From: Corallococcus soli
Lineage (GTDB): Bacteria; Myxococcota; Myxococcia; Myxococcales; Myxococcaceae
Length of the DNA stretch: 64,000 nucleotides
Assembly: GCF_014930455.1 (NCBI RefSeq)
Contig: NZ_JAAIYO010000003.1
Location: 806,001 to 870,000 of the forward strand
Reading direction: 5' to 3'
Positions 1-64,000 of the stretch are shown here, one piece after another. How positions within the stretch are numbered: the first letter of the stretch is position 1; each line of letters begins with the position of its first letter. Under the pieces are notes generated by a model, which did not search any database, was not told the DNA's origin, and worked only from the letters and a program-made list of their open reading frames with translations. The position numbers were made by a program, and so were the translations under genes.

Positions 1-68
1 ATCGCGTCGAGGTCTATCGTTCGCTCGGCGGCACCTGGTCGCGCGACGTCACACTGGAGCGGGAGTGA
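1..68 (+). CDS. C-terminal end of a gene cut by the window edge
   Basis: The frame beginning at base 3 is open from the left edge and ends with TGA at 66-68. It encodes 21 visible residues, ending in VTLERE. Only six bases separate its stop from the next start, so it is probably the preceding gene of the same operon. The fragment is too short to assign a family. Its composition (VEVYRSLGGTW) is that of a normal globular protein rather than of a shadow frame. Confidence 0.55.
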   Translation, partial: RVEVYRSLGGTWSRDVTLERE

Positions 69-74
69 GAAGCC

Positions 75-1823
75 ATGGCACAGCTGCAAGCGGATGAGAT
101 GCTCTACATTCCCAACCGAAGGCGGCTCACGCACGACCGGCTCGACGCAGGGAATGGCCAGCAGGTCCTGCACCTCTTCTATGGCGAGGTGGAGCTCATC
201 TTCGACGAGCCGGACATCGCGCCCTTGGGCGAGAAGCTGCTCCAGGTCGAGCAATTTCAAGCCTCCGACGCCATGGCGTGGTCGGACGGCGAGCCCCATT
301 CCTGGGACAAGATCCGGGACCTGCTCGAAGCATTGATTGAACAGCGGGTGTTGAGGCGGGTCTCGGATGCGCCAACGGGCCGCACCACGGTGTCCTACCC
401 TGAGCGGTTGGGCGAGGTGCCAGCCGGGCGCGAGCCGCTCACGTTCAGCGCCCACGACAATCGTTGCCCCGTGCTGACCGAACAGGCGTTCGGGCGGGCG
501 TTCGCGCTCTCGAACCTCGAAGTGGTCGTGCCGGTCTACCGCGTGGCGCATCCGGCGCTCGATGGTGACGGCCGCCAGGTGGGCGAGAACAACGTCGCAC
601 CGCGCACCTTGTTCCTCGATCTTCCGACCGTGCGCAAGCAGTGCCAATACGCGGGGAGCCGGTACCAGAACGAGCTCCCGATGAACGTGACCGCGATGAA
701 GGCCATGGCGCGTCAGTGGCCGGACCTGCTCTCGCTGACCGAGCAGTTCCGCAGGGCCTTCCTCGCGCGCATGCCGCCCCGGACCCCGGGCGTGCTCACC
801 GCGGGCGAGCTCCACATGATGGTCGTCTGCACGCTCGCGTCGGTCGGGTATGTGCTGGTGCGGGGCACCCACCCGGTGCCGAACGGAGAGCTCGACAATG
901 GGCTCGCGGCCATGTTCCGGCTGATCGACGGAGTTCGCCTGGTCACCAACGACCTGGTGCGCGACGCCCCCGAGCAGCCCGTCACCGCGCAAACGATCAT
1001 GGACTATGCCGAGCGTCACGCGGTCTTCCATGGTCCGCACGGCGTGTGCGCCGGGCCGCCGGCGCTGATCAACGAATACCTGCAGGTGTTGACCGGCGCG
1101 GCCCCGGCACCTATCGAGGCCCAGCCCGACATCGCGGCGCGCCTCGGCGATCTCGACGCCGCGCTCGACTACGGGCTGCTCGGGCAGCGCGTCGAATCGG
1201 TGGTCCGCTTCCTCGGCGCGACCCAGGGGCTGCTCCACGAACGGCTCCGGGCGGCGTTCGCCGGACACCTCCCGCGCACCGCGCTGCAAGAGTGCGTGGA
1301 GGCGCCCATTGATGTCGCGCACTACCCGTTGCTCCGGGACGATTTCCCACTCGCCGAGACATACCAGCGCGAGATCAAGCTCAGCCGCTGGTTGTTCGCG
1401 CGCATCGGCGAGGCGTTCCCCGGCACGCCACAGGGCACCTCGCTGGACGAGCTGGCGAAGCTGGATCCCGCCGAGCAGGCCACGAGCCAGCGGCGACTGG
1501 CCGAGTTCTTCGCGCATGGGCTGCCGGGAGACAAGGTCGTGGCGGAGCCCATCTGTGGTGAGCTCGCTGGCGTCGCTGCCAGCGCGTTCGCCCTTGAGCG
1601 CCGGTGCCTGCGCGTCGTCGAGCGCGAGCAAGCGATGCTGAACCAGCGGCTCCGGCGCCCGGATCACCCCCTGACCGGCACAGACCTGGCAGTGTTCACG
1701 CGGCCGCGCAATGGCCCCCCGTTGGCGGAGACCCTCGCGCGCGGCCTGGGCGTCTCGGTCACCAGCGACTCTTCCTCGACCGTGCTGGGCTACGGTGAGA
1801 GCAGCCTCACGTTGAAGGACTAG
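75..1823 (+). CDS. Unrecognised 582-residue protein upstream of a kinase
   Basis: I do not recognise this protein. It is soluble, with no signal peptide or membrane segment. Residues about 30-100 look like a small mixed alpha/beta or winged-helix region ending in EALIEQRVLRRV. This loosely recalls PqqD/RRE-type peptide-binding domains, but too weakly to claim. The middle (about 125-340) carries blocks such as HDNRCPVLTEQAF, RYQNELPMNVTAM and YAERHAVFHGPHGVCAGPP, which look conserved and could hold an active site. The C-terminal 200 residues are mostly helical. The ATG follows GGGAG at 61-65. The kinase gene starts eight bases after its stop, so the two are almost certainly co-transcribed and may act on one substrate. 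Confidence 0.8.
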   Translation: MAQLQADEMLYIPNRRRLTHDRLDAGNGQQVLHLFYGEVELIFDEPDIAPLGEKLLQVEQFQASDAMAWSDGEPHSWDKIRDLLEALIEQRVLRRVSDAPTGRTTVSYPERLGEVPAGREPLTFSAHDNRCPVLTEQAFGRAFALSNLEVVVPVYRVAHPALDGDGRQVGENNVAPRTLFLDLPTVRKQCQYAGSRYQNELPMNVTAMKAMARQWPDLLSLTEQFRRAFLARMPPRTPGVLTAGELHMMVVCTLASVGYVLVRGTHPVPNGELDNGLAAMFRLIDGVRLVTNDLVRDAPEQPVTAQTIMDYAERHAVFHGPHGVCAGPPALINEYLQVLTGAAPAPIEAQPDIAARLGDLDAALDYGLLGQRVESVVRFLGATQGLLHERLRAAFAGHLPRTALQECVEAPIDVAHYPLLRDDFPLAETYQREIKLSRWLFARIGEAFPGTPQGTSLDELAKLDPAEQATSQRRLAEFFAHGLPGDKVVAEPICGELAGVAASAFALERRCLRVVEREQAMLNQRLRRPDHPLTGTDLAVFTRPRNGPPLAETLARGLGVSVTSDSSSTVLGYGESSLTLKD

Positions 1824-1831
1824 AGGATTCG

Positions 1832-2845
1832 ATGCATCCAGAGCTCGTCCGCCGCTTCCACGAACCGATTCGCGATGAGGCTGCGCGCCGGTATGGCCTG
1901 TCGCCCGAGCAGCTCACCGAGCTCGCGGCCTTCGAGAACTTCGTCTACGAGGCGGAGAACGACGACGGCGAAGGCATCATCTTGCGCATCTCGCACAGTA
2001 CGCGGCGAACGATCGACTACACGCTGGGTGAGGTCGAGTTCGTTCGCTATCTGGCCGCCGCGCGCATTCCAATCGCCTCGCCGATCCTCTCCGATTCGGG
2101 GCAGTTCGTGGAGCGGATCGAAGACCGCGAGCCCGGCAGCTACTTCGTCGCCACCGCGTTCGAGCGCGCGCCGGGCATCGTCTTCGACGACGCGCCTCCG
2201 CTCAAGGAGCGCTACTGGAAGCCCCCCCTGTTCCGCGACCTGGGCCGGCTGTTCGCGCGGCTCCACAACCGCGCCGTGACCTACGCGCCTTCGAGCCCCA
2301 GGCTCAAGCGCCAGGAATGGCATGAGTACGACGTGGTCGACATCGACCGGTTCGCGCCCCCCGAGGAGAGGCTCGTTCGCGAGCGCACCGCGGCGATCAT
2401 CGCGCGATTGAACCGGCTACCGCGAACACCGGAGAGCTACGGGCTGATCCACGCCGATCTCCACATGCACAACTTCTGCTTCGCCGAAGGGAAGATCACC
2501 GCGTTCGACTTCGACAACTGCGAGTACGCGTGGTTCGTCAAGGACATCGCGGTGCTCCTCTTCTACATCGCGCGAGGCGAGGCTCGAGAGGCGCGCGACG
2601 AAGCAGCCGCTGCGTTCCTGGGGCCGTTCCTCGAAGGGTATCGGGAGCTCCGACGGATGGAGCGCGAGTGGCTCGCGGCCGTGCCGGACCTGCTCGCGCT
2701 CCAGCGCTCGATGAATTACGCGCTGTTCCACCAGTATCGCGACCCGGCCGTGCTCGACGAGAGCACGCTCGACAGGTGGGGGCGGTTCCGGCGCGACATC
2801 GAAGCGGACACACCCATCCTGCAGATTGATTTCACGAGCTACTAA
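1832..2845 (+). CDS. Phosphotransferase, APH/RdoA (SrkA)-like kinase fold
   Basis: This 337-residue protein belongs to the aminoglycoside-phosphotransferase/choline-kinase superfamily. The catalytic loop is GLIHADLHMHNF (about residues 206-217, HxDxxxxN) and the metal-binding aspartate lies in TAFDFDNCEYAW just after. The N-lobe has FENFVYEAE and IILRISHS, matching a nucleotide-binding sheet. The segment EYAWFVKDIAVLLFYIARG resembles the equivalent region of the SrkA/YihE Ser/Thr kinases and of homoserine-kinase-like proteins, so a protein or small-molecule hydroxyl could be the substrate. AGAGGA stands just before the ATG. It follows the unknown 582-residue gene by eight bases. The family is secure, the substrate is not. 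Confidence 0.85.
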   Translation: MHPELVRRFHEPIRDEAARRYGLSPEQLTELAAFENFVYEAENDDGEGIILRISHSTRRTIDYTLGEVEFVRYLAAARIPIASPILSDSGQFVERIEDREPGSYFVATAFERAPGIVFDDAPPLKERYWKPPLFRDLGRLFARLHNRAVTYAPSSPRLKRQEWHEYDVVDIDRFAPPEERLVRERTAAIIARLNRLPRTPESYGLIHADLHMHNFCFAEGKITAFDFDNCEYAWFVKDIAVLLFYIARGEAREARDEAAAAFLGPFLEGYRELRRMEREWLAAVPDLLALQRSMNYALFHQYRDPAVLDESTLDRWGRFRRDIEADTPILQIDFTSY

Positions 2846-2937
2846 CGCAGAATTGAGCGCCCCTGCGGCAGACGCCTGCCCAGGCCGCGCTCCCATCAGG
2901 TGCGTGGCAGGAGCCTGGGCCTGTTGGCTGTCTTGAG

Positions 2938-2966
2938 CCTCAGCACCCCACGGCCTGGGGTTGAGG
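2938..2966 (+). terminator. Possible hairpin terminator after the kinase operon
   Basis: CCTCA-GC-ACCCCA at 2938-2950 can pair with TGGGGTTGAGG at 2956-2966, giving an 11-bp stem with a two-base bulge and a five-base loop. There is no T-run afterwards. It lies about 95 bases beyond the kinase stop, in a stretch with no gene on the + strand. Confidence 0.3.
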
Positions 2967-2980
2967 CGCACAGGGCCGAT

Positions 2981-3052
2981 TTCTTCCGCCTCCAGCTTCG
3001 TGGCGCCGCAGCGCTCCGGTGCCGTCGGGTGCGTCTTCACGCAGCAACTCAC
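2981..3052 (-). pseudogene. Truncated copy of the neighbouring Cys-rich gene
   Basis: Read on the minus strand, this stretch starts with ATG and encodes CCVKTHPTAPER followed by CGATKLEAE. The nine residues CGATKLEAE, and much of their DNA (TCCGCCTCCAGCTTCGTGGC on the plus strand), recur in the gene at 3467-3733. After that motif similarity stops and the frame runs on as antisense of the kinase gene. The arrangement (Cys-rich gene, DUSAM gene, broken Cys-rich gene) suggests a tandem duplication whose distal copy was lost. The rest of the 2846-3095 interval shows no other gene. Confidence 0.5.
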
Positions 3053-3095
3053 CTGGCGGTCGGCCGGATTCCAGTGCCGCGCGGAGGGCTGGCCG

Positions 3096-3464
3096 TCAGT
3101 CCAGGTCCTCCAGCGCCAACTCTGCCTGCTCGCGATAGAGTGGCACCACCTCCTCTGCGAGCAGGTTCTCCAGCACCTTCCGCGCGCCAGCGGAGTCGCG
3201 CTCCTGCCGGAGACGCCGGACTTCGGACCTCACGACCATCAGCCGCATGGAGCCCTCGCGGATCCGCGCCCGGGCTTCGCGCAGGAGGGCGGTCGCGGTG
3301 GCCACGTCTTGGACTGCTGCCTGGGCGTCCGTGGCGGGTATCGCCACCTCGCGCGCTGTGCGCAACAGCAGCCCTCTCACGTCGGGAGTGAGCACCAACG
3401 CCTCGCCTGCCTCGATGCGGGCTGCGAGTTCGCGCACGCCGTCCCAGTTGATGTCATTGGTCAT
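3096..3464 (-). CDS. DUSAM domain protein
   Basis: This 122-residue protein matches the DUSAM domain (TIGR02267), a myxobacterial paralogous family of unknown function. It opens with the family's typical INWDGVRELAARIEAGE, continues with LTPDVRGLLLRTAREV and REARARIREGSMRLM, and ends VVPLYREQAELALEDLD. It is cytoplasmic and mostly helical. I chose the ATG at 3464 because family members start there (MTNDINWD); an in-frame upstream start exists at 3509 but lies inside the preceding gene. The preceding Cys-rich gene ends two bases before this ATG, so they are translationally adjacent. DUSAM genes often sit beside small exported or toxin-like genes in Myxococcales; an accessory or immunity role here is only an inference. 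Confidence 0.8.
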   Translation of the reverse strand: MTNDINWDGVRELAARIEAGEALVLTPDVRGLLLRTAREVAIPATDAQAAVQDVATATALLREARARIREGSMRLMVVRSEVRRLRQERDSAGARKVLENLLAEEVVPLYREQAELALEDLD

Positions 3465-3466
3465 GC

Positions 3467-3733
3467 TCACGGTCCCTTCTTCCGTGAGTGGCATTTGTCT
3501 TCCGGCCACTCACCCTGCTGTCCCTCGCAGGACCTGAAGCAGTCGTAGCAGGAGGTCTTCCAGTTCTCCTCCTTGCAGGCGACGTAGGTTTCGAGACACA
3601 GCTTCTTCCATTTCGGAAGGTCGGGCCTGGCCAACTCGACGGCTCTCTTCGCGGCGAAGAGGATTTGCTCCGCCTCCAGCTTCGTGGCGCCACAGGCCCA
3701 TGGTGACGCGCATGGCCACCGTGCTTCGTACAT
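3467..3733 (-). CDS. Small Cys-rich protein, possibly frameshifted at its start
   Basis: The minus-strand frame ending at 3467 gives an 88-residue product from the ATG at 3733. Visible motifs are CGATKLEAE, then KWKKLCLETYVACKEENW, then CYDCFRSCEGQ and a terminal WPEDKC; the Cys and Trp spacing looks like a real disulfide-stabilised or metal-binding module. No signal peptide is present from this start. Another minus-strand frame, starting at 3833, encodes the plausible-looking PLLSAFAYTEWRWLQ and would join this one by a frameshift near base 3700. The gene may therefore be a pseudogene of a longer protein. It forms a pair with the DUSAM gene. Function unknown. Confidence 0.55.
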   Translation of the reverse strand: MYEARWPCASPWACGATKLEAEQILFAAKRAVELARPDLPKWKKLCLETYVACKEENWKTSCYDCFRSCEGQQGEWPEDKCHSRKKGP

Positions 3734-3910
3734 CGCGGCGCGGCACCTGCTGAAGCCACCTCCACTCGGTGTACGCAAACGCTGACAGGAGGGGCCGCAG
3801 AGACCCGTGCTTTTCGTCCTTGAATGAGGCCAAGACGCCGGAGGGCTGGCGCTCGGGCTGCTGTTTCTGCTGAGGTGCGCAACGGCTGTCAAATCCCCTG
3901 AGAGGATACG

Positions 3911-4117
3911 ATGCTCCCCACCGCGAAGAAGATTGGAAAGACGTTGCTTGCCCTCACGACTGGCGCTGTCTTGTCGTTTGGGGCCACGATGGCCTTTGCC
4001 GCTCCGGAAGCGTCCGTGAAGCTGTGCATCCCCGCCGAGTGCAATTCCAGCTGTCAGGCCAGCGGCGCAGCCGGCGGGGCCTGCCTTCGCGGCCAGTGCG
4101 GATGCTATTTTTTTTGA
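3911..4117 (+). CDS. Exported defensin-like peptide (CS-alpha-beta cysteine pattern)
   Basis: This 68-residue precursor has a clear signal peptide: KK near the N-terminus, hydrophobic TLLALTTGAVLSFG, and a cleavage site after AFA at residue 30. The predicted mature peptide of 38 residues has six cysteines spaced C-x4-C-x3-C-x9-C-x4-C-x-C, with GAC supplying the Gly of the G-x-C element. This is the CS-alpha-beta defensin signature (C2-x3-C3 helix clamp, G-x-C4, C5-x-C6 beta hairpin). Myxobacterial defensin-like peptides are known, for example from Anaeromyxobacter. AGAGGA at 3901-3906 precedes the ATG. A -24/-12-like element (GG at 3848, GC at 3860) lies about 50 bases upstream but could be chance. 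The gene is monocistronic. An antimicrobial role is inferred from the fold only. Confidence 0.8.
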   Translation: MLPTAKKIGKTLLALTTGAVLSFGATMAFAAPEASVKLCIPAECNSSCQASGAAGGACLRGQCGCYFF

Positions 4118-4218
4118 AGTTCCGCCAGCCCTTGACTTCTTGAGGTAGCCGCCGTGGCCGCCATGAGGATGACGGCCCGGCGAAGCGCGCGGGCCTGTTC
4201 TGAAGTGGCCGCGGCCCG

Positions 4219-5616
4219 CTACGGCGTGGGCAGACCCGCTTCCAGCGCCGCACGGATGGTGGCGTCGGTGAAGCTCGTGCCCCAGACTGCGTTGACCTGC
4301 GCCGCGACGAAGGCGGCGCCCGGCTGCACGCTGCCCACGGTGGCCTCGAACATCTGCACGCGTGGGTCCGTGAGCTCCAGGAGCCGGGGCGCCACGTCGC
4401 GGACGTCGCGGTCCTGCTGCTGGAGCGCGCGCACGCCCTGGAGCCACGCGCGCACTCCGCCGTCCGCGTGGGGGATGAGCAGCGTCTGCTCCGCCGCGCC
4501 CAGCTTCAGGAGGAGGTGCCCCACGCCCAGCGTGATGGCGACGCTGCCGTTCGCGGCGAGCGTGGGCCCGTGGTCCGGGGCCAGCGTGTTCCAGTTCACG
4601 GCCCCGGTGTTCTGGAAGTACAGCGGCGTGAAGCGCTGGGGCGCGAGGGACGCGAGGGCGCGCGTGTGCTCCACGGGGATGAGGGTGTCCCAGTCGTCAT
4701 GGAGGATGAGGAACGGCGTCTGGACCTGGTCGACGAGGTGGGCCGCATCCCAGCGCGAGTAGTCCGTGCCCGACGTCGTCACCGGGTCGCCGCCGGTGGT
4801 GGCGAAGATGCGGCGGAAGTAGGGCTCGAAGAACTGCTGGTAGCGCGTGCGCATCGCCGGGTCGCTCACGCGCGAGGGGACGATGCGGTTTACGTAGTCC
4901 ACCTCCTGGGCGAAGTCGGACAGGGGAGACAGGGCGACGCCCACGCGCGGCGTCACGGTGGCCGGTGCATCCGCCGCGGCGTAGAGCGCCTCGTAGCCGC
5001 CCCAGGATCCGCCGAAGACGCCGATGCGGGTCGTGTCCACGTTGGAGGCCTGGGCGAGGAAGCGCATGCCCGCGTTCATGTCGTCGCGATCGTTCTGGAG
5101 ATCGCCACCCGCGTAGAACCGGCCGAAGACGGCGAGCACGCCGAAGTCATGGAACAGGTAGACGAACGCCTCACCGGAGATGATCTCCGGCGTCGTGGGC
5201 GTGAAGGCGATGGGTGACGAGCCCGGCCCGTGGTGCGGCTCACTGTCGTCGGGGTGCAGGCCATTGCCGCGCGAGGCCCACTTCGCGTCCACGGCCTCTC
5301 CGGTCCAGGAGATGCCGTCATACGGCTTGGTGATCATCACCGTGGGGGACACGCCCGGCTTCCGGGGCGGGAACCACTGGGCGTAGGTGGCGGCCCGGCC
5401 GGGCACCTCCAGCCTCAGGAGCTGGTAGGGCCACGTCTGGCCCGCGGCGTTCAGCTCGCCCCCGCCAATCCGCGTGACCTGGACGCCTCCCGGGTCGGTG
5501 GGGGTTTGACCCGGGCCCTGGCAGGAGTTGGAGGCCGAATCCGTGGTGCTGCAGCAGGCCGTGGGGAGGGTGCCGAGCAGGACGAGGGAGAGCAGGGTGG
5601 ACGAGAAGAGGCGCAT
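4219..5616 (-). CDS. Lipoprotein alpha/beta hydrolase, S9-like
   Basis: This protein of about 465 residues begins with a lipoprotein signal, LLGTLPTAC, so it should be anchored after export. The core is an alpha/beta hydrolase: the nucleophile elbow is GVFGGSWGGYEAL (G-x-S-x-G), the acid is probably in LILHDDWDTLIPVEH, and a late His in LGVGHLLL completes a plausible triad. LFHDFGVLAVFGRFYAGGDLQNDRDD resembles the lid/oxyanion region of prolyl-oligopeptidase-like (S9) enzymes. The ATG at 5616 puts the hydrophobic signal at the N-terminus; a GTG at 5631 is also in frame. It is transcribed away from glsA with about 70 bases between the two starts. The substrate (peptide or ester) cannot be told. 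Confidence 0.75.
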   Translation of the reverse strand: MRLFSSTLLSLVLLGTLPTACCSTTDSASNSCQGPGQTPTDPGGVQVTRIGGGELNAAGQTWPYQLLRLEVPGRAATYAQWFPPRKPGVSPTVMITKPYDGISWTGEAVDAKWASRGNGLHPDDSEPHHGPGSSPIAFTPTTPEIISGEAFVYLFHDFGVLAVFGRFYAGGDLQNDRDDMNAGMRFLAQASNVDTTRIGVFGGSWGGYEALYAAADAPATVTPRVGVALSPLSDFAQEVDYVNRIVPSRVSDPAMRTRYQQFFEPYFRRIFATTGGDPVTTSGTDYSRWDAAHLVDQVQTPFLILHDDWDTLIPVEHTRALASLAPQRFTPLYFQNTGAVNWNTLAPDHGPTLAANGSVAITLGVGHLLLKLGAAEQTLLIPHADGGVRAWLQGVRALQQQDRDVRDVAPRLLELTDPRVQMFEATVGSVQPGAAFVAAQVNAVWGTSFTDATIRAALEAGLPTP

Positions 5617-5687
5617 GAACCCAGCAGACACCGCGGCGCGGATTTTCTGAAAGGCTCCGCGCCCTTTCCGGACGAGGATGGGAGCGC

Positions 5688-6599
5688 ATGGACTACCAGG
5701 CGGTGTTGCACGACGTGTGGGATGCGGTGCGGCCGGTGCTGGGGCAGGGTCGCGTGGCGACCTACATCCCGGCGTTGGCGGCGGTGGATCCGCGCCGCTT
5801 CGGCATGGCGCTCGCGACGGTGGAGGGCGACGTGTACGGCGTGGGTGACTGGCGCGAGCCGTTCTCCATCCAGAGCATCTCCAAGGTGTTCACGCTGGCC
5901 ATGGCCCTGTCACGGGACGGGGACGCGCTGTGGCGCCGGGTGGGCAAGGAGCCCTCCGGCAATCCGTTCAACTCCCTGGTGCAGCTGGAGTACGAGCACG
6001 GCATCCCGCGCAACCCGTTCATCAACGCGGGCGCGCTGGTCATCACCGACCGCCTGCAGCAGCTCACCGGGGACGCGCGCGGCACGCTGCGTGACTTCCT
6101 TCGCGCGGAGAGCGGCAACCCGTTGGTGGACTTCGATCCGGTGATCGCCGCGTCGGAGGCGGAGCACGGTCACCGCAACCGCGCGCTGGCCCACTTCATG
6201 GCGAGCTACGGCAACATGCAGAGCCCCGTCGCGGAGGTGCTGGAGCACTACTTCTGGCAATGCTCGCTGGCGATGAGCTGCGCGGATCTGGCCCGGGCGT
6301 GCGGGTTCCTCGCGCGCCATGGGGAGCGCGAGGACGGGGCGCGGTTGCTCACGCGCAGTCAGGCCAAGCAGGTCAACGCGGTGATGCTCACCTGCGGCAC
6401 CTACGACGCGGCGGGGGAGTTCGCCTACCGCGTGGGCCTGCCCGGCAAGAGCGGCGTGGGCGGGGGCATCATCGCCGTCATCCCCAACCGCTGCGGCCTG
6501 TGCGTGTGGAGCCCCGGGCTGGATGCCCAGGGCAACTCGGTGGCGGGCATGGAGGCGTTGGATCGGTTCACGACGCTGACGGGCCTGTCCATCTTCTGA
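5688..6599 (+). CDS. glsA: Glutaminase
   Basis: This 303-residue protein matches the serine-dependent glutaminase family (GlsA), which hydrolyses glutamine to glutamate and ammonia in the cytoplasm. The catalytic Ser-x-x-Lys is in FSIQSISKVF (about residues 64-67). Other family blocks are GNPFNSLVQLE, PRNPFINAGAL, ASYGNMQSPV and the C-terminal GLPGKSGVGGGI with PGLDAQGNSVAG. Length is normal for the family, with no extra domains. It is divergent from the lipoprotein hydrolase and about 50 to 80 bases ahead of the MFS gene on the same strand, so both may share a promoter. Confidence 0.95.
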   Translation: MDYQAVLHDVWDAVRPVLGQGRVATYIPALAAVDPRRFGMALATVEGDVYGVGDWREPFSIQSISKVFTLAMALSRDGDALWRRVGKEPSGNPFNSLVQLEYEHGIPRNPFINAGALVITDRLQQLTGDARGTLRDFLRAESGNPLVDFDPVIAASEAEHGHRNRALAHFMASYGNMQSPVAEVLEHYFWQCSLAMSCADLARACGFLARHGEREDGARLLTRSQAKQVNAVMLTCGTYDAAGEFAYRVGLPGKSGVGGGIIAVIPNRCGLCVWSPGLDAQGNSVAGMEALDRFTTLTGLSIF

Positions 6600-6650
6600 A
6601 GGAGCGAGGGACGCGGTGGGGGAACAAATCCATGGAAATGCCCGGAGGGA

Positions 6651-7874
6651 ATGCTCGGGCGCGGTCTAGGTTGCGCGGCCGTGACTCCTTCCGTGCCCGT
6701 TCCCCGTCCGCGTCCCGCGCTCCTCACGCTCGCCTACCTGGCATTCATCAGCCTGGGGTTGCCGGACGCGGTGCTCGGCGTCGCGTGGCCTTCCTTGCGC
6801 AGCACCTTCGGCCTGTCGCAGGCGGGGATGGGAGCCATCCTCTCCGCGGCGGCGATCGCGTACTTCACCTCCGGGCTGCTCGCGGGGCGGTTGATGCGCC
6901 TGCTCAAGCTGGGCCTGCTGCTGGCCCTGAGCACGGGGCTGGTGGCCCTGGGGCTCGCGGGGTACGCGACCCTGTCGGTGTTCGCGTTGTTCCTGCTCGC
7001 GGCGTGCGCCATCGGGTTCGGTTCAGGTGCCATCGACTCCGCGCTCAACAACTACGCGGCGCAGAACTTCGGACCCCGGCACATGAACTGGCTGCATGCC
7101 GCCTACAGCGTGGGCGCGGCGCTGGGGCCGGTGCTGATGACGGCGCTGCTCACGCGGGGCGCCGGGTGGCGTTCGGGGTACGCCGTCATCGGCATGGTGC
7201 TGGGCCTGCTCGCGCTGACGTTCCTGGTGATGCGCCGGCAGTGGGATGGCCCGGCGCGGACCGGCGACGAGGCCAGCGCGGGGGTGCCCACCGCCAGCGC
7301 GGCCGAAGCGCTGCGGCGCCCCCGGGTGTGGCTGCAGATCGCCACGTTCTTCTTCTACACGGGCGTGGAGGTGACGGCCGGGCAGTGGAGCTTCACGGTG
7401 CTCACGGAGGGCCGGGGCCTGCCCACGGCGGAGGCCGGTACGTGGGTGAGCCTCTACTGGGGCAGCCTGCTCGTGGGGCGCGTCCTTTCGGGCTTCATCG
7501 TCGACCATCTGGGGTCGGTGCGGATGCTGCGCGGAAGCACGGCGCTGGCGGTGGTGGGCGCGCTGCTGTTCGCGATCCCCAGCGTGCCACCCTTCCTGGG
7601 CCTGATGCTGCTGGGGTTCGCGCTGGCCCCCATCTTCCCGGGCCTCATGTCGGAGACGCCCCGCCGGGTGGGCACCGACGTCTCCGCGCACGCGGTGGGC
7701 TTCCAGGTGAGCGCGGCCACCGCGGGCGTGGCCGCGCTGCCGAGCCTCGCGGGCGTCATCGCGGAGAAGTGGGGGCTGGCGTACGTCGCGCCCCACATCC
7801 TCGCGTGCGCCGTGATGCTGACCGTGCTGCACGGCATCCTGTCCGCGTCCGCGGACAGGCCCGTGGCACGCTGA
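6651..7874 (+). CDS. Major facilitator superfamily permease
   Basis: This protein of about 400 residues has roughly twelve hydrophobic segments and a central cytoplasmic loop (about residues 195-220), as in MFS transporters. After LTLAYLAFISLGLPDAVLG the first half has LAGRLMRLLKLGLLLALSTG, the position of the usual loop 2-3 motif. The second half begins with WLQIATFFFYTGVEVTAGQW. The EVTAGQW feature and the family of short sugar permeases (FucP/YbjJ-like) are similar, but the substrate is not evident. The start could be the ATG at 6651, which has GGAGGG almost touching it, or the GTG at 6681; neither changes the first membrane helix. It lies three bases from the convergent phosphoesterase stop. 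Confidence 0.85.
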   Translation: MLGRGLGCAAVTPSVPVPRPRPALLTLAYLAFISLGLPDAVLGVAWPSLRSTFGLSQAGMGAILSAAAIAYFTSGLLAGRLMRLLKLGLLLALSTGLVALGLAGYATLSVFALFLLAACAIGFGSGAIDSALNNYAAQNFGPRHMNWLHAAYSVGAALGPVLMTALLTRGAGWRSGYAVIGMVLGLLALTFLVMRRQWDGPARTGDEASAGVPTASAAEALRRPRVWLQIATFFFYTGVEVTAGQWSFTVLTEGRGLPTAEAGTWVSLYWGSLLVGRVLSGFIVDHLGSVRMLRGSTALAVVGALLFAIPSVPPFLGLMLLGFALAPIFPGLMSETPRRVGTDVSAHAVGFQVSAATAGVAALPSLAGVIAEKWGLAYVAPHILACAVMLTVLHGILSASADRPVAR

Positions 7875-7877
7875 GGC

Positions 7878-9248
7878 TCAGCGTCCGGCCTTCAGCTCCG
7901 CGCTGCCCAGCGTGTGCAGCCCCTGGTCCTTCCACTGGGCCAGGCGCAGGGTCGCTCCCGAAGCGTTGGGCGCGACCTCCACGCAGGTGAAGCGGTGCTC
8001 CAGCCGGGCCAGCTTCTGGCGCGAGGGCTCCAGCGCGGGGTTGCTCTGGAGCTCCTGGAGGTACGCGCTCCAGTCCTCGTCGGGCGCGTCCGGAGCCGGG
8101 AGCCGCAGCAGGGAGATCCAGGTGCCGGTGTTCGCGAACACGCGCCCGTCGCCCTCGTGCCACCGCGCCGCGTGGGTGTGGCCCATCACGACGGCCTGCG
8201 GGCCGAACTTCTTGCCCAGCCGCTCGCTCTCCGCGAGCTCGTCCCTGGCCGGTTCGAGCGCGAAGTAGTCCGTGCCCGTCCTGCCCGCGACCGTCCGGTG
8301 CAGGCGGGCGTAGAGCGCGAAGCCCGCCTTGCACAGCTTCAAGCGGGCACGGCCCAGGGCTCCCGGGCTGTCGAAGGCGTTGAGCTGCTGCGGATCCAGG
8401 GCGGACAGCAGCGCGTCCACCTCGTCGTCCTCCAGGTTCACGTCCGCGATCGCCTGCGCCAGGTGCGACTCCGCCTCCGACGCCTCGGGTGCTTCGCCCG
8501 TGGGCGGGAAGGCAAAGGCCGGAGCGACGCCCTTGTTCTGGATCAGCCGGCGCAGGAGGGTGAGGGTGCCGGATGTCAGCAGGACCTTGAGCGCGTCCGG
8601 CTTCACGCCGAGCGCGACCATCACCGCCCCCTGGAAGTCTGGCTTCAGCAGGTCCATGTACCGCATGCGGTGCTGGTGCTTGAGCGGGTTGAGCAGGCTC
8701 TTCACCAGCACGGAGCCCGGCGGGTAGCGGAAGAGGCTGTCGCGCTTCGGGGACAGGAGCGAGTCGTAGTCGATGCGGTTCGCCACGTCGGTGTGTTCGC
8801 CGTGGGTGACGAGCACGCGGGCGCCGCCCACGTCCAGTTGGAGGGGCGCGGTGCCATCCCGGAACTCCAGCCGCGAGGCCACGTGGGCGGGCTGGGCGAG
8901 CGCGGCGCGCACCACGGCCTGGACCTCCGGCAGGGCGAGCTCCAGGTCGTGGTTGCCCACCACCATCGTGGCCTGGCCGCCCCCGGCCAGCACCCGGCCC
9001 AGGGCCTGGAGTGACGGCGCCGTCTGCGTGGAGTTCACGAGCGCCCGGGCCTGTTCGACGGTGCGCTGGAGGTCCACCGCGAGCGGGTCGTCGTTGAGCA
9101 GGAAGTCGAAGCTGTCCCCGTTGAGCACCACGTGGGTGGGCATGTCGGCGAACGTGTCCAGCAGGGCGGGCAACTCCGCGGCGCCCGCGAAGATGTCGTA
9201 GGGCCCGCCGTTGCCCAGGTGGAGGTCGCTGAGAATGAGCGTTCGCAT
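7878..9248 (-). CDS. Calcineurin-like metallophosphoesterase
   Basis: This 456-residue protein has the full dimetal phosphoesterase set: LILSDLHLGNGG at the N-terminus (D-x-H), VVLNGDSFDFLL (GD-x-x-D), MVVGNHDLEL (GNHD), VLVTHGEHTD, and VMGHTHAARW (GHTH). It is longer than minimal members, with a mainly helical insertion of about 200 residues between VTHGEHTD and GHTHAAR. No signal peptide is visible, so it is probably cytoplasmic. It lies downstream of the cysteine-peptidase-like gene on the same strand with 15 bases between, and the two very likely form an operon. The substrate could be a nucleotide, a nucleic acid or a phosphoprotein. Confidence 0.85.
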   Translation of the reverse strand: MRTLILSDLHLGNGGPYDIFAGAAELPALLDTFADMPTHVVLNGDSFDFLLNDDPLAVDLQRTVEQARALVNSTQTAPSLQALGRVLAGGGQATMVVGNHDLELALPEVQAVVRAALAQPAHVASRLEFRDGTAPLQLDVGGARVLVTHGEHTDVANRIDYDSLLSPKRDSLFRYPPGSVLVKSLLNPLKHQHRMRYMDLLKPDFQGAVMVALGVKPDALKVLLTSGTLTLLRRLIQNKGVAPAFAFPPTGEAPEASEAESHLAQAIADVNLEDDEVDALLSALDPQQLNAFDSPGALGRARLKLCKAGFALYARLHRTVAGRTGTDYFALEPARDELAESERLGKKFGPQAVVMGHTHAARWHEGDGRVFANTGTWISLLRLPAPDAPDEDWSAYLQELQSNPALEPSRQKLARLEHRFTCVEVAPNASGATLRLAQWKDQGLHTLGSAELKAGR

Positions 9249-9263
9249 GGGGTCATGCTCCTT

Positions 9264-10721
9264 TCAGGGAATCACTTGCAGGTCGGTGTGGCGGACGCGC
9301 ACGGCCGGATCGCCGAGCATCACGTAGTTGCGTGCGTCGTTGCGTTCGATCCACCGGTGGATGAGCTCGCGGGGCGTCATCTTCCCGTTGGGCGTGTTGG
9401 CATCCAGGTGGGTCAGCAGGAGGTTGTTGAGATTGGAGTAGCGGTCGCGGAAGTCGCGCAGCGCATAGCCTACGGGTTGGCCGGACATGATCAACGCGAG
9501 CGAGTTGTTGAAGGGCTGGACGTTGGACTGCACCAGGTTCAAGGGCTTGATGGAGAAGCCCCAGGCCCGCTCCACATGGCCAATGACCGCCAGCGCGCCT
9601 CCGCCAGGGTGGGACAGCAGCCTCCGGGGCAGGGCCGCGACGAAGGCGGCCTGGGCGAGCGCTTCGCCCCGGCGGGTGGGGTCGAGCGGGAACTCGTCAT
9701 GGGAGGGCGTGCCGATGCCGAAGCAGGCGAAGAAGAAGGCCACCAGCCCGTGGAGCCGGGCGTCGTCCTGGATGTCCGCCGCCGACACGTAGTGCGCGGG
9801 AGACATCGCGCCGAAGCCGCTCCAGTCCTGGCTCAGCAGCGCCCCCTGGTCCGTCAACTGGCGTGGATCCTTCGCGGGAAAACCGAGGCCGTGAGAGGCG
9901 GTGAAGAGCACGGCCGGACGCGACTCCCGGCCGTGGAGCGCGCCGAGCAGCCACTCCTTGGTCGCGTCGTCTTCGATGGCGGCGGTGTTGGTGTAGCGCA
10001 GCTTCGCGGCGATCGTCTTCGTGTAGTGGGGTTTCTCGTTGGCGGGGGCGCCCCGGGCGAGCGTCGTGACGAGCTCGTCCGCGCTGAGGTGCGTGGAGCG
10101 GTCGCCCAGGTGCTTCGGGGCCCACCAGCTCACCTGTCGGTGGTTGGGGACCGTGGCCGCCGTCTCGTAGGCGACGACGCTCTCCGCGTAGCGCATGTAC
10201 TCCGCGGGGGTTTCGAAGGAGAGGCGACCGACGTAGTAGGAGAGGGACAGCGCGTGCTGCACGTCGTACGGGATGTCGTCCGGTCCGCCCACGAGGAGCA
10301 GGTAGGCCGGCACGCGCGTGGGCTCCACGTCGCCGACGCCGACCGCGTAGCGCGCCAGGAACTGATGGGATGTCTCCCCGGGCTGGTAGGTGAGGACGTG
10401 CATCCGGTCCGCTTCCACGAGGCCGCGACGGTGGGCGATGAGCGGCTCCAGGCTCTTGCGGAGTTCCTCTGACGCCTGCGCGTGGAACACCACGCCCCAG
10501 CCGGCCTGGACGGGGTTCGTGGGGTCCACGTCGAAGGGCAGGAAGGTCTTCGCGCCCATGGGCACGACCTGGAGCCACTGCTTCCACGCGTCGAAGTAGG
10601 GGGCATCCCCTTTGGGGTCAGCCACCTCCGCGGCCGCCGGGAGTTCGACGGGCGGCACCAAGTACTGACCGGTGACGCCGTCGATGCCGTTGAGGACCAG
10701 CGGTTCTTCGGGATTGGACAT
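9264..10721 (-). CDS. Clan CD cysteine peptidase-like protein (C25/CHAT-like)
   Basis: This 485-residue protein has no signal peptide. A His in AVLFTASHGLGFP (about residues 270-282) is followed some 60 residues later by a Cys in GLVAFFFACFGIGTP; both end predicted beta strands, as the catalytic His and Cys do in gingipains, CHAT proteases and caspases. The C-terminal YVMLGDPAVRVRHTDL resembles the (Y/L)GDPxxRL ending typical of C25-type domains. The N-terminal 200 residues include PAYLLLVGGPDDIPYDVQ, another C25-like feature. No death-fold or TPR domain is present. The metallophosphoesterase gene follows within 15 bases. The fold call is moderately strong; the activity and target are not known. 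Confidence 0.65.
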   Translation of the reverse strand: MSNPEEPLVLNGIDGVTGQYLVPPVELPAAAEVADPKGDAPYFDAWKQWLQVVPMGAKTFLPFDVDPTNPVQAGWGVVFHAQASEELRKSLEPLIAHRRGLVEADRMHVLTYQPGETSHQFLARYAVGVGDVEPTRVPAYLLLVGGPDDIPYDVQHALSLSYYVGRLSFETPAEYMRYAESVVAYETAATVPNHRQVSWWAPKHLGDRSTHLSADELVTTLARGAPANEKPHYTKTIAAKLRYTNTAAIEDDATKEWLLGALHGRESRPAVLFTASHGLGFPAKDPRQLTDQGALLSQDWSGFGAMSPAHYVSAADIQDDARLHGLVAFFFACFGIGTPSHDEFPLDPTRRGEALAQAAFVAALPRRLLSHPGGGALAVIGHVERAWGFSIKPLNLVQSNVQPFNNSLALIMSGQPVGYALRDFRDRYSNLNNLLLTHLDANTPNGKMTPRELIHRWIERNDARNYVMLGDPAVRVRHTDLQVIP

Positions 10722-11097
10722 GGCTCCCAGTCTAGGCGGTCCCGCCCACCTGGGAACGCGGATGCCCCCGCCATGTCGGGCTCAAGGCGCTTGACCGCGG
10801 GGCCTGGTTGCCCGCCGACCTCGACCTCCGACTCCAGGGCCATGTGTCGAGCACCCACCATCCTGCCTGCCCCACGGGGCACCGGCGCGCGTCAGCGTCG
10901 TGGCAACCCCCTACGGCCTTCCCCGCACGCGGTTCGCGTCTGGCTGGAGTTGTGGCGTGAGGATGCGTGCCTTTGATTTCGTCAGGGCTTTGGCCCGATG
11001 CGTCTGGCATTGGAGGGAATGTCTGTGTTCAGCTTCGTTCCGCGTCCGGAGCGATGGCACCCCTCGCCCTCGTGGCTGGCCGCTTGGGAGAACACCC
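10722..11097. other. 376-base intergenic region between divergent operons
   Basis: This stretch separates the leftward peptidase/phosphoesterase pair from the rightward lanthipeptide genes and must hold both promoters. I see no convincing gene on either strand, no long inverted repeat and no clear -24/-12 or -35/-10 element. GGGAGA at about 11085 is the ribosome binding site of the precursor gene. Confidence 0.6.
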
Positions 11098-11295
11098 ATG
11101 ACGAAGAATCCCGAAGTCCTGGATGTGGTGAAGGGCTGGCTGTCCGGCGCCGAGTCGTCCCACGGGATGGAGAACCCGGCGGGCCCGCTGTTCGTGGGAG
11201 GTGCGCGCACGGAGCAGGCGCTCACCGAGTCCCAGCTGGTGGCGGACACGGGCTGCAGCAGCTGCACCGCGTCCCTCCACGTCCACTGTTGCTGA
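11098..11295 (+). CDS. Class II lanthipeptide precursor peptide
   Basis: This 65-residue peptide is directly followed by a LanM gene. The leader (about residues 1-52) is acidic with an amphipathic helix and ends LTESQLVADTG, close to the L-x-x-x-x-L-x-x-V-x-GG pattern of class II leaders, though with TG in place of GG. The likely core is CSSCTASLHVHCC: four Cys and four Ser/Thr in thirteen residues. A second GG at residues 34-35 (LFVGG) is an alternative processing point. The ATG at 11098 has GGGAGA about seven bases upstream. The locus context and composition make the lantibiotic-type role likely; ring pattern and bioactivity are unknown. Confidence 0.85.
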   Translation: MTKNPEVLDVVKGWLSGAESSHGMENPAGPLFVGGARTEQALTESQLVADTGCSSCTASLHVHCC

Positions 11296-11395
11296 CGCCC
11301 CGCTGAAGTCCCCTCCGGCCCGGATCGCCCGTTCCGGCGCCGGAGGTCCTCCCCGTGTGTCCCCTCCAGTTCCCACCCCCAGGGAGCCCCACCGC

Positions 11396-14260
11396 ATGGT
11401 CCACGCGGAAGCAACGGCCGCCTCCGACATTCCCCCCACCGGCTGGCTCGCGCGCCCGGTGGACGTCCTGCTCGCGCCCCACCTGGACGCGCTGACGGAG
11501 CGCCTGTCCCGGATGGAGGACCTTGCTCCCTCCGAGCGCGAAGCGGTGGACTCCGCCGCCCGGGAGGCGCTGGGCTTCAGCGCCCAGCTCAAGCTCAACC
11601 GCGTGCTGCTGTTGGAGCTGCACGCGGCGGGGCTGGAGGGGCGGCTGGATGCCCCGGACTCACCAGGACGGTGGGCGCAGTTCCTCGACCACGCCTGCAC
11701 CCCTGGCTTCCATGCGCACCTGCGCGAGCGCTACCCGACGCTCCTCACCCGGCTGTCCACCGTGGGCCGGCTCCAGACGCAGGCCGTGCAGCGGCTGGTG
11801 GACCGGTTCGTCGTGGACCGGGACGCGCTCGGCACCCTGCCGGGGAGGCCTCGCGGCGCGCTCACCCGCCTGCGGCTGGGCCAGGGGGATGCCCACCGGG
11901 GGGGCCAGACGGTGGCCCTGCTGGAGCTGGAAGACGGGACGGTGCTCTACAAGCCTCGCTGCATGCGCGTGGACCGCGCGCTGGAGGAGCTCCTGGGGCG
12001 GCTGCTCGCGCCGGATCCCAGCGCCACGCGGATCCGGGTCCCCGCCGTGCTGGTTCGCGCGGGCTACGGCTGGGCGGAGTTCGTGGAGCACCGCGCCTGC
12101 GAGGGCGAAGCCGAACTCGCGCGCTTCTACCGCAACCTGGGGCACTGGCTGGCGGTGATGCGCCTGCTGGGCGGCACCGACCTGCACTCGGAGAACCTCA
12201 TCGCGCAGGGGCCCGTGCCCGTGGTGGTGGATGTGGAGAGCCTCTTCACCCCGGATCCCCCCGTGCCGCCGGCTGGCCGTGGGCTGGCGGTGGACATCGC
12301 CGCGAAGGCCATCCGGGGCACCGTGCTGCGCACCGGCCTGCTCCCCGTGCGCAGCGGCGGGCCGGGCCTGGGGGGCCTGGACATCTCCGCCGCGGGCTCG
12401 CTCCCTGGTCAGCAACCGCGCATCCCCGGTCCCACCATCGTCGGCGGCGGCACCGACGGGGCCCACCTGGGCATGGTGCTCCTGGAGCGCCCTCCGGCGA
12501 AGAACCACCCCAGTCGGGAGCCCGTGCTCGGCCGCTACTGGGATCAGGTCATCGAGGGCTTTGGCGAGCTCACCTCCCGCATGAAGTCCCTGGATGCGCA
12601 CGGCGACCTTCGCCCGTTGCTGGAGCCGTTCATGGGCGCGGTGGTCCGGCGCATCCTGCGGCCCACGCAGACGTACGCGGAGCTGATGCGCATGCTCTGG
12701 CACCCGGCCTCGCTGCATGACGCCCCCAGGGCGCAGGCGCACGCGAGGGACGTGATGCGCCGCAACGCGGAGGTGTCTCCCGGCGCGCCCGCCACGCTGC
12801 CGCTCATCGACGAGGAGATCGCCGACCTGTGCTCCGGCGACATCCCCGTGTTCACCGTGCCCGTGTCCCGGGTGCTGCTCGAATCGACGCTGTCCGTCTG
12901 GCGCTCGGTGGACGTGGCGCTGGAGGAGGCGACCATCCGGAGCACGCTGGTGAGCGCCTACCTCAACGAGAAGTCGCTGCCCCCGCGTGTCACGGCCCCC
13001 GCGGCGCCGCCTCGGCGGGAGCGGCTGGACTCGCGGCGACGGGCGCAGCTGTCCGCCCTGGTCCGCCGCGTGCTCGACGCGGCCGTGCGCGGGCCGGACG
13101 GCACGGTGACGTGGATCAGCCCGGTGCTCGCGGAGTTCGGCTGGGCGGTGCGGCCGCTCTCCGCGGAGCTCTACAGCGGGCAGGGCGGGGTCGCGGTGTG
13201 CCTGGCCCAATACCAGCACGAGGTCCGCCTGGGGCGGTCGGATCCGGTGGAGGGGCTGGACGCGACGCTGGAGGGCACGCTCGCCGTGCTGCGCGCCACG
13301 GAGGACCGGGTGCCGGTGAAACAGCCGGGCGGGTTCTCCGGGCTGGCGTCGCAGGTGTGGATCTGGTCGACGCTGCACGACCTGGCCGCCGTGCCCGGTG
13401 CGCTGGAGCGGGCCCGTGAGCGCGCGGAGGTGCTGACGCCGGAGCTGCTCGACGAGGATGGCCTGCTGGAGGTGCTGGGCGGCGTGGCGGGCGTCATCGT
13501 TCCGCTGCTCAACCTGGTGGATCAGACGGGCGAGGCCCGGTGGCTGGCGCTCGCCGCGCACGCGGGCCGGCGCCTGGAGGACACCGCCCGGAGCGTGGCG
13601 GGCGACGCGCGCTGGGAGACGTCCATGTTCCCCGACGCCATCGGAGGCTTCGCCCATGGCACGGCGGGCATCGGCTGGGCGCTGGCGCGGCTGGGGTTGA
13701 GCGCGGCGGGCTCCGCGGCGGACCGGCGGCGGTGGCGGGCCCTCTCCGAGCGCGCCTTCGACTTCGTGGAGGGCCTGTACCGGCCGGAGTTCGGCAACTG
13801 GAGCGACGTGCGGCGCCCGGAGGCGAGGGACCAGCTGACGAGCTGGTGTCACGGGAGCACGGGCATCGGGCTCGCCGCGGCGGACCTCTGCGCGCGCACC
13901 GGGGAGGCGCGCTACCAGCAGCTTTTCCAGCGGGCCCGGAGCGCGGGCCTGCGCGAAGGCCTCGGGTGGACCCACACGCTGTGCCATGGCGACCTGGGCC
14001 TGTGGGAGCTGCTGGAGGCAGGGCGGCGGCTGGCGCTGGAGCCGCAGGGGGCGGAGCGGGAGGCGCTGGATGCGGAGCTGCTCTCCGGCCTGGAGGCGCG
14101 AGGCCCGGTGGCGGGGCTCGCGCGGGACGCCTTCTCACCGGGGTTGATGGCGGGGCTGGGCGGCGTCATCCACACGCTGCTGCGCATGCACCCGGAGAGT
14201 CGGCTCGCCTCGCCCTTGTTGCTGGGCCGGGCGCCCGGCGTGGACCGGGGCGCGCCCTGA
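11396..14260 (+). CDS. lanM: Class II lanthionine synthetase LanM
   Basis: This 954-residue bifunctional enzyme dehydrates Ser/Thr in the precursor and closes thioether rings. The N-terminal dehydratase (DUF4135, to about residue 560) keeps the kinase-like residues: TVLYKPR near 182, LGGTDLHSENLIA near 261 and VVDVESLF near 278. The C-terminal LanC-like cyclase (from about 610) keeps all three zinc ligands, Cys in SWCHGSTGIG near 816 and Cys-His in TLCHGDLG near 861. I chose the ATG at 11396, with AGGGAG nine bases upstream; the frame is open further left but overlaps the precursor gene. It lies 100 bases after the precursor. No transporter, protease or immunity gene follows. Confidence 0.95.
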   Translation: MVHAEATAASDIPPTGWLARPVDVLLAPHLDALTERLSRMEDLAPSEREAVDSAAREALGFSAQLKLNRVLLLELHAAGLEGRLDAPDSPGRWAQFLDHACTPGFHAHLRERYPTLLTRLSTVGRLQTQAVQRLVDRFVVDRDALGTLPGRPRGALTRLRLGQGDAHRGGQTVALLELEDGTVLYKPRCMRVDRALEELLGRLLAPDPSATRIRVPAVLVRAGYGWAEFVEHRACEGEAELARFYRNLGHWLAVMRLLGGTDLHSENLIAQGPVPVVVDVESLFTPDPPVPPAGRGLAVDIAAKAIRGTVLRTGLLPVRSGGPGLGGLDISAAGSLPGQQPRIPGPTIVGGGTDGAHLGMVLLERPPAKNHPSREPVLGRYWDQVIEGFGELTSRMKSLDAHGDLRPLLEPFMGAVVRRILRPTQTYAELMRMLWHPASLHDAPRAQAHARDVMRRNAEVSPGAPATLPLIDEEIADLCSGDIPVFTVPVSRVLLESTLSVWRSVDVALEEATIRSTLVSAYLNEKSLPPRVTAPAAPPRRERLDSRRRAQLSALVRRVLDAAVRGPDGTVTWISPVLAEFGWAVRPLSAELYSGQGGVAVCLAQYQHEVRLGRSDPVEGLDATLEGTLAVLRATEDRVPVKQPGGFSGLASQVWIWSTLHDLAAVPGALERARERAEVLTPELLDEDGLLEVLGGVAGVIVPLLNLVDQTGEARWLALAAHAGRRLEDTARSVAGDARWETSMFPDAIGGFAHGTAGIGWALARLGLSAAGSAADRRRWRALSERAFDFVEGLYRPEFGNWSDVRRPEARDQLTSWCHGSTGIGLAAADLCARTGEARYQQLFQRARSAGLREGLGWTHTLCHGDLGLWELLEAGRRLALEPQGAEREALDAELLSGLEARGPVAGLARDAFSPGLMAGLGGVIHTLLRMHPESRLASPLLLGRAPGVDRGAP

Positions 14261-14273
14261 GCGAGGGTGCTAC

Positions 14274-14297
14274 GGCCCGGAGCGGTGGCTCCGGGCC
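14274..14297. terminator. Hairpin 1 between convergent lanM and helicase genes
   Basis: GGCCCGGAGC at 14274-14283 pairs perfectly with GCTCCGGGCC at 14288-14297 around a GGTG loop. It begins 13 bases after the lanM stop. There is no T-run on either side. Confidence 0.65.
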
Positions 14298-14300
14298 CCG

Positions 14301-14326
14301 GGCCCCGTCACCCCAGTGACGGGGCC
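14301..14326. terminator. Hairpin 2 between convergent lanM and helicase genes
   Basis: GGCCCCGTCAC at 14301-14311 pairs perfectly with GTGACGGGGCC at 14316-14326 around a CCCA loop, three bases after hairpin 1 and five bases before the helicase stop. The tandem pair is symmetric and could end transcription from both sides. Confidence 0.65.
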
Positions 14327-14331
14327 GTCCG

Positions 14332-16170
14332 TCAGTCCCGGGTGTCGCGGCGCACGGAGACCTTCTTGCCGCGCAGCGTGGCACCCTTCAGCGCGGAGAT
14401 GATGCGCGCGGCATCCGGCTCCGGCACCTCCACGATGGAGTACATGTCCGCGATGTGGATCGCGCCGATGCGGGACGAGTCGAGCCCCGCCTCGCCCGCG
14501 ATGGCGCCCACCAGGTCCGCCGGCCGCATGCCCGCGGTGCGGCCCGCGCCAATGAACAGCCGCGTGACGTTCCACTCCGGCGCGCGAGGCGTCCGCGAAG
14601 GACGCTCGGGGCGCTCTCCGCTGGATTCGGCGCGGTCCACGCGGGGGGCTCGCGCAGGGCGGTCGGGACGGTCGCCCCCACGGCTCGGGGGCCCGGAGCG
14701 CTCCGTGCGCGGGAAGCGCTTCTCGGACGGCGGCGCCACCGTGGGGATCTCCTGCTCGGCGGCCTCGTTGCCCTCGTCTTCCTTCTCCTGCAGCAGCTTC
14801 ATCGCGGCGGCGGCCACGTCCATGACGTTGAACTCGGTGGCCAGCGTCTCCACCACGCCCCGGTACGCCTCCAGGTCTCCACCGACGAGCGCCTCGCGCA
14901 GCGACGAGCGCATGATCTCCAGCTTGCGGGCGCGCAGGTCCGACACGGTGGGGACCGCGGAGACCTCGATGCGCTGACCGGTGAGCTTCTCGATGTTGCG
15001 CAACAGCCGGTGCTCGCGGGGCTCCAGCAGGGTGATGGCCACGCCCTCGCGGCCGGCGCGGCCCGTGCGGCCGATGCGGTGCACGTAGGCCTCCGGCGCG
15101 TTGGGCACGTCGAAGTTCACGACGTGCGACAGCCGGGGGATGTCCAGGCCGCGCGCCGCGACGTCCGTGGCGATGAGCAGGTCGGCCGCCTGGGACTTGA
15201 ACTGCTTGATGACGCGGTCGCGCTGCTCCTGGCTCATGCCGCCGTGCAGGGCGTGCGCGCGCCAGCCCTGCCCGTTGAGGGACGTGGTGAGCTCGTCCAC
15301 CTCCGTGCGGGTGCGGCAGAACACGATGGCGGCGGTGGGGGACTCCAGGTCCAGCACGCGCCCCAGCGTCGCGATCTTGAACGCGCGCGGCACGATGTAG
15401 GCCGTCTGCCGGACGCGGGGCATCTCCCCGGCCTCCAGCTTCTCCTTGGCGATGCGGATGCGCTCCGGCTGGCGCAGGTGGCGCTCCGCGATGCTGGAGA
15501 TGCGCGGGGGCAGGGTGGCGGAGAACAGCGCCGTCTGCCGCTTCTCCGGCGTCTCGGAGAGGATGGCCTCCAGGTCGTCCGCGAAGCCCATGTCGAGCAT
15601 CTCGTCCGCTTCGTCCAGCACCACCGTGTGCACGCGGTCCAGCTTCAGCGTCTTGCGGCGCAGGTGATCCAGCGCGCGCCCGGGGGTGGCGACGACGACG
15701 TCCACGCCGCGCTTGAGCACGCGCAGCTGCCGGCCGATCTCCTGGCCGCCGTAGAGGGGGAGCACGCTGACGCCCAGCTTCTGGCCATAGCGGTGGATGG
15801 CTTCGGACACCTGCATGGCCAGCTCGCGCGTGGGCACGAGCACCAGCGCGGAGGTGCTGTGGGGCGTGGCGGCCCCGGGGGTGAGGTGTTGCAGGAGGGG
15901 CAGCGCGAACGCGGCCGTCTTGCCGGTACCGGTGGCGGCGATGCCCAGCAGGTCCTTGCCGGCGAGCAGGGGCGGGAGCGCGGCCGCCTGGATGGGCGTG
16001 GGCTCTTCGTAGCCGAGCGTCGTCAGCGCCTCGACCAGCTCGGGCTTGAGCCCGAGGGAGTCGAAGGTGGGGTTTTCAATTTCAGTGGCGGGAGGCGGGG
16101 GAGTCTTCACAGGGCGGCTTGTACCACTTTCACGCCCCGGCGTCGGACTTGCCGCGTCAGGGGCGTTCAC
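14332..16170 (-). CDS. deaD: DEAD-box RNA helicase with DbpA-type RNA-binding domain
   Basis: This 612-residue protein has all helicase motifs in order: Q motif with PTPIQAAALP, Walker A AATGTGKT, PTREL, TPGR, DEAD in VLDEADEMLD, SAT in LFSATLPP, and HRIGRTGRAG. After a basic, low-complexity linker (about 455-535, rich in RPxR and RSG) comes VTRLFIGAGRTAGMRPADLV, the start of a DbpA/CsdA-type RNA-binding domain that ends KGATLRGKKVSVRR. It should remodel ribosomal or structured RNA, as DeaD/CsdA does in ribosome assembly and the cold response. The N-terminal 30 residues are Pro/Thr-rich and unstructured. It is monocistronic. Confidence 0.93.
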   Translation of the reverse strand: MNAPDAASPTPGRESGTSRPVKTPPPPATEIENPTFDSLGLKPELVEALTTLGYEEPTPIQAAALPPLLAGKDLLGIAATGTGKTAAFALPLLQHLTPGAATPHSTSALVLVPTRELAMQVSEAIHRYGQKLGVSVLPLYGGQEIGRQLRVLKRGVDVVVATPGRALDHLRRKTLKLDRVHTVVLDEADEMLDMGFADDLEAILSETPEKRQTALFSATLPPRISSIAERHLRQPERIRIAKEKLEAGEMPRVRQTAYIVPRAFKIATLGRVLDLESPTAAIVFCRTRTEVDELTTSLNGQGWRAHALHGGMSQEQRDRVIKQFKSQAADLLIATDVAARGLDIPRLSHVVNFDVPNAPEAYVHRIGRTGRAGREGVAITLLEPREHRLLRNIEKLTGQRIEVSAVPTVSDLRARKLEIMRSSLREALVGGDLEAYRGVVETLATEFNVMDVAAAAMKLLQEKEDEGNEAAEQEIPTVAPPSEKRFPRTERSGPPSRGGDRPDRPARAPRVDRAESSGERPERPSRTPRAPEWNVTRLFIGAGRTAGMRPADLVGAIAGEAGLDSSRIGAIHIADMYSIVEVPEPDAARIISALKGATLRGKKVSVRRDTRD

Positions 16171-16201
16171 GACCGTTCAAGCGCTCCGGGGCTTCCGGTT
16201 T

Positions 16202-16972
16202 TCAGGCTCCCGGGCCCAGGTGCGCCGCCAGCGCTTCCGAGACGGAGACCGCTCCCCGGGCCAGGTCCGCACCGGACAGCACCAGCCGCGCGCGGCGCCC
16301 GCCGTCCAGGGCCGTCCCCTCCAGGAGGGAGGAGAGGCCCCGGGGCCCCCGGTCGATGTCGAGGATCAGCTCCAGGCTGTCCTCCGTGGGGAACGGCAGC
16401 AGGGCGAGGGTGCGCGGAGGCCCCTGCCATGCGGGACCGGAATGGAATTCCAGCTCCTGGACGAAGGGCTCGTCACGGCCCAGCGGGGGGCCTGCCTCGC
16501 AGTAGGCGTTCTTCCACTGGAGGCCCAGGTGCTGGACGGCGTCGAGCACCGTCTGGAGGGACGGGTGGGGCAGGACGTGGATGCGGTCGCTGTCCTCGGG
16601 GTTGAGGGCGTTGTCGATGTCGAGCGCCGTCTTGATCCACACCGGCGAGCCGCGCTCGGTGAGGGGCGTGTGCACGGGCATCCGCAGGGAGAACGGCACC
16701 TCCTTCGTCTCCTGGGGTTCGAGCGTGAAGGGGTTGGCGACGCGCCAGGTGCGCACGACGGTGTTGAGCGCGCTTCGCCGGTCGTTGTCGCGCTGGAGGT
16801 ACTGCGCCATCAGGTGCAGGTCGATGCGATCAATGCGCTGGGGCGTGTGGCCGCCCTGGATGTGGACCGCGCCGCGCAGGTCGCCGCCGGCCCGCACGGT
16901 GTCGTGCTCCAGCCGGGTGTCCACCCGGGCACTGCCGATACCGAGGCGGGCGAGCATCTTCTTGAAGGACAT
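16202..16972 (-). CDS. Spo0M-like arrestin-fold protein
   Basis: This 256-residue protein matches the SpoOM (sporulation-control protein) family. It starts FKKMLARLGIGSARVDTRLE and continues with VRAGGDLRGAVHIQGG, KEVPFSLRMPVHTPLTE and WIKTALDIDNALNPEDSD, all typical blocks of the arrestin-like beta-sandwich. The C-terminal 80 residues correspond to the second domain. It is cytoplasmic. In Bacillus Spo0M influences sporulation and cytoskeleton-linked processes; in a fruiting-body former a developmental role is plausible but unproven. It stands alone, with the leftward helicase downstream. Confidence 0.85.
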   Translation of the reverse strand: MSFKKMLARLGIGSARVDTRLEHDTVRAGGDLRGAVHIQGGHTPQRIDRIDLHLMAQYLQRDNDRRSALNTVVRTWRVANPFTLEPQETKEVPFSLRMPVHTPLTERGSPVWIKTALDIDNALNPEDSDRIHVLPHPSLQTVLDAVQHLGLQWKNAYCEAGPPLGRDEPFVQELEFHSGPAWQGPPRTLALLPFPTEDSLELILDIDRGPRGLSSLLEGTALDGGRRARLVLSGADLARGAVSVSEALAAHLGPGA

Positions 16973-17010
16973 GGACGGAAGGCTCCGGGTCGGGAAGGGA
17001 CGGGGGCGGC

Positions 17011-18105
17011 TCAGGGGCCTTCGTGGCCCCAGGACGGATCATCGCTGGCGAAGCGCTGGACCCAGTCGCGCACGGTGAGGCCCGCGCCGTTCGCGGCGTC
17101 CGGGCGGCCCAGGAGCACGTGGGGGTTGCCGGGCAGGTAGAAGGTCTTCACGTTCGGGGCCGCCGAGGCGCGGACCGCCTCCAGGCTGGACTGCACCTGG
17201 GGGCCGTCGAGTCCAAAATAGAGGGAGATGGTGCCGTCCTGCAGGTACCCGAGCATCCCGTATCGCCGGGGGGCGGTCAGCAGGTTCGCGGAGGCGCCCA
17301 GCACCGCCGACAGGCGCGTGTCGCAGCCGGTGCACCCGGGCGGGAACTCCACGCCCCAGTTCGCGCGCATCGTGCCGTAGCGGCCATCTCCCAGGGTGTC
17401 GATGACGAGCCCCGAATCGTTCAGCACGTCCACCCGCGCCCACGGCAGGGCCTTCTGCACGCGCCAGGCATTGAACGTCGCCCCGTAGCCGCCCGCGCTG
17501 ATGCCGGTGAGCCAGACGCGGTCGGCGTCGGGGAAGGTCGGCTGGAGCCGCCGGAGGTACGCGTCCATGTTCCGTGCGCCGACATGCTCGAGGTTCTTCG
17601 GGCCGAACCAGTCATAGGTCTGGATGCGGGTGCCCGCGTGCAGGTCGCCGGTGCAATAGGGGACGTAGACGAAGCTCGCGTCGCGGAACGGGTTGCGCGG
17701 GTCGTCGCGGTTGAAGAGGACCGCGAGGTCCGGCGCGCGGGCCTCGGCCAACACGGGGGCCTCCCCCATCGTGTCGGTGATGTGGGTGGCCGTGCCGAGC
17801 GCGCAGGCGGCCGCCTCCCAGCACGCGCCACCGCCCGCGAGGAAGATGAGGACCCGCCTGGAGCGGTCCGTCAGGTTGACGGCCATGCCCGTGGACGTGC
17901 CGTTCGCGCAGTGGGCATCGGGGACCGGTACGAACGTCCAGGTCTCCGCAGCCGCGTCGATGGGGGCGCCCGCGTCCACCGTGTAGTCAATGGAGGGGAT
18001 GTCATACGCCCCCGCGTCCGGTGCACCGGTGCCGCCGCCCCCGGGAGGGTCCGCGCAGGCGGCGAGGAAGAGGAGGCCCAGGAGCGTCAGGGAGCGGGTG
18101 TGCAT
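17011..18105 (-). CDS. Pectinacetylesterase/Notum-like lipoprotein
   Basis: This protein of about 364 residues starts with a lipoprotein signal (LTLLGLLFLAAC) followed by a Gly/Ala/Asp-rich linker. The catalytic region matches the pectinacetylesterase/Notum family: VLIFLAGGGACWEAAAC (oxyanion and disulfide), FVYVPYCTGDLHAGT, and the Ser elbow VWLTGISAGGYGA. The Asp and His are likely in VLNDSGLVID and LPGNPHVLLG. The product should be a surface or periplasmic carboxylesterase acting on acylated polysaccharide or protein. I chose the ATG at 18105; an in-frame start at 18123 only adds six residues before the signal. The oxidoreductase gene diverges from it. Confidence 0.85.
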   Translation of the reverse strand: MHTRSLTLLGLLFLAACADPPGGGGTGAPDAGAYDIPSIDYTVDAGAPIDAAAETWTFVPVPDAHCANGTSTGMAVNLTDRSRRVLIFLAGGGACWEAAACALGTATHITDTMGEAPVLAEARAPDLAVLFNRDDPRNPFRDASFVYVPYCTGDLHAGTRIQTYDWFGPKNLEHVGARNMDAYLRRLQPTFPDADRVWLTGISAGGYGATFNAWRVQKALPWARVDVLNDSGLVIDTLGDGRYGTMRANWGVEFPPGCTGCDTRLSAVLGASANLLTAPRRYGMLGYLQDGTISLYFGLDGPQVQSSLEAVRASAAPNVKTFYLPGNPHVLLGRPDAANGAGLTVRDWVQRFASDDPSWGHEGP

Positions 18106-18251
18106 GGCCTTCGCGCATAGCACACGGTGCCGTGGGCCTGCCTTTCTGCCTGCCCTGCATGCGACCCGTGCACCGGAGGACCGGGCGCGGCTTGCGGGCT
18201 GGCGGAGCGCGCCACCAGCGTAGGCCTTGAACTCATGACGGGAGGCGCGTG

Positions 18252-19364
18252 ATGGCCCAGGGGACTGGCAGGAAGGTGCGGTACGCGGTGGTGGGTGCGG
18301 GCAACCTGACGCAGGTGGCCATCCTCCCGGCGTTCCAGCACGCGGTGGAGAACTCCGAGCTGGTCGCCCTCATCTCCTCCGACCGGACGAAGCGGGACGT
18401 GCTCCAGCGCAGGTACGGCGTCACGCACGCGGGGGGCTACGAGAACTTTGAACAGGTGTTGCGCGATTCACGCGCGGACGCCGTGTACATCGTGCTGCCC
18501 AACAGTCAGCACCGGACGTTCACGGAGCGGGCCGCGCGGGCAGGCGTCCACGTCCTCGTCGAGAAGCCCATGGCGACGTCGGTGGAGGACTGCGAGGCGA
18601 TGATCCGCGTCACCAATGACAACGACGTGAAGCTGATGGTCGCCTACCGGCTGCACTTCGAGGAGGCGAACCTCCAGGCCATGGAGCTGGTGCGCTCCGG
18701 GAAGCTGGGCAACCCGAGGATGTTCTCCGCGCTGTTGACGCAGCAGATGCGCGAAGGGGATATCCGGGGCAGCGTGGAGCTGGGCGGAGGGGCGCTGCTG
18801 GACGAGGGGCCCTATCCCATCAACGCCGCGCGCTACCTGTTCCGCGACGAGCCGCGCGAGGTGTTCGCCTACACGGGCGGAGGGGACGGCCGCTTCCATG
18901 GCGTGGACGCGACGGCGTTCGCGCTGATGCGCTTCCCGAATGGAAGGGTGGCCCAGTTCGGCATCAGCCAGGAGGCGTCCGCGGTGTCGAGTTACCGGCT
19001 GGTGGGCACGGAAGGAGACCTGCTCGTGCAACACGGCTTCGGGTACGGCACGGACATCGAGCATGTGGTGACCGTGGGCGGCAAGACGGAGACGCGGACG
19101 TTCAAGAACAGCGACCAGTTCGCACCGGAGCTGATCTACTTCTCGCGCTGCGTGCTGGAGGACCGGGAGCCAGAGCCGTCCGGCATTGAAGGACTGGCGG
19201 ACGTGCGTGTCATTGTCGCGTTGCAGGAGTCGGCGCGCACCGGCCAGCCGGTGAAGCTGGCGCCGTTCGAGAAGCCAAAGCGTCCCACGCTGGAGCAGCT
19301 CATCGTGAAGCCTCCGGTGGAGCCGCCCGAGCCGGTGAACGCACCGGCACCCGCCGAGGGCTGA
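18252..19364 (+). CDS. Gfo/Idh/MocA family oxidoreductase
   Basis: This 370-residue NAD(P)-dependent dehydrogenase has the N-terminal Rossmann motif VRYAVVGAGNLTQVAILPAF, then ADAVYIVLPNSQH and the family signature HVLVEKPMAT, where the EKP lysine is catalytic. The C-terminal domain has VAYRLHFEEAN and ELGGGALLDEGPYPINAARY, where DxGxxP/Y-type residues shape the sugar site. The last 30 residues are Pro-rich. It is similar to glucose-fructose oxidoreductase-like enzymes; the substrate is unknown. GGGAGG precedes two adjacent starts, GTG at 18249 and ATG at 18252. Confidence 0.9.
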   Translation: MAQGTGRKVRYAVVGAGNLTQVAILPAFQHAVENSELVALISSDRTKRDVLQRRYGVTHAGGYENFEQVLRDSRADAVYIVLPNSQHRTFTERAARAGVHVLVEKPMATSVEDCEAMIRVTNDNDVKLMVAYRLHFEEANLQAMELVRSGKLGNPRMFSALLTQQMREGDIRGSVELGGGALLDEGPYPINAARYLFRDEPREVFAYTGGGDGRFHGVDATAFALMRFPNGRVAQFGISQEASAVSSYRLVGTEGDLLVQHGFGYGTDIEHVVTVGGKTETRTFKNSDQFAPELIYFSRCVLEDREPEPSGIEGLADVRVIVALQESARTGQPVKLAPFEKPKRPTLEQLIVKPPVEPPEPVNAPAPAEG

Positions 19365-19472
19365 GCGTCGCGGGGACATGGTGGCGGACTTCCGTGAGCG
19401 GGAAAGGATGGGTGGGGCGTTCGACGCCGCCATCCCGTAAGCTGGTGTCATCTTTGATTCCGATGGTGACGC

Positions 19473-20771
19473 GTGGCGATCCGGCTTGCCGTTCTGGTCC
19501 TGCTTCTAGCTCTTGTCGGTGCGTGCACCACGCCGCGAGGAATACGCCTCGACACAGGTTCCGGGGCGCCAGTAAGGATCCTGCCGCCCAGTTCGAACAA
19601 ATCGGTGGAGGTGGATGCGGAAGCGTTTGAAGAGGCGCTGACGCAATGGGTGCTGGAGATACCGCTGCCCCTCCGCTCCTCACGCCAGCAGTGGCTGGTA
19701 CATGCGTCCTATCCCGGTCGCACTCAAGACCTGCGGTGGCAGAACCTGATGCGCAAGAGCTTTGGGGGCATCTGCGGCGCGGGGCAGCGCAGTGGAAACT
19801 GTCTTTCACTGCTTGATGATGTCGCAGGTTTAAGTGAGGAGGACAAGCTGGGGGTTGCTCTGGGTTTGTCGCTCGCCCCGCTGAAAGAGAGCATCTCCAA
19901 GGCGGTGGAAGACACCCTGGCCCCGCAGCTCTTCTACACGATCATCGCAACGGGGCTCATCACCTGGGCCGTATTGGCGGCCAACCCCGAACCCGTCTTC
20001 ACGAAGGCCGCAGCGGTAATCTCCGCGCTACTCCTGATCTACCTGGGGGTGGAGACCTTCTTGACCGTGGTGGATGCGAGCCGGGAGCTGAAGCGAGCTT
20101 CGGACAGAGCGACCACCTCTGGTGAACTGGGAGAGGCCGGCCGGCTCTTCGCGAATCGAGTGGGGCCTGAGGTGGCACGGGTCTTCGTCCTCGCAGTCAC
20201 CGTGGTGGTTAGCCATGGCTTGACCGGGGGAGCCACTTCCCTGGCTGGGCAGCTCCAGAAGATGCCCGCTTTCCCAGAAGCATCGCTGGTGGGGGCCTCC
20301 CAGGTCGGATTGGAGCTGGTCAACGTGGGGCAGGTTGGCGCGGTGGCAGTCGCCGGCCGCTCCGTCGTCATCTGCCTTCCCTCCACGGCGATTGCCATGG
20401 TGGCTCGGAATGCCACATTGGGAAGCTCCACGGTTGGGATCAGATCCTGGGGTTCCTTCAGCGGTCTCAAGCGCGCTTTGGGATCTGCGGAAGAGGGCAA
20501 GCAGTGGCACCATGTCGTCGAGCAGACGCCCGGCAACGTCGGTCGATTTGGCCCTGAAAGCATCCACAATTCCGAGAACGTCATTCAGCTTGAGCAAGGT
20601 TTGCACAAGCGACTGAGCGGATTCTACTCATCGATTCAACAGGAAATCACCGGTTCAAGGAGCCTGACGGTGAGACAGTGGCTGAGTACGCAATCCTACG
20701 GGTCCCAACGTGATTTCGGATTGCAGGCAATCGAGAAGGTCCAGAAGCGGATCTGGGGGGTGTGGAGGTGA
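19473..20771 (+). CDS. SitA-type lipoprotein toxin with C-terminal WHH nuclease-like domain
   Basis: This 432-residue protein has a lipoprotein signal ending LVGAC (Cys18) and the N-terminal block IRLDTGSGAPVRILPP shared by SitA5-family polymorphic toxins of Myxococcus, which move between kin cells by TraA/TraB outer-membrane exchange. Hydrophobic segments near residues 150-190 and 230-260 are typical of the delivery part. The C-terminal effector (from about 340) has KQWHHVVEQ, followed by SIHNSENVIQLEQGLHKRLSG, an HNH/AHH-like layout with His, Asn and a second His, suggesting a nuclease. The start is GTG. The immunity gene overlaps the stop by four bases. The class is firm; the nuclease activity is an inference. 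Confidence 0.85.
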   Translation: MAIRLAVLVLLLALVGACTTPRGIRLDTGSGAPVRILPPSSNKSVEVDAEAFEEALTQWVLEIPLPLRSSRQQWLVHASYPGRTQDLRWQNLMRKSFGGICGAGQRSGNCLSLLDDVAGLSEEDKLGVALGLSLAPLKESISKAVEDTLAPQLFYTIIATGLITWAVLAANPEPVFTKAAAVISALLLIYLGVETFLTVVDASRELKRASDRATTSGELGEAGRLFANRVGPEVARVFVLAVTVVVSHGLTGGATSLAGQLQKMPAFPEASLVGASQVGLELVNVGQVGAVAVAGRSVVICLPSTAIAMVARNATLGSSTVGIRSWGSFSGLKRALGSAEEGKQWHHVVEQTPGNVGRFGPESIHNSENVIQLEQGLHKRLSGFYSSIQQEITGSRSLTVRQWLSTQSYGSQRDFGLQAIEKVQKRIWGVWR

Positions 20772-21133
20772 GTCTCGATGAACTCGTGGCGGTTTTTGCT
20801 CAGAATGTCATGGCCCAGAACGACGCGATCTGGCGTGGAGATGCGAAGACGGGAAACAGGTATGCGAAGAAAGTGAACACCGCCTTCGACAAGTTGACTG
20901 CTCAGGGCGACGTCGGACGTGATGCTCTGGCTGCTTTGTTCATGCACCCTCGCATGGATGTTCGCGTCAAGGCGGCAGCCTTTCTCCTCCGGCACCGGAC
21001 GGAAGAAGCCAAGGCCGTCCTGAAGGAGGCTGCACGAGGACAGGACCTCGTGTCCTTCGCGGCCTCCGAAGCGTTGAAGCGATGGGAGGAGGGGACCTGG
21101 GCTTTGGATCCAGAACTGCCTTCAAGTTCCTGA
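20768..21133 (+). CDS. DUF2019 protein, likely immunity partner of the SitA-like toxin
   Basis: This protein of about 121 residues matches DUF2019, a small HEAT-like helical family common as immunity proteins: LVAVFAQNVMAQNDAIWRGD, then RDALAALFMHPRMDVRVKAAAFL and FAASEALKRWEEG. It has no signal peptide, as expected for a cytoplasmic antidote. The GTG at 20768 overlaps the toxin stop as GTGA, and a run of six G stands about eight bases ahead; an in-frame GTG at 20762 is also possible. Tight coupling to the toxin and position directly after it support the immunity role, which is an inference by analogy with SitI proteins. Confidence 0.8.
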   Translation: MSLDELVAVFAQNVMAQNDAIWRGDAKTGNRYAKKVNTAFDKLTAQGDVGRDALAALFMHPRMDVRVKAAAFLLRHRTEEAKAVLKEAARGQDLVSFAASEALKRWEEGTWALDPELPSSS

Positions 21134-21147
21134 ACGGAGGTGGAGCA

Positions 21148-24100
21148 TCAGGAGGGGCGCGAGGCCAGCCCCACTGGCAGGTCCGGCTCCGCGAGCACGG
21201 CGTCGAGCACACCGAGGAACTCGGTGTGGAGGCCCTCGGCGGTGCTGGCCTCGAACAGGTCGGTGTTGAACTCCAGGGCCCCCGTGAAGCCGTCGTCCAG
21301 CTCCGTCAGGGAGAGCGCCAGCTCGTAGGTGGCCGAGCCCCGGCTGACCACCACGCGCGTCACGGTGAGGCCCGGCAGCTCAAATGGCGCCTCCGGGGTG
21401 TTCTGCAATACGAACATCGCCTGGAACACCGGGGAGCGATTCGTGGGCAACTGGGCGCCCAGCGACGCTACGACCAGATCGAGCGGAACCTCCTGGTGTG
21501 CGTACGCGCCCAGCGTCTCCTCGCGCACCTGCTGAAGCAACGTGCGGAACCCCGGGCTTCCACGCAGGTTGATGCGCAGGCACAGGCCGTTGACGAACAT
21601 GCCGATGAGCGGCTCCAGCTCCGGCAGGAGCCGGTTCGCGATGGGCGAGCCGATGACGACCTCCTCCTGTCCGGAGCGGCGCGCGAGCACGACACCGAAC
21701 GCGGACAACAAGGCCATGAACGGCGTCACCTGTTCGCGCCGGCACAGGGCATGGAGGGCGTCGCTGCGCTCTCGACCCAACTGGACCGGGCGACGGACGC
21801 CACTGAACGTGCGCTCCGGAGGCCGGGGGTGGTCGGTGGGCAGCGCGAGTTCGGTGGGCGCCCCCGCGAGGGACCGCTTCCAGTAGGCGAGGCGTCGGTC
21901 CAGTTCGGGACCGGTGAGCCACGACCGCTGCCACGCCGCGTAGTCGGGGTACTGCACGGCGAGGGGCGCCAGGTCTGCCGTGCTTCCCTGGGACAGCGCC
22001 GCGTACACGGCTCCCAGCTCCCGGGCGATGACGCCCAGGGACCAACCGTCCGCGGCGATGTGGTGCACGCACAGCAGGAGCAGGTGCTCGTCGTCCTTCA
22101 CGCGCAGGAGCGAGGCACGCACCAGCGGATCCTTCGTGAGGTCGAACGGCGTCGCCGCATCGGCATGGATGTGTCGCCACGCTGCGTCTTCCGGGGCCGG
22201 CTGTTCGCGCAGGTCCGTGAAGCACCACGGGAAGTCGCCCGCGGGGACGACCTGCTGGACCCGATGTCCGTCCTCCTCCAGGAACCGGACCCGCATGGAC
22301 TCATGCCGTTCGAGCAGGGCCTGCAGGGCTCCGCGCAGCGCCTCGACCCGCAGCGGTCCCTGGAGTCGATGGCCGTAGGGGATGTTGTAGGCGCTCGACG
22401 TGGGGGCGCGGAGGAAGAAGCGGTACAGGCGCTCCTGCGCGTACGACAACGGCAGCGCGCGGTCGCGAGGTGCTCGCACCAGGGCAGGCACCGCGCGAGG
22501 ACCTTCATCCTGGGAGCGCGCGCCCAGATGCTGCGCCAGCTGCGCGACCGTGGGCCCGCTGAAGAGGACCCGCAGGGCCACCTCCACGCCCAGCTCCGAA
22601 CGGATGCGCGAGACGAGCTGGGTGGCGAGGAGGGAGTGGCCCCCCAGGTGGAAGAAGTTGTCGTTCAGCCCCACGCGCTCGACGTCGAGCAGCGAGGCCC
22701 AGAGACGACAGAGCACGAACTCGGCGGGCGTGGTCGGCGGAACGTAGCTGTGCGCGTCTCCGCTCGCGGGCGCGGGGGCCGGAAGGGCGCGGCGGTCCAC
22801 CTTGCCGTTGACGGTGAGCGGCAACGCGGCGAGCGGTGTGAAGGACGCGGGCATCATGTGTTCGGGGAGGCGCTCGCGCAGCCACGCGCGCAGCACGGCG
22901 CTGTCGGGCAGTGCGGCGCTGGCGACGGGGACGAGGTAGGCGGCGAGCCGCCGGTCGCCGCCGGCCTCGACAGCGATGACGGAGGCGTCCTTGACGGTGG
23001 GGTGGAGGCGGAGGGCCTCCTCGATCTCGCCCAGCTCGACGCGGTAGCCCCGCACCTTCACCTGGTGATCGGCGCGGCCCAGGTACTCGACGCGGCCGTC
23101 CGGAAGGAAGCGGGCGCGGTCCCCCGTCTTGTACAGGCGCGCGCCCGGTGTGGAGGCGAAGGGATGAGGACGGTAGGTGAGCGCGGTGAGCTCGGGGCGG
23201 TCGAAGTAACCGCGGCCCAGGCGCTCGCCGGAGACGTACAGCTCTCCCGCGACGCCAATGGGCACGGGCTGCAACAGGGCGTCGAGGATGAAGAGGGGAC
23301 CGTTGGAGAGGGGCCGCCCGATGGGGACGGGGACGCCGAGCGCGGGAGGCGCGTCGAGCAGGTGGCAGGACGAGAAGACGGTGCACTCGGTGGGCCCGTA
23401 GCCGTTGACGAGGCGCCGGGGTGGGCCGTGCTGGAGGACCTCGCGAAGGGCGAGCGGGTCGGCTGCCTCGCCACCGAAGACGAGCGTCTTGAGGCCAGCG
23501 AAGGCGCCGGGCACCTGGCGTGCGAGCAGGTGGAGCACCGCCGTGGTGACGAACATCACGGAGGCCCGGGTGTCCCGCACCTGGGCGGCGAAGTCCTGGG
23601 GCGAATGGGCGGGGTTCGCCGTGATGCCTACCAAGTGGGCCCCGTGCAGCAGGGCGCCCCAGATCTCGAAGGTACTGGGGTCGAAGGAGGCATTGGAGGC
23701 CTGGGCGACGCGGTCCTCGGGCGAGAACGGATGGAGCAGCCGGTCGAAGGCCAGGGCCAGGACACCACGGTGGACGATGGCGCTGCCCTTGGGTCTGCCG
23801 GTGGAGCCCGAGGTGAAGATGACGTAGGCGAGGTTCTCCGGCCCGGAGGTGCGTGGCAGGGGCGTGGTGGGCAGGCGCCCCAGAGCGTTCGTGTCGCTGT
23901 CGAGGCAGACGGTGGTGCCGGCGAAGACAGGGAGCCGCTCGCGCTTGTGCTGGTGCACGAGCAGGACGTTGACCCGCGCGTCCTGGAGCATGAAGGCGAG
24001 GCGTTCGGCGGGGTGGGAGTCGTCAAGGGGCAGGTACGCTCCGCCGGCCTTGAGGATGCCGAGCATGCCGACGACGAGGTCGACGGAGCGTTCCACGCAC

Positions 24101-25986
24101 AGGCCCACGAGGACTTCGGGCCCGACGCCGAGCGAGCGCAGGTGCCAGGCGAGCTGGTTGGAGCGCTCATCAAGCTGTCGATAGGAGAGGGTGAGGGGGC
24201 CGAAGGTGACGGCGGGTGCGTTCGGCGTGCGGACTGCCTGGACGGCGAAGTGTTCGTGGATGCAGAAGTCGCGCGGGAAGGCGGCGGTGGCGTCATTCCA
24301 GGAGCGGAGGACGCGGTGGTGTTCATCCTCGGGGAGCAGCGGAAGGGCTGCGATGGGGCGCGAAGGCTGGGCGACGGCGGCCTCCAGGAGCGTCTGGAGG
24401 TGGGAGGCCATGCGCTGGATGCGCCCGGCATCGAAGAGGTCGGTGTCGTACTCGAAGGTCGCCTTCAGTCCCTCCGGTGACTGCGTCATGAAGAGCGTCA
24501 GGTCGCACTTCGACGTCCCGGTGCGCAGCTCCCACGGCTCCGCGGCCGTGGTCATCCGGAGCGCGGTGGACGGATGTGCCTCCAGGGTCGGGGTCTGGAG
24601 GACGAACATCACCTGAACGACCAGCGCGTGACTGAGGACGCGCTCGGGGTGGATGTCCGAGACGAGCTTCTCGAAGGGGAGTTCCTGGTGGGCATAGGCG
24701 CCGACCGTGGTCTCCCGCACGCGCCGCATCAACTCAATGAAGCTGGGGTTGCCTGACAGGTCCTGCCGCAGCGCGAGCGTGTTGACGAAGAGGCCGATCA
24801 GCCCTTCGAGTTCAGGCCGGATCCGCCCGGCAAGCGGTGTCCCGATGATGAGGTCCTGCTGGCCCGTGTAGCGGTGCAGCAGGGCGCTGAAGCCCGCGAG
24901 CAGGCCCATGAACAGCGTGACGTTCTCCTGACGGCAGAGGTCCACGATGGCCTGGGAGAACGCAGGGGTGAGCCGGAACGAGTGCGTGTGGCCCTTGAGG
25001 CGGTGGACAGGCGGACGGGGCCGATCCAGGGGCAGCTCCAGCAGGAGCGGTGCGCCAGCCAGTTGCTTGCGCCAATAGGTCAGCAGTGGCTCCAACCTGT
25101 CGTCCTGGAGCCATTGCCGCTGCCAGGTGGCGAACTCGGCGTATTGGATGGGGAGTGGGGGGAGGGATGGGGGCCTTCCCGCGGAGAGGTCCTCGTAGAG
25201 GGTTCGCAGCTCACGCAGGAGGACCGTCATGGACACGCCGTCCGAGACGATGTGGTGCAGGGTGAGGAGGAGCAGGTGCTCCTGTTCACCGAAGCGGAGC
25301 AGGGTGCCCTGGATCAGCGGGCCCGTGGTCAGCTCCAGTGGACGTTCAAGCTCCTCGCGCGTCCGCCGGGCCAACTCCGCTGCCTGTTCGGCGGCGGGCA
25401 GGTGGCTGACATCCACCTGCGTGAGGACGAAGGGACGGGCGGGCTGGAGCCGCGTGACGAAGCCGGCCTGGGTGGGCGCGAAGACGGTCCGAAGTGATTC
25501 GTGGCGACGGGTCAGTTCGGTGAGGCAGCGCTCCAGCAGGCCGACGTCGAGCGGCGAGGTGATGCGGTAGGCGCCGGGAATCCGGAAGGCGGTGGTTCCC
25601 GGGTGGAGCTGCTCCACGAACAGGATCCGCTCCTGCCCGAAGGAGAGCGGTTGATCGCCCTCATGCGGGAAGGGGGCGAGCGCGGGCCCGTCCTCGGACA
25701 CGTCGCCGCGCCGAGCGGCTTCGACGGCCTCCGCCATGAGGGCGAGGGTCGGCGTGTCGAAGATCTGCGAAATGGGCATCCGCAGGCGGAAGGTCTCGTT
25801 GACGCGCGAGATGAGCTGCGTGCCGAGGAGGGAGTGGCCGCCGAGCTCGAAGAAGTCGTCGTGGAGGCCAACGCGCTCGACCTCCAGGACCGACGCCCAG
25901 AGCCGGGCGAGCGTGTCCTCGGTGGGCGTGGACGGCACGCCATCAAGGGCGGGCTCGGAGGCGGAACGGGCGCGGTCCAACGTCAT
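21148..25986 (-). CDS. Non-ribosomal peptide synthetase, domains T-C-A-T-C
   Basis: This 1612-residue NRPS begins with a carrier domain (FFELGGHSLLG, Ser near 51), then condensation (LHHIVSDG near 245), adenylation (FTSGSTGRPKG near 721, SFDPSTFEIW near 768, NGYGPTE near 862), a second carrier (FFHLGGHSLLA near 1110) and a second condensation domain (VHHIAADG near 1306) that ends with the protein. It adds one amino acid. The first carrier has no adenylation domain in the same protein, and there is no thioesterase. Neither flank carries another NRPS, PKS, transporter or MbtH gene. I chose the ATG at 25986, with GAGGA seven bases ahead. It is either part of a scattered pathway or a remnant of a larger cluster. 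Confidence 0.93.
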   Translation of the reverse strand: MTLDRARSASEPALDGVPSTPTEDTLARLWASVLEVERVGLHDDFFELGGHSLLGTQLISRVNETFRLRMPISQIFDTPTLALMAEAVEAARRGDVSEDGPALAPFPHEGDQPLSFGQERILFVEQLHPGTTAFRIPGAYRITSPLDVGLLERCLTELTRRHESLRTVFAPTQAGFVTRLQPARPFVLTQVDVSHLPAAEQAAELARRTREELERPLELTTGPLIQGTLLRFGEQEHLLLLTLHHIVSDGVSMTVLLRELRTLYEDLSAGRPPSLPPLPIQYAEFATWQRQWLQDDRLEPLLTYWRKQLAGAPLLLELPLDRPRPPVHRLKGHTHSFRLTPAFSQAIVDLCRQENVTLFMGLLAGFSALLHRYTGQQDLIIGTPLAGRIRPELEGLIGLFVNTLALRQDLSGNPSFIELMRRVRETTVGAYAHQELPFEKLVSDIHPERVLSHALVVQVMFVLQTPTLEAHPSTALRMTTAAEPWELRTGTSKCDLTLFMTQSPEGLKATFEYDTDLFDAGRIQRMASHLQTLLEAAVAQPSRPIAALPLLPEDEHHRVLRSWNDATAAFPRDFCIHEHFAVQAVRTPNAPAVTFGPLTLSYRQLDERSNQLAWHLRSLGVGPEVLVGLCVERSVDLVVGMLGILKAGGAYLPLDDSHPAERLAFMLQDARVNVLLVHQHKRERLPVFAGTTVCLDSDTNALGRLPTTPLPRTSGPENLAYVIFTSGSTGRPKGSAIVHRGVLALAFDRLLHPFSPEDRVAQASNASFDPSTFEIWGALLHGAHLVGITANPAHSPQDFAAQVRDTRASVMFVTTAVLHLLARQVPGAFAGLKTLVFGGEAADPLALREVLQHGPPRRLVNGYGPTECTVFSSCHLLDAPPALGVPVPIGRPLSNGPLFILDALLQPVPIGVAGELYVSGERLGRGYFDRPELTALTYRPHPFASTPGARLYKTGDRARFLPDGRVEYLGRADHQVKVRGYRVELGEIEEALRLHPTVKDASVIAVEAGGDRRLAAYLVPVASAALPDSAVLRAWLRERLPEHMMPASFTPLAALPLTVNGKVDRRALPAPAPASGDAHSYVPPTTPAEFVLCRLWASLLDVERVGLNDNFFHLGGHSLLATQLVSRIRSELGVEVALRVLFSGPTVAQLAQHLGARSQDEGPRAVPALVRAPRDRALPLSYAQERLYRFFLRAPTSSAYNIPYGHRLQGPLRVEALRGALQALLERHESMRVRFLEEDGHRVQQVVPAGDFPWCFTDLREQPAPEDAAWRHIHADAATPFDLTKDPLVRASLLRVKDDEHLLLLCVHHIAADGWSLGVIARELGAVYAALSQGSTADLAPLAVQYPDYAAWQRSWLTGPELDRRLAYWKRSLAGAPTELALPTDHPRPPERTFSGVRRPVQLGRERSDALHALCRREQVTPFMALLSAFGVVLARRSGQEEVVIGSPIANRLLPELEPLIGMFVNGLCLRINLRGSPGFRTLLQQVREETLGAYAHQEVPLDLVVASLGAQLPTNRSPVFQAMFVLQNTPEAPFELPGLTVTRVVVSRGSATYELALSLTELDDGFTGALEFNTDLFEASTAEGLHTEFLGVLDAVLAEPDLPVGLASRPS

Positions 25987-26041
25987 CTGGGATTCCTCGC
26001 GTAGCGGGTCCTGATTTAAATCCCTGTCCGGAACGGGTCGT

Positions 26042-26533
26042 TCAGCGGAACGAATCAACGATGTAGATGCCTGTACGAGAGAACTCGAGCACCGCGCTTC
26101 CAGGGCGAGGACCTGGCTTCTTCAGCAGGCCGCCACGGCCGAGTCGAGCCACGGCGCAGATCGGGATCGTCTCACCATCCGGGGGGCGCGCTTCGTAGTA
26201 GCGGATGACGACATTCGGTCCGCCGGTCCAGATCTGCCCGTACAGGCGGGTCACTGGGGATAGAGGCCCCAGGTCTTCGGTCAGATAGCTCTCGACGGGG
26301 CCATCATTGACCGTGATCCCTTGTTGATGACTTTGGTTTGCATCGATCTCCGCAGACGAGCTGTCACCCGGCCGGAGCTGCAAGATCTTCATCGCCTCCA
26401 GTGCTTTTTCCGAGCACGGCTGGGGGCCGGGGCCTCCATCCGGACGGATGGAAACACCGGAGGCCGTGCAGCCGAAGCCGAGGCACGAGATGAGGACAAG
26501 GGACGGTAAGCGCGTTGCGTTCATCGGGAGCAT
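26042..26533 (-). CDS. Small exported protein, putative lipoprotein
   Basis: This 163-residue protein starts with a hydrophobic export signal (SLVLISCLGFGC). The lipobox is imperfect (GFGC) but the following TASGVSIRPDGGPGPQP linker is lipoprotein-like. The body has EAMKILQLRPGDSSSAEID and GPNVVIRYYEARPPDGETIPICAVA, and ends FSRTGIYIVDSFR. I do not recognise the family. It lies 72 bases after the DUF2381 gene on the same strand, so the pair is probably an operon, and its stop falls just 55 bases before the NRPS start. Small lipoproteins beside DUF2381 genes are common in Myxococcales. Confidence 0.7.
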   Translation of the reverse strand: MLPMNATRLPSLVLISCLGFGCTASGVSIRPDGGPGPQPCSEKALEAMKILQLRPGDSSSAEIDANQSHQQGITVNDGPVESYLTEDLGPLSPVTRLYGQIWTGGPNVVIRYYEARPPDGETIPICAVARLGRGGLLKKPGPRPGSAVLEFSRTGIYIVDSFR

Positions 26534-26605
26534 GAGGGCCGCTCTTACTTCCCTGGTTCTTGTTCGCCAAGCTGGGCGAAAGCTCGTTCGGGCATGCCGC
26601 GCGTC

Positions 26606-27559
26606 TCAACGCCGGTCTGCAGCCAGGAATTCGACATAGGCCTGCCGGAGCCCGTCATCCCTGAATATTTCAAGGACCCGCCTGTCGCCGTCCCTGTTTG
26701 CGTCGAACGAGGCAAGGTCCGTGACCACCGCGATTCGTCCGGTGGCCCCTGGCGCGATGGTGGGATGGGTCGTGCGGAGCGCGAAGGGCCTTGGCTCCCT
26801 GGACGTCCAGGTGGTGAGCCGCGCGGTCTGTAGCTTCCACGGGTTGACGGGGTCCTTGTTCGTCACGGTGAACACGACGGCAGCCTTCTGCCGTGCCACC
26901 TTTCCTCTGGGCACAAGGACGGCAATCTCAACCTCGACTGCCTCATCGCTCAGGAGCCACTTATGGTCTTCTTTGAAGGGAGTCATCCTGACTTCATCCC
27001 TTGCCAGGAGCGCTGCAAGGGCATGCTCGACCGATGTTTCTTCTTCGCGCTGCCGAAGGTTCTCCGCCCGGAGTGATTTGATCTCCTTCCGCTTTTCCTC
27101 AAGCGCGCTCCGAACCGCATCCGGGGCTTCTGGATTGGGGTAGACGTCAACCTGACCGTCCACCCAGGGCTTCGCGGAAGCGACGGTGAAGGGGATCTCC
27201 GTGCCGTCCAGGAGCGTCACCCGCAGGAGAAAGCGATCATCTGGAGCAAGGTTTTGGAGTGGAACGATGACCAACGTTCTTCCTCCGATGACCAGAGGCT
27301 CGAACCGCCCCTCCCATCCCAGGAGCATGGTTCGGGCCGGGTCGGAAGCAGTGGGGAAACGGAGCGTGGTCGCCACGCCTCCTGCAACGCGGATCTCCGT
27401 CGCTTCGTCCTTCGGGTTCATCGAAAGGTAGATACTTCTCGGTCGCGGCGCCTCGGAGAGCGGCAGACAGCGTGGCGCTTGTGCTTGCGCAGTCCAGGAC
27501 ACCATCAGGAGCGCGCACAGCCCCAGTTTCAGCAGGCAGCCGAAGAGGAAGGTAGGCAT
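26606..27559 (-). CDS. DUF2381 family exported protein
   Basis: This 317-residue protein matches the Myxococcus DUF2381 (TIGR02268) paralogous family. A signal peptide (LCALLMVSWTAQAQA) is followed by RSIYLSMNPKDEATEIRVAGG, the family's usual opening. A charged helix (about 155-195, EEKRKEIKSLRAENLRQRE) links to a C-terminal beta-rich part with VVFTVTNKDPVNPW and IAPGATGRIAVVTD. The family is periplasmic, its members often sit beside Ser/Thr kinase genes, and the function is unknown. No kinase gene is next to it here; a small lipoprotein gene follows. Confidence 0.85.
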   Translation of the reverse strand: MPTFLFGCLLKLGLCALLMVSWTAQAQAPRCLPLSEAPRPRSIYLSMNPKDEATEIRVAGGVATTLRFPTASDPARTMLLGWEGRFEPLVIGGRTLVIVPLQNLAPDDRFLLRVTLLDGTEIPFTVASAKPWVDGQVDVYPNPEAPDAVRSALEEKRKEIKSLRAENLRQREEETSVEHALAALLARDEVRMTPFKEDHKWLLSDEAVEVEIAVLVPRGKVARQKAAVVFTVTNKDPVNPWKLQTARLTTWTSREPRPFALRTTHPTIAPGATGRIAVVTDLASFDANRDGDRRVLEIFRDDGLRQAYVEFLAADRR

Positions 27560-27720
27560 GATCGGGGACTACCTACCAGAGCGTGGGCGGCTATGCGATG
27601 GGGCGCCAGGGTTCAAGCACGCCTCTCCGTGCGGTGCGACCCGACTTGGGCCTCCACGTGAACGCAGAGAGCCTCCGACCGCAGGGGCGGGCCGGTACTA
27701 CTCTGTGATCACGATGACGT

Positions 27721-28731
27721 TCAGTCCTTCCACAAGACCTTCCACGGATGCTTGCGCAGATCCGTGACCAGGGTGCGCAGCTCGTCGTAGAGCGCCGGGT
27801 CTTTGAGCAGGGCGCCCCCCGTGCCTTCTCCCGCGTCCAGCCGTCCCAGCACGCGGTCCGCCTTGGTGGCGATCTGCTCCAGTTGGCCGGCGGCGGCCGT
27901 GAACCGCTGGAGGGCCACCTTGACCTGCTGGCCGTCTTCCTCCGTCAGCGGGCCCGTCACCGCCGCCAGTCCTTCCAGCGTCGTTCCGGCGGACTTCGTG
28001 AGCCCGGGCAGGTCCTTTCGCATCACCGCCGCCACGGCCGACGCGTCATCCAGGAGCCGGGCCCCCTTGCCTCCGGGCTGGAGCGACTCCTTTGCCAGCT
28101 GCGACAACTGGCGCAGGTCCCGGGAGGCCGCCGCCAGCTCCGACGCCAGCACCTTCACGTCACCCTTGTTCTCGGTCAGGACCTCATCCAGCGTCTTCGC
28201 CAACCGTGACACGTTGGCCGCGAGCCCCGTCACCGCCTCGGGGTCCTGCTCCAACATCTCCGACAACAGCGTCACGAAGCGAGAGAGCTGTTCCGACAGC
28301 AGATCCAGGCGCGGAGCATCCACGCCTCGCAGGGCCTCGGACGCAGCCAGGGGGGCTTCCGCGTTGCCCGGGTTCAACTCCAGATAGGGCTCGCCCAGCA
28401 GGCCCACCGTCCCCACCGTCACCCGCGCGTCCTTGCGCAGCGCTCCCCGGGCCGAGGGCTCCACGGACAGGTCCATGCGGACGGGGAGGGGGATTCCCTT
28501 CGCATCCCTCCGGTCCGCCAGGAGCCGGATGGCGTCCACCTTGCCCACCTGCACGCCGCCCAGCTTCACCGGGGCGCCCTGCACCACGTTGCCCGTGTGC
28601 GCGAAGTCCACCTCCAGCTTCGCGCCCCTTCCCAGCGTCAGCTCACCCATCAACCACAGCAACACCAGCACGCCGACCAACGTCGCGAGCACCAGCGCTC
28701 CCACCTTCAACTCCAGCCGTTGCTCATCCAT
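27721..28731 (-). CDS. MCE/MlaD-family substrate-binding protein
   Basis: This 336-residue protein has an N-terminal membrane anchor (VGALVLATLVGVLVLLWLMG) and an MCE domain with LEVDFAHTGNVVQGAPVKLGGVQVGKV and VGTVGLLGEPYLELNPG. The rest is a long helical/coiled-coil tail (about 140-290), as in periplasm-spanning MCE proteins that form hexameric barrels or needles for lipid movement. It is the last gene of the five-gene lipid-transporter operon and overlaps the second ATPase gene by eight bases. Confidence 0.9.
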   Translation of the reverse strand: MDEQRLELKVGALVLATLVGVLVLLWLMGELTLGRGAKLEVDFAHTGNVVQGAPVKLGGVQVGKVDAIRLLADRRDAKGIPLPVRMDLSVEPSARGALRKDARVTVGTVGLLGEPYLELNPGNAEAPLAASEALRGVDAPRLDLLSEQLSRFVTLLSEMLEQDPEAVTGLAANVSRLAKTLDEVLTENKGDVKVLASELAAASRDLRQLSQLAKESLQPGGKGARLLDDASAVAAVMRKDLPGLTKSAGTTLEGLAAVTGPLTEEDGQQVKVALQRFTAAAGQLEQIATKADRVLGRLDAGEGTGGALLKDPALYDELRTLVTDLRKHPWKVLWKD

Positions 28732-29467
28732 CCGTCGCGCCCTCCATGAACGGCGCCGTCAACGTCCGCAGCTCCGGGGCAGGGGACTCCAGGAAGCCCT
28801 CAGGCGTTCCCAGGTATGCACAGCGCCCCTTGGCCACCACCAACACCCGATCCGCGATCTCCCGCAGCTGCCGGTAGTCGTGCGACACCACCAGTGCTCC
28901 CAGGCCCTGCTGCTTCAACGACGCGAGCACCGCCTCCACCTGCGTCGCCGCCCTCCGGTCCAACCCCGTCGTCGGCTCGTCCAACAGCAGGTAGCGCGGC
29001 TTGAGCACCAGCGCCCTCGCGATGGCCGCCCGCTTCTTCGCGCCCGGTCCCAGCTCCGGAGGCAGCCGGTCCGCCCATTCCTTCAGCCCCACCTGCTCCA
29101 GCGCTGACTCCACGGCTTCCTCCGGCGCGCTCGGGTCCGCGAGCCGCACGTTCTCCCGCAGCGTCCTCCAGTCCAGCAGCGCCGGTCCCTGCACCAGGTA
29201 CGGGGCCCGGCGGCGGAGCCCCACCAGCGTTCGCTCCGACTGCGTGTCCACCCGCTCCCCCAACAACGTCACGCTTCCGGCTCCGGGCTTCAAGAGTCCG
29301 ACCGCCAGCCGGCACAGCACGCTCTTGCCGGAGCCGCTCGCCCCCGCGATGAACGTCAGCTCCCGCGTGGACACCTCCGCGCTCAGGCCGTCCAACACGC
29401 GGCGGCCCTTCTCGAAGGCGATGGCCACCTCCTCGAAGACCAGCGTGTCGGGACCGGAGTCATTCAC
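28724..29467 (-). CDS. ABC ATPase of the Mla-type transporter (second ATPase)
   Basis: This 247-residue ATP-binding subunit has Walker A AGASGSGKSVLC, the Walker B YLLLDEPTTGLD and a switch His in VVSHDYRQL. The signature region is degenerate: PPELGPGAKKRAAIARAL replaces LSGG with LGPG. This could weaken hydrolysis at one site of a heterodimer, a pattern known from asymmetric ABC exporters. The other ATPase of the operon keeps a canonical signature (RLSGGMKKR). It overlaps both neighbours by a few bases. Confidence 0.88.
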   Translation of the reverse strand: MNDSGPDTLVFEEVAIAFEKGRRVLDGLSAEVSTRELTFIAGASGSGKSVLCRLAVGLLKPGAGSVTLLGERVDTQSERTLVGLRRRAPYLVQGPALLDWRTLRENVRLADPSAPEEAVESALEQVGLKEWADRLPPELGPGAKKRAAIARALVLKPRYLLLDEPTTGLDRRAATQVEAVLASLKQQGLGALVVSHDYRQLREIADRVLVVAKGRCAYLGTPEGFLESPAPELRTLTAPFMEGATDG

Positions 29468-30210
29468 AGGCGCACGAACTGGAACGCAAGCGACACCGTC
29501 AGGTCAATCAACAGACATCCCAGGCTCGCCGCCACCACGCCGTCCGTCGTGGCTTCGCCCACGGCCTCGGCGCCGCCCCGGGCCTTGAGCCCCGCCACCG
29601 CCGCCGCGAGCGGGATGTAGAGCCCGCAGCCCACCGCCTTCAGCACCGCCACCAGCACATCCCACCCATCCACGTATCTGGCGTCCATGAACGCCCGGCC
29701 GTCGATGTCGAATGCCAGACTCGCCACCACCACCGCCGACAGGGTCGCCGCCACCGTTCCCAGCACGCAGAGCATCGGCACGCCCACCACCCCCGCCAGC
29801 ACCCGGGGCGCCACGAGGTCCGCGTACGGGTCCCCCGCTGACATCTCCAGCGCCTCCACCTGCTCGTTCACGCTCATCGTGGACAGCTCGGCGGAGTGGC
29901 TCGCGCCGGCCCGCGCCGCCGTCAGCAGGGCCGACACCGCCGGGCCCAGCTCCCGCACCAGCATCTCGAAGTACGCCGGCCCCAGCACCGCCACGTTGCC
30001 GATGAGCTTCTTCGCCTGCGCGTTGGCGATCGTCACCAGCACCGCCCCGAAGAAGGCCATGCCTGACATCACCAGCCACACGCTGCGCCCGCCCAGCGCG
30101 TGCACCTGCGCGAGGGTCTCCCGCCAGGGCACTCCCTCCCGCAGGCTCGCCCGCACCGTCCGCGCCAGCATCACCCCCGGCGCTCCGAAGAAGGTCAGCA
30201 CGCGCTTCAT
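29464..30210 (-). CDS. MlaE-family permease (second permease)
   Basis: This 248-residue permease matches the MlaE/YrbE family: an N-terminal amphipathic part, then WLVMSGMAFFGAVLVTIAN, GPAVSALLTAARAGASHSAELSTMSVNEQVEALEM and VGCGLYIPLAAAVAGLKARGGAEAVGEATTDGVVAASLG. The coupling segment EQVEAL that docks the ATPase is present. The ATG at 30210 shares its A with the previous stop (TGATG), so translation is coupled; an in-frame start at 30270 lies inside the other permease and is rejected. It differs strongly from the partner permease, which implies a heterodimer. Confidence 0.88.
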   Translation of the reverse strand: MKRVLTFFGAPGVMLARTVRASLREGVPWRETLAQVHALGGRSVWLVMSGMAFFGAVLVTIANAQAKKLIGNVAVLGPAYFEMLVRELGPAVSALLTAARAGASHSAELSTMSVNEQVEALEMSAGDPYADLVAPRVLAGVVGVPMLCVLGTVAATLSAVVVASLAFDIDGRAFMDARYVDGWDVLVAVLKAVGCGLYIPLAAAVAGLKARGGAEAVGEATTDGVVAASLGCLLIDLTVSLAFQFVRL

Positions 30211-30998
30211 CACGACCACCTGGACAGCAGCGTCGTCAGCAGGAAGTCCAGGAGGAAGATGGCCGCGCACCCCAGCACCACCGCGCTCGCCGCCGCTTCG
30301 CCCACGGCCCGGGCTCCGCCCTTTGCTCGGAGCCCCACCGCCGTGGACACCAGCGAGATGGCCAGACCGAACGCCCCCGTCTTCACCACGCCCCCCACGA
30401 TGTCAAAGGGGCTCAGCATGTCCGCGAACGTCCCGAAGAACACCCGCAGCGGCAGGTTCAACGTGAGCTTCGCCGCCACCGCTTCGCAGAGGATGGCCAC
30501 CAGGAAGGTGAACGTGCTCAGCGCCAGCATGCTCACCTCCATCGCCACGACCCGGGGCGCCACCAACAGCGCGAACGGATCCAGGCCGATGCCGCGCAGG
30601 CCTTCGATCTGTCCGCCCACCTTCAGCGTGGCCAGCTCCGCCGCGTTCCGGGCGCCGATGCGCGCCGACATGATCAGCCCCAGCAGGAGCGGGCCGAACT
30701 CCCAGAGCACGCCGTACCCCGCGGCCCACCCCAGGAAGGCCCTGGCGCCGAACCGCTGGATGTAGATCCCCGCCTGCACCACCACGATGACGCCCGCCAT
30801 CGCCGCCGTCGCCAGCGCCAGGGGCAGGGAGCCGTAGCCGAACTGCACCAGGCCCCGTGCCAGTTCGCGTCGCTCCAGTCGTGGCAGGGCCCAGGCCGTG
30901 CGTCCCGCGACCAGCGCCAGCGCGCCTACGCCCTCCACGGCACCCAGCACCGAACGTCCCAGCCAGGCCAGGGCCGCGCTGCTCACGGGTGCTGCCAC
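30210..30998 (-). CDS. MlaE-family permease (first permease)
   Basis: This permease of about 262 residues has the MlaE core: LALATAAMAGVIVVVQAGIYI, GPLLLGLIMSARIGARNAAELATLKVGGQIEGLRGIG and LSLVSTAVGL leading to AKGGARAVGEAAASAVVLG. It starts with GTG; 30998 is preferred because the ATPase gene stops eight bases before it, though GTG at 30986 is possible. Its stop overlaps the start of the second permease. The coupling helix GGQIEGLRGIG faces the ATPases. Confidence 0.85.
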   Translation of the reverse strand: MAAPVSSAALAWLGRSVLGAVEGVGALALVAGRTAWALPRLERRELARGLVQFGYGSLPLALATAAMAGVIVVVQAGIYIQRFGARAFLGWAAGYGVLWEFGPLLLGLIMSARIGARNAAELATLKVGGQIEGLRGIGLDPFALLVAPRVVAMEVSMLALSTFTFLVAILCEAVAAKLTLNLPLRVFFGTFADMLSPFDIVGGVVKTGAFGLAISLVSTAVGLRAKGGARAVGEAAASAVVLGCAAIFLLDFLLTTLLSRWS

Positions 30999-31005
30999 GG
31001 CAGGA

Positions 31006-31704
31006 TCATGCGAGGGCCTCGTCCGGCGTCCGTTCGAGTTCCGGCGCCGGGGCCCCATCGTGCACCAGTCGGCCTGCGCGCAGGTACAGCCAGCGGGGCA
31101 GGGGGAGGTCCAGGGGGGCCTCTGGCGCGGCCACAAGCAGCGTCCCGGTGCCCGCCACGTCCAGCAGCACCCGCGCCACCTGCCGCGCCGTGCCCGGGTC
31201 CAGGCCCGCGAATGGATCATCCGCGAGCAGCACCGCAGGCTTCGCCGCCAACGCCCGGGCGAGCCCCGCACGCTTCTTCATGCCTCCGGAGAGGCGTTCG
31301 GGGAGGGTGTCCGCCGCGTCCGTGAGGCCCACGGACTTCAGCACCGCTTCGGTGCGCTCGCGGGCCTCGGGCTCAGGGACGTGGCGGCGCAGCAGCGGCT
31401 GCATCACGTTCTGCCGCACGGTGAGCGAGTCGAAGAGGGCATCCGTCTGGAAGACGAACCCGAAGGCCGCCTGTTGCTTGCGGCGCTCCGGGGCCGTGAG
31501 CTTCGCGACGTCCTGCCCGTCCCAGGTGATACGGCCCCGCGACGGGAGCAGGAGCCCCGCGAGGGCTTTCAACAGGGTCGTTTTGCCTGAACCGGAGCGG
31601 CCCAGCAGCAGGGCCCGGGTGCCGGGAGGGAAGCGGGCGTCGATGGACTCCAGCACGGTGCGGGGACCGTGCTGGAGGGAGAGGCTTTCGGCGCGCAGTT
31701 CCAT
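31006..31704 (-). CDS. ABC ATPase of the Mla-type transporter (first ATPase)
   Basis: This 232-residue ATP-binding subunit is complete: Walker A LGRSGSGKTTLL, Q-loop FVFQTDALFDSLTV, signature LPERLSGGMKKRAGLARAL, and Walker B VLLADDPFAGLDPGT, where ADDP replaces the common DEP; the usual catalytic Glu is therefore Asp. LFDSLTVRQNVMQPL is characteristic of MlaF-type subunits. It is the first gene of the operon, 15 bases downstream of the metal-binding lipoprotein gene on the same strand, so that gene may be in the same transcript. Confidence 0.88.
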   Translation of the reverse strand: MELRAESLSLQHGPRTVLESIDARFPPGTRALLLGRSGSGKTTLLKALAGLLLPSRGRITWDGQDVAKLTAPERRKQQAAFGFVFQTDALFDSLTVRQNVMQPLLRRHVPEPEARERTEAVLKSVGLTDAADTLPERLSGGMKKRAGLARALAAKPAVLLADDPFAGLDPGTARQVARVLLDVAGTGTLLVAAPEAPLDLPLPRWLYLRAGRLVHDGAPAPELERTPDEALA

Positions 31705-31719
31705 CCTGGCCTCTGGGGC

Positions 31720-33645
31720 TCAGGGAAGCGGGGGGGCAGTGAAGTTCACGATGGTGCCTTCGTCGCCCACCGCCCTGATTTGAGTCGGCAGCAGGCCATC
31801 CAACGACTTCAGTGTTTGCGGTGACGGATGGACGGTTTTCCAGGATTCTCCGTTGAAGAATTCGATCGTGTTGTCCGACGTCACGCCGTAGACGCCGTTC
31901 TTGCTGAACGCGAGCACGTCCAGGACGTTCGTCGGGGTTGTTCGCTCATTGGCGACATTGACCCGGGCCAGGGCGCGCCACTGGTCGCTGCCAGTCCGTT
32001 CGAAGGCATAGCCGTTGTCCCCCACAGCGTAGGCGTAGTGACTGCTCAGGACATGCACTCCGCGCAGAAAGCCCGCGTCCGTGGCGCCCAGCGTCTCGCT
32101 GGACCAATTGCTGCCCGACTGAGTTGGATTGAATTGAAAGACACGCGCACTGTTGCCTGCGGAGTTGGCCCCAACCGCCAGGAGCAGATCCCCGCTCTTG
32201 GCGGCACTGACGGCTCGAAGGTTCGCGGCAACAGTGATCATCGGTCCCGGATTGTCGGGCGGGTTTTCAGGTCCACCGTAAGGGGGAACCCAACGGTAGA
32301 TCTTGCCGTTGCCCGCGACCGCATAAGTCGTGGCGCCTGTAGGGGCATCGACACCTGTGATGTCATTGAAATCCGGACTGGTAGGGACGTTGAGCGTAAA
32401 GCACGGCTCGTCCGCTTCTTGGAAGACCTGGGTCGACAGGACACCGTGGGCGGCGACAAAGACGCGACCGTCCTGCGCGACCCAGACCGCCGTCCAGTCC
32501 TTCTTGCAACTGCTGTCTGTGAACTCCCTTGACGTGCCGGCCGTGCTGTCGAAATGGACGAGCTTGTTGGGCCCCACGACCCATCCCTTCCGTCCCTCGT
32601 CGTATAGGCCAACCGACGTCAGGTCCGTGGTGCCCACACCTGCCATTCCCGCGTCCGTCCAGGCGAACGTCGTCGGGCACCCCTCGTCCACACCTCCCAT
32701 GCAGTTGTTGTCCAGCCGGTCGCAAACCTCGTTTATTCCATTCGCCACGAATCTGGAGCTCTCATCGCAGTCCGAGGAGGTCTCCACGGCGTTGGGCACC
32801 GGCCGCGTGCACGAGATGCCTGCGTCCGCGCCTTCCTTGAGGTCTCCATCCACGTCCACGAACCAGGGCGTCGCCGACGTTTCGCTGAAGCACACCTTGC
32901 TCAGCTTGTCCGGGCTGCACCGATACGTCGGGCCGCAGAAGGGCTCGCTGGAGATGCAGGACTGGCCCAACTGGAAGGTCTCGTCCGGGACGCCACTGCA
33001 GTTGTCGTCCTCTCCGTCGCAGAACTGCTCGGTGGTCGCGGGGTGGATGAGGGCACTGGCGTCATTGCAGTCACTGTTGTCTTCCACGAAGCCGTCAGGT
33101 GCCTCGCATGCGCGTGTTGGCGTCGTCACCTTCTTGTCGCCGAACGTGTCGCCGTCGTTGTCCGGGTAGAAGTCCTTGCGCCCGTCGATGGCGGCTCCCG
33201 GAAACACGCTGATCTCATCGTCGTCGCAGTCGGTGCCGCCGGAGGCGACGCTGAAGTAGCCATCCCTGTCCTTGTCGGTGGCCGACACGGTGAGGGGCAC
33301 GTCCTGCTTCCCCTCCTTGGGCACGTGAGCCTTTGCTGTGTCCGTGGCCACCACGGGGCCCGAACAGTTGAACTCGTGGACCTGCGCCGTGACGTCCAGC
33401 ACCCGGCCCCAGTCCTTCTCGCGGAAGACCGCCACCGACACCTTGCCTGGCGTGGTGTCCGTCACCTCCACGTTGGTGCTGTTGGTGTTCTTGTCGTCGT
33501 CCACGTCGGTGGCGGTCACCGTGACGCACCCGCGTGTGAAGCCGCTGTAGCCGATGGTGACGTTCAGCGCCCCGGCCTTTGAATCGTCCTTCTTGCACCC
33601 CGCCAACACGGAGCCACACAGCACTGCCATCAGGAATAAACGCAT
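31720..33645 (-). CDS. Lipoprotein with MopE-like putative metal-binding repeats
   Basis: This 641-residue surface or periplasmic lipoprotein starts with LFLMAVLCGSVLAGC. Residues about 120-310 hold putative metal-binding repeats of the type DKDRDGYFSVASGGTDCDDD ... FPGAAID, DNDGDTFGDK ... DCNDASALIHP ... CDGEDDNCSG and CDRLDNNCMGGVDEGCP, matching the Asp-rich calcium-type repeats of PF11617. The C-terminal half (about 320-640) has repeated beta-strand units (GWVVGPNKLVHFD, TYAVAGNGKIYRW, YAVGDNGYAFERTG, GVYGVTSDNTIEFF, RAVGDEGTIVNF) that look like a propeller. The ATG at 33645 sits just before the lipobox. Secreted multi-domain lipoproteins of this kind are abundant in myxobacteria; the ligand is not known. 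Confidence 0.85.
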   Translation of the reverse strand: MRLFLMAVLCGSVLAGCKKDDSKAGALNVTIGYSGFTRGCVTVTATDVDDDKNTNSTNVEVTDTTPGKVSVAVFREKDWGRVLDVTAQVHEFNCSGPVVATDTAKAHVPKEGKQDVPLTVSATDKDRDGYFSVASGGTDCDDDEISVFPGAAIDGRKDFYPDNDGDTFGDKKVTTPTRACEAPDGFVEDNSDCNDASALIHPATTEQFCDGEDDNCSGVPDETFQLGQSCISSEPFCGPTYRCSPDKLSKVCFSETSATPWFVDVDGDLKEGADAGISCTRPVPNAVETSSDCDESSRFVANGINEVCDRLDNNCMGGVDEGCPTTFAWTDAGMAGVGTTDLTSVGLYDEGRKGWVVGPNKLVHFDSTAGTSREFTDSSCKKDWTAVWVAQDGRVFVAAHGVLSTQVFQEADEPCFTLNVPTSPDFNDITGVDAPTGATTYAVAGNGKIYRWVPPYGGPENPPDNPGPMITVAANLRAVSAAKSGDLLLAVGANSAGNSARVFQFNPTQSGSNWSSETLGATDAGFLRGVHVLSSHYAYAVGDNGYAFERTGSDQWRALARVNVANERTTPTNVLDVLAFSKNGVYGVTSDNTIEFFNGESWKTVHPSPQTLKSLDGLLPTQIRAVGDEGTIVNFTAPPLP

Positions 33646-33781
33646 GGGACGGGCATTCTCCGGCGCGCCCCGGACCCGGGCAAGACGCATTGGAGAGAAA
33701 CCGCACCTACACGCTCCGGCTGACGCTTCCCGACGTGCGTAGTAGGTTTCCCTCTCCCCCGATGAGAAAGCAGGCCTCCCC

Positions 33782-34819
33782 ATGTCGCGCCGCTTGATTG
33801 TCGGCCTGCTGATCGTCGCCGCGTTCGTCCTGCTCAAGGGCGCCGTGCGCGCCACGGCGGTCGAAACCAGCAGCGGCATCAGCGGGCTCGCCCTGGAGGT
33901 CGTGCTCCTGGTGATGGACTTCTCCGTCCTCACGCTCGCCTTCGAGCTTGCCCTGCGCCGGGGTGTCAACCACCGGAACGCGCTGCTGCTCGCCACCGGC
34001 GTGGGGGCGCTGGTGTCGGTGCTGTTCAGCTGCCTCGCCGTGGGGGTCATCCATCCGCGCGCGCCGGAGCTCAACCTCACGCTCGGCCGCCACCCCGAGT
34101 ACCTCACCGTGGCGCTGCGCTACCTGCTCGGCTTCTCCCGCAACCTGGCGCTGTGGATGCTCGCGTTCGTCTACCCCATCCTGGCCGCGGACGCGGAGCG
34201 GCGCCGGGCCGAGGCGAGCGAGCTGCGCCGGCAGTCGGAGATCGCCCAGCTTCGCGCGAGCCTGGAGCCCCACTTCCTGCTCAACACGTTCAACACCATC
34301 GCCGGGCTCGTCACCAAGGACCCCGATGAGGCCCGCAGGCTGCTGGCGTGCCTGGGCGCCCTGTTCGACGACATCTCCGAACACGAGGACGAATGGCAGA
34401 CGCTCGACCGCGAGGTCCACTGGCTCCAGCGCTACGCGGAGATCCTGGAGGCGCGGCACCGCGGCGTCCTGTCCTTCGAGTGGAACATCGACGAGGCCAC
34501 GCGGTCCTTCAAGCTGCCCCGGCTGCTGCTCCAGCCGCTGCTGGAGAACGCCGTCAAACACGGGGCGCTGCGCCGCGACGGTGACGGCCGCGTCACGGTC
34601 CGCAGCACGCGCGTCCAGAACAAGACCGGCGAGGACTACGTGGTCTGCTCCATCAACGACAACGGCCCCGGGCTGCCGGAGCAGGTGCGCCCGGGGGCGA
34701 AGGGGCTGGACATCGTGCGGCGGCGCCTCAAGCTGCACCTGCCCAACTCCCGGCTCACCGTCGACTCCTCGGCCCAGGGCGTCCACGTCCTGGTGGAGAT
34801 CCCCGAGCTCCGGCCATGA
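33782..34819 (+). CDS. LytS-type sensor histidine kinase
   Basis: This 345-residue kinase has about four N-terminal membrane helices (IVGLLIVAAFVLL through LWMLAFVYPILAA), a linker helix, and the His_kinase (PF06580) domain with the phospho-His in ASLEPHFLLNTFNTIAGL near residue 165. The ATPase domain has LLLQPLLENAVKHGA and the G box INDNGPGLPE. There is no large periplasmic sensor, so it probably senses within the membrane. It overlaps its response regulator gene by four bases (ATGA) and diverges from the metal-binding lipoprotein gene with about 136 bases between, which must hold both promoters. Confidence 0.92.
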   Translation: MSRRLIVGLLIVAAFVLLKGAVRATAVETSSGISGLALEVVLLVMDFSVLTLAFELALRRGVNHRNALLLATGVGALVSVLFSCLAVGVIHPRAPELNLTLGRHPEYLTVALRYLLGFSRNLALWMLAFVYPILAADAERRRAEASELRRQSEIAQLRASLEPHFLLNTFNTIAGLVTKDPDEARRLLACLGALFDDISEHEDEWQTLDREVHWLQRYAEILEARHRGVLSFEWNIDEATRSFKLPRLLLQPLLENAVKHGALRRDGDGRVTVRSTRVQNKTGEDYVVCSINDNGPGLPEQVRPGAKGLDIVRRRLKLHLPNSRLTVDSSAQGVHVLVEIPELRP

Positions 34820-35574
34820 ACCTGCGCGCGCTCCTGCTCGACGATGAACCCCCCGCCCGGGACTATCTGGCGGAGCTGTTGACCGACACGGGCGCTGTCG
34901 ACGTCGTCGCGGCCGTGGGCACCGCCCGGGCGGCCCGGGAGGCGCTCGCGGGCTCGCTCGACCTGGACGTCATGTTCGTGGACGTGCAGCTCATGGGCAG
35001 CGGCGGCAACGAGGACGGCATCGACCTGGTGCGCTCGCTGGGCACGCAGGGCCCGGCGGTGGTGCTCGCCACCGCGCACAAGCAACATGCCCTGGAGGCC
35101 TTCGAACTGGGCGTGCGGGACTACCTCCACAAGCCGTTCACGCGAGAGCGCGTCGCCGCGTGCGTCCGCCGTCTCCGCGAGCACCGCAAACCCCAGGGGA
35201 CGACCCCGCCCATCTCGCGCATCGTCGCGCGTCAGCACCGCTCGCTGGTGTTCATCGAACTGGACTCCGTGTTCGCGTTCGAGGCCGACGACCGGCTCAC
35301 GTACGTGCACGCCGTCGAAGGGAAGTTCGACTTCGACCTGCCGCTCTCCGCCATCGAGACCACGTTCGGGGAGTCCATCGTCCGGGTGCACCGCAACTGG
35401 CTGGTGAACCTGGCCCTGGTGCGGCAGATAGAACGCGGCGACGGGGAGACCACGCTCATCATCGGCTCCCGGACATCCAACGTGCCGCCGCTGCGGGTGC
35501 CGGTGGCCCGGGACCGCGCCGCCCGGGTGCGGGAGCTGCTGCTGGCGAACGCCGCCGGCGTGCGCCGCGCCTGA
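34816..35574 (+). CDS. LytTR-family response regulator
   Basis: This 252-residue regulator has a receiver domain (LLLDDEPPARDYL with the acidic pair, MFVDVQLMG with the phospho-acceptor Asp near residue 54, and DYLHKPFTRERV with the conserved Lys) and a C-terminal LytTR DNA-binding domain (IELDSVFAFEADDRLTYVHA, RVHRNWLVNLALV). LytTR proteins bind pairs of 9-bp direct repeats. Such a pair lies just 35 bases after its stop (see 35609-35638), ahead of the efflux operon, so this two-component system probably controls that operon. Confidence 0.93.
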   Translation: MNLRALLLDDEPPARDYLAELLTDTGAVDVVAAVGTARAAREALAGSLDLDVMFVDVQLMGSGGNEDGIDLVRSLGTQGPAVVLATAHKQHALEAFELGVRDYLHKPFTRERVAACVRRLREHRKPQGTTPPISRIVARQHRSLVFIELDSVFAFEADDRLTYVHAVEGKFDFDLPLSAIETTFGESIVRVHRNWLVNLALVRQIERGDGETTLIIGSRTSNVPPLRVPVARDRAARVRELLLANAAGVRRA

Positions 35575-35956
35575 CGGTCCGGGCGACGGCTCGGGCTCGC
35601 GGGGAGACGGTTCGTCGAGATTTCGGGCGGGTTCGTCGGCAACGGTCCTCCTGTGTTGGAGCGCCGGGGTATTCCAGGATCCAGCCTGGAGCCCGCCCCT
35701 CATGAAGCCACGCCACGCCACCGCGCGAACCCACCCGGAATAAACGCCGGAGATACGCATTCTGGGGCGCTCTTCGCGCCGAGGGTGGGGGCCCCGCCAC
35801 CGTCGGCCGCTGAACCCGGAGAGGTTGCTTCCATCACCCCTTGAGCGCTCCACGAGGCATCGTCCAGGCACGCCCCCTCCATCACCCCCCGGATGGCGCC
35901 TTCCGTGTATAGGGCCCACTGACCTTTCAACACTGCCCGGTTCCACCGCACGCCTT
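35575..35956. other. 382-base control region ahead of the efflux operon
   Basis: No gene is seen on either strand. The region holds the direct repeat described at 35609-35638 and a short inverted repeat TCCAGG-N6-CCTGGA near 35673-35690. The promoter of the tolC-like gene must lie here, and the long untranslated distance leaves room for regulation. Confidence 0.6.
35609..35638 (+). promoter_or_regulatory. Putative LytTR operator: two 9-bp direct repeats
   Basis: GGTTCGTCG occurs at 35609-35617 and again, identically, at 35630-35638. Start-to-start distance is 21 bp (two helical turns), with 12 bp between copies. This is the architecture bound by LytTR-domain dimers. The exact base match to known LytTR consensus sites is partial. 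Confidence 0.45.
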
Positions 35957-37375
35957 ATGCCCACCGTCCGCCGTGCCCTCCTCGCCGCGCCCCTGGGAGC
36001 CTGTCTGTCCATGCTGGCCCCGGATGCGTCCGCCCAGCAGACCCCGGAGCCCGCGGCGCCTCCGGCCGCGTCCCCGGGGCCCGCCGCCGAGGCCCCTGCC
36101 AGCGCGTTTCCCAAGCCCCAGGTCCAGGACACCGGCGCCGCGCCGCTGACGCTGGAGCGCGCCGTGGCGCTCGCGTCCGAGCGCAACGAGTCCGTCCTCG
36201 CCGCGGGCCAGGTGGCCGAGGCCGCCGGGGCTCGCGTCGCCCGCGCTCGCGCCTTCTTCCTGCCCAACCTCACCGCGTCCGGCACCTACACGCGCCGCCT
36301 TCGGGAGTCCACGCGCGAGGTTGGCGGACAGACCGTCGTCCTCCAGCAGTTCAACGCCCTGGGCGCCAACTTCACCGGGCGCGTGGCGCTCTTCGATGCG
36401 CGCGGCATCCCGCTGTACCGGGCCGCGAAGCTGGAGAGCGAAGCCTCGCAGCTGGACGCCGTGGAGACGCGCCGGCAGGTCTCCTTCGCCGCGGCCAACG
36501 CCTTCCTCGTCACCCTGGCCAACCAGCAGGTCTATCAGGCCGCCGAGCAGCGGCTCGCCTATGCGCGCCAGGGGCTGGCGGATGCCCAGGCCCGCGCCAC
36601 CGCGGGGCTCGCCAGCACCAACGACGTCACCCGCGCGGAGCTGGAGGTCGCCACGGCGGAGGCCAACCTCGCCGCGGCGCTCGGCACCGCGGAGACGAGC
36701 CGCCTGGAGCTGGGGTTCCTCCTGGTGGAGCCCGTGAAGGGTGAGCTTTCGCCACCGGAGCCGCTGCTCGCGGACGCCGTGCGTCCCGCCCCCTCGCTGG
36801 AGCTGCTGAACCAGGGCGCCACGGACCGCCGGCCGGACATCCTCTCCGCGCAGCTGCGGGTGCGGTCGCTGCGCGAGAGCGCGAAGGAGCCCCTGGCCCG
36901 CCTGCTGCCCACGGTGGGAGCGACCGCCCAGTTCCGGCTCACCAACGAGGCCGGCCTCAACGGCAACGTCGGCGATGGTTTCCTGGCGGTGGACCTCACC
37001 TGGAACCTCTTCGACGGCGGCACGCGCTACGCCGAGCGCCGCGAGCGCGTGGCCAACGCCAACGCGGCGGAGCTGAACACGCAGGCGGCAACGCGGCGCG
37101 TGTCGGTGGACATTGAACAGGCGCGGGTGAACCTGGAGACGGCCCGCGCGGCGCTCGCGCAGACGGAGCACGCCGCTCGCGCCGCCCGGAAGAACGCCGC
37201 GGAGACGGGCATCCTGTACCGCCAGGGGCTGTCCACCGCGCTCACCGTGGCGGACGCGTCGCTCAGCCTCTTCGAGGCGGAGGTCGCCCTGGCCCGGAAC
37301 CGCTACGGCCTGGGCGTGGCCCTGCTGGGCCTGCGGGCCGCCGTCGGACTCAATCCATTGGGGAAGGAACCGTGA
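35957..37375 (+). CDS. TolC-family outer-membrane efflux protein
   Basis: This 472-residue protein starts with a signal peptide (ALLAAPLGACLSMLAPDASA) and an Ala/Pro-rich linker. The body is two repeats of the outer-membrane factor family, with LTLERAVALASERNESVLAAG, RVALFDARGIPLYRAAKLE, and in the second half SLELLNQGATDRRPDILSAQ, VDLTWNLFDGGTRYAERRE and LSLFEAEVALARNRYGLG. It would form the trimeric channel of a tripartite pump. I chose the ATG at 35957 as it directly precedes the signal. The adaptor gene overlaps its stop (GTGA). Confidence 0.92.
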   Translation: MPTVRRALLAAPLGACLSMLAPDASAQQTPEPAAPPAASPGPAAEAPASAFPKPQVQDTGAAPLTLERAVALASERNESVLAAGQVAEAAGARVARARAFFLPNLTASGTYTRRLRESTREVGGQTVVLQQFNALGANFTGRVALFDARGIPLYRAAKLESEASQLDAVETRRQVSFAAANAFLVTLANQQVYQAAEQRLAYARQGLADAQARATAGLASTNDVTRAELEVATAEANLAAALGTAETSRLELGFLLVEPVKGELSPPEPLLADAVRPAPSLELLNQGATDRRPDILSAQLRVRSLRESAKEPLARLLPTVGATAQFRLTNEAGLNGNVGDGFLAVDLTWNLFDGGTRYAERRERVANANAAELNTQAATRRVSVDIEQARVNLETARAALAQTEHAARAARKNAAETGILYRQGLSTALTVADASLSLFEAEVALARNRYGLGVALLGLRAAVGLNPLGKEP

Positions 37376-38562
37376 AGGCAATGCGACGCACTGGAGTGCT
37401 GGCCCTGGCCCTGGCCATGCTGTCCCTGGCCCCGGGCTGCAAGAAGGAAGAGGCGGGCGGCGGCAAGGGCGGCAAGGGTGGTGTCTCCGGCCGGGGCGCC
37501 ATCCAGTTCCCGGTGGAGGTCGCCCCCGTCGAGGCGCGCGACGTGGAGTACGCCGTCAGCGCCGTGGGCGCGGTGGAGGCCTTCGAGCGCGTGCAGATCA
37601 CCGCGCGCGTGCCGGGCGCGCTGGAGAAGGTGAGCTTCAGCGAGGGCCAGGCGGTGAAGAAGGGTGACACGCTCGCGGAGATCGAACCCGCGCGCTACGC
37701 CATCGCCGTGCGCGCCGCGGAGGCCGCGCTGCAGAGGGCCCAGGCCGCGCTCACGGAGGCGAAGGCCGGGGCCCAGCGTCGCGCGGAGGTCAACGCGCAG
37801 AGCCCGGGCCTCCTGCCCGCCGAACAGCTGGAGACGTTCCAGGCCCGCGCCGCCACCGCGCAGGCGGACGTGGCGGCCGCGAAGGCGATGCTGGATCAGG
37901 CGCAGCTCAACCAGCGCGACGCGTACGTGCGCGCGCCCATGGACGGCATCCTCCAGACGCGCACGGTGCAGACGGGCCAGTACGTGCAGCCGGGCGTGGT
38001 GCTGGCCACGCTGCTGCGGCGCGAGCCCCTGCTGCTGCGCTTCAACGTGCCCGCCGCGGACGTGACGCGCATCACGCCGGGGATGCCCGCGACGTTCACG
38101 GTGCGCTCGGAGGGCGGGACGTACACCGCGAAGATCACCTACGTGGCCGCGAGCGCGGACGACCAGAGCCGCATGGTGGCGGTGACGGCGGAGGTGACGG
38201 GAGAGGCGGCCCAGAAGCTGCGGCCCGGCGCGTTCGCGACGGTGAACGTGCCGGTGGAGACGCGCGGGGGCAGCCCGGTGATTCCGCAGACGGCCATCCG
38301 CCCCAGCGAGCGCGGCTTCCTCGCGTTCGTGGTGACGGACAACAAGGCGCGCGAGCGCATCCTGGAGCTGGGCCTGCGCACGGCGGACGGACGGGTGGAG
38401 GTGAAGGAGGGTCTGAAGCCCGGCGAGACGCTGGTGGTGCGCGGCGCCGAGGCCCTGCGTGACGGCGTGGGCGTGCGCGTGTCGGAGAGCCCGAAGCCGA
38501 AGGTCATCGGGGAGCAGCCGGAGGCCGGGGCGCGCACGGACACGGGAGGAGCGCGGCCATGA
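37372..38562 (+). CDS. RND efflux periplasmic adaptor (membrane fusion protein)
   Basis: This 396-residue lipoprotein (LAMLSLAPGC) has the adaptor layout: a barrel-sandwich half-motif VQITARVPGALEKVSFSEGQAVKKGDTLAEIEPARY, a short coiled hairpin, a second half VRAPMDGILQTRTVQTGQYVQPG, a beta-barrel part and a membrane-proximal domain ending GLKPGETLVVRGAEALRDG. It links the inner-membrane RND pump to the outer-membrane channel. Gly/Lys repeats (GGGKGGKGG) form the linker after the lipid anchor. The GTG at 37372 overlaps the previous stop, with GGAAGGA upstream; an in-frame ATG at 37381 is an alternative. Confidence 0.92.
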   Translation: MKAMRRTGVLALALAMLSLAPGCKKEEAGGGKGGKGGVSGRGAIQFPVEVAPVEARDVEYAVSAVGAVEAFERVQITARVPGALEKVSFSEGQAVKKGDTLAEIEPARYAIAVRAAEAALQRAQAALTEAKAGAQRRAEVNAQSPGLLPAEQLETFQARAATAQADVAAAKAMLDQAQLNQRDAYVRAPMDGILQTRTVQTGQYVQPGVVLATLLRREPLLLRFNVPAADVTRITPGMPATFTVRSEGGTYTAKITYVAASADDQSRMVAVTAEVTGEAAQKLRPGAFATVNVPVETRGGSPVIPQTAIRPSERGFLAFVVTDNKARERILELGLRTADGRVEVKEGLKPGETLVVRGAEALRDGVGVRVSESPKPKVIGEQPEAGARTDTGGARP

Positions 38563-41500
38563 ACATCACCGAGGTCTGCATCAAGAAGCCCGTGTTCGCC
38601 TGGATGATCATGGCGGCCACGATCATCTTCGGACTGGTGGCGGCCCAGCGCATCGGCATCAGCCAGTTCCCGGACGTGGACTTCCCCACCATCAACATCT
38701 CCGTGTCGTGGGAGGGCGCCAACCCGGAGGCGGTGGAGACGGACGTCGTCGAGTTCATTGAAGAGGCCGTGACGCAGGTGGAGGGCGTCAAGAGCATCAC
38801 GTCGTCCGCGCGCCAGGGCAGCGCCAACATCACGGTGGAGCTGGACCTGTCGCGCAACGTGGACCTGGCGCTCCAGGACGTGCAGACCAAGGTGGGCCAG
38901 GCCCAGCGCCGGTTGCCGCTGGACATTGATCCGCCCGTCGTCTCCAAGTCCAACCCGGAGGACCAGCCCATCATGTGGCTGGGCGTGTCCGGGCCCTTCT
39001 CCCAGCAGGTGGTGAGCGACTTCGCCCGCTACCGCGTGAAGGAGCGCCTGCAGACAGTGCCCGGCGTGGGCGAGGTGATCCTGGGCGGCCTGTTGGAGCG
39101 CAACGTGCGCATCTGGGTGGACGCGGAGAAGCTGGACGCGCACGCGCTCACCGTCACGGACCTGGTCGCCGCGCTCCAGCGCGAGCACGTGGAGCTGCCC
39201 GCGGGCCGCATCGAGACGCAGGGCCGCGAGGTCAACGTGCGCTTCATGGGCGAAGCGCTGGACCTGGAGACGCTGCGCGACGTGGTGGTGCGCGAGGACG
39301 CTGGCCGCGCGGTGTACCTGCACGACGTGGCCATCGTGGAGGATGGCTTCGAGGACGAGCGGCGGCTGGCGCGCGTCAACGGCGAGCCCGCGCAGGCCCT
39401 GGGCATCAAGAAGCAGCGCGGCGCCAACGCGGTGGCCGTGGCCCAGGAGGTGCGCCAGGTGCTGGCGGATCTCCAGAAGGACCTGCCCCAGGGGATGAGC
39501 GCGAGCATCAACTTCGACTCGACGCAGTTCATTGAAGAGAGCGTGCACGAGATCGAGTTCGAGCTGCTGCTCGCGTGCATCCTCACCGCGTTCGTGTGCT
39601 GGGTGTTCCTGGGCTCGCTGTCCAGCACGCTCAACGTGGTGCTGGCCATCCCCATGTCGCTGCTGGGGACGGTGGCGGTCATCTACTTCCTGGGCTTCAC
39701 GCTCAACACGTTCACGCTGCTGGGGCTGGCGCTGGCGGTGGGCATCGTGGTGGACGACGCCATCATGGTGTTGGAGAACATCTTCCGGCACGCGGAGGAG
39801 GGCAAGGACCGGGTGAGCGCCGCGCGCGAGGGCACCGCGGAGATCACCTTCGCGGCGCTGGCGGCGACGCTGGCGGTGGTGGCCATCTTCCTGCCCGTCG
39901 TGTTCATGAAGGGCATCATCGGCAAGTTCTTCCTCCAGTTCGGCGTCACGCTGTGCGTGGCGGTGCTCCTGTCCTACGTGGAGGCCATCACCCTGGCGCC
40001 CGCGCGGTGCGCGCAGCTGCTCAAGACGTCCCGCGAGCACCGCAGCCGGGTGGGCGTGGTGGTGGACAAGGCGTTCACGAAGCTGGAGCACCTGTACGCG
40101 CGCGTGCTGGCGTGGGGGCTGGTGCGGCCCTACCGGGTGCTGCTGCTGGCCGTGGCGATGCTGGTGCTGAGCGCGTTCGCGTTCAAGGCGCTGCCCGGCG
40201 AGTTCGTGCCGTCGCAGGACCAGGGGCGCATGTCGGTGCGCCTGCAGACGGCGGTGGGCAGCAGCCTGGAGGAGACCAACCGCCTGTTCAAGCGCGCGGA
40301 GGAGTTCGCCGCCAGCCGGCCGGAGGTGACGCGCGTGTTCGTGGTGGTGGGCGGCGGCGGCAGCGGGTCCAGCGTGAACGCGGGCAACATGAACCTGACG
40401 CTGGTGCCGAAGGATGAGCGCATGCCCCAGGCGGAGTTCGCGCAGGTGCTGCGCAAGGAGTTCAACAGCTACCCGGGCCTGCGCGCGGTGGTGCAGGACC
40501 TGTCCCAGGCGGGCTTCACCGCCCAGCGCGGCTTCCCGGTGGAGTTCAGCGTGCGCGGGTCGGACTGGGACAAGCTGGTGGAGGCGAGCCAGTCCCTGCG
40601 CGAGCAGCTCCAGGTGTCCGGCAAGGTGGTGGACCTGGACACGGACTACCAGCTGGGCCAGCCGGAGCTGCGCATCACCCCGGACCGGGCGCGCGCGGCG
40701 GACGTGGGCGTGCCCATCCAGGCGGTGGCGTCCACGGTCAACGCGCTGGTGGGCGGCGTGCGCGTGGGCAAGTACAGCAGCGGCGGGCGGCGCATCGACG
40801 TGCGCATGCGGCTGCTGGCGAACCAGCGCTCGCGTCCGGAGGACCTGTCGCTCCTGAAGGTGCGCACGGCGAACAACACGCTGGTGCCGCTGTCGTCGCT
40901 GGTGACGCAGCAGGAGCTGCCCGCGCTGCAGGCCATCACCCGGCGCGACCGGGAGCGGGCCATCAGCCTGTACGCGAACGTGGCGCCGGGCTCCAACCAG
41001 GAGGAGGCGCTGGCCACCGTGGAGCGGCTGGGCAAGGACCTGCCCGGGGGCATCCGCGTGGTGGCGGGCGGCGCCAGCGTGGCGTTCCGCGACTCGATGA
41101 GCAGCCTCATCTTCGCGCTCTTCCTGGGCATCGCCGTCGCGTACATGGTGCTGGGCGCGCAGTTCAATTCGTTCCTGCACCCGGTGACGGTGCTGACCAT
41201 CCTGCCCCTGTCTGTGGCGGGGGCGTCGTTCGCGCTGCTGGCCACGGGCAAGACGCTGAACATCTTCAGCATGATTGGCCTGCTGCTCCTGATGGGCATC
41301 GTGAAGAAGAACTCCATCATCCTGGTGGACTACGCGCTCCAGCAGCGCGAGCTGGGACTGGACGCGATGCAGGCCATGCTGCGCGCGGGGCCGGTGCGCC
41401 TGCGGCCCATCCTGATGACGTCCATGGCGACGATGATGGCGGCGGTGCCCGCGGCGCTCGCCCTGGGCGCCGGCAGCGAGACGCGGGCCCCCATGTCCAT

Positions 41501-41675
41501 CGCGGTGCTGGGCGGCCTGTCGGTGTCCACGGTGCTGAGCCTGATCGTGGTGCCCGCTTTCTACGTCGTGGCGGACCGCCTCAAGACGAAGCTGGGCAAC
41601 CGCCTGCGCCGGGGCAAGGGCGGGGATGAGGCTCCGGCGCCGCCGGACGTGTCCCGGCCGGTGACGCACGGGTAG
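38559..41675 (+). CDS. RND efflux transporter, HAE1/AcrB-like
   Basis: This 1038-residue inner-membrane pump has the RND organisation: VCIKKPVFAWMIMAATIIFG with TM1, ISQFPDVDFPTINISVSW, TM2-6 with LLGLALAVGIVVDDAIMVLENIFRH (the proton-relay Asp pair), PARCAQLL, then a second half with FSMIGLLLLMGIVKKNSIILVDYA and RAGPVRLRPILMTSMATM. It belongs to the HAE1 branch that exports hydrophobic or amphiphilic compounds. ATG overlaps the adaptor stop (ATGA). With the channel and adaptor genes it forms a complete tripartite system. Confidence 0.95.
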   Translation: MNITEVCIKKPVFAWMIMAATIIFGLVAAQRIGISQFPDVDFPTINISVSWEGANPEAVETDVVEFIEEAVTQVEGVKSITSSARQGSANITVELDLSRNVDLALQDVQTKVGQAQRRLPLDIDPPVVSKSNPEDQPIMWLGVSGPFSQQVVSDFARYRVKERLQTVPGVGEVILGGLLERNVRIWVDAEKLDAHALTVTDLVAALQREHVELPAGRIETQGREVNVRFMGEALDLETLRDVVVREDAGRAVYLHDVAIVEDGFEDERRLARVNGEPAQALGIKKQRGANAVAVAQEVRQVLADLQKDLPQGMSASINFDSTQFIEESVHEIEFELLLACILTAFVCWVFLGSLSSTLNVVLAIPMSLLGTVAVIYFLGFTLNTFTLLGLALAVGIVVDDAIMVLENIFRHAEEGKDRVSAAREGTAEITFAALAATLAVVAIFLPVVFMKGIIGKFFLQFGVTLCVAVLLSYVEAITLAPARCAQLLKTSREHRSRVGVVVDKAFTKLEHLYARVLAWGLVRPYRVLLLAVAMLVLSAFAFKALPGEFVPSQDQGRMSVRLQTAVGSSLEETNRLFKRAEEFAASRPEVTRVFVVVGGGGSGSSVNAGNMNLTLVPKDERMPQAEFAQVLRKEFNSYPGLRAVVQDLSQAGFTAQRGFPVEFSVRGSDWDKLVEASQSLREQLQVSGKVVDLDTDYQLGQPELRITPDRARAADVGVPIQAVASTVNALVGGVRVGKYSSGGRRIDVRMRLLANQRSRPEDLSLLKVRTANNTLVPLSSLVTQQELPALQAITRRDRERAISLYANVAPGSNQEEALATVERLGKDLPGGIRVVAGGASVAFRDSMSSLIFALFLGIAVAYMVLGAQFNSFLHPVTVLTILPLSVAGASFALLATGKTLNIFSMIGLLLLMGIVKKNSIILVDYALQQRELGLDAMQAMLRAGPVRLRPILMTSMATMMAAVPAALALGAGSETRAPMSIAVLGGLSVSTVLSLIVVPAFYVVADRLKTKLGNRLRRGKGGDEAPAPPDVSRPVTHG

Positions 41676-41677
41676 GC

Positions 41678-42832
41678 TCAGCCCGTGGCGAGCCCGAGCG
41701 CGTGGACGGCCCAGCCCGCGCTCGCGCCTCCGAGCACGAGCCAGGTCGAGTTCAGCCTGAAGCGCAGCAGGAGCGCCGCCGCGATGAGCCCCAGCGCCAC
41801 GGTGGGCACGTCGACGAGGGCCGCGCGGCCGAGCTGCGCGGTCACGACGGCCATCAGCGCCAGCGACGCGACGTTCACCCCGTCCAGGAACGCGGCGGCC
41901 CCAGGAGAAGCCCGCAGCCGGGGCACCAGCGGGCCGCTGAGCGCGACGAAGATGAACGCGGGCAGGAAGATGCCCGCCGTCGCCACGAGCGCGCCCCAGG
42001 GCCCCGCCAGCACGTAGCCGATGAACGTCGCGGTCGTGAACACCGGCCCCGGCGTCACCTGACCCACGGCGATGGCGTCGATGAGCTGCGCCTCCGTCAG
42101 CCAGCCCAGGCGCTGCACCAGGTCCGCGCGCAGGAACGCGAGCAGCACGTAGCCGCTGCCGAACAGCACGGAGCCCGTCTTGAAGAACACCCAGAAGAGC
42201 GACGGCAGCGTCACGGCCTGCGCCGTCACCGTCGCGGCCACCGGGAGGAGGGGAAGGGACTGCCGGAGCGTGTCGTCCGGTGTCCTTCCCGTGCCCCGCC
42301 GCGCGGCGAGGAGCGTCACCAGCCCCGCGCCGAAGAGCACGGCGAGCTCGTTCACGCCCAGGGCTGACAGCCCCGCGGCCAGCACCCCCAGCCCGCGCAG
42401 CCAGGGCGTCCTCGCGGCGCGGGGCGCGAGCCCCCAGAGGGCCTGCACCACGATGCCGAGGATCACCGGCTTGACGCCGTACAGCAGCCACCTGGCGGCC
42501 GGCACGGTTCCGAACGCCACGTAGGCCCAGCCGAACACGCCGGTGAGCACCATCGCCGGCACGATGAAGGCCAGGCCCGCGACGAGCAGCCCCGCCCACC
42601 GCCGCCGCTCCCAGCCGATGTGGATGGCCATCTCCGTCGAGTTCGGCCCGGGGATGAGGTTCGTCGCGCCGAGCAGGTCGAGGAACCGTTCCTCGGAGAG
42701 CCATCGCCGCCGCTGGACGACCTCGTCGCGCATCATCGCGATGTGCGCGGCGGGGCCTCCGAACGCCGTGGCCCCCAGCCGGAAGAACAGGAGCGCCAGT
42801 TCGCGCAGGGACGTCCGCGGGTGTTCGCTCAT
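41678..42832 (-). CDS. chrA: Chromate transporter, fused two-domain ChrA
   Basis: This 384-residue membrane protein is the long-chain ChrA type with two homologous halves. The first has FFRLGATAFGGPAAHIAMM, WLSEERFLDLLGATNLIPGPNSTEMAIHIG; the second has FFKTGSVLFGSGYVLLAFL, WLTEAQLIDAIAVGQVTPGPVFTTATFIGY. Both carry the signature GGP/GSG and PGP motifs. It exports chromate in the families characterised. I chose the ATG at 42832, immediately before the first conserved block. Its stop lies two bases from the convergent RND gene. Confidence 0.9.
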   Translation of the reverse strand: MSEHPRTSLRELALLFFRLGATAFGGPAAHIAMMRDEVVQRRRWLSEERFLDLLGATNLIPGPNSTEMAIHIGWERRRWAGLLVAGLAFIVPAMVLTGVFGWAYVAFGTVPAARWLLYGVKPVILGIVVQALWGLAPRAARTPWLRGLGVLAAGLSALGVNELAVLFGAGLVTLLAARRGTGRTPDDTLRQSLPLLPVAATVTAQAVTLPSLFWVFFKTGSVLFGSGYVLLAFLRADLVQRLGWLTEAQLIDAIAVGQVTPGPVFTTATFIGYVLAGPWGALVATAGIFLPAFIFVALSGPLVPRLRASPGAAAFLDGVNVASLALMAVVTAQLGRAALVDVPTVALGLIAAALLLRFRLNSTWLVLGGASAGWAVHALGLATG

Positions 42833-42963
42833 GGGGGCAGGCCAGGGCGTCCCTGGCACGCGGGAGGATACCGCGTCCCGCTGCCTGCTGGCGTGACAGT
42901 CAAGGGGCCCGTCTCGCTTCGCCCGGTGCATTTTGCTTAAGTCGAGGCCCCCGGGGGAACGCA

Positions 42964-45900
42964 ATGCCGCGCGCACCACATGTCCTGATGGCCCTTGCCG
43001 TGGCGCTGAGCCTCCTGCCCGCGCCGGGGCATGCTTCCCGGGGCAACCCCTTCGAAGATCTGCCGGAGTTCACGGCACAGGCGCCGGCCGACTCCGTCAG
43101 GGGGATCCTGGCCGCGATGGAGGATCCCCATGAGGCGGTCGTGGCCTCCGTCATCACCAACGCCTACGTCGCGACGGGCCTGCGGACCCCCGAGGTGCGC
43201 GCGCGCCTCCAGGAGCTGGCGCGAAGTCCCCTGCTGATCCGCTGGTTGGGGTCGCGCGATCCGCTCCTCGAAAGCGCGGCGCTCAAGCTGGCGGCATCCC
43301 TGGGGCAGGACTCGCGGGGCGCGGAGCAGGCCTCCCGCCTCGCGGAGCTGCTGAAGTCGTCCGATCCCGAGCTGCGGATGAACGCGGTGCGGGCGATGGA
43401 GGCGATGGGGGCCGGGGCCAGGAGTCAGGCCCCCCAGCTCGCCGCGCTGTTGAAGAACCCGGGGCCCGAGGACCTCCGGCGGGCCGCGGCCGAGGCGCTC
43501 GCGGCCATGAAGGGGGACGCCAGGGCGCAGGCCCCCGTCCTCGCCCCGTTGTTGAAGGATCCAGAAGACGAGGTCCGGCGCGCGGTCGCGGAGGCCCTGG
43601 TCGCGATGGGCCCGGGGGCCCGGGAGCAGGTCCCCGTCCTGGTCGAGCTGCTGAAGGATCCGGACGCGGACGTCCGGGCTGCCAGTGCGCGGGTGCTGGG
43701 GGCGGTGGGAGGGCGGGAGCAGGGTCCACGGCTGTTCGAGCTGCTGAAGGACCCGCAGGATCGCGTTCGGATCAGCGCGGCGCATGCGTTGGGAGCGCTG
43801 GGGGCCGAGGAGCAGGGGGCTGCCCTGGTCGAGCTGCTGAAGGATGGGGACGAAGGCCTCCGGTCCGTGGCGGCACGAGCCCTGGCGGCCATCCGGTCCC
43901 CGGCGCAGGCCGCCCTCTTCGTCACGCTGTTGAAGGACGCGAATCCGGAGGTCCGCGACGCGGCCGAGCGCGCGCTGATTGCCCTGGGGGAGCGGGCCCG
44001 GGAACAGGCCCCCCGGGTGGCCCAGTTGCTGAGCGGAGCCGACAGCACGCTCCGTGCCTCCGCGCTCGCCGTGCTGGGCCGCATGAAGGCCCGGGAGCAG
44101 GCCCCACGCATCGCGAAGCTGCTCGATCATCCCGACAGTCACGTCCGGTATCGCGCGACCATGGCGCTGGGGGAGATGGGGGCCACGGAGCAGGCGCCCC
44201 GGCTTGTCGCGCTCCTGGAGGACCCGAAGGGAGGCGTCCGGGTGGCCGCCGTGTCAGCGCTGGCATCCGTGGGTCTGTCGGAGGCCCCGAGGATCGCTCG
44301 GCTGTTGAAGGAACCGGACGAGGAGCTGCGGTCCATCGCGGCGAAGGTGCTCGGACTGATGGGCGCCGTGGAGCAGGCCCCGCGCATCGCGGAAGTGCTG
44401 AACGATCCGATCTTCGACGTCCGCTCCACCGCGGCATATTCGCTGGGGCAGCTGGGCGCCATGGCGCAGGCCCCGCGCATCGCCGAGCTGCTGAAGGATC
44501 CGGAAGCGGATGTCCGCGAGGTGGCGACGAGCGCGCTGGGGGACATGAAGGCCCGGGCGCAGATGCTGCCCGTCGCCGAGCTGTTGAGGGATCCGGAGCC
44601 CGGCGTCCAGGTGAGCGCGGTGCTGTCGCTCGTGAGCCTCAGCCCCCTGGATGCGCCGAGCATGGCGGCGGTCATCGCGCTCATCCTGGAGGATCGTGGT
44701 GAGTACGTGGACTGGCTGACCTTCGCCCACGTCGCGGGCGGCGGCGACCCGACCATCGAGAGGGTGCTGCGCTGGTCGGTGCGGCGCTCGGACGAGAGGC
44801 CCACGGACGTGTCGCCGGAAGAGGCACGGGCGACGTTGGTGTCCTTTCGGGACTTCTGGCCCCATGCCGCGAAGCAGCGGCTGCTGCGGGATGCCCTGGC
44901 GGACAGCATCGCGACCGTCGCGCGGCTCAACCAGGGACACTGGGGCGGCGCGGAGGACCTGAAGCTGCTGGAGTCGCTGCGGGACCTGCTGCGGCAGGAC
45001 CACCCCCTCCAGGCGGACAGCCTCCAGCAGGTCATCTCCGGACGTGAGTCCTGGAGCTGGCTGATGAAGGCCCGGTGGGCGATCCTGTCCCACCTGGCCC
45101 TGTGGATCGCGCTCGTCTTCGTCTACCCGTACTCCCCCAGGGTCCAGGCGCTCTTCTTCTGGAACCCCTGGGTGCGAAACCTCATGGGCTTCGTCTACGT
45201 GGGCCTGTTGCTGACCTGGGTGCCGTTCCTTCGCCGCCGCTTGTTCTCACCCTTCGCGCAGCAGCTCACGGTCGACGCGGGCCTGGAGGACCTGGACCCG
45301 GGCGCCTACTTCGAGCGCTCGGAGGTCGTCGCGCCCGTCACCGGGAAGCGCGAACGGCTGCTGGAGGCGCTCCCCCAGCTCCACCGGCAGATCATCCTGG
45401 AGGGCGCATCAGGGCTGGGGAAGACGATGTTCCTTCGGCGGTTGCTCTCGCGGTCGAAGCGCCTGGCCGTGTACCTGACCGCGGAGCGCTGCGACGCGGG
45501 GGTGCTGGAGGCGATCCAGGCGAAGCTGGAGGGCCACGCGAAGGACGCCGGCTTCCTGCGGAGCCTGATCCACGGTGGCGCGCTCGACATCTACATCGAC
45601 GGGCTCAACGAGGTGACCGCGGACACGCGGGCGCGCATCGTCCAGTTCATGGAGGGCAACTCCCAGGCGAACATCCTCCTGTCCACGCAGCGGCTTGAGT
45701 GGACGCCGCCCGCCACGGCGCGGGTCCTGATCCTCCAACCGTTGGCCGACGCCGACATCGCCGCGTTCCTGGTGGGCCGGGAGCCCTTCCTGGACGCGTC
45801 GGCGGTCCTCCGTGGCGCCGGGTACGTGGAGCGGTGCCACCGCTTCGTCGCGGAGGCCCTGTCGCCGGAGCACTCGGAGCTGTTGCGTCGCTCGCTGCGG

Positions 45901-46518
45901 GAGGTGCTGTCCAATCCCATGGACCTGACCGTGGTGTCCCAGATGCTGGCGGGCGGCCAGTCCCCGGACCTCTCCAACCTGAGGCAGCAGCAGTACGCGC
46001 TGATGGCCCGGGACTACTCCGGAGTCCACCTCACGGAGTTCCCGCTGGGACGCTTCTCCGAAGAGGCCTACCAGATGCGCAAGGCCGACCGGACGATCCT
46101 CAGTGAGGACGACTTCTCCCGTGAGATCCTCCCGATGGAGCGCTCGCGCATGGTGCTGAAGCGGCTGTGGCGGGGACCGGATGGCCGGGACCACCGGGAG
46201 TGGCGCTTCCGGCACGACAAGATCCAGGAGTTCTTCATCGCGCAGACCTTCCTCTCCGCGCAGAGCCAGCGCGAGCTGGAGCACCTGGGCGACCCCCGTT
46301 TCCGGGGCGTCTACCTGCTGCTGGTCGCGCTCCTGCCGCTGGAGCGCGCCCGGGTGCTGCGCGATCTGCTGGTGGTCCACGCGGCGGAGACGGGCGACCA
46401 CGCCGTGAGTGACGACTACGTCAAGCTGCTGAAGACGCGTGAGGCGATCCACGGAGCCCGTGAAGCCACGGCCCGGGACGCGGGCGCCCCGGTGATCCCG
46501 CTCCACGGCCGGAGCTGA
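42964..46518 (+). CDS. HEAT-repeat, transmembrane, NACHT-type ATPase
   Basis: This 1184-residue protein starts with an apparent signal peptide (LMALAVALSLLPAPGHAS). Residues about 45-560 are roughly fifteen HEAT-like repeats of 31-35 residues with the recurring core QAPRIAELLKDPEADVRE. Two membrane helices follow (about 705-725 and 738-758), then a NACHT-like STAND NTPase with Walker A LEGASGLGKTMFLRR near 815 and Walker B DIYIDGLNEV near 875, and a helical C-terminus. NACHT proteins act as ATP-driven switches in signalling, including phage defence; here the sensor would be the HEAT array. The membrane topology is contradictory (see findings). It diverges from chrA. Confidence 0.85.
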   Translation: MPRAPHVLMALAVALSLLPAPGHASRGNPFEDLPEFTAQAPADSVRGILAAMEDPHEAVVASVITNAYVATGLRTPEVRARLQELARSPLLIRWLGSRDPLLESAALKLAASLGQDSRGAEQASRLAELLKSSDPELRMNAVRAMEAMGAGARSQAPQLAALLKNPGPEDLRRAAAEALAAMKGDARAQAPVLAPLLKDPEDEVRRAVAEALVAMGPGAREQVPVLVELLKDPDADVRAASARVLGAVGGREQGPRLFELLKDPQDRVRISAAHALGALGAEEQGAALVELLKDGDEGLRSVAARALAAIRSPAQAALFVTLLKDANPEVRDAAERALIALGERAREQAPRVAQLLSGADSTLRASALAVLGRMKAREQAPRIAKLLDHPDSHVRYRATMALGEMGATEQAPRLVALLEDPKGGVRVAAVSALASVGLSEAPRIARLLKEPDEELRSIAAKVLGLMGAVEQAPRIAEVLNDPIFDVRSTAAYSLGQLGAMAQAPRIAELLKDPEADVREVATSALGDMKARAQMLPVAELLRDPEPGVQVSAVLSLVSLSPLDAPSMAAVIALILEDRGEYVDWLTFAHVAGGGDPTIERVLRWSVRRSDERPTDVSPEEARATLVSFRDFWPHAAKQRLLRDALADSIATVARLNQGHWGGAEDLKLLESLRDLLRQDHPLQADSLQQVISGRESWSWLMKARWAILSHLALWIALVFVYPYSPRVQALFFWNPWVRNLMGFVYVGLLLTWVPFLRRRLFSPFAQQLTVDAGLEDLDPGAYFERSEVVAPVTGKRERLLEALPQLHRQIILEGASGLGKTMFLRRLLSRSKRLAVYLTAERCDAGVLEAIQAKLEGHAKDAGFLRSLIHGGALDIYIDGLNEVTADTRARIVQFMEGNSQANILLSTQRLEWTPPATARVLILQPLADADIAAFLVGREPFLDASAVLRGAGYVERCHRFVAEALSPEHSELLRRSLREVLSNPMDLTVVSQMLAGGQSPDLSNLRQQQYALMARDYSGVHLTEFPLGRFSEEAYQMRKADRTILSEDDFSREILPMERSRMVLKRLWRGPDGRDHREWRFRHDKIQEFFIAQTFLSAQSQRELEHLGDPRFRGVYLLLVALLPLERARVLRDLLVVHAAETGDHAVSDDYVKLLKTREAIHGAREATARDAGAPVIPLHGRS

Positions 46519-46778
46519 CCCAGGCTCAGGGCGTCTGGGAGAACGGGACGGAGACGGGCGAGCCCAGGTCCGGGTAGCGCACCTCCGGGCGGGAAGGGGC
46601 CGTCACCGAGCCCTCTGGGTGCTCGCGCGCAAGGTCTTGGCGGGTGGGGCGGACGGGGGAGCGGCGAGCCCCGGGGCCCGGCGCGCCATCCCGGACGATG
46701 GCGCCGCCGCCGCGCGTGCGCAGCCTCTTCCCGGAGTCGGCCCATTTCTTCCGGGCCCATCAACCTTCGGAGCTGCCC

Positions 46779-47243
46779 ATGGCCTCGCCCCACAATCCCT
46801 CTCAGGACACCCACGCCGTGCCCGTGAAGGAGCGCGACGAGTCGCTCGAACTTCAGCCGTTCCTGGATGAAATCCAGTCCGACGCGGTCATGCACAGCCA
46901 GGGATTGGACGCCCGGGAGGCCGCGAGCGCGGTGCTGTGTACGCTCGCCCGGCGGCTGTCGGATGGCGAGGACGTGAAGCTCTACCGCACGTTGACTGGC
47001 GGCATCGGCGCCATCCTCGGCGCCTGCTCGGTGCACCGAGGCCCGTCGCGCGCCCGGCGCATCGGCCGCGACGAGTTCATGTCCGACGTGGCCGACCACC
47101 TGAACATCAAGATCGACCAGGCGCCTCGCGTGGTCGCCGCCGTCTTCACGGCCGTGCGGGATCGCATCCCGGAGGACGAGGTGGCGGCGGTGGCCTCCCA
47201 GCTCCCCGCCGACCTCGCGGACTACTTCCGCCGGCCCATGTGA
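46779..47243 (+). CDS. DUF2267 domain protein
   Basis: This 154-residue protein matches DUF2267: REAASAVLCTLARRLSDGE, GRDEFMSDVADHLNI, AAVFTAVRDRIPEDEVAAVASQLPADLADYF. The core of about 120 residues is helical and cytoplasmic, with a short disordered N-terminus. The function of the family is unknown, though members are frequently found beside stress and redox genes. GGAG lies seven bases before the ATG at 46779. It stands alone; the 260 bases before it hold no convincing gene. Confidence 0.85.
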   Translation: MASPHNPSQDTHAVPVKERDESLELQPFLDEIQSDAVMHSQGLDAREAASAVLCTLARRLSDGEDVKLYRTLTGGIGAILGACSVHRGPSRARRIGRDEFMSDVADHLNIKIDQAPRVVAAVFTAVRDRIPEDEVAAVASQLPADLADYFRRPM

Positions 47244-47339
47244 CTTGACGGACAAGGGGCCCTGCCGCCCGGAGGGTTTCAGACCTGCCTTGGTCTCCGC
47301 GACCGCGGGGCGCCCACGTCCGAGAAGCCGAGGAGCGCC

Positions 47340-48698
47340 TCAGAGCGTCAGGCCGACCAACGGTGCCGAGGCGACATCCTCGACCAGGCTGATCCGCCGT
47401 CCCGGGTTCGTCGTCCTTCCGGTCGGCACGCACATCCAGCCCGAAGAGGTGCCCCAGACGTGGGTGATGGCACCGTTGTGGTTGGCGACCAGCTGCGGCC
47501 AGCCGTTGCCCGCGCGGCCGGCGATGGGCGTCCCGGTCGGCAGGGCCGCCGTGGTCGGTATCCGGTTCCACCTCCCGTTCGCCCCGAAGATGTGGTGCAC
47601 CCGGCCATACTCCAGCGACAAGCCCTGCAGGCTGCCGCCCGGCTGGATGACCGCGACCAGGTCGGCGCCGGGCTCCAGGTTCACCCCGGTGTCACCCTTG
47701 TGCCAACCGGAGCCGTCAGCCCAGACATGGAACAGCCGACCGTTGTCGTTGAACAGGCCATGAACGTCGGTCCCGTTGGCCGTCATGGAGAAGGTGCAGT
47801 TGCCCGACACGGTCACCGACGACGGGAGCTTCCTCCAGCCGTTGCCGTCGAAGGTGTGCCAGAGCCGTCCGCCCTCCAGGGTGAAGACCTGGGCGGATGG
47901 ACTGGCCGGGGTCCGCAGCACGGTGAGTGGAGCCCCCGGGGCCATCGCCAGGCCGCTGCTCATCGTGGTCCAGCCGTTGCTGCCGCCGTAGACCAGCCTC
48001 ATCACGCCGTCGACATTCGCCATGGCGCGCGGCGACTGCCCGGCACCCGGCGAGAACGCCCCGTACGTCGTGTTGCCCGGCAGGACAAGGTCGCTGAGCA
48101 TGTGGACCCAGCCACCCGCGGTGCCGAGATGACCGAGGCGCCGATCCTCCAGCGGCAGACCGCCACCGATTCCGCCGCTGCTGACGCCAACGTAGTCGAG
48201 CGGGTTCACCCGGGTGCCGCCGGAGGTCACCATGTGCCAGTGCAGGTGAGGACCGGTCGAGGACCCGGAACCGGGCGCACCGGCGGCACCGCCGGAGTAC
48301 CCGACGATTTCGCCCTGCCGGACCATGCGTTCGCCGCCGTTGAAGCCTGACAGGTGGAGGTACTGGCTCCTCATGCCGTTGGCCATCACGACGGTCGCGG
48401 TGTATCCGCCCGTGCCGTTGTTCCAGTTGATGAGGAGCTGCCCCGAGGCGCAGGCCCGGAGCGGCGTGCCAACACCCATCACATAGTCGATGCCGCCCAG
48501 GGAGCCGCGGTTGATGTGGTCCCACCATCCATCCGAGGTCGGGTAACCCGCGAACGGATTGATGATGACCTCGCCGGCGAGGGCGATGCTGGCCAGCGCC
48601 GTGGGCCCACCGAGGGCGGCGAAGCCGGCCGCGACGCTGCCGGCACGCAGAATGGAGCGCCGGGAGAACCGGCGATGGGGATGGGACTCGGGGGACAT
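47340..48698 (-). CDS. Tat-exported M23-family peptidase with propeller-like C-terminus
   Basis: This 452-residue protein has a twin-arginine signal (RRFSRRSILRAGSVAAGFAAL). Residues about 45-180 form an M23/LytM-type peptidase, with GGIDYVMGVGTPLRACASGQLL, YLHLSG and the metal-binding HLHWH. The usual H-x3-D is altered to LGGID, so the first His may come from DHINRG ten residues earlier. The C-terminal 250 residues hold five related beta units (RLVYGGSNGWTTM, RLWHTFDGNGWRKL, RLFHVWADGSGWHKG, RVHHIFGANGRWNRI, ITHVWGTSSGWMCV) like a PLL-type lectin propeller. GGAGG precedes the ATG at 48698. It could lyse prey or remodel peptidoglycan. Similar proteins are frequent in actinomycetes, so transfer is possible. 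Confidence 0.82.
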   Translation of the reverse strand: MSPESHPHRRFSRRSILRAGSVAAGFAALGGPTALASIALAGEVIINPFAGYPTSDGWWDHINRGSLGGIDYVMGVGTPLRACASGQLLINWNNGTGGYTATVVMANGMRSQYLHLSGFNGGERMVRQGEIVGYSGGAAGAPGSGSSTGPHLHWHMVTSGGTRVNPLDYVGVSSGGIGGGLPLEDRRLGHLGTAGGWVHMLSDLVLPGNTTYGAFSPGAGQSPRAMANVDGVMRLVYGGSNGWTTMSSGLAMAPGAPLTVLRTPASPSAQVFTLEGGRLWHTFDGNGWRKLPSSVTVSGNCTFSMTANGTDVHGLFNDNGRLFHVWADGSGWHKGDTGVNLEPGADLVAVIQPGGSLQGLSLEYGRVHHIFGANGRWNRIPTTAALPTGTPIAGRAGNGWPQLVANHNGAITHVWGTSSGWMCVPTGRTTNPGRRISLVEDVASAPLVGLTL

Positions 48699-48896
48699 CA
48701 CAACCTCCAGAGGTGGCGAAGACCGCGGGCTCGCTTTGTCGCGGTCCGTTGCACCCGGTGAACGCGACATTCACTTCCGCGAAACCTGAGAGTTCTTTAA
48801 AAGCTGCGAACTCCGCGAAACTTGCACGGGCGCCCGGCGACCGGCAAGGGCGGCCCGCGGGCACCCTGGAGACGACGCCGTACCCGGCGCCAGGCA

Positions 48897-49256
48897 TCAG
48901 GCCTGGCAGACGAACTCGACGTTGTGGCCGTCGGGGTCGCGAACGAAGGCGGCGTAGTAGGTCGGATGGATGTCCACCCTCAGCTTCGGAGCGCCGTTGT
49001 CCGTGCCCCCTGCTTGCAGCGCGGCGCGGTACGACGCGTCGACCAGGGTGCGCGTGGCGCAGAAGAAGGCGAAGTGCGGGCGCGGGGAGGAGGGTTCACC
49101 CGGGCGCAGCCAGAAGTCGAGCCGGGTCGGCTCCGCGCCAAACCCGTTCGCCTTGCCCTCGACGTGCAACGCGTATCCCAGGGGTGCGAGCGCGCCTCGG
49201 TAGAACGCCGTCGCGGCGGCGAGGTCGGGGGTCGAAAGCTCCAGATGATCGATCAT
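48897..49256 (-). CDS. VOC (glyoxalase/bleomycin-resistance) family protein
   Basis: This 119-residue protein is a single VOC domain: IDHLELSTPDLAAATAFYRGALAPLGY opens it and YYAAFVRDPDGHNVEFVC closes it, with the metal-ligand His and Glu in the usual places. It could be a lyase, dioxygenase-like or resistance protein; none can be chosen. AAGGAG stands before the ATG at 49256, which fits the family start; the frame is open further but without a plausible start. It diverges from the Lrp regulator gene with 127 bases between. Confidence 0.88.
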   Translation of the reverse strand: MIDHLELSTPDLAAATAFYRGALAPLGYALHVEGKANGFGAEPTRLDFWLRPGEPSSPRPHFAFFCATRTLVDASYRAALQAGGTDNGAPKLRVDIHPTYYAAFVRDPDGHNVEFVCQA

Positions 49257-49383
49257 CGGTGACGCTCCTTCGTAGCCGCTCACGCGGCTGGGTTCATGCC
49301 CGCTAGGATAGGTTGCAAGGGAAGGCGTCACGCCGCGTTGTCGGCCCCCTTCGCGCGCAGATGCCGCACCTGGACCGGACGCC

Positions 49384-49866
49384 ATGCACAAGGACGACGC
49401 ACCCCTCGACGACCTGGACCTGCGAATCCTCGAGCGCTACCAGCACGACACGCTGCTTCCCGCGCGCACCATCGGGGAGGAGGTGGGCCTGTCCACCGCG
49501 GCCGTCCAACGCCGGCTCAAGCGCCTGCGCGAGGTCGGCGTCATCCGGCGTGAGGTGGCCGAGCTCGCGCCGAAGGCCGTGGGCCTGCCCATCACCTGTG
49601 TCGTCGCGGTGGAGCTCGAACAGGAGCGCACCGTGGACCTCGAGCGCTTCAAGCTCCGGATGCAGGGGCTCCCCGAAGTGCAGCAGTGCTACTACGTCAC
49701 CGGGCAGGCGGACTTCATCCTCATCGTCCTCGTCGGGAGCATGGAGGAGTATGACGCCTTCACCCAGCGCGCCCTGCTCAGCGACGCGAACGTCCGCAGC
49801 TTCACCACCAGCGTGACGTTGGAGCGCGTCAAGACGGGCGTGACCGTCGCGCTTCCCCGGCGGTGA
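49384..49866 (+). CDS. Lrp/AsnC family transcriptional regulator
   Basis: This 160-residue regulator has an N-terminal winged helix (DDLDLRILERYQHDTLLPARTIGEEVGLSTAAVQRRLKRLREVGVI) and a C-terminal RAM domain (PEVQQCYYVTGQADFILIVLV, ALLSDANVRSFTTSVTLERVK). Such proteins respond to amino acids or related metabolites as octamers. The divergent VOC gene 127 bases away is a natural target, and the next gene follows only about 60 to 85 bases downstream on the same strand. Confidence 0.92.
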   Translation: MHKDDAPLDDLDLRILERYQHDTLLPARTIGEEVGLSTAAVQRRLKRLREVGVIRREVAELAPKAVGLPITCVVAVELEQERTVDLERFKLRMQGLPEVQQCYYVTGQADFILIVLVGSMEEYDAFTQRALLSDANVRSFTTSVTLERVKTGVTVALPRR

Positions 49867-49926
49867 GTTGCAGCAGGGCCCCAGGGCAGCGGTTGGCGCG
49901 GCTTTCCCTCCCGGATTGGCAGGCCT

Positions 49927-51096
49927 GTGTGCCGTGCCCATGTGTTCCTCATGGCGGCCTCCGACACCCTGCCTTCCGATGCTCCTCCCGCCATCCTCGG
50001 GCTCGTCGGCTTCCGCCGCCGGCGGGGCAGGTATGGCTCGGCGACACAGTTGCTGTGGAACAGGCTGGAGAACGACGCCTCGCTCTACGAGCTGTGCCAG
50101 GTCCGCGACGATTTGACGGACGAAGAGCGGGTCATCCTGGAGCAGTGCGGCCAGCGGCTGGAGGTGGCCCGGCGCTGCCTGGACAGGCCGCTCTGGCGGT
50201 GGTCCTTCTCCTTCTGGCAGGTCATCCACGAGGTGGACGGCCTGCTGCTGCTGGTCATGCCCCGGCACATGCTGCTGCCCCACGCGCTGGAGGTTCAGCA
50301 GCAGTTCGAGCGGCGGGTGACGGACTCCGCCCAGAAGGCGCTTTGGCTGGGCGCGGAGCGGACCCAGGGCCCACTGCCCCGGAGCATCCGCATCCTCCGG
50401 GGAGAGCCGCTCGCCGCCAGCGATCCCGAAGCCGCCCTGTCCGAGCAGGAGCGCCTGACGCGGTGCCGGCACGTGCTGCGCGGGGCGCTGGGCGTCGTCA
50501 ATGATCGGGTGGACAAGAGCTTCTGGCAGCTCTCCATCAACGTCTCCATCCAGATCCTCAGCACCCTCCTGCTCCTCACGCTCTCCCTCATCGCGATGCT
50601 GGGGTTCCATCACTCCCTGGTCACGACCTGGCCCCAGGCGCTCATTCCCCAGGGGCTGCTGCTGCTCAGCCTCATGGGCGCCGCTGGCGCGGTGGTGTCC
50701 AACATGCTCTCCAAGGAGCGCTTCATCGTCGCGACCGGGGCGACGAGCCGCTTCTTCGCCTACCACCTGCTGGTGAAGCCCGTCGTCGGTGCCTTCGCGG
50801 CCCTGACGCTCCTCTTCATCGAGCAGTCCAACCTGCTGCTCTCGGTGGTGCCCCGGGCCCCCGCGAACGCCGCCAGCTACAACCCGGCCCTGCTGAACAT
50901 CGTCGTGAGGGATTGGCGCGCCGTCTTCTTCACCCTCGCGGCCCTGTCGGTGGTCGCCGGGTACTCCGCGGACAGGTTCCTGAGCTCCATCATGAACAAC
51001 GTGCTGCGCCGGCTGCTCGGGCAGTCGGAGAAGCTGCTGCCTCCCAGCGGCGCCGCGGAGGCGGGTGGCGCCTCCCAGCGCGCGAAGCCGGGATAG
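49927..51096 (+). CDS. Unrecognised membrane protein beside the RADAR operon
   Basis: This protein of about 380-389 residues has a soluble N-terminal half (to about 195) and four membrane helices: ILSTLLLLTLSLIAMLG, LIPQGLLLLSLMGAAGAVV, VKPVVGAFAALTLLFIE and AVFFTLAALSVVAGYS, then a short Gly/Ala tail. The soluble part has RRCLDRPLWRWSFSFWQVIHEVDGLLL, which looks like a conserved core. I do not recognise the family. Its stop is ten bases from the rdrB stop, converging. RADAR loci often carry an accessory membrane protein, so this could be one, but the opposite orientation argues against an operon. Start may be GTG 49927 or ATG 49951. Confidence 0.75.
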   Translation: MCRAHVFLMAASDTLPSDAPPAILGLVGFRRRRGRYGSATQLLWNRLENDASLYELCQVRDDLTDEERVILEQCGQRLEVARRCLDRPLWRWSFSFWQVIHEVDGLLLLVMPRHMLLPHALEVQQQFERRVTDSAQKALWLGAERTQGPLPRSIRILRGEPLAASDPEAALSEQERLTRCRHVLRGALGVVNDRVDKSFWQLSINVSIQILSTLLLLTLSLIAMLGFHHSLVTTWPQALIPQGLLLLSLMGAAGAVVSNMLSKERFIVATGATSRFFAYHLLVKPVVGAFAALTLLFIEQSNLLLSVVPRAPANAASYNPALLNIVVRDWRAVFFTLAALSVVAGYSADRFLSSIMNNVLRRLLGQSEKLLPPSGAAEAGGASQRAKPG

Positions 51097-51106
51097 GGGG
51101 CCTGCC

Positions 51107-53893
51107 TCACCTGGGAGCCCGGGCCCCCAGGTGCCCCGAGGGCCGCCGCGTGAAGGCCCCCAGCGCGTCCAGCAGGTCCTCCGTCATGCGCTCCGCGCTG
51201 GGATGCCAGGGCGTGGTGAAGCGCGCGTCCATGCTCGTCTGCCGGATGGTGGACAGCCACGCGTGCACCTCGCGTTCGGAGTAGCCCGCGCTCCGCGCCG
51301 CCTCGTGCAGCAGGGAGTACTCCCGGAGGAGGAAGGTGGAGAAGGTGATGGGGTCGTCCGCGCCCACCGCGATGGGCACCGGCGGCGGCGCCCCCGCTTC
51401 GGATCGCGGCGGGAAGAGGCGCAGGATGGGGTGGTTGCGCAGGTCCAACAGGTTGCCGATGAGCAGGTTGCTGGAGGGATTCACCTCCACGACGGTCCCC
51501 CGCGCCCCCACGTACCGGCGCAGCGCGTCCTGCGCGGCCCGCAGCGCGGCCACCTCCGCCGCATCCAGCGGGATGTCCACCAGCTGCTGACCGCGCCGGA
51601 ACACGGGCTCGTCCTCGCGGTACGCCTCGATGAGCTCCTGGACGCGCTGGGAGTCGCGCACCCGGACCCAGTCCAGCCGTCGGGAAGCCCGGCTGAAGGC
51701 GTCCAGCCCCACTCCCACGCCCTCCTGCGCCAGGGGCGGACACCAGAGGTTGTGCAGCACGTGGTGGGCTTCCGCCAGGACGTGTGGCGCGATGCACCTG
51801 CCGAAGATGCCCTCGGACAGCTCGCGGATGAGGTTCTCCACCTGCGGCGGCCGTCCCGGCGGGGTGTCCACGCTCAGGCCCGGGGGCAGCCGGTAGCCGC
51901 CGTACAGGCGCCACTCGAAGACCAGGTCCCACAGCCGCTCCTCGGCCGGCATCATCACCGCGCCAACCGACTCCGCCCACGTCCCTGGCTCCACCCCCAG
52001 GGACGTGGCGTGTCCCAGCCGCCCGCCCCGGTGGTCCAGCAGGTAGTGCAGGCATTCGTAGATGCGGCGCAGCCCCTCCATGAGGTGCCGGTAGTCCTCG
52101 CCCACGTGGCCCGTGAGCTGGAGGGGGGGGGCGCCCCGGGCCGCCGGCCGGACCGCGGCGCGGGCGGCCTCCCACCGCACGTAGCGGTACAGCGGCGCCA
52201 GCACCCACGTGGGCACGCTCAGCTCGTCCGACGCGACGTCCAGCCCCCGCACCAGCCAGAGCGACAGCGGCACCGCCCGCAGCAGGTCCACCAGCGCCTC
52301 CACCCGCGTCGACTGCGAGACGAAGTAGTCCGCGTAGCGGCCTCCCAGCCGGATGAGGCCCTCCGGAACCGGCTCCGCGTACGTGCCCTGGGCATGCGCG
52401 GGCGGCAGGCCCTCCCTCCAGTGGCGCTTGGGGTCCCGCGCCTTGAGCAGGTGCAGCACCAGGCCGAACTCCGGCTGACGGCCGTCGCTGGTGGCCCGCC
52501 CCACGCGCGCCAGCACCCGCTGCCACGAGCGCGTCAGCCCCCACAGCTCCTCCGCCATCTGGATGGAGGTGTCCATGAGGCGGGTGCGCACCTCCAGCGC
52601 GGCGATGGGTTGATCGCCCCCCGCCACCGCGTAGGAGATCTCCGCGCGCACGGCGTGCAGGGGCCGCTTCATCGCGCCCAGGCGATCATAGAAGCGGATG
52701 AACCACTGGAGGCCCGCGGTCAGCGGCCGCTGCACATAGGTGCGGTAGCTCAGGCAGCGCACCCGCTGCACCTGCCAGAAGAGGCGCTCGAAGTGCGGAT
52801 CCGGCGTGCCGGCCTCTTCCATCCGCCGCATCCACCGCAGCCCGTAGCGCACCAGCCAGCGCTCCCCCGCGTTGGGCGTGTGCAACCCCATCCGCAGGGC
52901 GATGGGATCGCACCGCCGCCACACGTCGTCGAGGGTCTCTGGAGCTTCGGCGCCGCCGCGGGCCGCCAGCGGGTGGAGATCCCCGTAGAGCTCGCGCAAC
53001 TCGTCCACCTCCGGCAGGACTTCCAGGCGAGCGCGCGAGAGCGCCTCCAGCGTCCGCTCCAGCACCCGGCGGCGCTGGGGCAGCCAGACGGACGACTCGC
53101 GCAGGCCCGCCACGAAATCCAACAGCGGCCGCTTCCCACCTCGCAGGATGACCTCCGCCAGGACGCAGCGGGACACCGCGGCCGCCAGCAGCCAGCGGAG
53201 CATCGTCCCGCCCTCGCCGAAGACGAGCCCCGGTCCCGACAGCAGGCGTGCATCCAGGGACGGGTCCGCGATGGCGGACAGCAGCGAGGTCCACAGCAGC
53301 GGGAAGTCCATGCCCGCGTTGACGTGGTGGTGGACTTCCGTCACACCCCGGTCCAGCAGGTGGCGCATCAGCAGCGGCGGTTCAATGTCCACCCGCGTGG
53401 GCGGCGGCTCCACCGGCACGGCCGACATCAACAGGTCCTCGGGCAGGGCGAAGGTGAGCCAGCGGTAGTGCGTGACGGCGTCCACCGCGCCGGCCTCCGT
53501 GTCCTGCGCCACGACGGTGACCCCGGGCCGGCGCTCCAGGTGGGTGTCCGCCAGGTGCACCAGGTAGCTGGCCATGGACACCCGCCGCGGCGGATCCCGC
53601 TGGCCGCGGATGTGCCGGCGCGAATCGAACCAGAACACGTCCCTGACGGCGATGAGGCGATCCAACGACCAGCCGCTGGCGTGCTCCGACAGGGTCTTCT
53701 CGCAATCGCGCCAGAGCGCCCGCGTGGGGCCCGCGTCGTGTCCCTCCAGCGAGGGCACCAGCTCCGTCAGCGCGTCCCTGAAGGCCTGGAGGCTGGTCAG
53801 CGGGAAGCAGGCCACCTCCGCGCGCACGTAGGCCTCCGGAACGCGGCGGGGGGCCAGGTTTCCCTGGGACTGGCGCGGTCCCTCAGTGCCCAT
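51107..53893 (-). CDS. rdrB: RADAR adenosine-deaminase-like protein RdrB
   Basis: This 928-residue protein has the adenosine deaminase active-site set spread over a much enlarged frame: VTEVHHHVNAG near 183 (H-x-H), LTGHVGED (H-x-G-E, catalytic Glu), GGRLGHATSLG (zinc His), VEVNPSSNLLIGN, HPILRLF and IAVGADDPITFSTFLLREY (Asp-Asp). Housekeeping deaminases are about a third of this length; the large size together with the linked ATPase identifies RADAR. RdrB forms large shells with RdrA and deaminates adenosine in RNA or adenine nucleotides during phage infection, stopping growth. Its ATG at 53893 overlaps the rdrA stop by 11 bases. Confidence 0.88.
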   Translation of the reverse strand: MGTEGPRQSQGNLAPRRVPEAYVRAEVACFPLTSLQAFRDALTELVPSLEGHDAGPTRALWRDCEKTLSEHASGWSLDRLIAVRDVFWFDSRRHIRGQRDPPRRVSMASYLVHLADTHLERRPGVTVVAQDTEAGAVDAVTHYRWLTFALPEDLLMSAVPVEPPPTRVDIEPPLLMRHLLDRGVTEVHHHVNAGMDFPLLWTSLLSAIADPSLDARLLSGPGLVFGEGGTMLRWLLAAAVSRCVLAEVILRGGKRPLLDFVAGLRESSVWLPQRRRVLERTLEALSRARLEVLPEVDELRELYGDLHPLAARGGAEAPETLDDVWRRCDPIALRMGLHTPNAGERWLVRYGLRWMRRMEEAGTPDPHFERLFWQVQRVRCLSYRTYVQRPLTAGLQWFIRFYDRLGAMKRPLHAVRAEISYAVAGGDQPIAALEVRTRLMDTSIQMAEELWGLTRSWQRVLARVGRATSDGRQPEFGLVLHLLKARDPKRHWREGLPPAHAQGTYAEPVPEGLIRLGGRYADYFVSQSTRVEALVDLLRAVPLSLWLVRGLDVASDELSVPTWVLAPLYRYVRWEAARAAVRPAARGAPPLQLTGHVGEDYRHLMEGLRRIYECLHYLLDHRGGRLGHATSLGVEPGTWAESVGAVMMPAEERLWDLVFEWRLYGGYRLPPGLSVDTPPGRPPQVENLIRELSEGIFGRCIAPHVLAEAHHVLHNLWCPPLAQEGVGVGLDAFSRASRRLDWVRVRDSQRVQELIEAYREDEPVFRRGQQLVDIPLDAAEVAALRAAQDALRRYVGARGTVVEVNPSSNLLIGNLLDLRNHPILRLFPPRSEAGAPPPVPIAVGADDPITFSTFLLREYSLLHEAARSAGYSEREVHAWLSTIRQTSMDARFTTPWHPSAERMTEDLLDALGAFTRRPSGHLGARAPR

Positions 53894-56597
53894 GGCCTGG
53901 GTCCGCCTGGAGCTCCTGCACGGGAGACACCCTGCGCAGCGCCTCCAGCTCCAGGTGGTCGCCCTCCTGGTCCATGACCCGGAACCACGTCCGCACCACG
54001 GTGTCGAGCCAGTCGTAGTACAGGCCCGTGAGCTGGCCTCCGTCCGTGCCCAGGTGGCGGCGCAGCGCCTGTGACGCGCCGGAGCGCCCCACCGCGGCGC
54101 GCACCATCTGTTCGCGCAGCCGCGTCAGGCGGGGCCCATGGTGCTCCCAGTAGGCCACCAGTTCGTCCCAGTCCTCGTTCTCGCCCGCCTCCCCGGACTG
54201 CCAGCGCAGCAGTTCGCTGAGGGCGGGGGCCGGCGCGAACTCCGGCAGCACCAGCAGGGGCAGCGCGTTCTGCAACCACACCCGGGCCGTCCACAGCCGA
54301 TCCGAGCCCACGCTGTTCGTCCGGATGTCCTCCACGAGCTTCGCCACCGTGCCGCGCACCCGCTGCTCGTAGGGCTCCAGCGCGCTGGCGCGCTCCCGCG
54401 CCAGGATCACCGCCTCCACCCCCCTACCGTGTGCGTCGCCCCAATCCCATCCACCCAGCTCCCGGCCCGACACCGAGCAGATGTTCTCCACCCAGGCCGC
54501 CTGGATGAAGCGGTGGTGGGAGCCGACCTTCATGCGCGAGTCCTTCATGTTGTCGACCTTGAAGAACCCGTCCGCCGTCCGCTTCAGGAACGCCTTCCAC
54601 TGCGCGGTGAAGATGGCGAACTCGACGAAGGTCTTCCAGGTGGGAAGGCTCCACCAGCACTCTACCTGGACGAGCGGTTCGTGGGGCGCGGCCTCCACCC
54701 ACAGCTCGTGCAGCGTCACGACCAGCTCCGGGCTCATCTCGAAGGGGGTCACGTCCAGGTTCAGCACCCGGGGCGGTTCGAACAGCATCAGCGCGTCGTG
54801 CAGCAGCATGAACCAGCCGGTCACGTTGCCGGGCAGGGGCACGCTGTGGCCCGGCCGGTCCAGGTCGCTCAGCATCAGCACCACGTCATGGAAGTGCCGC
54901 AGGTGCAGCTCGCTGAGGAGCAGCCGCTGCTCCGTCTTCGCGGCGCCATTGCCCGGTCGCCCCGCGTGCGGCCACTCCAGGACGTCCGACAGGGTGGTCC
55001 GCTTGGAGCGGCGCACCGGCTTGCCCGTCAGGTCCAGGAAGATGAGCCCCTTTTCGTCATGGCGGAGGATGCGGTTGTTCAACTGCTGGCTGGCCCAGGC
55101 CGGCAGGTCGCTTTCGTCAATGGCGTTGCGCAGCATCTCCGTGACCACCCGGACGGTGCGCTCCCCATCCGCGACGGAGGGCTCTTCCGAGGAGGCGCGG
55201 GTGCTCCAGAGTTCGCGCCGGGCGGCGTGCCAGAGGTCCTGCAGGGTGCGCGCGGGCAGGTGGAGGGCGAGCTTGCCCGCAGGGGTGAGGATGACCTTGC
55301 GCAGGGGCGCGTCCCGCGCATCCCGCGTGGCCAGGCGGTAGGTCGTCTTCACCGTGTCGGAGAGCCGGGGCGCCAGGTTGATGAGGTCCGCGAAGGAGGT
55401 CAGCACCTGCGTCTTCTCCCGCGTCGGGGCGCAGGGCAGCCTGAGCTGCTCCAGCAGGCTGCCCAGCGTCTGCGCTCCGTCCTCCGCCTCCACCCCCAGC
55501 GGGCGGAAGTCCCATGCCTTGTAGGGATCCACGGGGCCCAGGTTGATGCGGTAGCTGGGGGGCAGCGCGCGGCGCAGGGTGGTGGCGGACTGGCGCCGGG
55601 CGATGGAGAGCGTCTCGTCCTGGCCCACGACCCCGATCCCCGCCTGCCCGGAGAGGATGAGCTCCTTCTGGAAGGAGCGCTCCATGAAGAGCTGGAACTC
55701 CTGGTGGCCCGCGGCCAGCACGAACCAGAGCCGGGGGCTGGCCACCATGCGGGTGAGCTTCACGATGTTGTGGAGGTGTTCGATGCTGCGGTCCACGTTG
55801 TCGATGGGCAGCACGAGGATGACCTGCTCCCCCCTGGCGGTGCCGAAGCGGGGCAGGGACAGCGTCTTCGCCACGTTCTCCATGGCCCCCGCGAAGCGCT
55901 GCTGGAAGTTGGCGTAGATCTCCGCGGCCTTGATCTGCTGCTCCGCGCGCGCGCGCGTGTCGGTGGTCGACGCGCTGTCCTCCCACATGAACGAGGCATC
56001 CCGGATGAGGTGATCCAGCTTTCCCCAGGCCTCCTCCGCGCTCTCCTCGAGGATGGAGGAGGACCACCTGCCATGCCCGCCTCGCGCGGCCGTGCCCTCC
56101 TGGGGCGCATCCAGGGCCGCGCGCACGCGCACCAGCAGGGTGGCCAGGAGGTTGGCGCCCGGGGGCACCGGCTCCAGGTCGAGCGGCTCCAGCCAGACGA
56201 CGCGCCCCTCGATGCGCTCGAGCGTCGTGCACAGGTCCCTGCGCATCGCCTCCGGCCCCGAAGCCACCGCCTCGCGGGCCTCCGCCTCCAGGCGCGCGCC
56301 CGGCTTCAGCCCGAGGAAGGCCCTCCAGTCCCGCAGGGCCTGGACGGCGCTGAGCAGGACGGTGGTCTTCCCCGCGCCCCGGGGACCGGAGATGAGCAGG
56401 CTGGTGGAGAGGTGCTCGTCCCGGACCTCTCGCTCGCCCTGGCTGCATCCGCAGGCGGCCTCCAGCCAGGACAGCAGCTCGTACAGCCCCCGCTGCGTGG
56501 GCTCCAGCAGCTCATCCCAGGGGAAGGCCCTGGCCTCGGGGAGGGGCGTGGGCACGTAGTGGTGCGTCTTGCCCGGGAGGCTCGTTTTCGGGTCCAT
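53883..56597 (-). CDS. rdrA: RADAR ATPase RdrA
   Basis: This 904-residue protein is a large P-loop ATPase: Walker A LLISGPRGAGKTTVL near residue 72, a Walker B-like VILVLPIDNVDRSIEHL near 260, then LWFVLAAGHQEFQLF. A Trp-rich C-terminal half (WVEAAPHEPLVQVECWWSLPTW, GGWDWGDAHG) has no obvious domain. Linkage and overlap with the deaminase gene identify it as RdrA, which forms a heptameric cage delivering substrate to RdrB. I chose the ATG at 56597, where the conserved DPKTSLPGKTHHYVPTPLPE begins; the open frame upstream is low-complexity shadow. No ribosome binding site is evident. Confidence 0.88.
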   Translation of the reverse strand: MDPKTSLPGKTHHYVPTPLPEARAFPWDELLEPTQRGLYELLSWLEAACGCSQGEREVRDEHLSTSLLISGPRGAGKTTVLLSAVQALRDWRAFLGLKPGARLEAEAREAVASGPEAMRRDLCTTLERIEGRVVWLEPLDLEPVPPGANLLATLLVRVRAALDAPQEGTAARGGHGRWSSSILEESAEEAWGKLDHLIRDASFMWEDSASTTDTRARAEQQIKAAEIYANFQQRFAGAMENVAKTLSLPRFGTARGEQVILVLPIDNVDRSIEHLHNIVKLTRMVASPRLWFVLAAGHQEFQLFMERSFQKELILSGQAGIGVVGQDETLSIARRQSATTLRRALPPSYRINLGPVDPYKAWDFRPLGVEAEDGAQTLGSLLEQLRLPCAPTREKTQVLTSFADLINLAPRLSDTVKTTYRLATRDARDAPLRKVILTPAGKLALHLPARTLQDLWHAARRELWSTRASSEEPSVADGERTVRVVTEMLRNAIDESDLPAWASQQLNNRILRHDEKGLIFLDLTGKPVRRSKRTTLSDVLEWPHAGRPGNGAAKTEQRLLLSELHLRHFHDVVLMLSDLDRPGHSVPLPGNVTGWFMLLHDALMLFEPPRVLNLDVTPFEMSPELVVTLHELWVEAAPHEPLVQVECWWSLPTWKTFVEFAIFTAQWKAFLKRTADGFFKVDNMKDSRMKVGSHHRFIQAAWVENICSVSGRELGGWDWGDAHGRGVEAVILARERASALEPYEQRVRGTVAKLVEDIRTNSVGSDRLWTARVWLQNALPLLVLPEFAPAPALSELLRWQSGEAGENEDWDELVAYWEHHGPRLTRLREQMVRAAVGRSGASQALRRHLGTDGGQLTGLYYDWLDTVVRTWFRVMDQEGDHLELEALRRVSPVQELQADPGHGH

Positions 56598-57080
56598 GGA
56601 GAAGGATAGGGAGACCGCGTCGCGACGCGCATCACCCGGAATCAGATCGCACGTCCGCGCGTGGTAGCTGGCAGGTGTCCCCGTGCGCTCGTCCCCCTGT
56701 CTGTCGCCGGTTTCCGGGAGCGGGCTGCCGGGCCGCGCCCTGGAGCACGAAACGGACGAGGGCCGCGTCGTCGGGATACCGCCTCGCGGCGAGCGCCCAT
56801 CGGACCGCGGAAGATTCGTGAGTCGCTTGGACGCCCCCCGCCACATCCGGTGTTCCAATTTTTTTCCCATCCCCGGAAGCCGGGGACCGCAGTCCGCTGG
56901 TTCAAGCTCGCGCGTGTCCAGCCCGCCTCGCGAGGGCACTTCGCGGGACACGCGCCAACACCCGCGCTGGACCCGGGCCCTGTATCCGCCGATCGCGTCT
57001 GGCTCTATCAGTCCGCCTTGAGCAGCAGGCCGGGACTCTTCTCACCTGCCGCTCTATCCGCAGCGCCAGGAGGCAGCTCA
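56598..57080. other. 483-base divergent intergenic region
   Basis: This separates rdrA (leftward) from the repeat-protein gene (rightward) and must contain both promoters. No gene is convincing on either strand. A small hairpin, TCCCCGG-AAG-CCGGGGA, lies at 56870-56886, with a T7 run at 56859-56865 before it on the + strand, the wrong order for a terminator. No protein-coding or RNA family was recognised. Confidence 0.55.
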
Positions 57081-58358
57081 ATGAGCAAGGAACAGTTTCC
57101 CATGCAGGGGCAGCAGATGTTTGGTGAAGCCATCAAGGCCCGCATCGCCGACGCGGTGCACGAGCGCGTCGTCTCCGGGTTGGAGGAGCGGATCGGCATG
57201 GAGATTCGTGAGCGCGTCGGCGAAGCGGTCCGCGGCGTGTTGAGCGAGCGTGCGATGAACATGCAGCAGGGGGAGGGTGGCGGGCAGCCGTTCGACGCGG
57301 AGCAGATCGCCGACGCCGTCCACAACCGCCTCACCGACAACATCCGCGAGCGCATCACCAGCGGCGTGCACGAGCGCGTGCGCGAGGTGCTCCGGGAGCG
57401 GTTGGGCGAAGCGCTGCGCGGCGCCCTGGCCGAGAACATGATGAACCTCCAGCAGGGCGGCCAGCTCGACACGCCCCGCATCGCCGAGCGCGTGCGCAAC
57501 AGCCTCGAGGACGCCCTGCGCGACAGGCTCGGCTACGTCGTGCGCGAGCGCGTCCGCGACGCCCTTCGCGAGCGTCTGGGGGATGCGCTGCGCACCGCGA
57601 TGATGGAGCGGCGGATGGGCATGGAGGGCTTCGGGCCGATGGACTCCGAGCGCATCGCCGACGCCATCCGCACCCGGCTCGCCGACACCCTGTCCGAGCG
57701 GATCCACGCCGCCGTGCGCGAGCGCGTCCGTGAGGCGTTGAAGGAGCGCCTGGTGGAGACGCTGCGCTCCGCGCTGTCCGAGCGCCGGATGCAGGGCTAC
57801 GGCCAGATCGACCCGGAGCGCATCGCCGACATCGTCCGCGAGCGCATCGCGGATGGCATCCGCGAGCGCGTCCAGAGCGGCCTGCGCGAGCGCATGCGCG
57901 ACACGCTGCGCGAGCGGCTGGGCGACGAGCTGCGCACCCGGATGAGCGAGCGCCCCATGGGCTTCGCGGGCGTCCAGCGGCAGGGCGTCGGCCAGATCGA
58001 CCCGGAGCGCCTGGCCGAGGTGCTCCGCGGGCGCCTGGTCGACACCCTCCACGAGCGGCTGTCCATGAACCTCCGCGAGCACCTGCACGAGGCGCTGAAG
58101 GAGCGGATGGCTGACGCCATCCGCGAGTCGATGGCCTCGATGGGCCCCACGATGCGCGGCGGGTTCGGTGAGCAGGCCATGGGCGGCTTCCAGACGCAGG
58201 GGCCCGGCCAGGTCGACACCGAGAGCATCGTGGCCGCCGTCCGCGATCGCGTGGGCGAGGAGCTCCGCGAGCGCATGGCGGACGTCGTCCGCGACCGCGT
58301 CAGCGAGGCGGTGCGCAAGGAGCTGAAGAACGGCCCCGCGTCCCAGCCCCTGGCCTGA
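57081..58358 (+). CDS. Seven-repeat charged helical protein of unknown function
   Basis: This 425-residue protein is built almost wholly of seven repeats of about 50-70 residues. Each has a helical part of about 44 residues made of 11-residue units such as DPERIADIVRERI, then ADGIRERVQSG, then LRERMRDTLRERLGDELR, followed by a short Met/Gly/Gln-rich linker. Repeats begin near residues 9, 71, 129, 187, 243, 306 and 378. Arg and Glu dominate and alternate with Ile/Val/Leu, giving strongly amphipathic helices like those of apolipoprotein/LEA-type proteins. There is no signal peptide or cysteine. AGGAGG at 57068-57073 is a strong ribosome binding site, suggesting high expression. Function unknown; a membrane- or carbon-surface-binding, or stress, role is conceivable. 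Confidence 0.85.
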   Translation: MSKEQFPMQGQQMFGEAIKARIADAVHERVVSGLEERIGMEIRERVGEAVRGVLSERAMNMQQGEGGGQPFDAEQIADAVHNRLTDNIRERITSGVHERVREVLRERLGEALRGALAENMMNLQQGGQLDTPRIAERVRNSLEDALRDRLGYVVRERVRDALRERLGDALRTAMMERRMGMEGFGPMDSERIADAIRTRLADTLSERIHAAVRERVREALKERLVETLRSALSERRMQGYGQIDPERIADIVRERIADGIRERVQSGLRERMRDTLRERLGDELRTRMSERPMGFAGVQRQGVGQIDPERLAEVLRGRLVDTLHERLSMNLREHLHEALKERMADAIRESMASMGPTMRGGFGEQAMGGFQTQGPGQVDTESIVAAVRDRVGEELRERMADVVRDRVSEAVRKELKNGPASQPLA

Positions 58359-58400
58359 CGAGCAACGCGGCCCGGGCCGGACAACGGCCCCATGGACGCA

Positions 58401-58437
58401 GGGCCCGGACTTCCGCTCCAAGCGGGAGTCCGGGCCC
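58401..58437. terminator. Strong hairpin between convergent genes
   Basis: GGGCCCGGACTTCCGCT at 58401-58417 pairs with AGCGGGAGTCCGGGCCC at 58421-58437, a 17-bp stem with one G-T pair and a CCA loop. It lies between the converging repeat-protein and outer-membrane-protein genes and probably ends transcription from both sides. Confidence 0.75.
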
Positions 58438-58476
58438 GTCCCCCTTCGCATCACGCTCCGACGCGAAAGCCCAGGC

Positions 58477-59187
58477 TCAATAGCGGATGCCGAAGTTGAC
58501 CGGGATGTACTGGCCGTCGGCCTTGCGCGAGTCGCCGCCGGGCACATCGAAGCTCTGGCCGAAGATGTAGTGGTAGCGCCCCTCCACGTAGAAGCGGAGC
58601 TCCCCGTTGATCTTCAGGGTGACGCCGACGCCGCCGCCGAGACCGAAGTCCGTGCTGCTGCGCGAGCCGACAAGCTCCGCCACCGGCACCACGTCCGTGG
58701 CGCAATAGTACAGCCACGGGTCGCAGTACGGGATGGTCGCGACGCCCGACAACTGGAGCAGCTCCACCTGGCGGTAGTACAGGCCCGGCCCGGCGATGAC
58801 GTAGAAGCCGAAAGTGCTGCGGGGAATCACATTCCAGACGGCGTTGAGGCTGCCGTACTGCATGTAGTGGTTGCCGTTGATGCCAGTCCCGGTGAGCACG
58901 TCGGACCGGATGTCATAGCCGCTGTAGAAGTACTCCGCCATGACGCCGAAGCTCCGATGGAACTGGTAGCCGGCGCCCAGTTGGAAGCCGCCGCCCGTCT
59001 CGAAGCGGTCCCCCGCGTCGGAGATCGGGAAGGAGAGGCCGCCGCCCACGTTGAACATGAAGTGCCGCTCCGGAACCTCCATTCCCTGCATCGGGAAGGC
59101 CACCGGGTCCGACACCGTCTGGGCACGCGCGCCCCCAGGGACGTTGAACGCCAGCAAGGCAAGGGGAAGCAACGTGTTCAATCGCAT
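58477..59187 (-). CDS. Outer-membrane beta-barrel protein
   Basis: This 236-residue protein has a signal peptide (LNTLLPLALLAFNVPGGARA) and then alternating amphipathic strands rich in aromatic and Gly residues: HFMFNVGGGLSFPI, GGFQLGAGYQFHRSFGVMAEYFYSGYD, FGFYVIAGPGLYYRQV, TDFGLGGGVGVTLKING and FYVEGRYHYIFGQSF, ending in PVNFGIRY with the terminal aromatic typical of barrel insertion. It is like OmpW/OmpA-type eight-strand barrels. Two Cys (CDPWLYYC) lie in a loop and could form a disulfide. I chose the ATG at 59187, next to the signal peptide. Ligand unknown. Confidence 0.85.
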   Translation of the reverse strand: MRLNTLLPLALLAFNVPGGARAQTVSDPVAFPMQGMEVPERHFMFNVGGGLSFPISDAGDRFETGGGFQLGAGYQFHRSFGVMAEYFYSGYDIRSDVLTGTGINGNHYMQYGSLNAVWNVIPRSTFGFYVIAGPGLYYRQVELLQLSGVATIPYCDPWLYYCATDVVPVAELVGSRSSTDFGLGGGVGVTLKINGELRFYVEGRYHYIFGQSFDVPGGDSRKADGQYIPVNFGIRY

Positions 59188-59294
59188 GACGACCGCCTTT
59201 GGGCACCGGACCGCGTGGTGCCGGGAGCGTGGGGATGGGCCGCCTGTCCGCACACCGCTCCTTCAGGGGGGGCCGGGCAGGGGGGCACACGCTC

Positions 59295-60527
59295 TCACTG
59301 CGGCACGGGTGCGAGACCTGTCGTGCTCAGCACGCGCCGGGTGTGGAGGGCGATCATCGCCTCTTCATCCGTGGGAATCACCCAGGCGGAGACGCGGCTG
59401 CCGGACCGGGTGATGCAGGGGCCTCCGCGAGCGTTGGCCTCCTCATCAAGCTCCAACCCGAGCCAGCTCGCGTCGCGACAGACCCGCTCGCGAATGGGCG
59501 CGGAGTGCTCGCCAATGCCGCCCGTGAACACCACTGCGTCCAGGCCGTGCAGCGCCGCCGCGAGCGAGCCCAGCTCGCGATGGATGCGATAGACGAACAA
59601 CTCCAGCGCCTCGGCGGCGGCGGCACTGGAGGCGCCGAGCAGCTCGCGCATGTCGCTGGACTCGCCGGAGACGCCCAGCAGGCCGGATTGCTGGTAGAGG
59701 AGCCGCTCCAGCGCGCGCGCGTCCATGCCGTGCCGGTCCATCAGGTAGAGCAGGACCCCGGGATCCAGGGCGCCGCAGCGGGTGCCCATCATGAGCCCAT
59801 CCAGGGCGGTGAGGCCCATGGTCGTCGCCACGCTTCGACCCTGGAGCAGGGCGCACATGCTCGCGCCGTTCCCCAGGTGCGCCACCACCGTGCGTCCTTC
59901 GGCGGCCCCGGGCGCCGTGCGCGGCAGCGTGGAGGCGATGTATTCGTAGGAGAGGCCATGGAAGCCGTAGCGGCGGACGCCCTCGTCGGCATAGCGGCGG
60001 GGCAGGGCGAAGGCCTGGGCCACGGGGGGCTGGGTGCGGTGGAACGCGGTGTCGAAGCATGCGACCTGTGGCACCGCTGGCGCCGTCCGTGTGACAGCGC
60101 GAATCGCCTCCACGCAGTGGGGTTGGTGCAACGGCGCCAGCGGAATGAGCGCTTCCAGCTCCGCCAGGGTCGCCGCGTCGACGAGGGCGGGCCTGGAGAA
60201 GCGCATGCCGCCATGGACCACCCGGTGGCCGGTGGCCGCGATCCGGTGCCCGCCGAGGACGCCCTCCCGACCCCACGCGAACAGGAAGTCGGTGGCGCCC
60301 GTGTACCCGAGCTGCGTTCCGGGGGCCCAATCCTTCTGGCTGATGATGGCACCGTCCGCGTGCGCGACGAACCGCGGACGGGTCGACAGCTCCTCGAACT
60401 CCCCCCGCAGGAGGAGGCGGAGGGGCTCCTCATCCAGGAAGACGGAGAACTTCAAGCTCGAAGAGCCGGCGTTGAGCACGAGCAGCGCGTCCGGCACGCC
60501 TACTGTTTTGGACATCCGCCGCGCCAT
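59295..60527 (-). CDS. ackA: Acetate kinase
   Basis: This 410-residue enzyme makes ATP from acetyl phosphate and ADP. It has LVLNAGSSSLKFSVF, TGHRVVHGG, ACFDTAFHRTQPP, RRYGFHGLSYEYI, VAHLGNGASMCAL and VVFTGGIGEHSAPIRERV, all the acetokinase signatures with the catalytic Asp and Arg. GGGGAG lies about seven bases ahead of the ATG. It follows the phosphoketolase gene by 13 bases, so it takes the acetyl phosphate that phosphoketolase makes. Confidence 0.95.
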   Translation of the reverse strand: MARRMSKTVGVPDALLVLNAGSSSLKFSVFLDEEPLRLLLRGEFEELSTRPRFVAHADGAIISQKDWAPGTQLGYTGATDFLFAWGREGVLGGHRIAATGHRVVHGGMRFSRPALVDAATLAELEALIPLAPLHQPHCVEAIRAVTRTAPAVPQVACFDTAFHRTQPPVAQAFALPRRYADEGVRRYGFHGLSYEYIASTLPRTAPGAAEGRTVVAHLGNGASMCALLQGRSVATTMGLTALDGLMMGTRCGALDPGVLLYLMDRHGMDARALERLLYQQSGLLGVSGESSDMRELLGASSAAAAEALELFVYRIHRELGSLAAALHGLDAVVFTGGIGEHSAPIRERVCRDASWLGLELDEEANARGGPCITRSGSRVSAWVIPTDEEAMIALHTRRVLSTTGLAPVPQ

Positions 60528-60540
60528 GCGTGCTCCCCTC

Positions 60541-63012
60541 TCAGTCCGGCCAGGTCCAGTCGGCGATTTCAGGACGATCCTTGCCGTGCTCGTGCGCGTA
60601 GGCCAGGTTGTCGAGGATGGCGTTCCGCATCTCCTCCTTCAGGTGGCCTGCCTTTGCTTGCATCCCCGCCACGCGATCGATGACGTCGATGACCAGGTGG
60701 AAGCGGGACGTCTCGTTCAGGATCGCCAGCTCGAAGGGCGTGTTGATGTTGCCCTTCTCCCGGTAGCCATGCACGTGCAGGTCTTCGTGGTCGATGAAGC
60801 GATAGGCAAGCTTGTGGATGAGCGAGGCGTAGCCGTGGAAGCTGAAGATGATCGGCTTGCCCGGCGGGAACAGGCTTTGGATCTCCCGTTGGGTGGACCC
60901 GTGCGGATGGTCCGCCGACGACTGGAGCTTGAACAGGTCGACGATGTTGACGAAGCGCAGCTTCAGGTTCGGTGCACGCGCGCGCAGGATGGAGGCGGCG
61001 GCCAGGGCCTCCTGCGTCGCGACGTCGCCGCAACTGGCCATGATGACATCCGGCTCCGCGTCCTGGTCCGTGCTGGCCCGCTTCCAGATGCCGAGCCCCT
61101 TGGCGCAGTGGGAGATGGCCTCGTCGATGCTGGTGAACTGCAGGTGCTTCTGCTTGTCCGCGACGACGACGTTGACGCAGTCGGTGCTGCGCAGGCACTG
61201 GTCCGCCACCACCAGCAGCGTGTTGGCGTCCGGAGGCAGGTAGATGCGCGTGACCGAGCCGGACTTGTTGGTCACCAGGTCGATGAACCCCGGGTCCTGA
61301 TGTGAGAACCCGTTGTGGTCCTGACGCCACACCGTCGAGGAGAGCAGGATGTTCTCCGAGGCGACGGGTGCCCGCCAGCTCACGTGGTTCTTGCTGATGT
61401 CCAACCACTTGGCGTGCTGGTTGAACATGGAGTCGATGACGTGGGCGAACGCCTCATACGTGTGGAAGAGGCCGTGGCGCCCGGTGAGCAGATACCCTTC
61501 GAGCCAGCCGAGCAGCGTGTGCTCCGACAGCATCTCCATGACGCGGCCGTCCCGCGCGAGCTCGCCCCCGTCGAGGTCCTCTGGCAACAGGTTCGCCATC
61601 CAGGCCTTCTTGCTCACCTGGTAGATGGCCTGGAGCCGGTTCGAGGCGGTCTCGTCCGGGCCGAAGACGCGGAAGTTCGTCGGGTTGTCGCGCATGATGT
61701 CGCGCAGGAATTCGCCCAGGGGCTTCGTGTTCTCATGCAGCGTGGTGCCGCGCGTGCCGACCTTGACCGCATAGTCGCGGAAGTCGGGCAGCCTGAGCGT
61801 CTTGCGAAGCAGGCCGCCGTTGGCGTGTGGGTTCGCGCTCATCCGCCGGGGCCCCTTGGGTGCAAGCGACCTGACCTCCGGATTCAGTCTCCCCTGCGCG
61901 TCGAACAGCTCCTCGGGACGGTAGCTGCGCATCCAGTCCTCGAGCGCCTTCAGGTGCGCCGGGTTGCCCCGCACGTCAGCGAAGGGGACCTGGTGTGAGC
62001 GCCAGGTGCCCTCCAGCTTGTGCCCATCCAGCTCCTTCGGACCGGTCCAGCCCTTGGGCGAGCGCAGGACGATCATGGGCCAGCGCGGACGCGTCGGGGT
62101 GTCCGTCTGCCGTGCCGTCTTCTGCAGGGCGCGGATCTCCTCGACGGCGCGCTCCAGGGTCTCCGCCATCTTCTGGTGCATCTGGGCCGGGTCGCTGCCC
62201 TCGACGAAGTAGGGCTTGTAGCCGTAGCCGACGAACAGGGACTCGAGCTCCTCCGGGCTGATGCGGGCGAGGATGGTCGGGTTGGCGATCTTGTACCCGT
62301 TGAGGTTCAGGATGGGCAGCACGGCGCCGTCCCGCGCGGGGTTGAGGAACTTGTTCGAATGCCAGGCTGTCGCGAGCGGCCCGGTCTCTGCTTCGCCGTC
62401 ACCCACGACGCAGGCGACGATGAGGTCAGGGTTGTCGAAGGCCATGCCATACGCGTGGGAGAGGCTGTAGCCGAGCTCGCCGCCTTCATGGATGGAGCCC
62501 GGCGTCTCCGGGGTGACGTGGCTGCCGATGTGACCGGGGAAGGAGAACTGCTTGAAGAACTTCCGCATCCCCTCCTCATCCGGGCTCTTGTCCGGATAGA
62601 CCTCCGAATAGGTGCCCTCGAGATACGCCGGCCCGAGCACGCCCGGGGCGCCGTGGCCCGGCCCGGCCACGAAGACGACGTCGAGGTTTTGTTCGACGAT
62701 GAGCCGGTTCAGGTGGACCCAGACGAACGAGAGCGCCGGGCTCGCGCCCCAGTGGCCGAGCAGCCGATGCTTCACGTCCGTCGACTCCAGGGGCCTGTGC
62801 AGCAGCGGGTTGTCCTGGAGGTAGATCATCCCCACCGCGAGGTAGTTGCATGCGCGCCAGTACGCGTCCATCAACTCCACTTCCCTGGCGGTGAGCGGTC
62901 CTCCCCCCTGGGTCCGCTCCCTGGCCGGCGTGGAGGGCCCCTCGCCTTGCTCCCTGGCGGACCATGACAGCCCAGACTCCTCGGATGATCCCGTCCCTAT
63001 CGGGTGTGCCAT
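60541..63012 (-). CDS. xpkA: Phosphoketolase (xylulose-5-P/fructose-6-P)
   Basis: This 823-residue thiamine-diphosphate enzyme cleaves xylulose-5-phosphate (and possibly fructose-6-phosphate) with phosphate to give acetyl phosphate. Family blocks are [54 protein letters not shown] (cofactor motif), [24 protein letters not shown]-like [13 protein letters not shown], and [13 protein letters not shown] chose the ATG at 63012, with GGGAGA upstream. The first 40 residues are a polar extension before [13 protein letters not shown]. It sits between the aldolase and acetate kinase genes. Confidence 0.95.
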
Positions 63013-63025
63013 GACGTGTCTCCCA

Positions 63026-64000
63026 TCAGTGTTGGGTGTGGAGTGTTGAGTCGGGTTCGTGGTGGATGGAGGGAGGCTCGGCCGCCCCGGCGAAGCCCGC
63101 TTCGCCTTCCATGTCGCCGCTGTAGCGGCCCAGGGCCGCCGCGCTGTCGCACCCGGCGCGGTGGTGGAACATCCGCTGGGCGGCGGGCACTTGCTCACGC
63201 TGGCCCCGCCAGACCTCCATCGCCTCGTCCTGCAGCGCGCGTCCGTAGGAGAAGCTCAGCTTCCAGGGCTTCGGGCCGCCCAGCGCATTGATGGCGTTGA
63301 GGTGCTCGGTGGCCAGGACCGCGTCTTGTCCGCCGGACAGGAAGACGACCCCGGGGACCGCGGGCGGCACATGGCGCGTCAGGGCGCGCAACGTCGCCTC
63401 CGCCACCTCGTCCACCGACGCCTGCCTCGCGCAACGGAGACCCGCGGTGACCATGTTCGGCTTGAGCAACATCCCTTCCAGGGACACCTGCGCGTCGAAG
63501 AGTTCGTTGAAGACCGCTTGCAGCACGCGCCCCGTCACGTCCTCGCACTGCTCGAGCGCGTGCGCTCCCTCCATCAGGACTTCGGGCTCCACGATGGGCA
63601 CCAGGCCCTGCTCCTGGCAGAGGGCGGCGTAGCGCGCGAGCGCGTGCGCATTCGCGTGGATGCACTTCGCGGTCGGCAGCCCGTCGCGGATGATGAAGAC
63701 CGCGCGCCACTTGGCGAAGCGCGCACCGAGCTCGTGGTACTCCTCGAGCCGTGCGCGGAGCCCATCGAGCCCTTCGGCGACGAACTCGCCCGGCGCGCCG
63801 GCCAGGGGGTGGACGCCCGTGTCGACCTTGATGCCGGGGATGATGCCGCGACCCACCAGCAGCTCCAGCAGCGGGATGCCTGTCGAGCTGTCCTGCCGGA
63901 TCGTCTCGTCCTGCAGGATGACACCGCCGATGAACGCGGCGATGTCGGGCGTACTGAAGAGCATCTCGCGGTAGGCGCGGCGGCTGTCCGAGGTCGACTC
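63026..64000 (-). CDS. Class I fructose-bisphosphate aldolase, N-terminus beyond the window
   Basis: The frame is open through the right edge, so the first residues are missing. The visible 324 residues match eukaryotic-type class I aldolase: [63 protein letters not shown] and the Schiff-base Lys in [30 protein letters not shown] follows. The C-terminal tail is long and hydrophilic (about 30 residues past GRYSG). It cleaves fructose-1,6-bisphosphate to triose phosphates and heads the phosphoketolase operon, 13 bases before the next start. Confidence 0.93.

Follow-up and report, generated by a model that had tools for sequence, protein, structure and literature searches.

A predicted cis-defensin, divergent from its corallosin-type relatives, encoded in a rearranged junction of the Corallococcus soli genome

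Bacterial defensins have been proposed to be ancestral to the defensins of eukaryotes. According to a published survey, the bacterial cis-defensins comprise 74 sequences in five classes, with class I made up of 20 sequences, 15 of them from Corallococcus, and with the motif KCXN noted in four class I members (Cardoso et al. 2024, PMC11561630). The same survey describes xanthusin-1 of Myxococcus xanthus, a class II peptide whose NMR structure reveals the CS-alpha-beta fold, which was expressed in several media in pure culture without prey, and more so on solid medium, and which displayed no antimicrobial activity in the experiments described there (PMC11561630). Actinomycesin and actifensin, from Actinomyces, hit Gram-positive bacteria via cell-wall synthesis (PMC8819291, PMC6989792, PMC12284004); actifensin binds lipid II, and its GXGC N-terminus has been linked to that binding (PMC12284004).

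Here we analyzed a 64,000-nucleotide stretch (the window) of the genome of Corallococcus soli, a predatory bacterium of soil; the window encodes a short peptide that is almost certainly a cis-defensin (CS-alpha-beta) and a divergent member of the corallosin-type Corallococcus clade.

The precursor, its cysteine pattern and its predicted fold

The open reading frame was confirmed in the window (Table 1) and specifies a precursor of 68 residues that consists of a signal part, MLPTAKKIGKTLLALTTGAVLSFGATMAFA, followed by a mature part, APEASVKLCIPAECNSSCQASGAAGGACLRGQCGCYFF. As is characteristic of CS-alpha-beta precursors, the sequence features are those of a signal peptide, with lysines in the n-region, a hydrophobic core and a site that fits the -3/-1 rule, and secretion is predicted. 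Cleavage is likely to occur at AFA/A, as judged by the -3/-1 rule only, which would leave eight residues ahead of the first cysteine; alternatively, by analogy with relatives, it may occur at PEA/SVKLC, which would leave four, and the mature peptide would accordingly span some 34 to 38 residues. With three disulfides formed, the calculated mass would be about 3765.2 Da for the AFA/A product and 3396.9 Da for the PEA/S product, in each case 6 Da less than in the reduced state. The SFGAT core of the signal peptide is kept across the family, and no lipobox precedes Cys39 in the window precursor. (A match to the NCBIfam model Phr_nterm, with an E-value of 0.0015 and below the cut-off, spans the signal peptide only and was rejected.)

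Table 1. Positions of the defensin-like gene, its predicted parts and the adjoining cassette in the window
Feature	Position	Strand	Details and basis
Defensin-like precursor gene	3911..4117	+	68 aa, ATG-TGA; homologues
GAGAGG, putative purine-rich ribosome-binding site	3900..3905	+	Sequence reading; similar stretches 5' of several homologue starts
Sec-type signal peptide (predicted), residues 1-30	3911..4000	+	K6/K7 n-region, hydrophobic h-region, -3/-1 rule
Mature peptide APEASVKLCIPAECNSSCQASGAAGGACLRGQCGCYFF	4001..4114	+	Three predicted disulfides; AlphaFold2, PDB matches
Predicted alpha-helix bearing C44-x3-C48	4031..4060	+	AlphaFold2
Predicted two-strand sheet, gamma-core G56-x-C58...C63-x-C65, GACLR replacing GKCxN	4073..4108	+	Alignment, AlphaFold2
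DUSAM (DUF2379/TIGR02267) gene	3096-3464	-	In junction between upstream block and hydrolase
Fragments resembling exported cysteine-rich partner of DUSAM gene	3467-3700, 2978-3053	-	Displaced

The cysteines of the peptide are spaced C39-x4-C44-x3-C48-x9-C58-x4-C63-x-C65, with G56-x-C58 in addition, a spacing identical in alignments to that of cobatoxin 1 and nasonin-1M. No second CS-alpha-beta pattern occurs in any of the window's six frames (64 kb), and 60 order-2 Markov shuffles of the window yielded none. Pfam models Defensin_2, Toxin_2, Toxin_3 and Defensin gave sub-threshold matches only, none at the gathering score (for Toxin_3, 16.8 bits against a gathering threshold of 21.5).

AlphaFold2 predicted a helix (residues 11-20) and two strands (25-29 and 32-36) in the 38-residue mature peptide. 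With 32 aligned sequences as input the mean pLDDT was 81.4 (about 90 from residue 11 onward), and the window sequence by itself gave the same elements at a mean pLDDT of 80.0. The best fit in the PDB was the scorpion toxin BmBKTx1 (1r1g; VIA-align Z 5.9, rmsd 0.7 A over 31 residues; Foldseek TM 0.74, prob 1.00), and 3e8y matched the model to 0.5 A over 30 residues; other matches included nasonin-1, tamapin variants, plant defensins and drosomycin. The Foldseek E-values were weak (best 0.011), owing to the shortness of the chain, and nearly the whole match list consisted of one fold. The family profile, when compared with the PDB, detected alpha-KTx toxins and CS-alpha-beta defensins, down to an E-value of 1.5e-6. 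From the fold, the three disulfides would be expected to pair 1-4, 2-5 and 3-6.

Relatives, tree and constraint

When 96 genomes of the GTDB family were searched in all six frames, relatives that share the precursor plan came to light. Using a 21-row profile, we found at least one family member in each of the 16 genomes of the genus and, at E <= 0.001, matches in 36 of 195 genomes of the phylum, 35 of which lie within this family; the named relatives are Corallococcus terminator and C. sicarius. A pattern scan of genome and viral contigs with the window protein as query returned no relatives, even though the six-frame genome search had found some, the scan being too strict for a protein so short and divergent; with a corallosin-A relative as query the scan returned three loci, two of them in named Corallococcus. 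Besides the window gene, the genome that contains the window has one other clear member, which is of corallosin type (G000:C7:36300-36500), and the own-genome paralogue L035 bears KCXN.

Alignment of 32 mature peptides showed no variation in the last five cysteines, whereas Cys1 is absent in L026 alone (in this sequence, at 1489-1686, R replaces the first cysteine and the other five are kept). That homologues occur in 16 of 16 genus genomes, that all six cysteines are kept in all but one homologue and that pN/pS lies below 1 in most groups establish that the window gene is real.

In a maximum-likelihood tree of 33 precursors, 22 rows with a first loop of x2, x3 or x8 were separated with support of 98/97 from 11 rows with x4, the latter including the window peptide, L002 and the corallosin-type peptides. 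(The x8 loop occurs in L049, L050 and L054, as CQGSQGGTC or CVGSHGGSC; most of their clade has x2 or x3 instead.) The closest relative found was L002, which comes from another genome, is 58% identical to the window peptide and has all its cysteines intact. This identity hints that the two peptides may be sisters, although in the tree the position of the window peptide inside the x4 clade has low support (52/76) and both L002 and L030 form long branches. The gamma-core reads GACLR in the window peptide and GQCSR in L002, the GKCxN lysine being absent from both; corallosin-type relatives bear GKCxN, GKCxK or similar (for example, GFRLGKCVN). What appears to be new, as read from the alignment, is a divergent window/L002 subgroup in which the six cysteines are kept and the GKCxN lysine is missing. 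The mature window peptide contains a single K, a single R and two E and has a net charge of 0, a value that is not specific to it (0 in L008, and +1 in the own-genome paralogue).

Group-averaged dN/dS was 0.33 for the signal peptide and 0.39 for the mature part, and the mature peptide of the syntenic corallosin-B is almost invariant (dN/dS of about 0.01). The window gene gave a dN/dS of about 0.55 against L002 in both the signal and the mature part, and a pN/pS of about 0.7 for the mature part against corallosin-A, versus 0.34 among corallosin-A genes. All these comparisons are short and partly saturated; the values support coding and general constraint. A hypervariable, conotoxin-like reading with positive selection on the mature peptide received no general support, pairs with values above 1 resting on few changes.

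These findings bear out much of what an earlier note had read from the sequence, namely a precursor with a signal peptide and a full CS-alpha-beta cysteine motif of defensin type. The defensin reading also withstood those of the note's refuting conditions that were put to it: a helix and two-strand clamp is predicted (with and without homologues), relatives occur in related genomes, and the predicted fold matches solved CS-alpha-beta peptides. The x4 first loop, which that note had called unusually short, proved ordinary; as the tree places the x4 rows together, the loop marks the peptide's own clade, and it exceeds the x2 or x3 of most of the family. The standing of the peptide as a rare myxobacterial defensin is lessened by the survey's 15 Corallococcus class I peptides and its NMR structure of the M. 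xanthus relative (PMC11561630).

Genomic surroundings

Downstream of the defensin gene, and convergent with it, lies a gene for an exported alpha/beta hydrolase (4219-5631), followed by a glutaminase gene (5688-6599). Of the 16 genomes of the genus, 12 carry the hydrolase gene, with 82-89% identity in those other than the window genome. The upstream block (1-2851) shares 97% identity with blocks in C. terminator and G018, its gene at 1832-2845 being found in G020 too, whereas the right flank is 85-91% identical; the block was probably transferred recently. Only 4 of the 16 genomes have its phosphotransferase gene, the copies outside the window genome being 96-99% identical, which also suggests recent transfer. 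The defensin gene lies between these flanks, within an accessory junction that has been rearranged, beside the DUSAM gene and fragments that resemble its partner, and the stretch at 2978-3700 looks like a scrambled two-gene cassette. In L092 the DUSAM gene and its apparent partner seem to form an intact pair, and Corallococcus carries multiple copies of this stretch. In the seven relatives examined, other genes occupy the junction and a CS-alpha-beta pattern is absent from it. In C. terminator (G030; locus L091), a different small lipoprotein-like cysteine ORF, MKAYVVAGALAAGLLAGCGG..., is found about 206 bases to the left of the hydrolase block. Genes for small exported proteins may therefore turn over at the junction.

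The corallosin-A genes (L101, L102, L109, L110 and L111) have flanks that are mostly unrelated and share hardly more than a gene-sized stretch of roughly 210-315 bp, surroundings that suggest relocation of a single gene; corallosin-B is largely syntenic among its carriers. Transport and modification genes, which the earlier note had found to be lacking nearby, were indeed not recognized among the neighbors examined, except that an ORF at 6651-7874 reads as MFS-transporter-like. No actifensin-like immunity, transporter or protease operon was found among these neighbors.

Possible roles and comparison with known systems

In the mechanism that we propose, the Sec route would export the precursor, the signal peptide would be removed, three disulfides would form in the oxidizing periplasm to give a stable peptide of 34-38 residues, and the peptide would then be released from the cell. 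Of these steps, Sec export is likely, as is oxidation that yields three disulfides. The function that we tentatively favor is that of an effector acting outside the cell, in predation or in antagonism between microbes, which would bind a target in the envelope of a competitor, a candidate being lipid II, as for actifensin and plectasin; such binding is favored over charge-based membrane disruption because the net charge of the peptide is 0. We consider the account of an exported cis-defensin to be probable as a whole, and the specific role in antagonism or predation to be tentative. Antimicrobial defensins are usually cationic, which counts against an effector role for an uncharged peptide, as do the missing GXGC motif and the lack of an actifensin-like operon among the neighbors. 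The reported inactivity of xanthusin-1 and its expression without prey (PMC11561630) point the same way.

In view of the peptide's lack of net charge and of the inactivity of the only myxobacterial relative tested, we place level with the effector role the possibility that the defensin scaffold serves the producer itself, as a self or kin signal, a component of the cell surface or matrix, or an inhibitor of hydrolases. The expression of xanthusin-1 in pure culture would fit such a role, no self-immunity gene was recognized near the window gene, and the family is present in every genome of the genus, with the near-invariance of corallosin-B suiting a constant internal role for that paralogue. 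However, the window gene is accessory, with no defensin at the site in the seven relatives and only a single close relative found. It is unlikely that the gene is a decaying duplicate of a corallosin gene that has lost its function under relaxed constraint: its place among gene fragments, its raised pN/pS to corallosin-A and the few charged residues that the peptide retains would be in keeping with decay, yet the six cysteines, conserved glycines, signal peptide, start and stop are all intact, and 58% identity is kept with L002, whose cysteines are likewise intact. Blocking of potassium (or other ion) channels in eukaryotic grazers such as amoebae and nematodes, in the manner of scorpion alpha-KTx, is also unlikely. 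Although the alpha-KTx short toxins are the nearest matches both in solved structure and in sequence, and corallosin-type relatives bear GKCxN (KCXN being noted in class I; PMC11561630), the lysine of the pore-blocking motif is lacking in the window peptide and L002, and a similar fold by itself shows no function. A coincidental cysteine pattern in a chance ORF, which a short ORF in a GC-rich genome might bring to mind, has a negligible likelihood and was rejected, given the homologues in all genus genomes, the empty shuffles and a fold predicted twice.

Beyond the preferred reading of an exported cis-defensin, we regard as doubtful the further proposal of a functionally separate defensin branch, made up of the window peptide and L002, without the cationic GKCxN face (the window member being neutral), with a non-antimicrobial or narrow-target role and a location in an accessory rearranged junction that varies between species. 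Bacterial defensins gain a well-supported, divergent member, and a regularity emerges in that each Corallococcus genome searched carries at least one family member. The presence of a syntenic paralogue together with scattered, variable paralogues in one genus means that deletions could tell whether these peptides act as weapon, signal or otherwise.

Among described systems, actifensin is likewise a CS-alpha-beta peptide with three disulfides from a bacterium, with 44% identity to the window peptide in a 27-residue alignment; it differs in its 9-residue first loop, its GXGC N-terminus, its ABC-transporter operon and its lack of a classical signal peptide; neither that N-terminus nor such an operon was found in the window peptide and its neighbors. 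Scorpion short alpha-KTx toxins (BmBKTx1, cobatoxin 1) and wasp nasonin-1 match in fold to within 0.5-1.3 A but are of animal origin, and the window peptide lacks the GKCxN lysine; the likeness is one of fold and spacing and does not imply descent. AdDLP of Anaeromyxobacter, likened here by its description in the literature, is likewise a myxobacterial defensin-like peptide. Xanthusin-1 and class II share with the window peptide a myxobacterial exported CS-alpha-beta precursor, and class II is probably the x2/x3/x8 clade found here, with its common SFGAT core, xanthusin-1 having been set against it by description only. Closest are class I and the corallosins, which have in common with the window peptide the genus Corallococcus, a short Cys1-Cys2 loop, the three-disulfide CS-alpha-beta pattern, the gamma-core and a Sec-type precursor. 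The window peptide differs from them in lacking KCXN (which is not class-defining) and in its net charge; its N-terminal tail may differ too, as it would have eight residues (AFA/A) or four (PEA/S), the class I peptides having one to four, and its precursor is only about 47-60% identical to those of the corallosin-type clade. This clade is probably the published class I, the two being equated by genus, loop, paralogue motif and tree and not by sequence comparison, and the window peptide is a new, divergent member of an already published group of bacterial defensins.

What the first reader, a model, noticed from the sequence alone, without database searches (positions are those of the whole stretch)
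11098..14260. Minimal class II lanthipeptide locus with a 13-residue four-Cys core and no exporter
A precursor with likely core CSSCTASLHVHCC is followed by a LanM with intact dehydratase and zinc-site residues, but no LanT, protease or immunity gene lies on either side. The core ends CC and has His-x-His, and the leader ends TG rather than GG. Very small cores of this composition are unusual.
Basis: partly seen in the sequence, partly recalled or inferred. Interest (0 to 1): 0.75.

Follow-up and report, generated by a model that had tools for sequence, protein, structure and literature searches.

The report
Two-gene lanthipeptide locus of DUF6229 type
This is a genuine two-gene set for making a small sulfur-bridged peptide, belonging to a peptide family already shown to be lanthipeptide precursors; nearly the same gene pair, without export genes beside it, occurs in most Corallococcus species and in many Streptomyces.

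Summary
The locus is real. lanA (11098-11295, 65 aa) is a clear member of Pfam DUF6229 (PF19740, E 1.5e-26). That family's Dyella member, rhodanocin, was shown by mass spectrometry and NMR to be a class II lanthipeptide (PMC9576775). lanM (11396-14260, 954 aa) is a complete class II synthetase with all catalytic and zinc residues, and the only full LanM in this genome.

Among 96 Myxococcaceae genomes, the same 29 carry the precursor and the close LanM. Some 50 Streptomycetaceae also carry the pair, with near-identical cores (TGCSS[CP][ST][AG]Sxxx[YWFH]CC). So the core is not unusual, and "TG|C" is probably not the leader boundary. The family's conserved GG lies 17 residues upstream of Cys53. 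Thr51 is probably a ring residue: Thr-x-Cys-x-x-Cys-Thr-x-Ser matches rhodanocin's ring residues in spacing, and Thr51 is lost whenever Cys56 is lost (22 versus 17 distinct peptides; at least two independent losses).

The missing exporter is confirmed. No C39 domain lies near any of 87 loci, and two genomes with lanAM have no C39 at all. A sister group instead has lanA-lanM-ABC exporter-FAD oxidase. Verdict: a new group within a known family. Leader removal, export and function remain unknown.

The parts
11098..11295 (+). lanA, 65-aa DUF6229 lanthipeptide precursor MTKNPEVLDVVKGWLSGAESSHGMENPAGPLFVGGARTEQALTESQLVADTGCSSCTASLHVHCC
   Evidence: translation; PF19740 92.5 bits (cut-off 25); homologues
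11173..11202 (+). conserved leader motif NPAGPLFVGG (residues 26-35), with the family's double-glycine at 34-35
   Evidence: N26-P30, G34 and G35 invariant in 39 distinct peptides
11248..11292 (+). probable ring-bearing region, residues 51-65 (TGCSSCTASLHVHCC)
   Evidence: C53, S54, C64, C65 invariant; T51 co-varies with C56; residues 60-63 the most variable stretch
11396..14260 (+). lanM, class II lanthipeptide synthetase, 954 aa (DUF4135 dehydratase plus LanC-like cyclase)
11312..11346 (+). RNA hairpin between lanA and lanM, conserved in 8 of 10 Corallococcus; possibly a partial terminator or stabiliser setting the lanA:lanM ratio (inferred)
   Evidence: z -2.7
11002..11030 (+). genus-conserved upstream element GTCTGGCATTG-N11-TGTGTTC, probable promoter or operator (inferred)
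   Evidence: single exact copy in the genome
10727..14273 (.). segment holding only lanA and lanM; replaced by unrelated genes in the nearest relative G023
   Evidence: flanks about 92% identical and contiguous, segment absent

Best explanation
A two-gene class II lanthipeptide locus of the DUF6229 (rhodanocin-type) family. Shown by sequence: family membership of both genes, intact LanM active sites, strict co-occurrence and adjacency of lanA and lanM, and no exporter or C39 protease beside this group in any genus examined. Inferred from established LanM chemistry: LanM binds the leader (N-terminus plus NPAGPLFVGG), phosphorylates and eliminates Ser/Thr in the C-terminal part, and adds Cys thiols to give (methyl)lanthionines. 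The best guess for the rings, by analogy with the rhodanocin NMR structure and by co-loss, is Thr51-Cys56 (fairly supported), Cys53-Ser59 (reversed direction, weaker), and Thr57 to Cys64 or Cys65, with possibly a fourth ring from Ser54/Ser55 to the other terminal Cys. The leader would be removed and the product exported, if at all, by enzymes encoded elsewhere; the cut site is not known and may be after GG35 or further on. The confidence given is for the identity and general mechanism; for the three-ring assignment as a whole it is about 0.45.
For: lanA matches PF19740 over profile 6-62 of 62 at E 1.5e-26. DUF6229 members are experimentally lanthipeptide precursors (PMC9576775). LanM: TIGR03897 494 bits, LicM2 and CylM homology with aligned catalytic motifs, residues invariant in 77 LanMs. 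It is the only protein in the genome joining DUF4135 and LanC, and lanA is the only DUF6229. The same 29 of 96 genomes have both genes. The only neighbour shared across genera in this group is LanM. No C39 hit in 87 loci; G016 and G024 have lanAM but no C39 anywhere. Thr51 present in 22 of 22 peptides with Cys56 and in 0 of 17 with Pro56; the tree forces at least two Cys56-to-Pro changes. Purifying selection on lanA, pN/pS 0.54.
Against: No product has been observed. The ring pattern is inferred. In C. sicarius, C. llansteffanensis and strain CA053C Ser59 is Cys while Cys53 stays, so Cys53-Ser59 cannot be general. The terminal Cys lies closer than in rhodanocin and there is one more Cys. The co-loss rests on only two independent events.
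Confidence: 0.87

Rival explanations
1. The precursor is processed and exported by the NHLM-type transporter set (HlyD, C39-ABC, second ABC) about 12.5-19 kb upstream, so the locus is only apparently exporter-less.
For: A C39-ABC gene with its D-C-G motif lies at G000:C3:799738 onwards, just outside the window. lanA has a GG with hydrophobic residues before it.
Against: In other genomes no C39 lies near lanA. G016 and G024 carry lanAM without any C39. LahT150 did not cut the rhodanocin GG (PMC9576775).
Confidence: 0.1
2. The C25-type peptidase encoded next door (9264-10721, minus) is the leader peptidase, so the unit is really three genes.
For: PF01364 match E 3.3e-9, immediate divergent neighbour in the Corallococcus loci examined.
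Against: Also present in G023, which lacks lanAM. At E <= 1e-60 it was found in no genome outside the genus, though lanAM occurs there.
Confidence: 0.08
3. LanM no longer makes a lanthipeptide from this peptide (relic), or LanM serves another precursor.
For: No exporter or immunity gene; no product known.
Against: All catalytic residues invariant, lanA under purifying selection with invariant Cys, strict pairing across phyla, no other DUF6229 in the genome.
Confidence: 0.04

Closest known systems
Rhodanocin (LanII product of Dyella sp. 333MFSha; DUF6229; PMC9576775)
   Same: Same precursor family (Pfam DUF6229), class II LanM, and Thr-x-Cys-x-x-Cys-Thr-x-Ser with the same spacing as the residues that form its three rings (Thr6-Cys11, Cys8-Ser14, Thr12-Cys23).
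   Different: Terminal cysteines come 7-8 residues after Thr57 rather than 11, there is one extra Cys (vicinal CC end), and extra Ser54/Ser55. Dyella is a gammaproteobacterium.
DUF6229 class II loci of Lysobacter (PMC11451712; L105, L111)
   Same: DUF6229 precursor plus LanM; CC at or near the end.
   Different: Different Cys/Ser/Thr layout; that preprint finds six families among Lysobacter precursors.
Myxococcus/Pyxidicoccus/Luteimonas DUF6229 loci (L108, L110, L119, L129, L106)
   Same: DUF6229 leader with NPAGPLFxGG, LanM about 44% identical to this one, CC end.
   Different: Core RCGT[AG]C[TS]GSxxxxCC; LanM followed by an ABC exporter without C39 and a FAD/BBE oxidoreductase.
LanII-2B of Archangium violaceum (PMC9576775)
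   Same: Class II lanthipeptide of a myxobacterium.
   Different: Its core was released with LahT150, a C39 protease that cuts after GG; it is reported as group LanII-2B, not as DUF6229.

Membership tests
Class II lanthipeptide (LanM system) | Bifunctional LanM: DUF4135 dehydratase plus LanC-like cyclase | tested here: met
   PF13575 324.9 bits, PF05147 116.9 bits, TIGR03897 494 bits vs cut-off 304
Class II lanthipeptide (LanM system) | Catalytic dehydratase residues and Cys-Cys-His zinc site | tested here: met
   K186, D262, H264, N267, D279, R422, T424; C818, C863, H864; invariant in 77 LanMs except one T424S
Class II lanthipeptide (LanM system) | Product carries (methyl)lanthionine | not testable with these tools
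   needs co-expression and mass spectrometry
DUF6229 (PF19740) precursor family | Score above Pfam's gathering cut-off over the profile | tested here: met
   92.5 bits vs 25, profile 6-62 of 62
DUF6229 (PF19740) precursor family | NPAGP-x(3)-GG leader motif and C-terminal Cys-rich segment next to a LanM | tested here: met
Rhodanocins | Thr-x-Cys-x-x-Cys-Thr-x-Ser spacing of ring residues | tested here: met
   residues 51-59 against positions given in PMC9576775
Rhodanocins | Single terminal Cys 11 residues after the third-ring Thr | tested here: not met
   Cys64 and Cys65 lie 7 and 8 residues after Thr57
Rhodanocins | Ring connectivity by NMR | not testable with these tools
   experiment needed
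LanT (PCAT)-processed class II lantibiotics | C39 peptidase-ABC exporter in the cluster | tested here: not met
   none beside lanAM in the window or in 87 related loci; absent from the whole genomes of G016 and G024

The most novel reading that the evidence does not exclude
A self-contained lanA-lanM unit without exporter, protease or immunity gene, with a nearly invariant core shared between two phyla of lysing, sporulating, multicellular bacteria (Corallococcus and relatives; Streptomycetaceae and Amycolatopsis), making a lanthipeptide that acts inside or between sister cells (a developmental signal or structural peptide released by programmed lysis) rather than a secreted antibiotic.
Probability: 0.12. 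Interest if true: 0.75.

Novelty: new member of a known kind. Interest (0 to 1): 0.38.

Why it matters
In the literature searched, DUF6229 has one structurally solved product. This work defines a large exporter-less group of the family spanning Myxococcota and Actinomycetota, gives a testable ring assignment (Thr51-Cys56) from paired losses, and shows that the usual C39 route for class II leaders cannot be general for it. It turns 'where are the protease and exporter?' into a question that can be answered with single-gene knock-outs in tractable strains.

Tried and rejected
(all-against-all BLAST of every ORF) timed out and was replaced. Searches failed because my first coordinates were off by one base. 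Considered and rejected: C39 NHLM cluster 17 kb upstream as dedicated exporter (not conserved); C25 neighbour as dedicated protease (genus-resident); other DUF4135 proteins of the genome as rival synthetases (they lack LanC); sigma-54 promoter reading of the upstream element (GG-GC spacing does not fit). Literature search for the core strings found nothing, but that library lacks most subscription journals and supplements.

Full report
What is there. The window comes from a myxobacterium that falls in the same genus as named Corallococcus genomes: the G030 contig of 29,989 bases that carries its lanA matches in length NZ_RAVZ01000089, C. terminator. An ATG at 11098, behind GGGAGA, opens a 65-codon ORF ending at 11295. 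One hundred bases on, a 954-codon ORF runs from 11396 to 14260. The long ORF is a full LanM: PF13575 and PF05147 in Pfam, TIGR03897 at 494 bits against a cut-off of 304, and homology to the solved structures of LicM2 and CylM. Lys186, Asp262, His264, Asn267, Asp279, Arg422 and the zinc ligands Cys818, Cys863 and His864 are invariant in all 77 related LanMs aligned here; Thr424 is Ser in one.

The precursor is not an orphan. It scores 92.5 bits (cut-off 25) against PF19740, DUF6229. Two papers in the searchable library name DUF6229. PMC9576775 expressed a DUF6229 peptide from Dyella with its LanM in E. coli, found four dehydrations and three rings, and solved the connectivity by NMR: Thr6-Cys11, Cys8-Ser14 and Thr12-Cys23. 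It named the group rhodanocins and noted that DUF6229 covers at least two ring layouts; LahT150 did not cut the peptide despite its possible double-Gly motif. PMC11451712 reports DUF6229 in 21 of 27 distinct Lysobacter precursors.

Distribution. In Myxococcaceae, 29 of 96 genomes have DUF6229 and the same 29 have a close LanM; in the loci read with both on one contig they are adjacent. No further hit was found among 195 Myxococcota genomes. A scan of one genome per species gave 75 loci: Corallococcus, Myxococcus, Pyxidicoccus, about 50 Streptomycetaceae, Amycolatopsis, Lysobacter, Luteimonas, Burkholderiales and some other Actinomycetota. All loci with enough downstream sequence have LanM directly after the precursor.

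Two gene layouts. Loci with RCGT[AG]C-type cores (Myxococcus, Pyxidicoccus, Luteimonas, a Burkholderiales MAG; also Kutzneria with GCGTAC) have an ABC exporter without a C39 domain directly after LanM; a FAD/BBE oxidoreductase follows in the Myxococcus/Pyxidicoccus and Luteimonas loci. Loci with TGCSS[CP]-type cores, including the window, share nothing across genera except LanM. No C39 domain was detected in any of 87 loci with up to 10 kb each side, and scattered ABC hits in this group lie at unrelated positions. In the window's own genome two C39 genes exist: one in an NHLM-type exporter set about 12.5-19 kb upstream of lanA, outside the window, and one in a separate lantibiotic-dehydratase cluster near C3:913000. 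G016 and G024 have lanAM and no C39 at all. The exporter-less layout is therefore real and conserved, and dependence on C39 is unlikely.

The unit. In G023, about 92% identical in the flanks, window 10727-14273 is missing and replaced by about 8.9 kb of other genes on an unbroken contig. Exactly lanA, lanM and the upstream region form the variable segment. The C25-type peptidase upstream (9264-10721) is present in all 16 genomes of the genus, G023 included, and was not found at E <= 1e-60 in any other genus tested, so it is a resident neighbour rather than a conserved partner.

Where is the core? In 39 distinct peptides of this group N26-P30, G34, G35, E39, L42, C53, S54, C64 and C65 are invariant. 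Residues 60-63 are the most variable stretch (pN/pS 1.1 there against 0.54 overall in ten Corallococcus). Thr51 is present in all 22 peptides with Cys56 and is Gly or Ala in all 17 with Pro56. On a LanM tree the Cys56-to-Pro change is needed at least twice on well-supported branches, once for Streptacidiphilus and once for the Streptomyces/Amycolatopsis group, and Thr51 went with it both times. Thr51-Gly-Cys53-Ser-Ser-Cys56-Thr57-Ala-Ser59 also has the same spacing as rhodanocin Thr6-x-Cys8-x-x-Cys11-Thr12-x-Ser14. The Cys53-Ser59 ring is less sure: three Corallococcus peptides have Cys at 59. The true cleavage site is unknown.

Expression. A hairpin between lanA and lanM (11312-11346) is kept in 8 of 10 Corallococcus, and an upstream element (11002-11030) is kept in the genus and has one exact copy in the genome. 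Both are inferred regulatory parts.

Function is inferred only. Rhodanocin has weak anti-Klebsiella activity (PMC9576775). The lack of exporter and immunity genes and the near-constant core in over 30 Streptomyces would also fit a non-antibiotic role; this is a speculation with low weight. PMC8960859 shows that unlinked proteases mature other lanthipeptides, which is the default expectation here.

Verdict. A genuine, intact class II lanthipeptide pair; a new group within the known DUF6229 family; the exporter-less feature is true and conserved, while the tiny-core and unusual-composition claims are not upheld.

Noticed in passing
L138 2676-11529 (G023:C1281), opposite window 10727-14273: The lanAM site of the nearest relative holds instead a CHAT-domain protein (PF12770, E 8.6e-18) and a 1728-aa protein with a weak AAA/NACHT-like match (below cut-off): a site of alternative cargo, possibly defence.
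   Followed up: partly
window 51107-56951 (-): RdrB-like adenosine deaminase (NF041744, 146.8 bits, below its 800 cut-off) next to a protein with a weak RdrA match: a divergent RADAR-like pair.
   Followed up: no
window 19473-21133 (+): SitA5-family polymorphic toxin (NF050093, 233.8 bits, over cut-off) followed by a DUF2019 protein that may be its immunity protein.
   Followed up: no
window 3911-4117 (+): 68-aa putative secreted Cys-rich peptide ending CIPAECNSSCQASGAAGGACLRGQCGCYFF; no family above cut-off.
   Followed up: no
G000:C3:798449-804575 (L040 12449-18575): HlyD, C39-ABC and second ABC protein, resembling an NHLM-type export set, just upstream of the window.
   Followed up: partly
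L109: Record named Comamonas sp. KCTC 72670 carries a Myxococcus-type locus on a contig of the same length (361,476) as G066:C10: probably a mislabelled genome.
   Followed up: no
window 11002-11030: GTCTGGCATTG-N11-TGTGTTC, conserved upstream of lanA in Corallococcus and single-copy in the genome; L128 has the first half.
   Followed up: partly
L022-L024, L048-L050: In C. sicarius, C. llansteffanensis and strain CA053C the core is CSACT[GA]CAD..CC with five Cys: Ser59 became Cys and Ser55 Ala, so a different ring set is expected.
   Followed up: no

Follow-up and report, generated by a model that had tools for sequence, protein, structure and literature searches.

In the genome of Corallococcus soli, within the window studied here (the whole 64,000-nucleotide stretch at positions 806,001 to 870,000 of contig NZ_JAAIYO010000003.1), a gene encodes a protein made largely of repeated amphipathic helices, which raises the question of what periodicity underlies the repeats and what fold and role such a protein might have. 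The original prediction, drawn from the sequence alone, took the repeats to be built of 11-residue units.

The predicted open reading frame proves to be a real gene, with its own start, a Shine-Dalgarno sequence, homologues and purifying selection on its pattern (Table 1). GC content by codon position over 57081-58358 (+) is gene-like (0.76/0.44/0.955), and several Corallococcus relatives have an open frame that starts exactly at the equivalent of the ATG at 57081. An overlapping minus-strand ORF (57078-58547) was rejected as a gene on account of its codon-position GC (0.91/0.49/0.76), which is not gene-like, and the antisense matches that other genomes give mirror the RER codons. The genome of C. 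soli itself contains one locus by profile search, a second match being the antisense mirror of the same place. The strong ribosome binding site that had been proposed is found in the window but is not general, most Corallococcus relatives having GAGG only, not AGGAGG. Judging from the invariant columns of the upstream alignment, the gene is probably driven by its own promoter.

Table 1 Positions in the window of the tetrad-repeat gene, its upstream signals and the seven helices
Feature	Position	Strand	Remarks
Upstream block GACCCGGGCC..GTATCC-N18-TATCAG, promoter-like	56960..57015	+	Columns invariant across the aligned upstream regions of 14 loci
Shine-Dalgarno AGGAGG	57068..57073	+	7 nt before ATG; GAGG part conserved in Corallococcus relatives
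Tetrad-repeat protein gene	57081..58358	+	425 aa plus stop; ORF and relatives' ORFs starting at same ATG
Helix 1	57120..57263	+	aa 14-61, 12 tetrads; AlphaFold helix 8-62
Helix 2	57306..57449	+	aa 76-123, 12 tetrads; AlphaFold helix 73-124
Helix 3	57480..57611	+	aa 134-177, 11 tetrads; AlphaFold helix 131-178
Helix 4	57654..57785	+	aa 192-235, 11 tetrads; AlphaFold helix 189-237
Helix 5	57822..57953	+	aa 248-291, 11 tetrads; AlphaFold helix 245-289
Helix 6	58011..58142	+	aa 311-354, 11 tetrads; AlphaFold helix 308-352
Helix 7, short terminal unit	58227..58334	+	aa 383-418, 9 tetrads; AlphaFold helix 380-417

The division into seven helical blocks was predicted correctly, six of them being 44-48 residues long and the last 36. 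Inside each block, the unit is four residues, with the consensus [LVI]-R-[ED]-[RA] (hydrophobic-Arg-Glu-Arg/Ala), in unbroken runs of 12, 12, 11, 11, 11, 11 and 9 tetrads; the second block, for instance, reads IADA-VHNR-LTDN-IRER-ITSG-VHER-VREV-LRER-LGEA-LRGA-LAEN. The averaged hydrophobic spectrum of the protein, taken over 40-residue segments, peaks at a period of 4.02, where the power is 6.3; the power at 11/3 is 1.2 and that at 3.5 is 0.5, and both 11/3 and 11 are at background. The peak lies at 3.94-4.07 in 14/14 homologues tested and at 3.92-4.07 in the individual helices of the window protein, so that the 11-residue unit has to be abandoned in favour of a period of 4.0. In 2000 full shuffles, the longest single tetrad run had a mean of 5.7 and a maximum of 13, compared to seven runs of 9-12 in the native protein, and among 182 predicted genes in the window and ten other loci, more than two amphipathic tetrad runs of at least seven were found in homologues only. 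An apparent helix of 24 tetrads in a Myxococcales MAG (L058) was discarded, half of the run being GGQM/GGQF linker; at about 7755-7900 of that locus a GGQM/GGQF/GGQY tetrapeptide linker precedes the helices.

The linkers of the window protein contain G (23%), Q (18%), P (10%) and M (9%), which agrees with the Met/Gly/Gln linkers described earlier, Pro being added. The protein is hydrophilic (GRAVY -0.68, Gly 9.4%) and R/E-rich with a net neutral surface, like charges recurring at i/i+4 and 8 residues and opposite charges at i/i+3, 5 and 7. Since no hydrophobic stretch in the 425 residues exceeds six, no signal peptide or membrane anchor is visible, as had been foreseen. The whole-helix hydrophobic moment is 0.37-0.46 at 90 degrees vs. 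0.03-0.24 at 98-100 degrees; because the stripe period of 4.0 departs from the helix turn, a helix taken as a whole has no one side that would face a membrane. At the DNA level, TRF reports weak 12- and 24-bp repeats in the gene.

Substitutions among homologues argue that the hydrophobic pattern is under purifying selection. Core positions are 98% ILVMFWY in 13 homologous sequences, and core substitutions between the window protein and its relatives stay hydrophobic in 9/9, 10/12, 11/13, 16/19, 16/18 and 33/35 cases, where random non-synonymous single-base changes would give 51%; the last count is the comparison with Myxococcus (p=4e-8). A simple count gives a dN/dS of about 0.5, an estimate that is unreliable at 95% GC3 and suggests moderate constraint only. 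Comparison of the units with those of Pyxidicoccus gave 0.61-0.92 on the diagonal (unit i vs. unit i) and 0.25-0.64 off it; each unit is thus most like its counterpart and the helices keep a set order, as they would in a single folded domain.

The profile search that had been suggested as a check showed that the protein in its native order matches no Apolipoprotein, LEA or coiled-coil family above cut-off. Apolipoprotein (PF01442) is absent from its best 25 families at E<=1, and Apolipoprotein PF01442 and LEA_4 PF02987 gave no match at E<=0.001 in 15/15 family members. When the same residues were put in hendecad order inside the helices, they matched Apolipoprotein A1/A4/E PF01442 at 6e-5, and in heptad order they matched FlaC, Snapin, laminin and golgin coiled-coil models; the models would therefore have seen hendecad or heptad periodicity if present. 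Together with the low moment at 98-100 degrees, this speaks against the proposed analogy to apolipoproteins, LEA proteins and synuclein, whereas it remains true that this is a helical repeat protein belonging to no characterised family. A search by sequence for a known solved structure yielded nothing convincing, the best being a match of 6e-4 to a CopG-type chimera.

Two families gave weak matches, GvpQ (NF041670; E 3.7e-10 and 40.1 bits, with a curated cut-off of 100 bits) in 15/15 family members and DUF445 (PF04286; E 6.9e-8 and 33.2 bits, with a curated cut-off of 33.8) in 14/15, the homologue in genome G009 lying just above the DUF445 cut-off at 34.3 bits. Membership in either family was rejected because scrambles preserving the tetrad classes give matches of similar or slightly lower quality, with 7e-9 to 7e-6 and 26-36 bits for GvpQ and 2e-9 to 2e-4 for DUF445, where one scramble reached 38.2 bits, above the cut-off. 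The matches reflect a shared pattern, not homology. Both vanish on full shuffling, and the Pfam matches are also lost in a looser scramble in which the Arg/Glu positions are mixed as well, so the order of polar residues contributes. Since scrambles that keep the tetrads are still picked up by the DUF445 and GvpQ profiles, tetrad helices may form a wider, unnamed class. PF00741 (GvpA) had no match in the genome, and control genomes gave none either.

The nearest named relatives of the gene belong to Corallococcus species (71-83% identity). Homologues occur in 13/15 other genomes of the genus and in 12/27 genomes of a Myxococcus-like genus; being missing in over half of the latter, the gene is dispensable. 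Phylum-wide, 34/195 genomes and 8/90 genera have a homologue at E<=1e-10, including Myxococcus, Pyxidicoccus and a few other Myxococcota. To judge by these searches, the family has so far been seen only in Myxococcota, with a patchy presence among myxobacteria, genomes beyond the phylum having been reached only through a pattern-limited scan. Distant homologues in other families keep the tetrad pattern at 35-48% identity, and the number of units is 4-5 in three loci (L039, L040 and L057) and 7 in Corallococcus and Myxococcus. Plasmids, phages and viral contigs gave no match to the family, on which ground a mobile or phage origin was rejected. One genome (G121) carries two copies, at C52:167561 and C46:560734, and another (G095) a shortened copy (L085, about 9330-9920) with N- and C-terminal units only, in different frames, reflecting either decay of the gene through deletion or a mistake in the assembly. 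A record titled Comamonas sp. KCTC 72670 (BNCN01000003.1, L056) is about 89-90% identical to Myxococcus xanthus over most of 17 kb and bears the tetrad-repeat gene in the same place; from this identity it looks mislabelled or contaminated.

In the window, the gene lies between a divergent RdrA-like gene upstream and a convergent outer-membrane beta-barrel gene downstream. Neighbouring genes vary between species and the GTATCC-N18-TATCAG block stays conserved; changing neighbours and a kept upstream element fit a stand-alone, monocistronic gene that works without fixed partners. The RdrA-like gene belongs to an overlapping pair, 51110-53893 (-) and 53883-56600 (-), resembling the RADAR anti-phage system: the RdrB-like adenosine deaminase has a PADLOC match of 1.8e-34 with Pfam A_deaminase below cut-off, and the RdrA-like ATPase matches NCBIfam RdrA at 2.6e-6, far below cut-off. 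A functional link was rejected, since the window and G009 (L044) are the only places where the pair accompanies the repeat gene. The beta-barrel gene (PF13505) lies at 58477-59253 (-) in the window, tail-to-tail with the repeat gene, and likewise in G009 (L044 12-800) and in a distant family (G035, L039 7877-8623); it is not adjacent in most other loci. In two unrelated lineages (L086 8592-9176 and L040 9759-10313), genes for DUF308 (HdeD-like) membrane proteins are found close to the repeat gene, which could be chance. Further along the window, adjacent genes recognized by eye from their translations as acetate kinase and phosphoketolase (59295-60527 and 60541-63198, -) suggest a phosphoketolase pathway. 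The M. xanthus homologue (AM003) is flanked by topoisomerase IV genes on one side and type II secretion genes on the other, their functions being named by eye. Its identity with the M. xanthus sporulation proteins MspA/B/C was considered, and no sequence or locus tag ties them to it; in the literature searched no paper was tied to the homologue.

How could helices with a hydrophobic residue at every fourth position pack? An undistorted helix has 3.63 residues per turn, the expected upper limit of coiled-coil periodicity is about 3.9, with 4.0 listed outside the accessible range, and the most extreme known example is 3.8, in YadA (Hartmann et al. 2016, PMC4786415). The family shares R/E-rich amphipathic helices and a stripe period above 3.63, and hence a need for right-handed winding, with right-handed coiled coils (hendecad 11/3, pentadecad 15/4, YadA 19/5 = 3.8), but it differs from them in a period of 4.0 over 9-12 consecutive tetrads. 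Its helices are thus all above 3.63 residues and, at 4.0, outside the range up to about 3.9, and the heptad period of 3.5 is not represented. By simple arithmetic, a helix on a 4.0 stripe would have a right-handed supercoil of +9.2 degrees per residue with a pitch near 59 A, where heptads have -3.7 degrees and 147 A. Apolipoprotein A1/A4/E (PF01442) and group 3 LEA proteins likewise have repeated amphipathic helices, high charge and no anchor, but the 11-residue pattern is theirs and is absent in the tetrad family (moment at 98.2 degrees 0.07-0.24 in the window protein). E. coli YjiN (DUF445; L096 10967-12247, -) has a weak average period of 4.04, although with only short runs (6-7 at most) and hydrophobic ends, whereas the window protein is without membrane segments.

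AlphaFold2, with a shallow alignment of 15 rows, gives seven uninterrupted helices at a mean pLDDT of 69 and a pTM of 0.50; most of residues 73-290 are at pLDDT 80-95 and helices 1, 6 and 7 are poorly placed, and a five-repeat homologue has helices at lower confidence (pLDDT 61). The central four helices are predicted to form a bundle. Their best structural neighbours are long antiparallel four-helix bundles, 4uos and dynamin/Mx stalks, at Z 9-11, which is ordinary among helical bundles and below the level meaningful for them. The helical bundle 4uos, a parametric design, is right-handed. The resemblance of these stalks and designed bundles to the predicted centre, an antiparallel bundle of four long helices, is not matched in sequence (2-14% identity, no sequence similarity), and the window protein has no GTPase. 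Foldseek gave no match against the PDB at E<=0.001.

The reading that we prefer, with a probability of roughly 0.4, is that of a soluble, cytoplasmic, stand-alone scaffold protein, folded as an antiparallel multi-helix bundle that may assemble further. The seven helices would fold back on each other through flexible Gly/Gln/Met/Pro linkers and be held together by the stripe of every fourth residue. As this stripe drifts rightward by about 9 degrees per residue, the helices would have to supercoil tightly to the right, underwind locally or pair with different partners at different points. The surface of the protein, rich in Arg and Glu and neutral overall, has opposite charges at i/i+3 and like charges at i/i+4, which would favour further side-by-side assembly. 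We infer the handedness of the bundle (probably right), its oligomerisation and the scaffold role. The same charge pattern, with opposite charges also at 5 and 7 residues and like charges every 4 and 8, would suit a filament-forming cytoskeletal protein, the units of which associate between molecules into right-handed ropes or sheets, and a variable number of repeats would be allowed in such an open-ended assembly. That the seven units are individual and keep a fixed order suits one closed domain better, and we regard a filament as unlikely.

Less probable still, and about equally so, are two other roles. A coat on a membrane, lipid body or polymer granule, its amphipathic helices lying flat as in apolipoproteins, phasins or synuclein, would be in keeping with long amphipathic helices without an anchor, and short stretches could bind a surface, 18-residue segments reaching a best moment of 0.46-0.57 at 100 degrees. 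Over whole helices, however, there is no single lipid-facing side, the polar faces are very rich in Arg/Glu, and no Apolipoprotein or LEA model matches the native protein, the Apolipoprotein model doing so only after hendecad re-ordering. The carriers are spore-forming myxobacteria with a patchy distribution, which would fit a LEA/hydrophilin-type desiccation or stress protectant, disordered in water, helical on drying and shielding proteins or membranes, as would the repeats and the hydrophilic, Gly- and R/E-rich composition; yet the strict conservation of L/V/I/M every four residues argues for a packed core, there is no 11-mer motif, and AlphaFold predicts confident helices in the centre. 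It is also conceivable that slippage expanded GC-rich 12-bp repeats and that the RERL protein is a meaningless by-product of their translation, to which the weak DNA repeats, the dN/dS near 0.5 and the loss of the gene in some species could be attributed. This is very improbable given that all seven units are kept across genera with overwhelmingly hydrophobic replacements at core sites, that the start, Shine-Dalgarno sequence and N terminus are conserved, and that distant homologues retain the pattern.

The family is thus an uncharacterised and structurally odd variant of helical repeat proteins. It is possible, although we would not bet on it, that this is the first natural family in which precisely every fourth residue is hydrophobic over 9-12 consecutive tetrads of continuous helix and which packs as a right-handed bundle beyond the limit of about 3.9; its supercoil would then be over twice as tight as in heptads, unless it accommodates the strain by undescribed means. 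Because the period of 4.0 is kept strictly under selection, a structure of the family would make the coiled-coil limit testable, and, if the proposal is true, protein designers would gain a new, tightly right-handed module. For profile annotation there is a caution, as tetrad helices alone can produce DUF445 and GvpQ matches. In Corallococcus and Myxococcus, which form a model group for the study of development and predation, an uncharacterised conserved gene gains a defined starting point.
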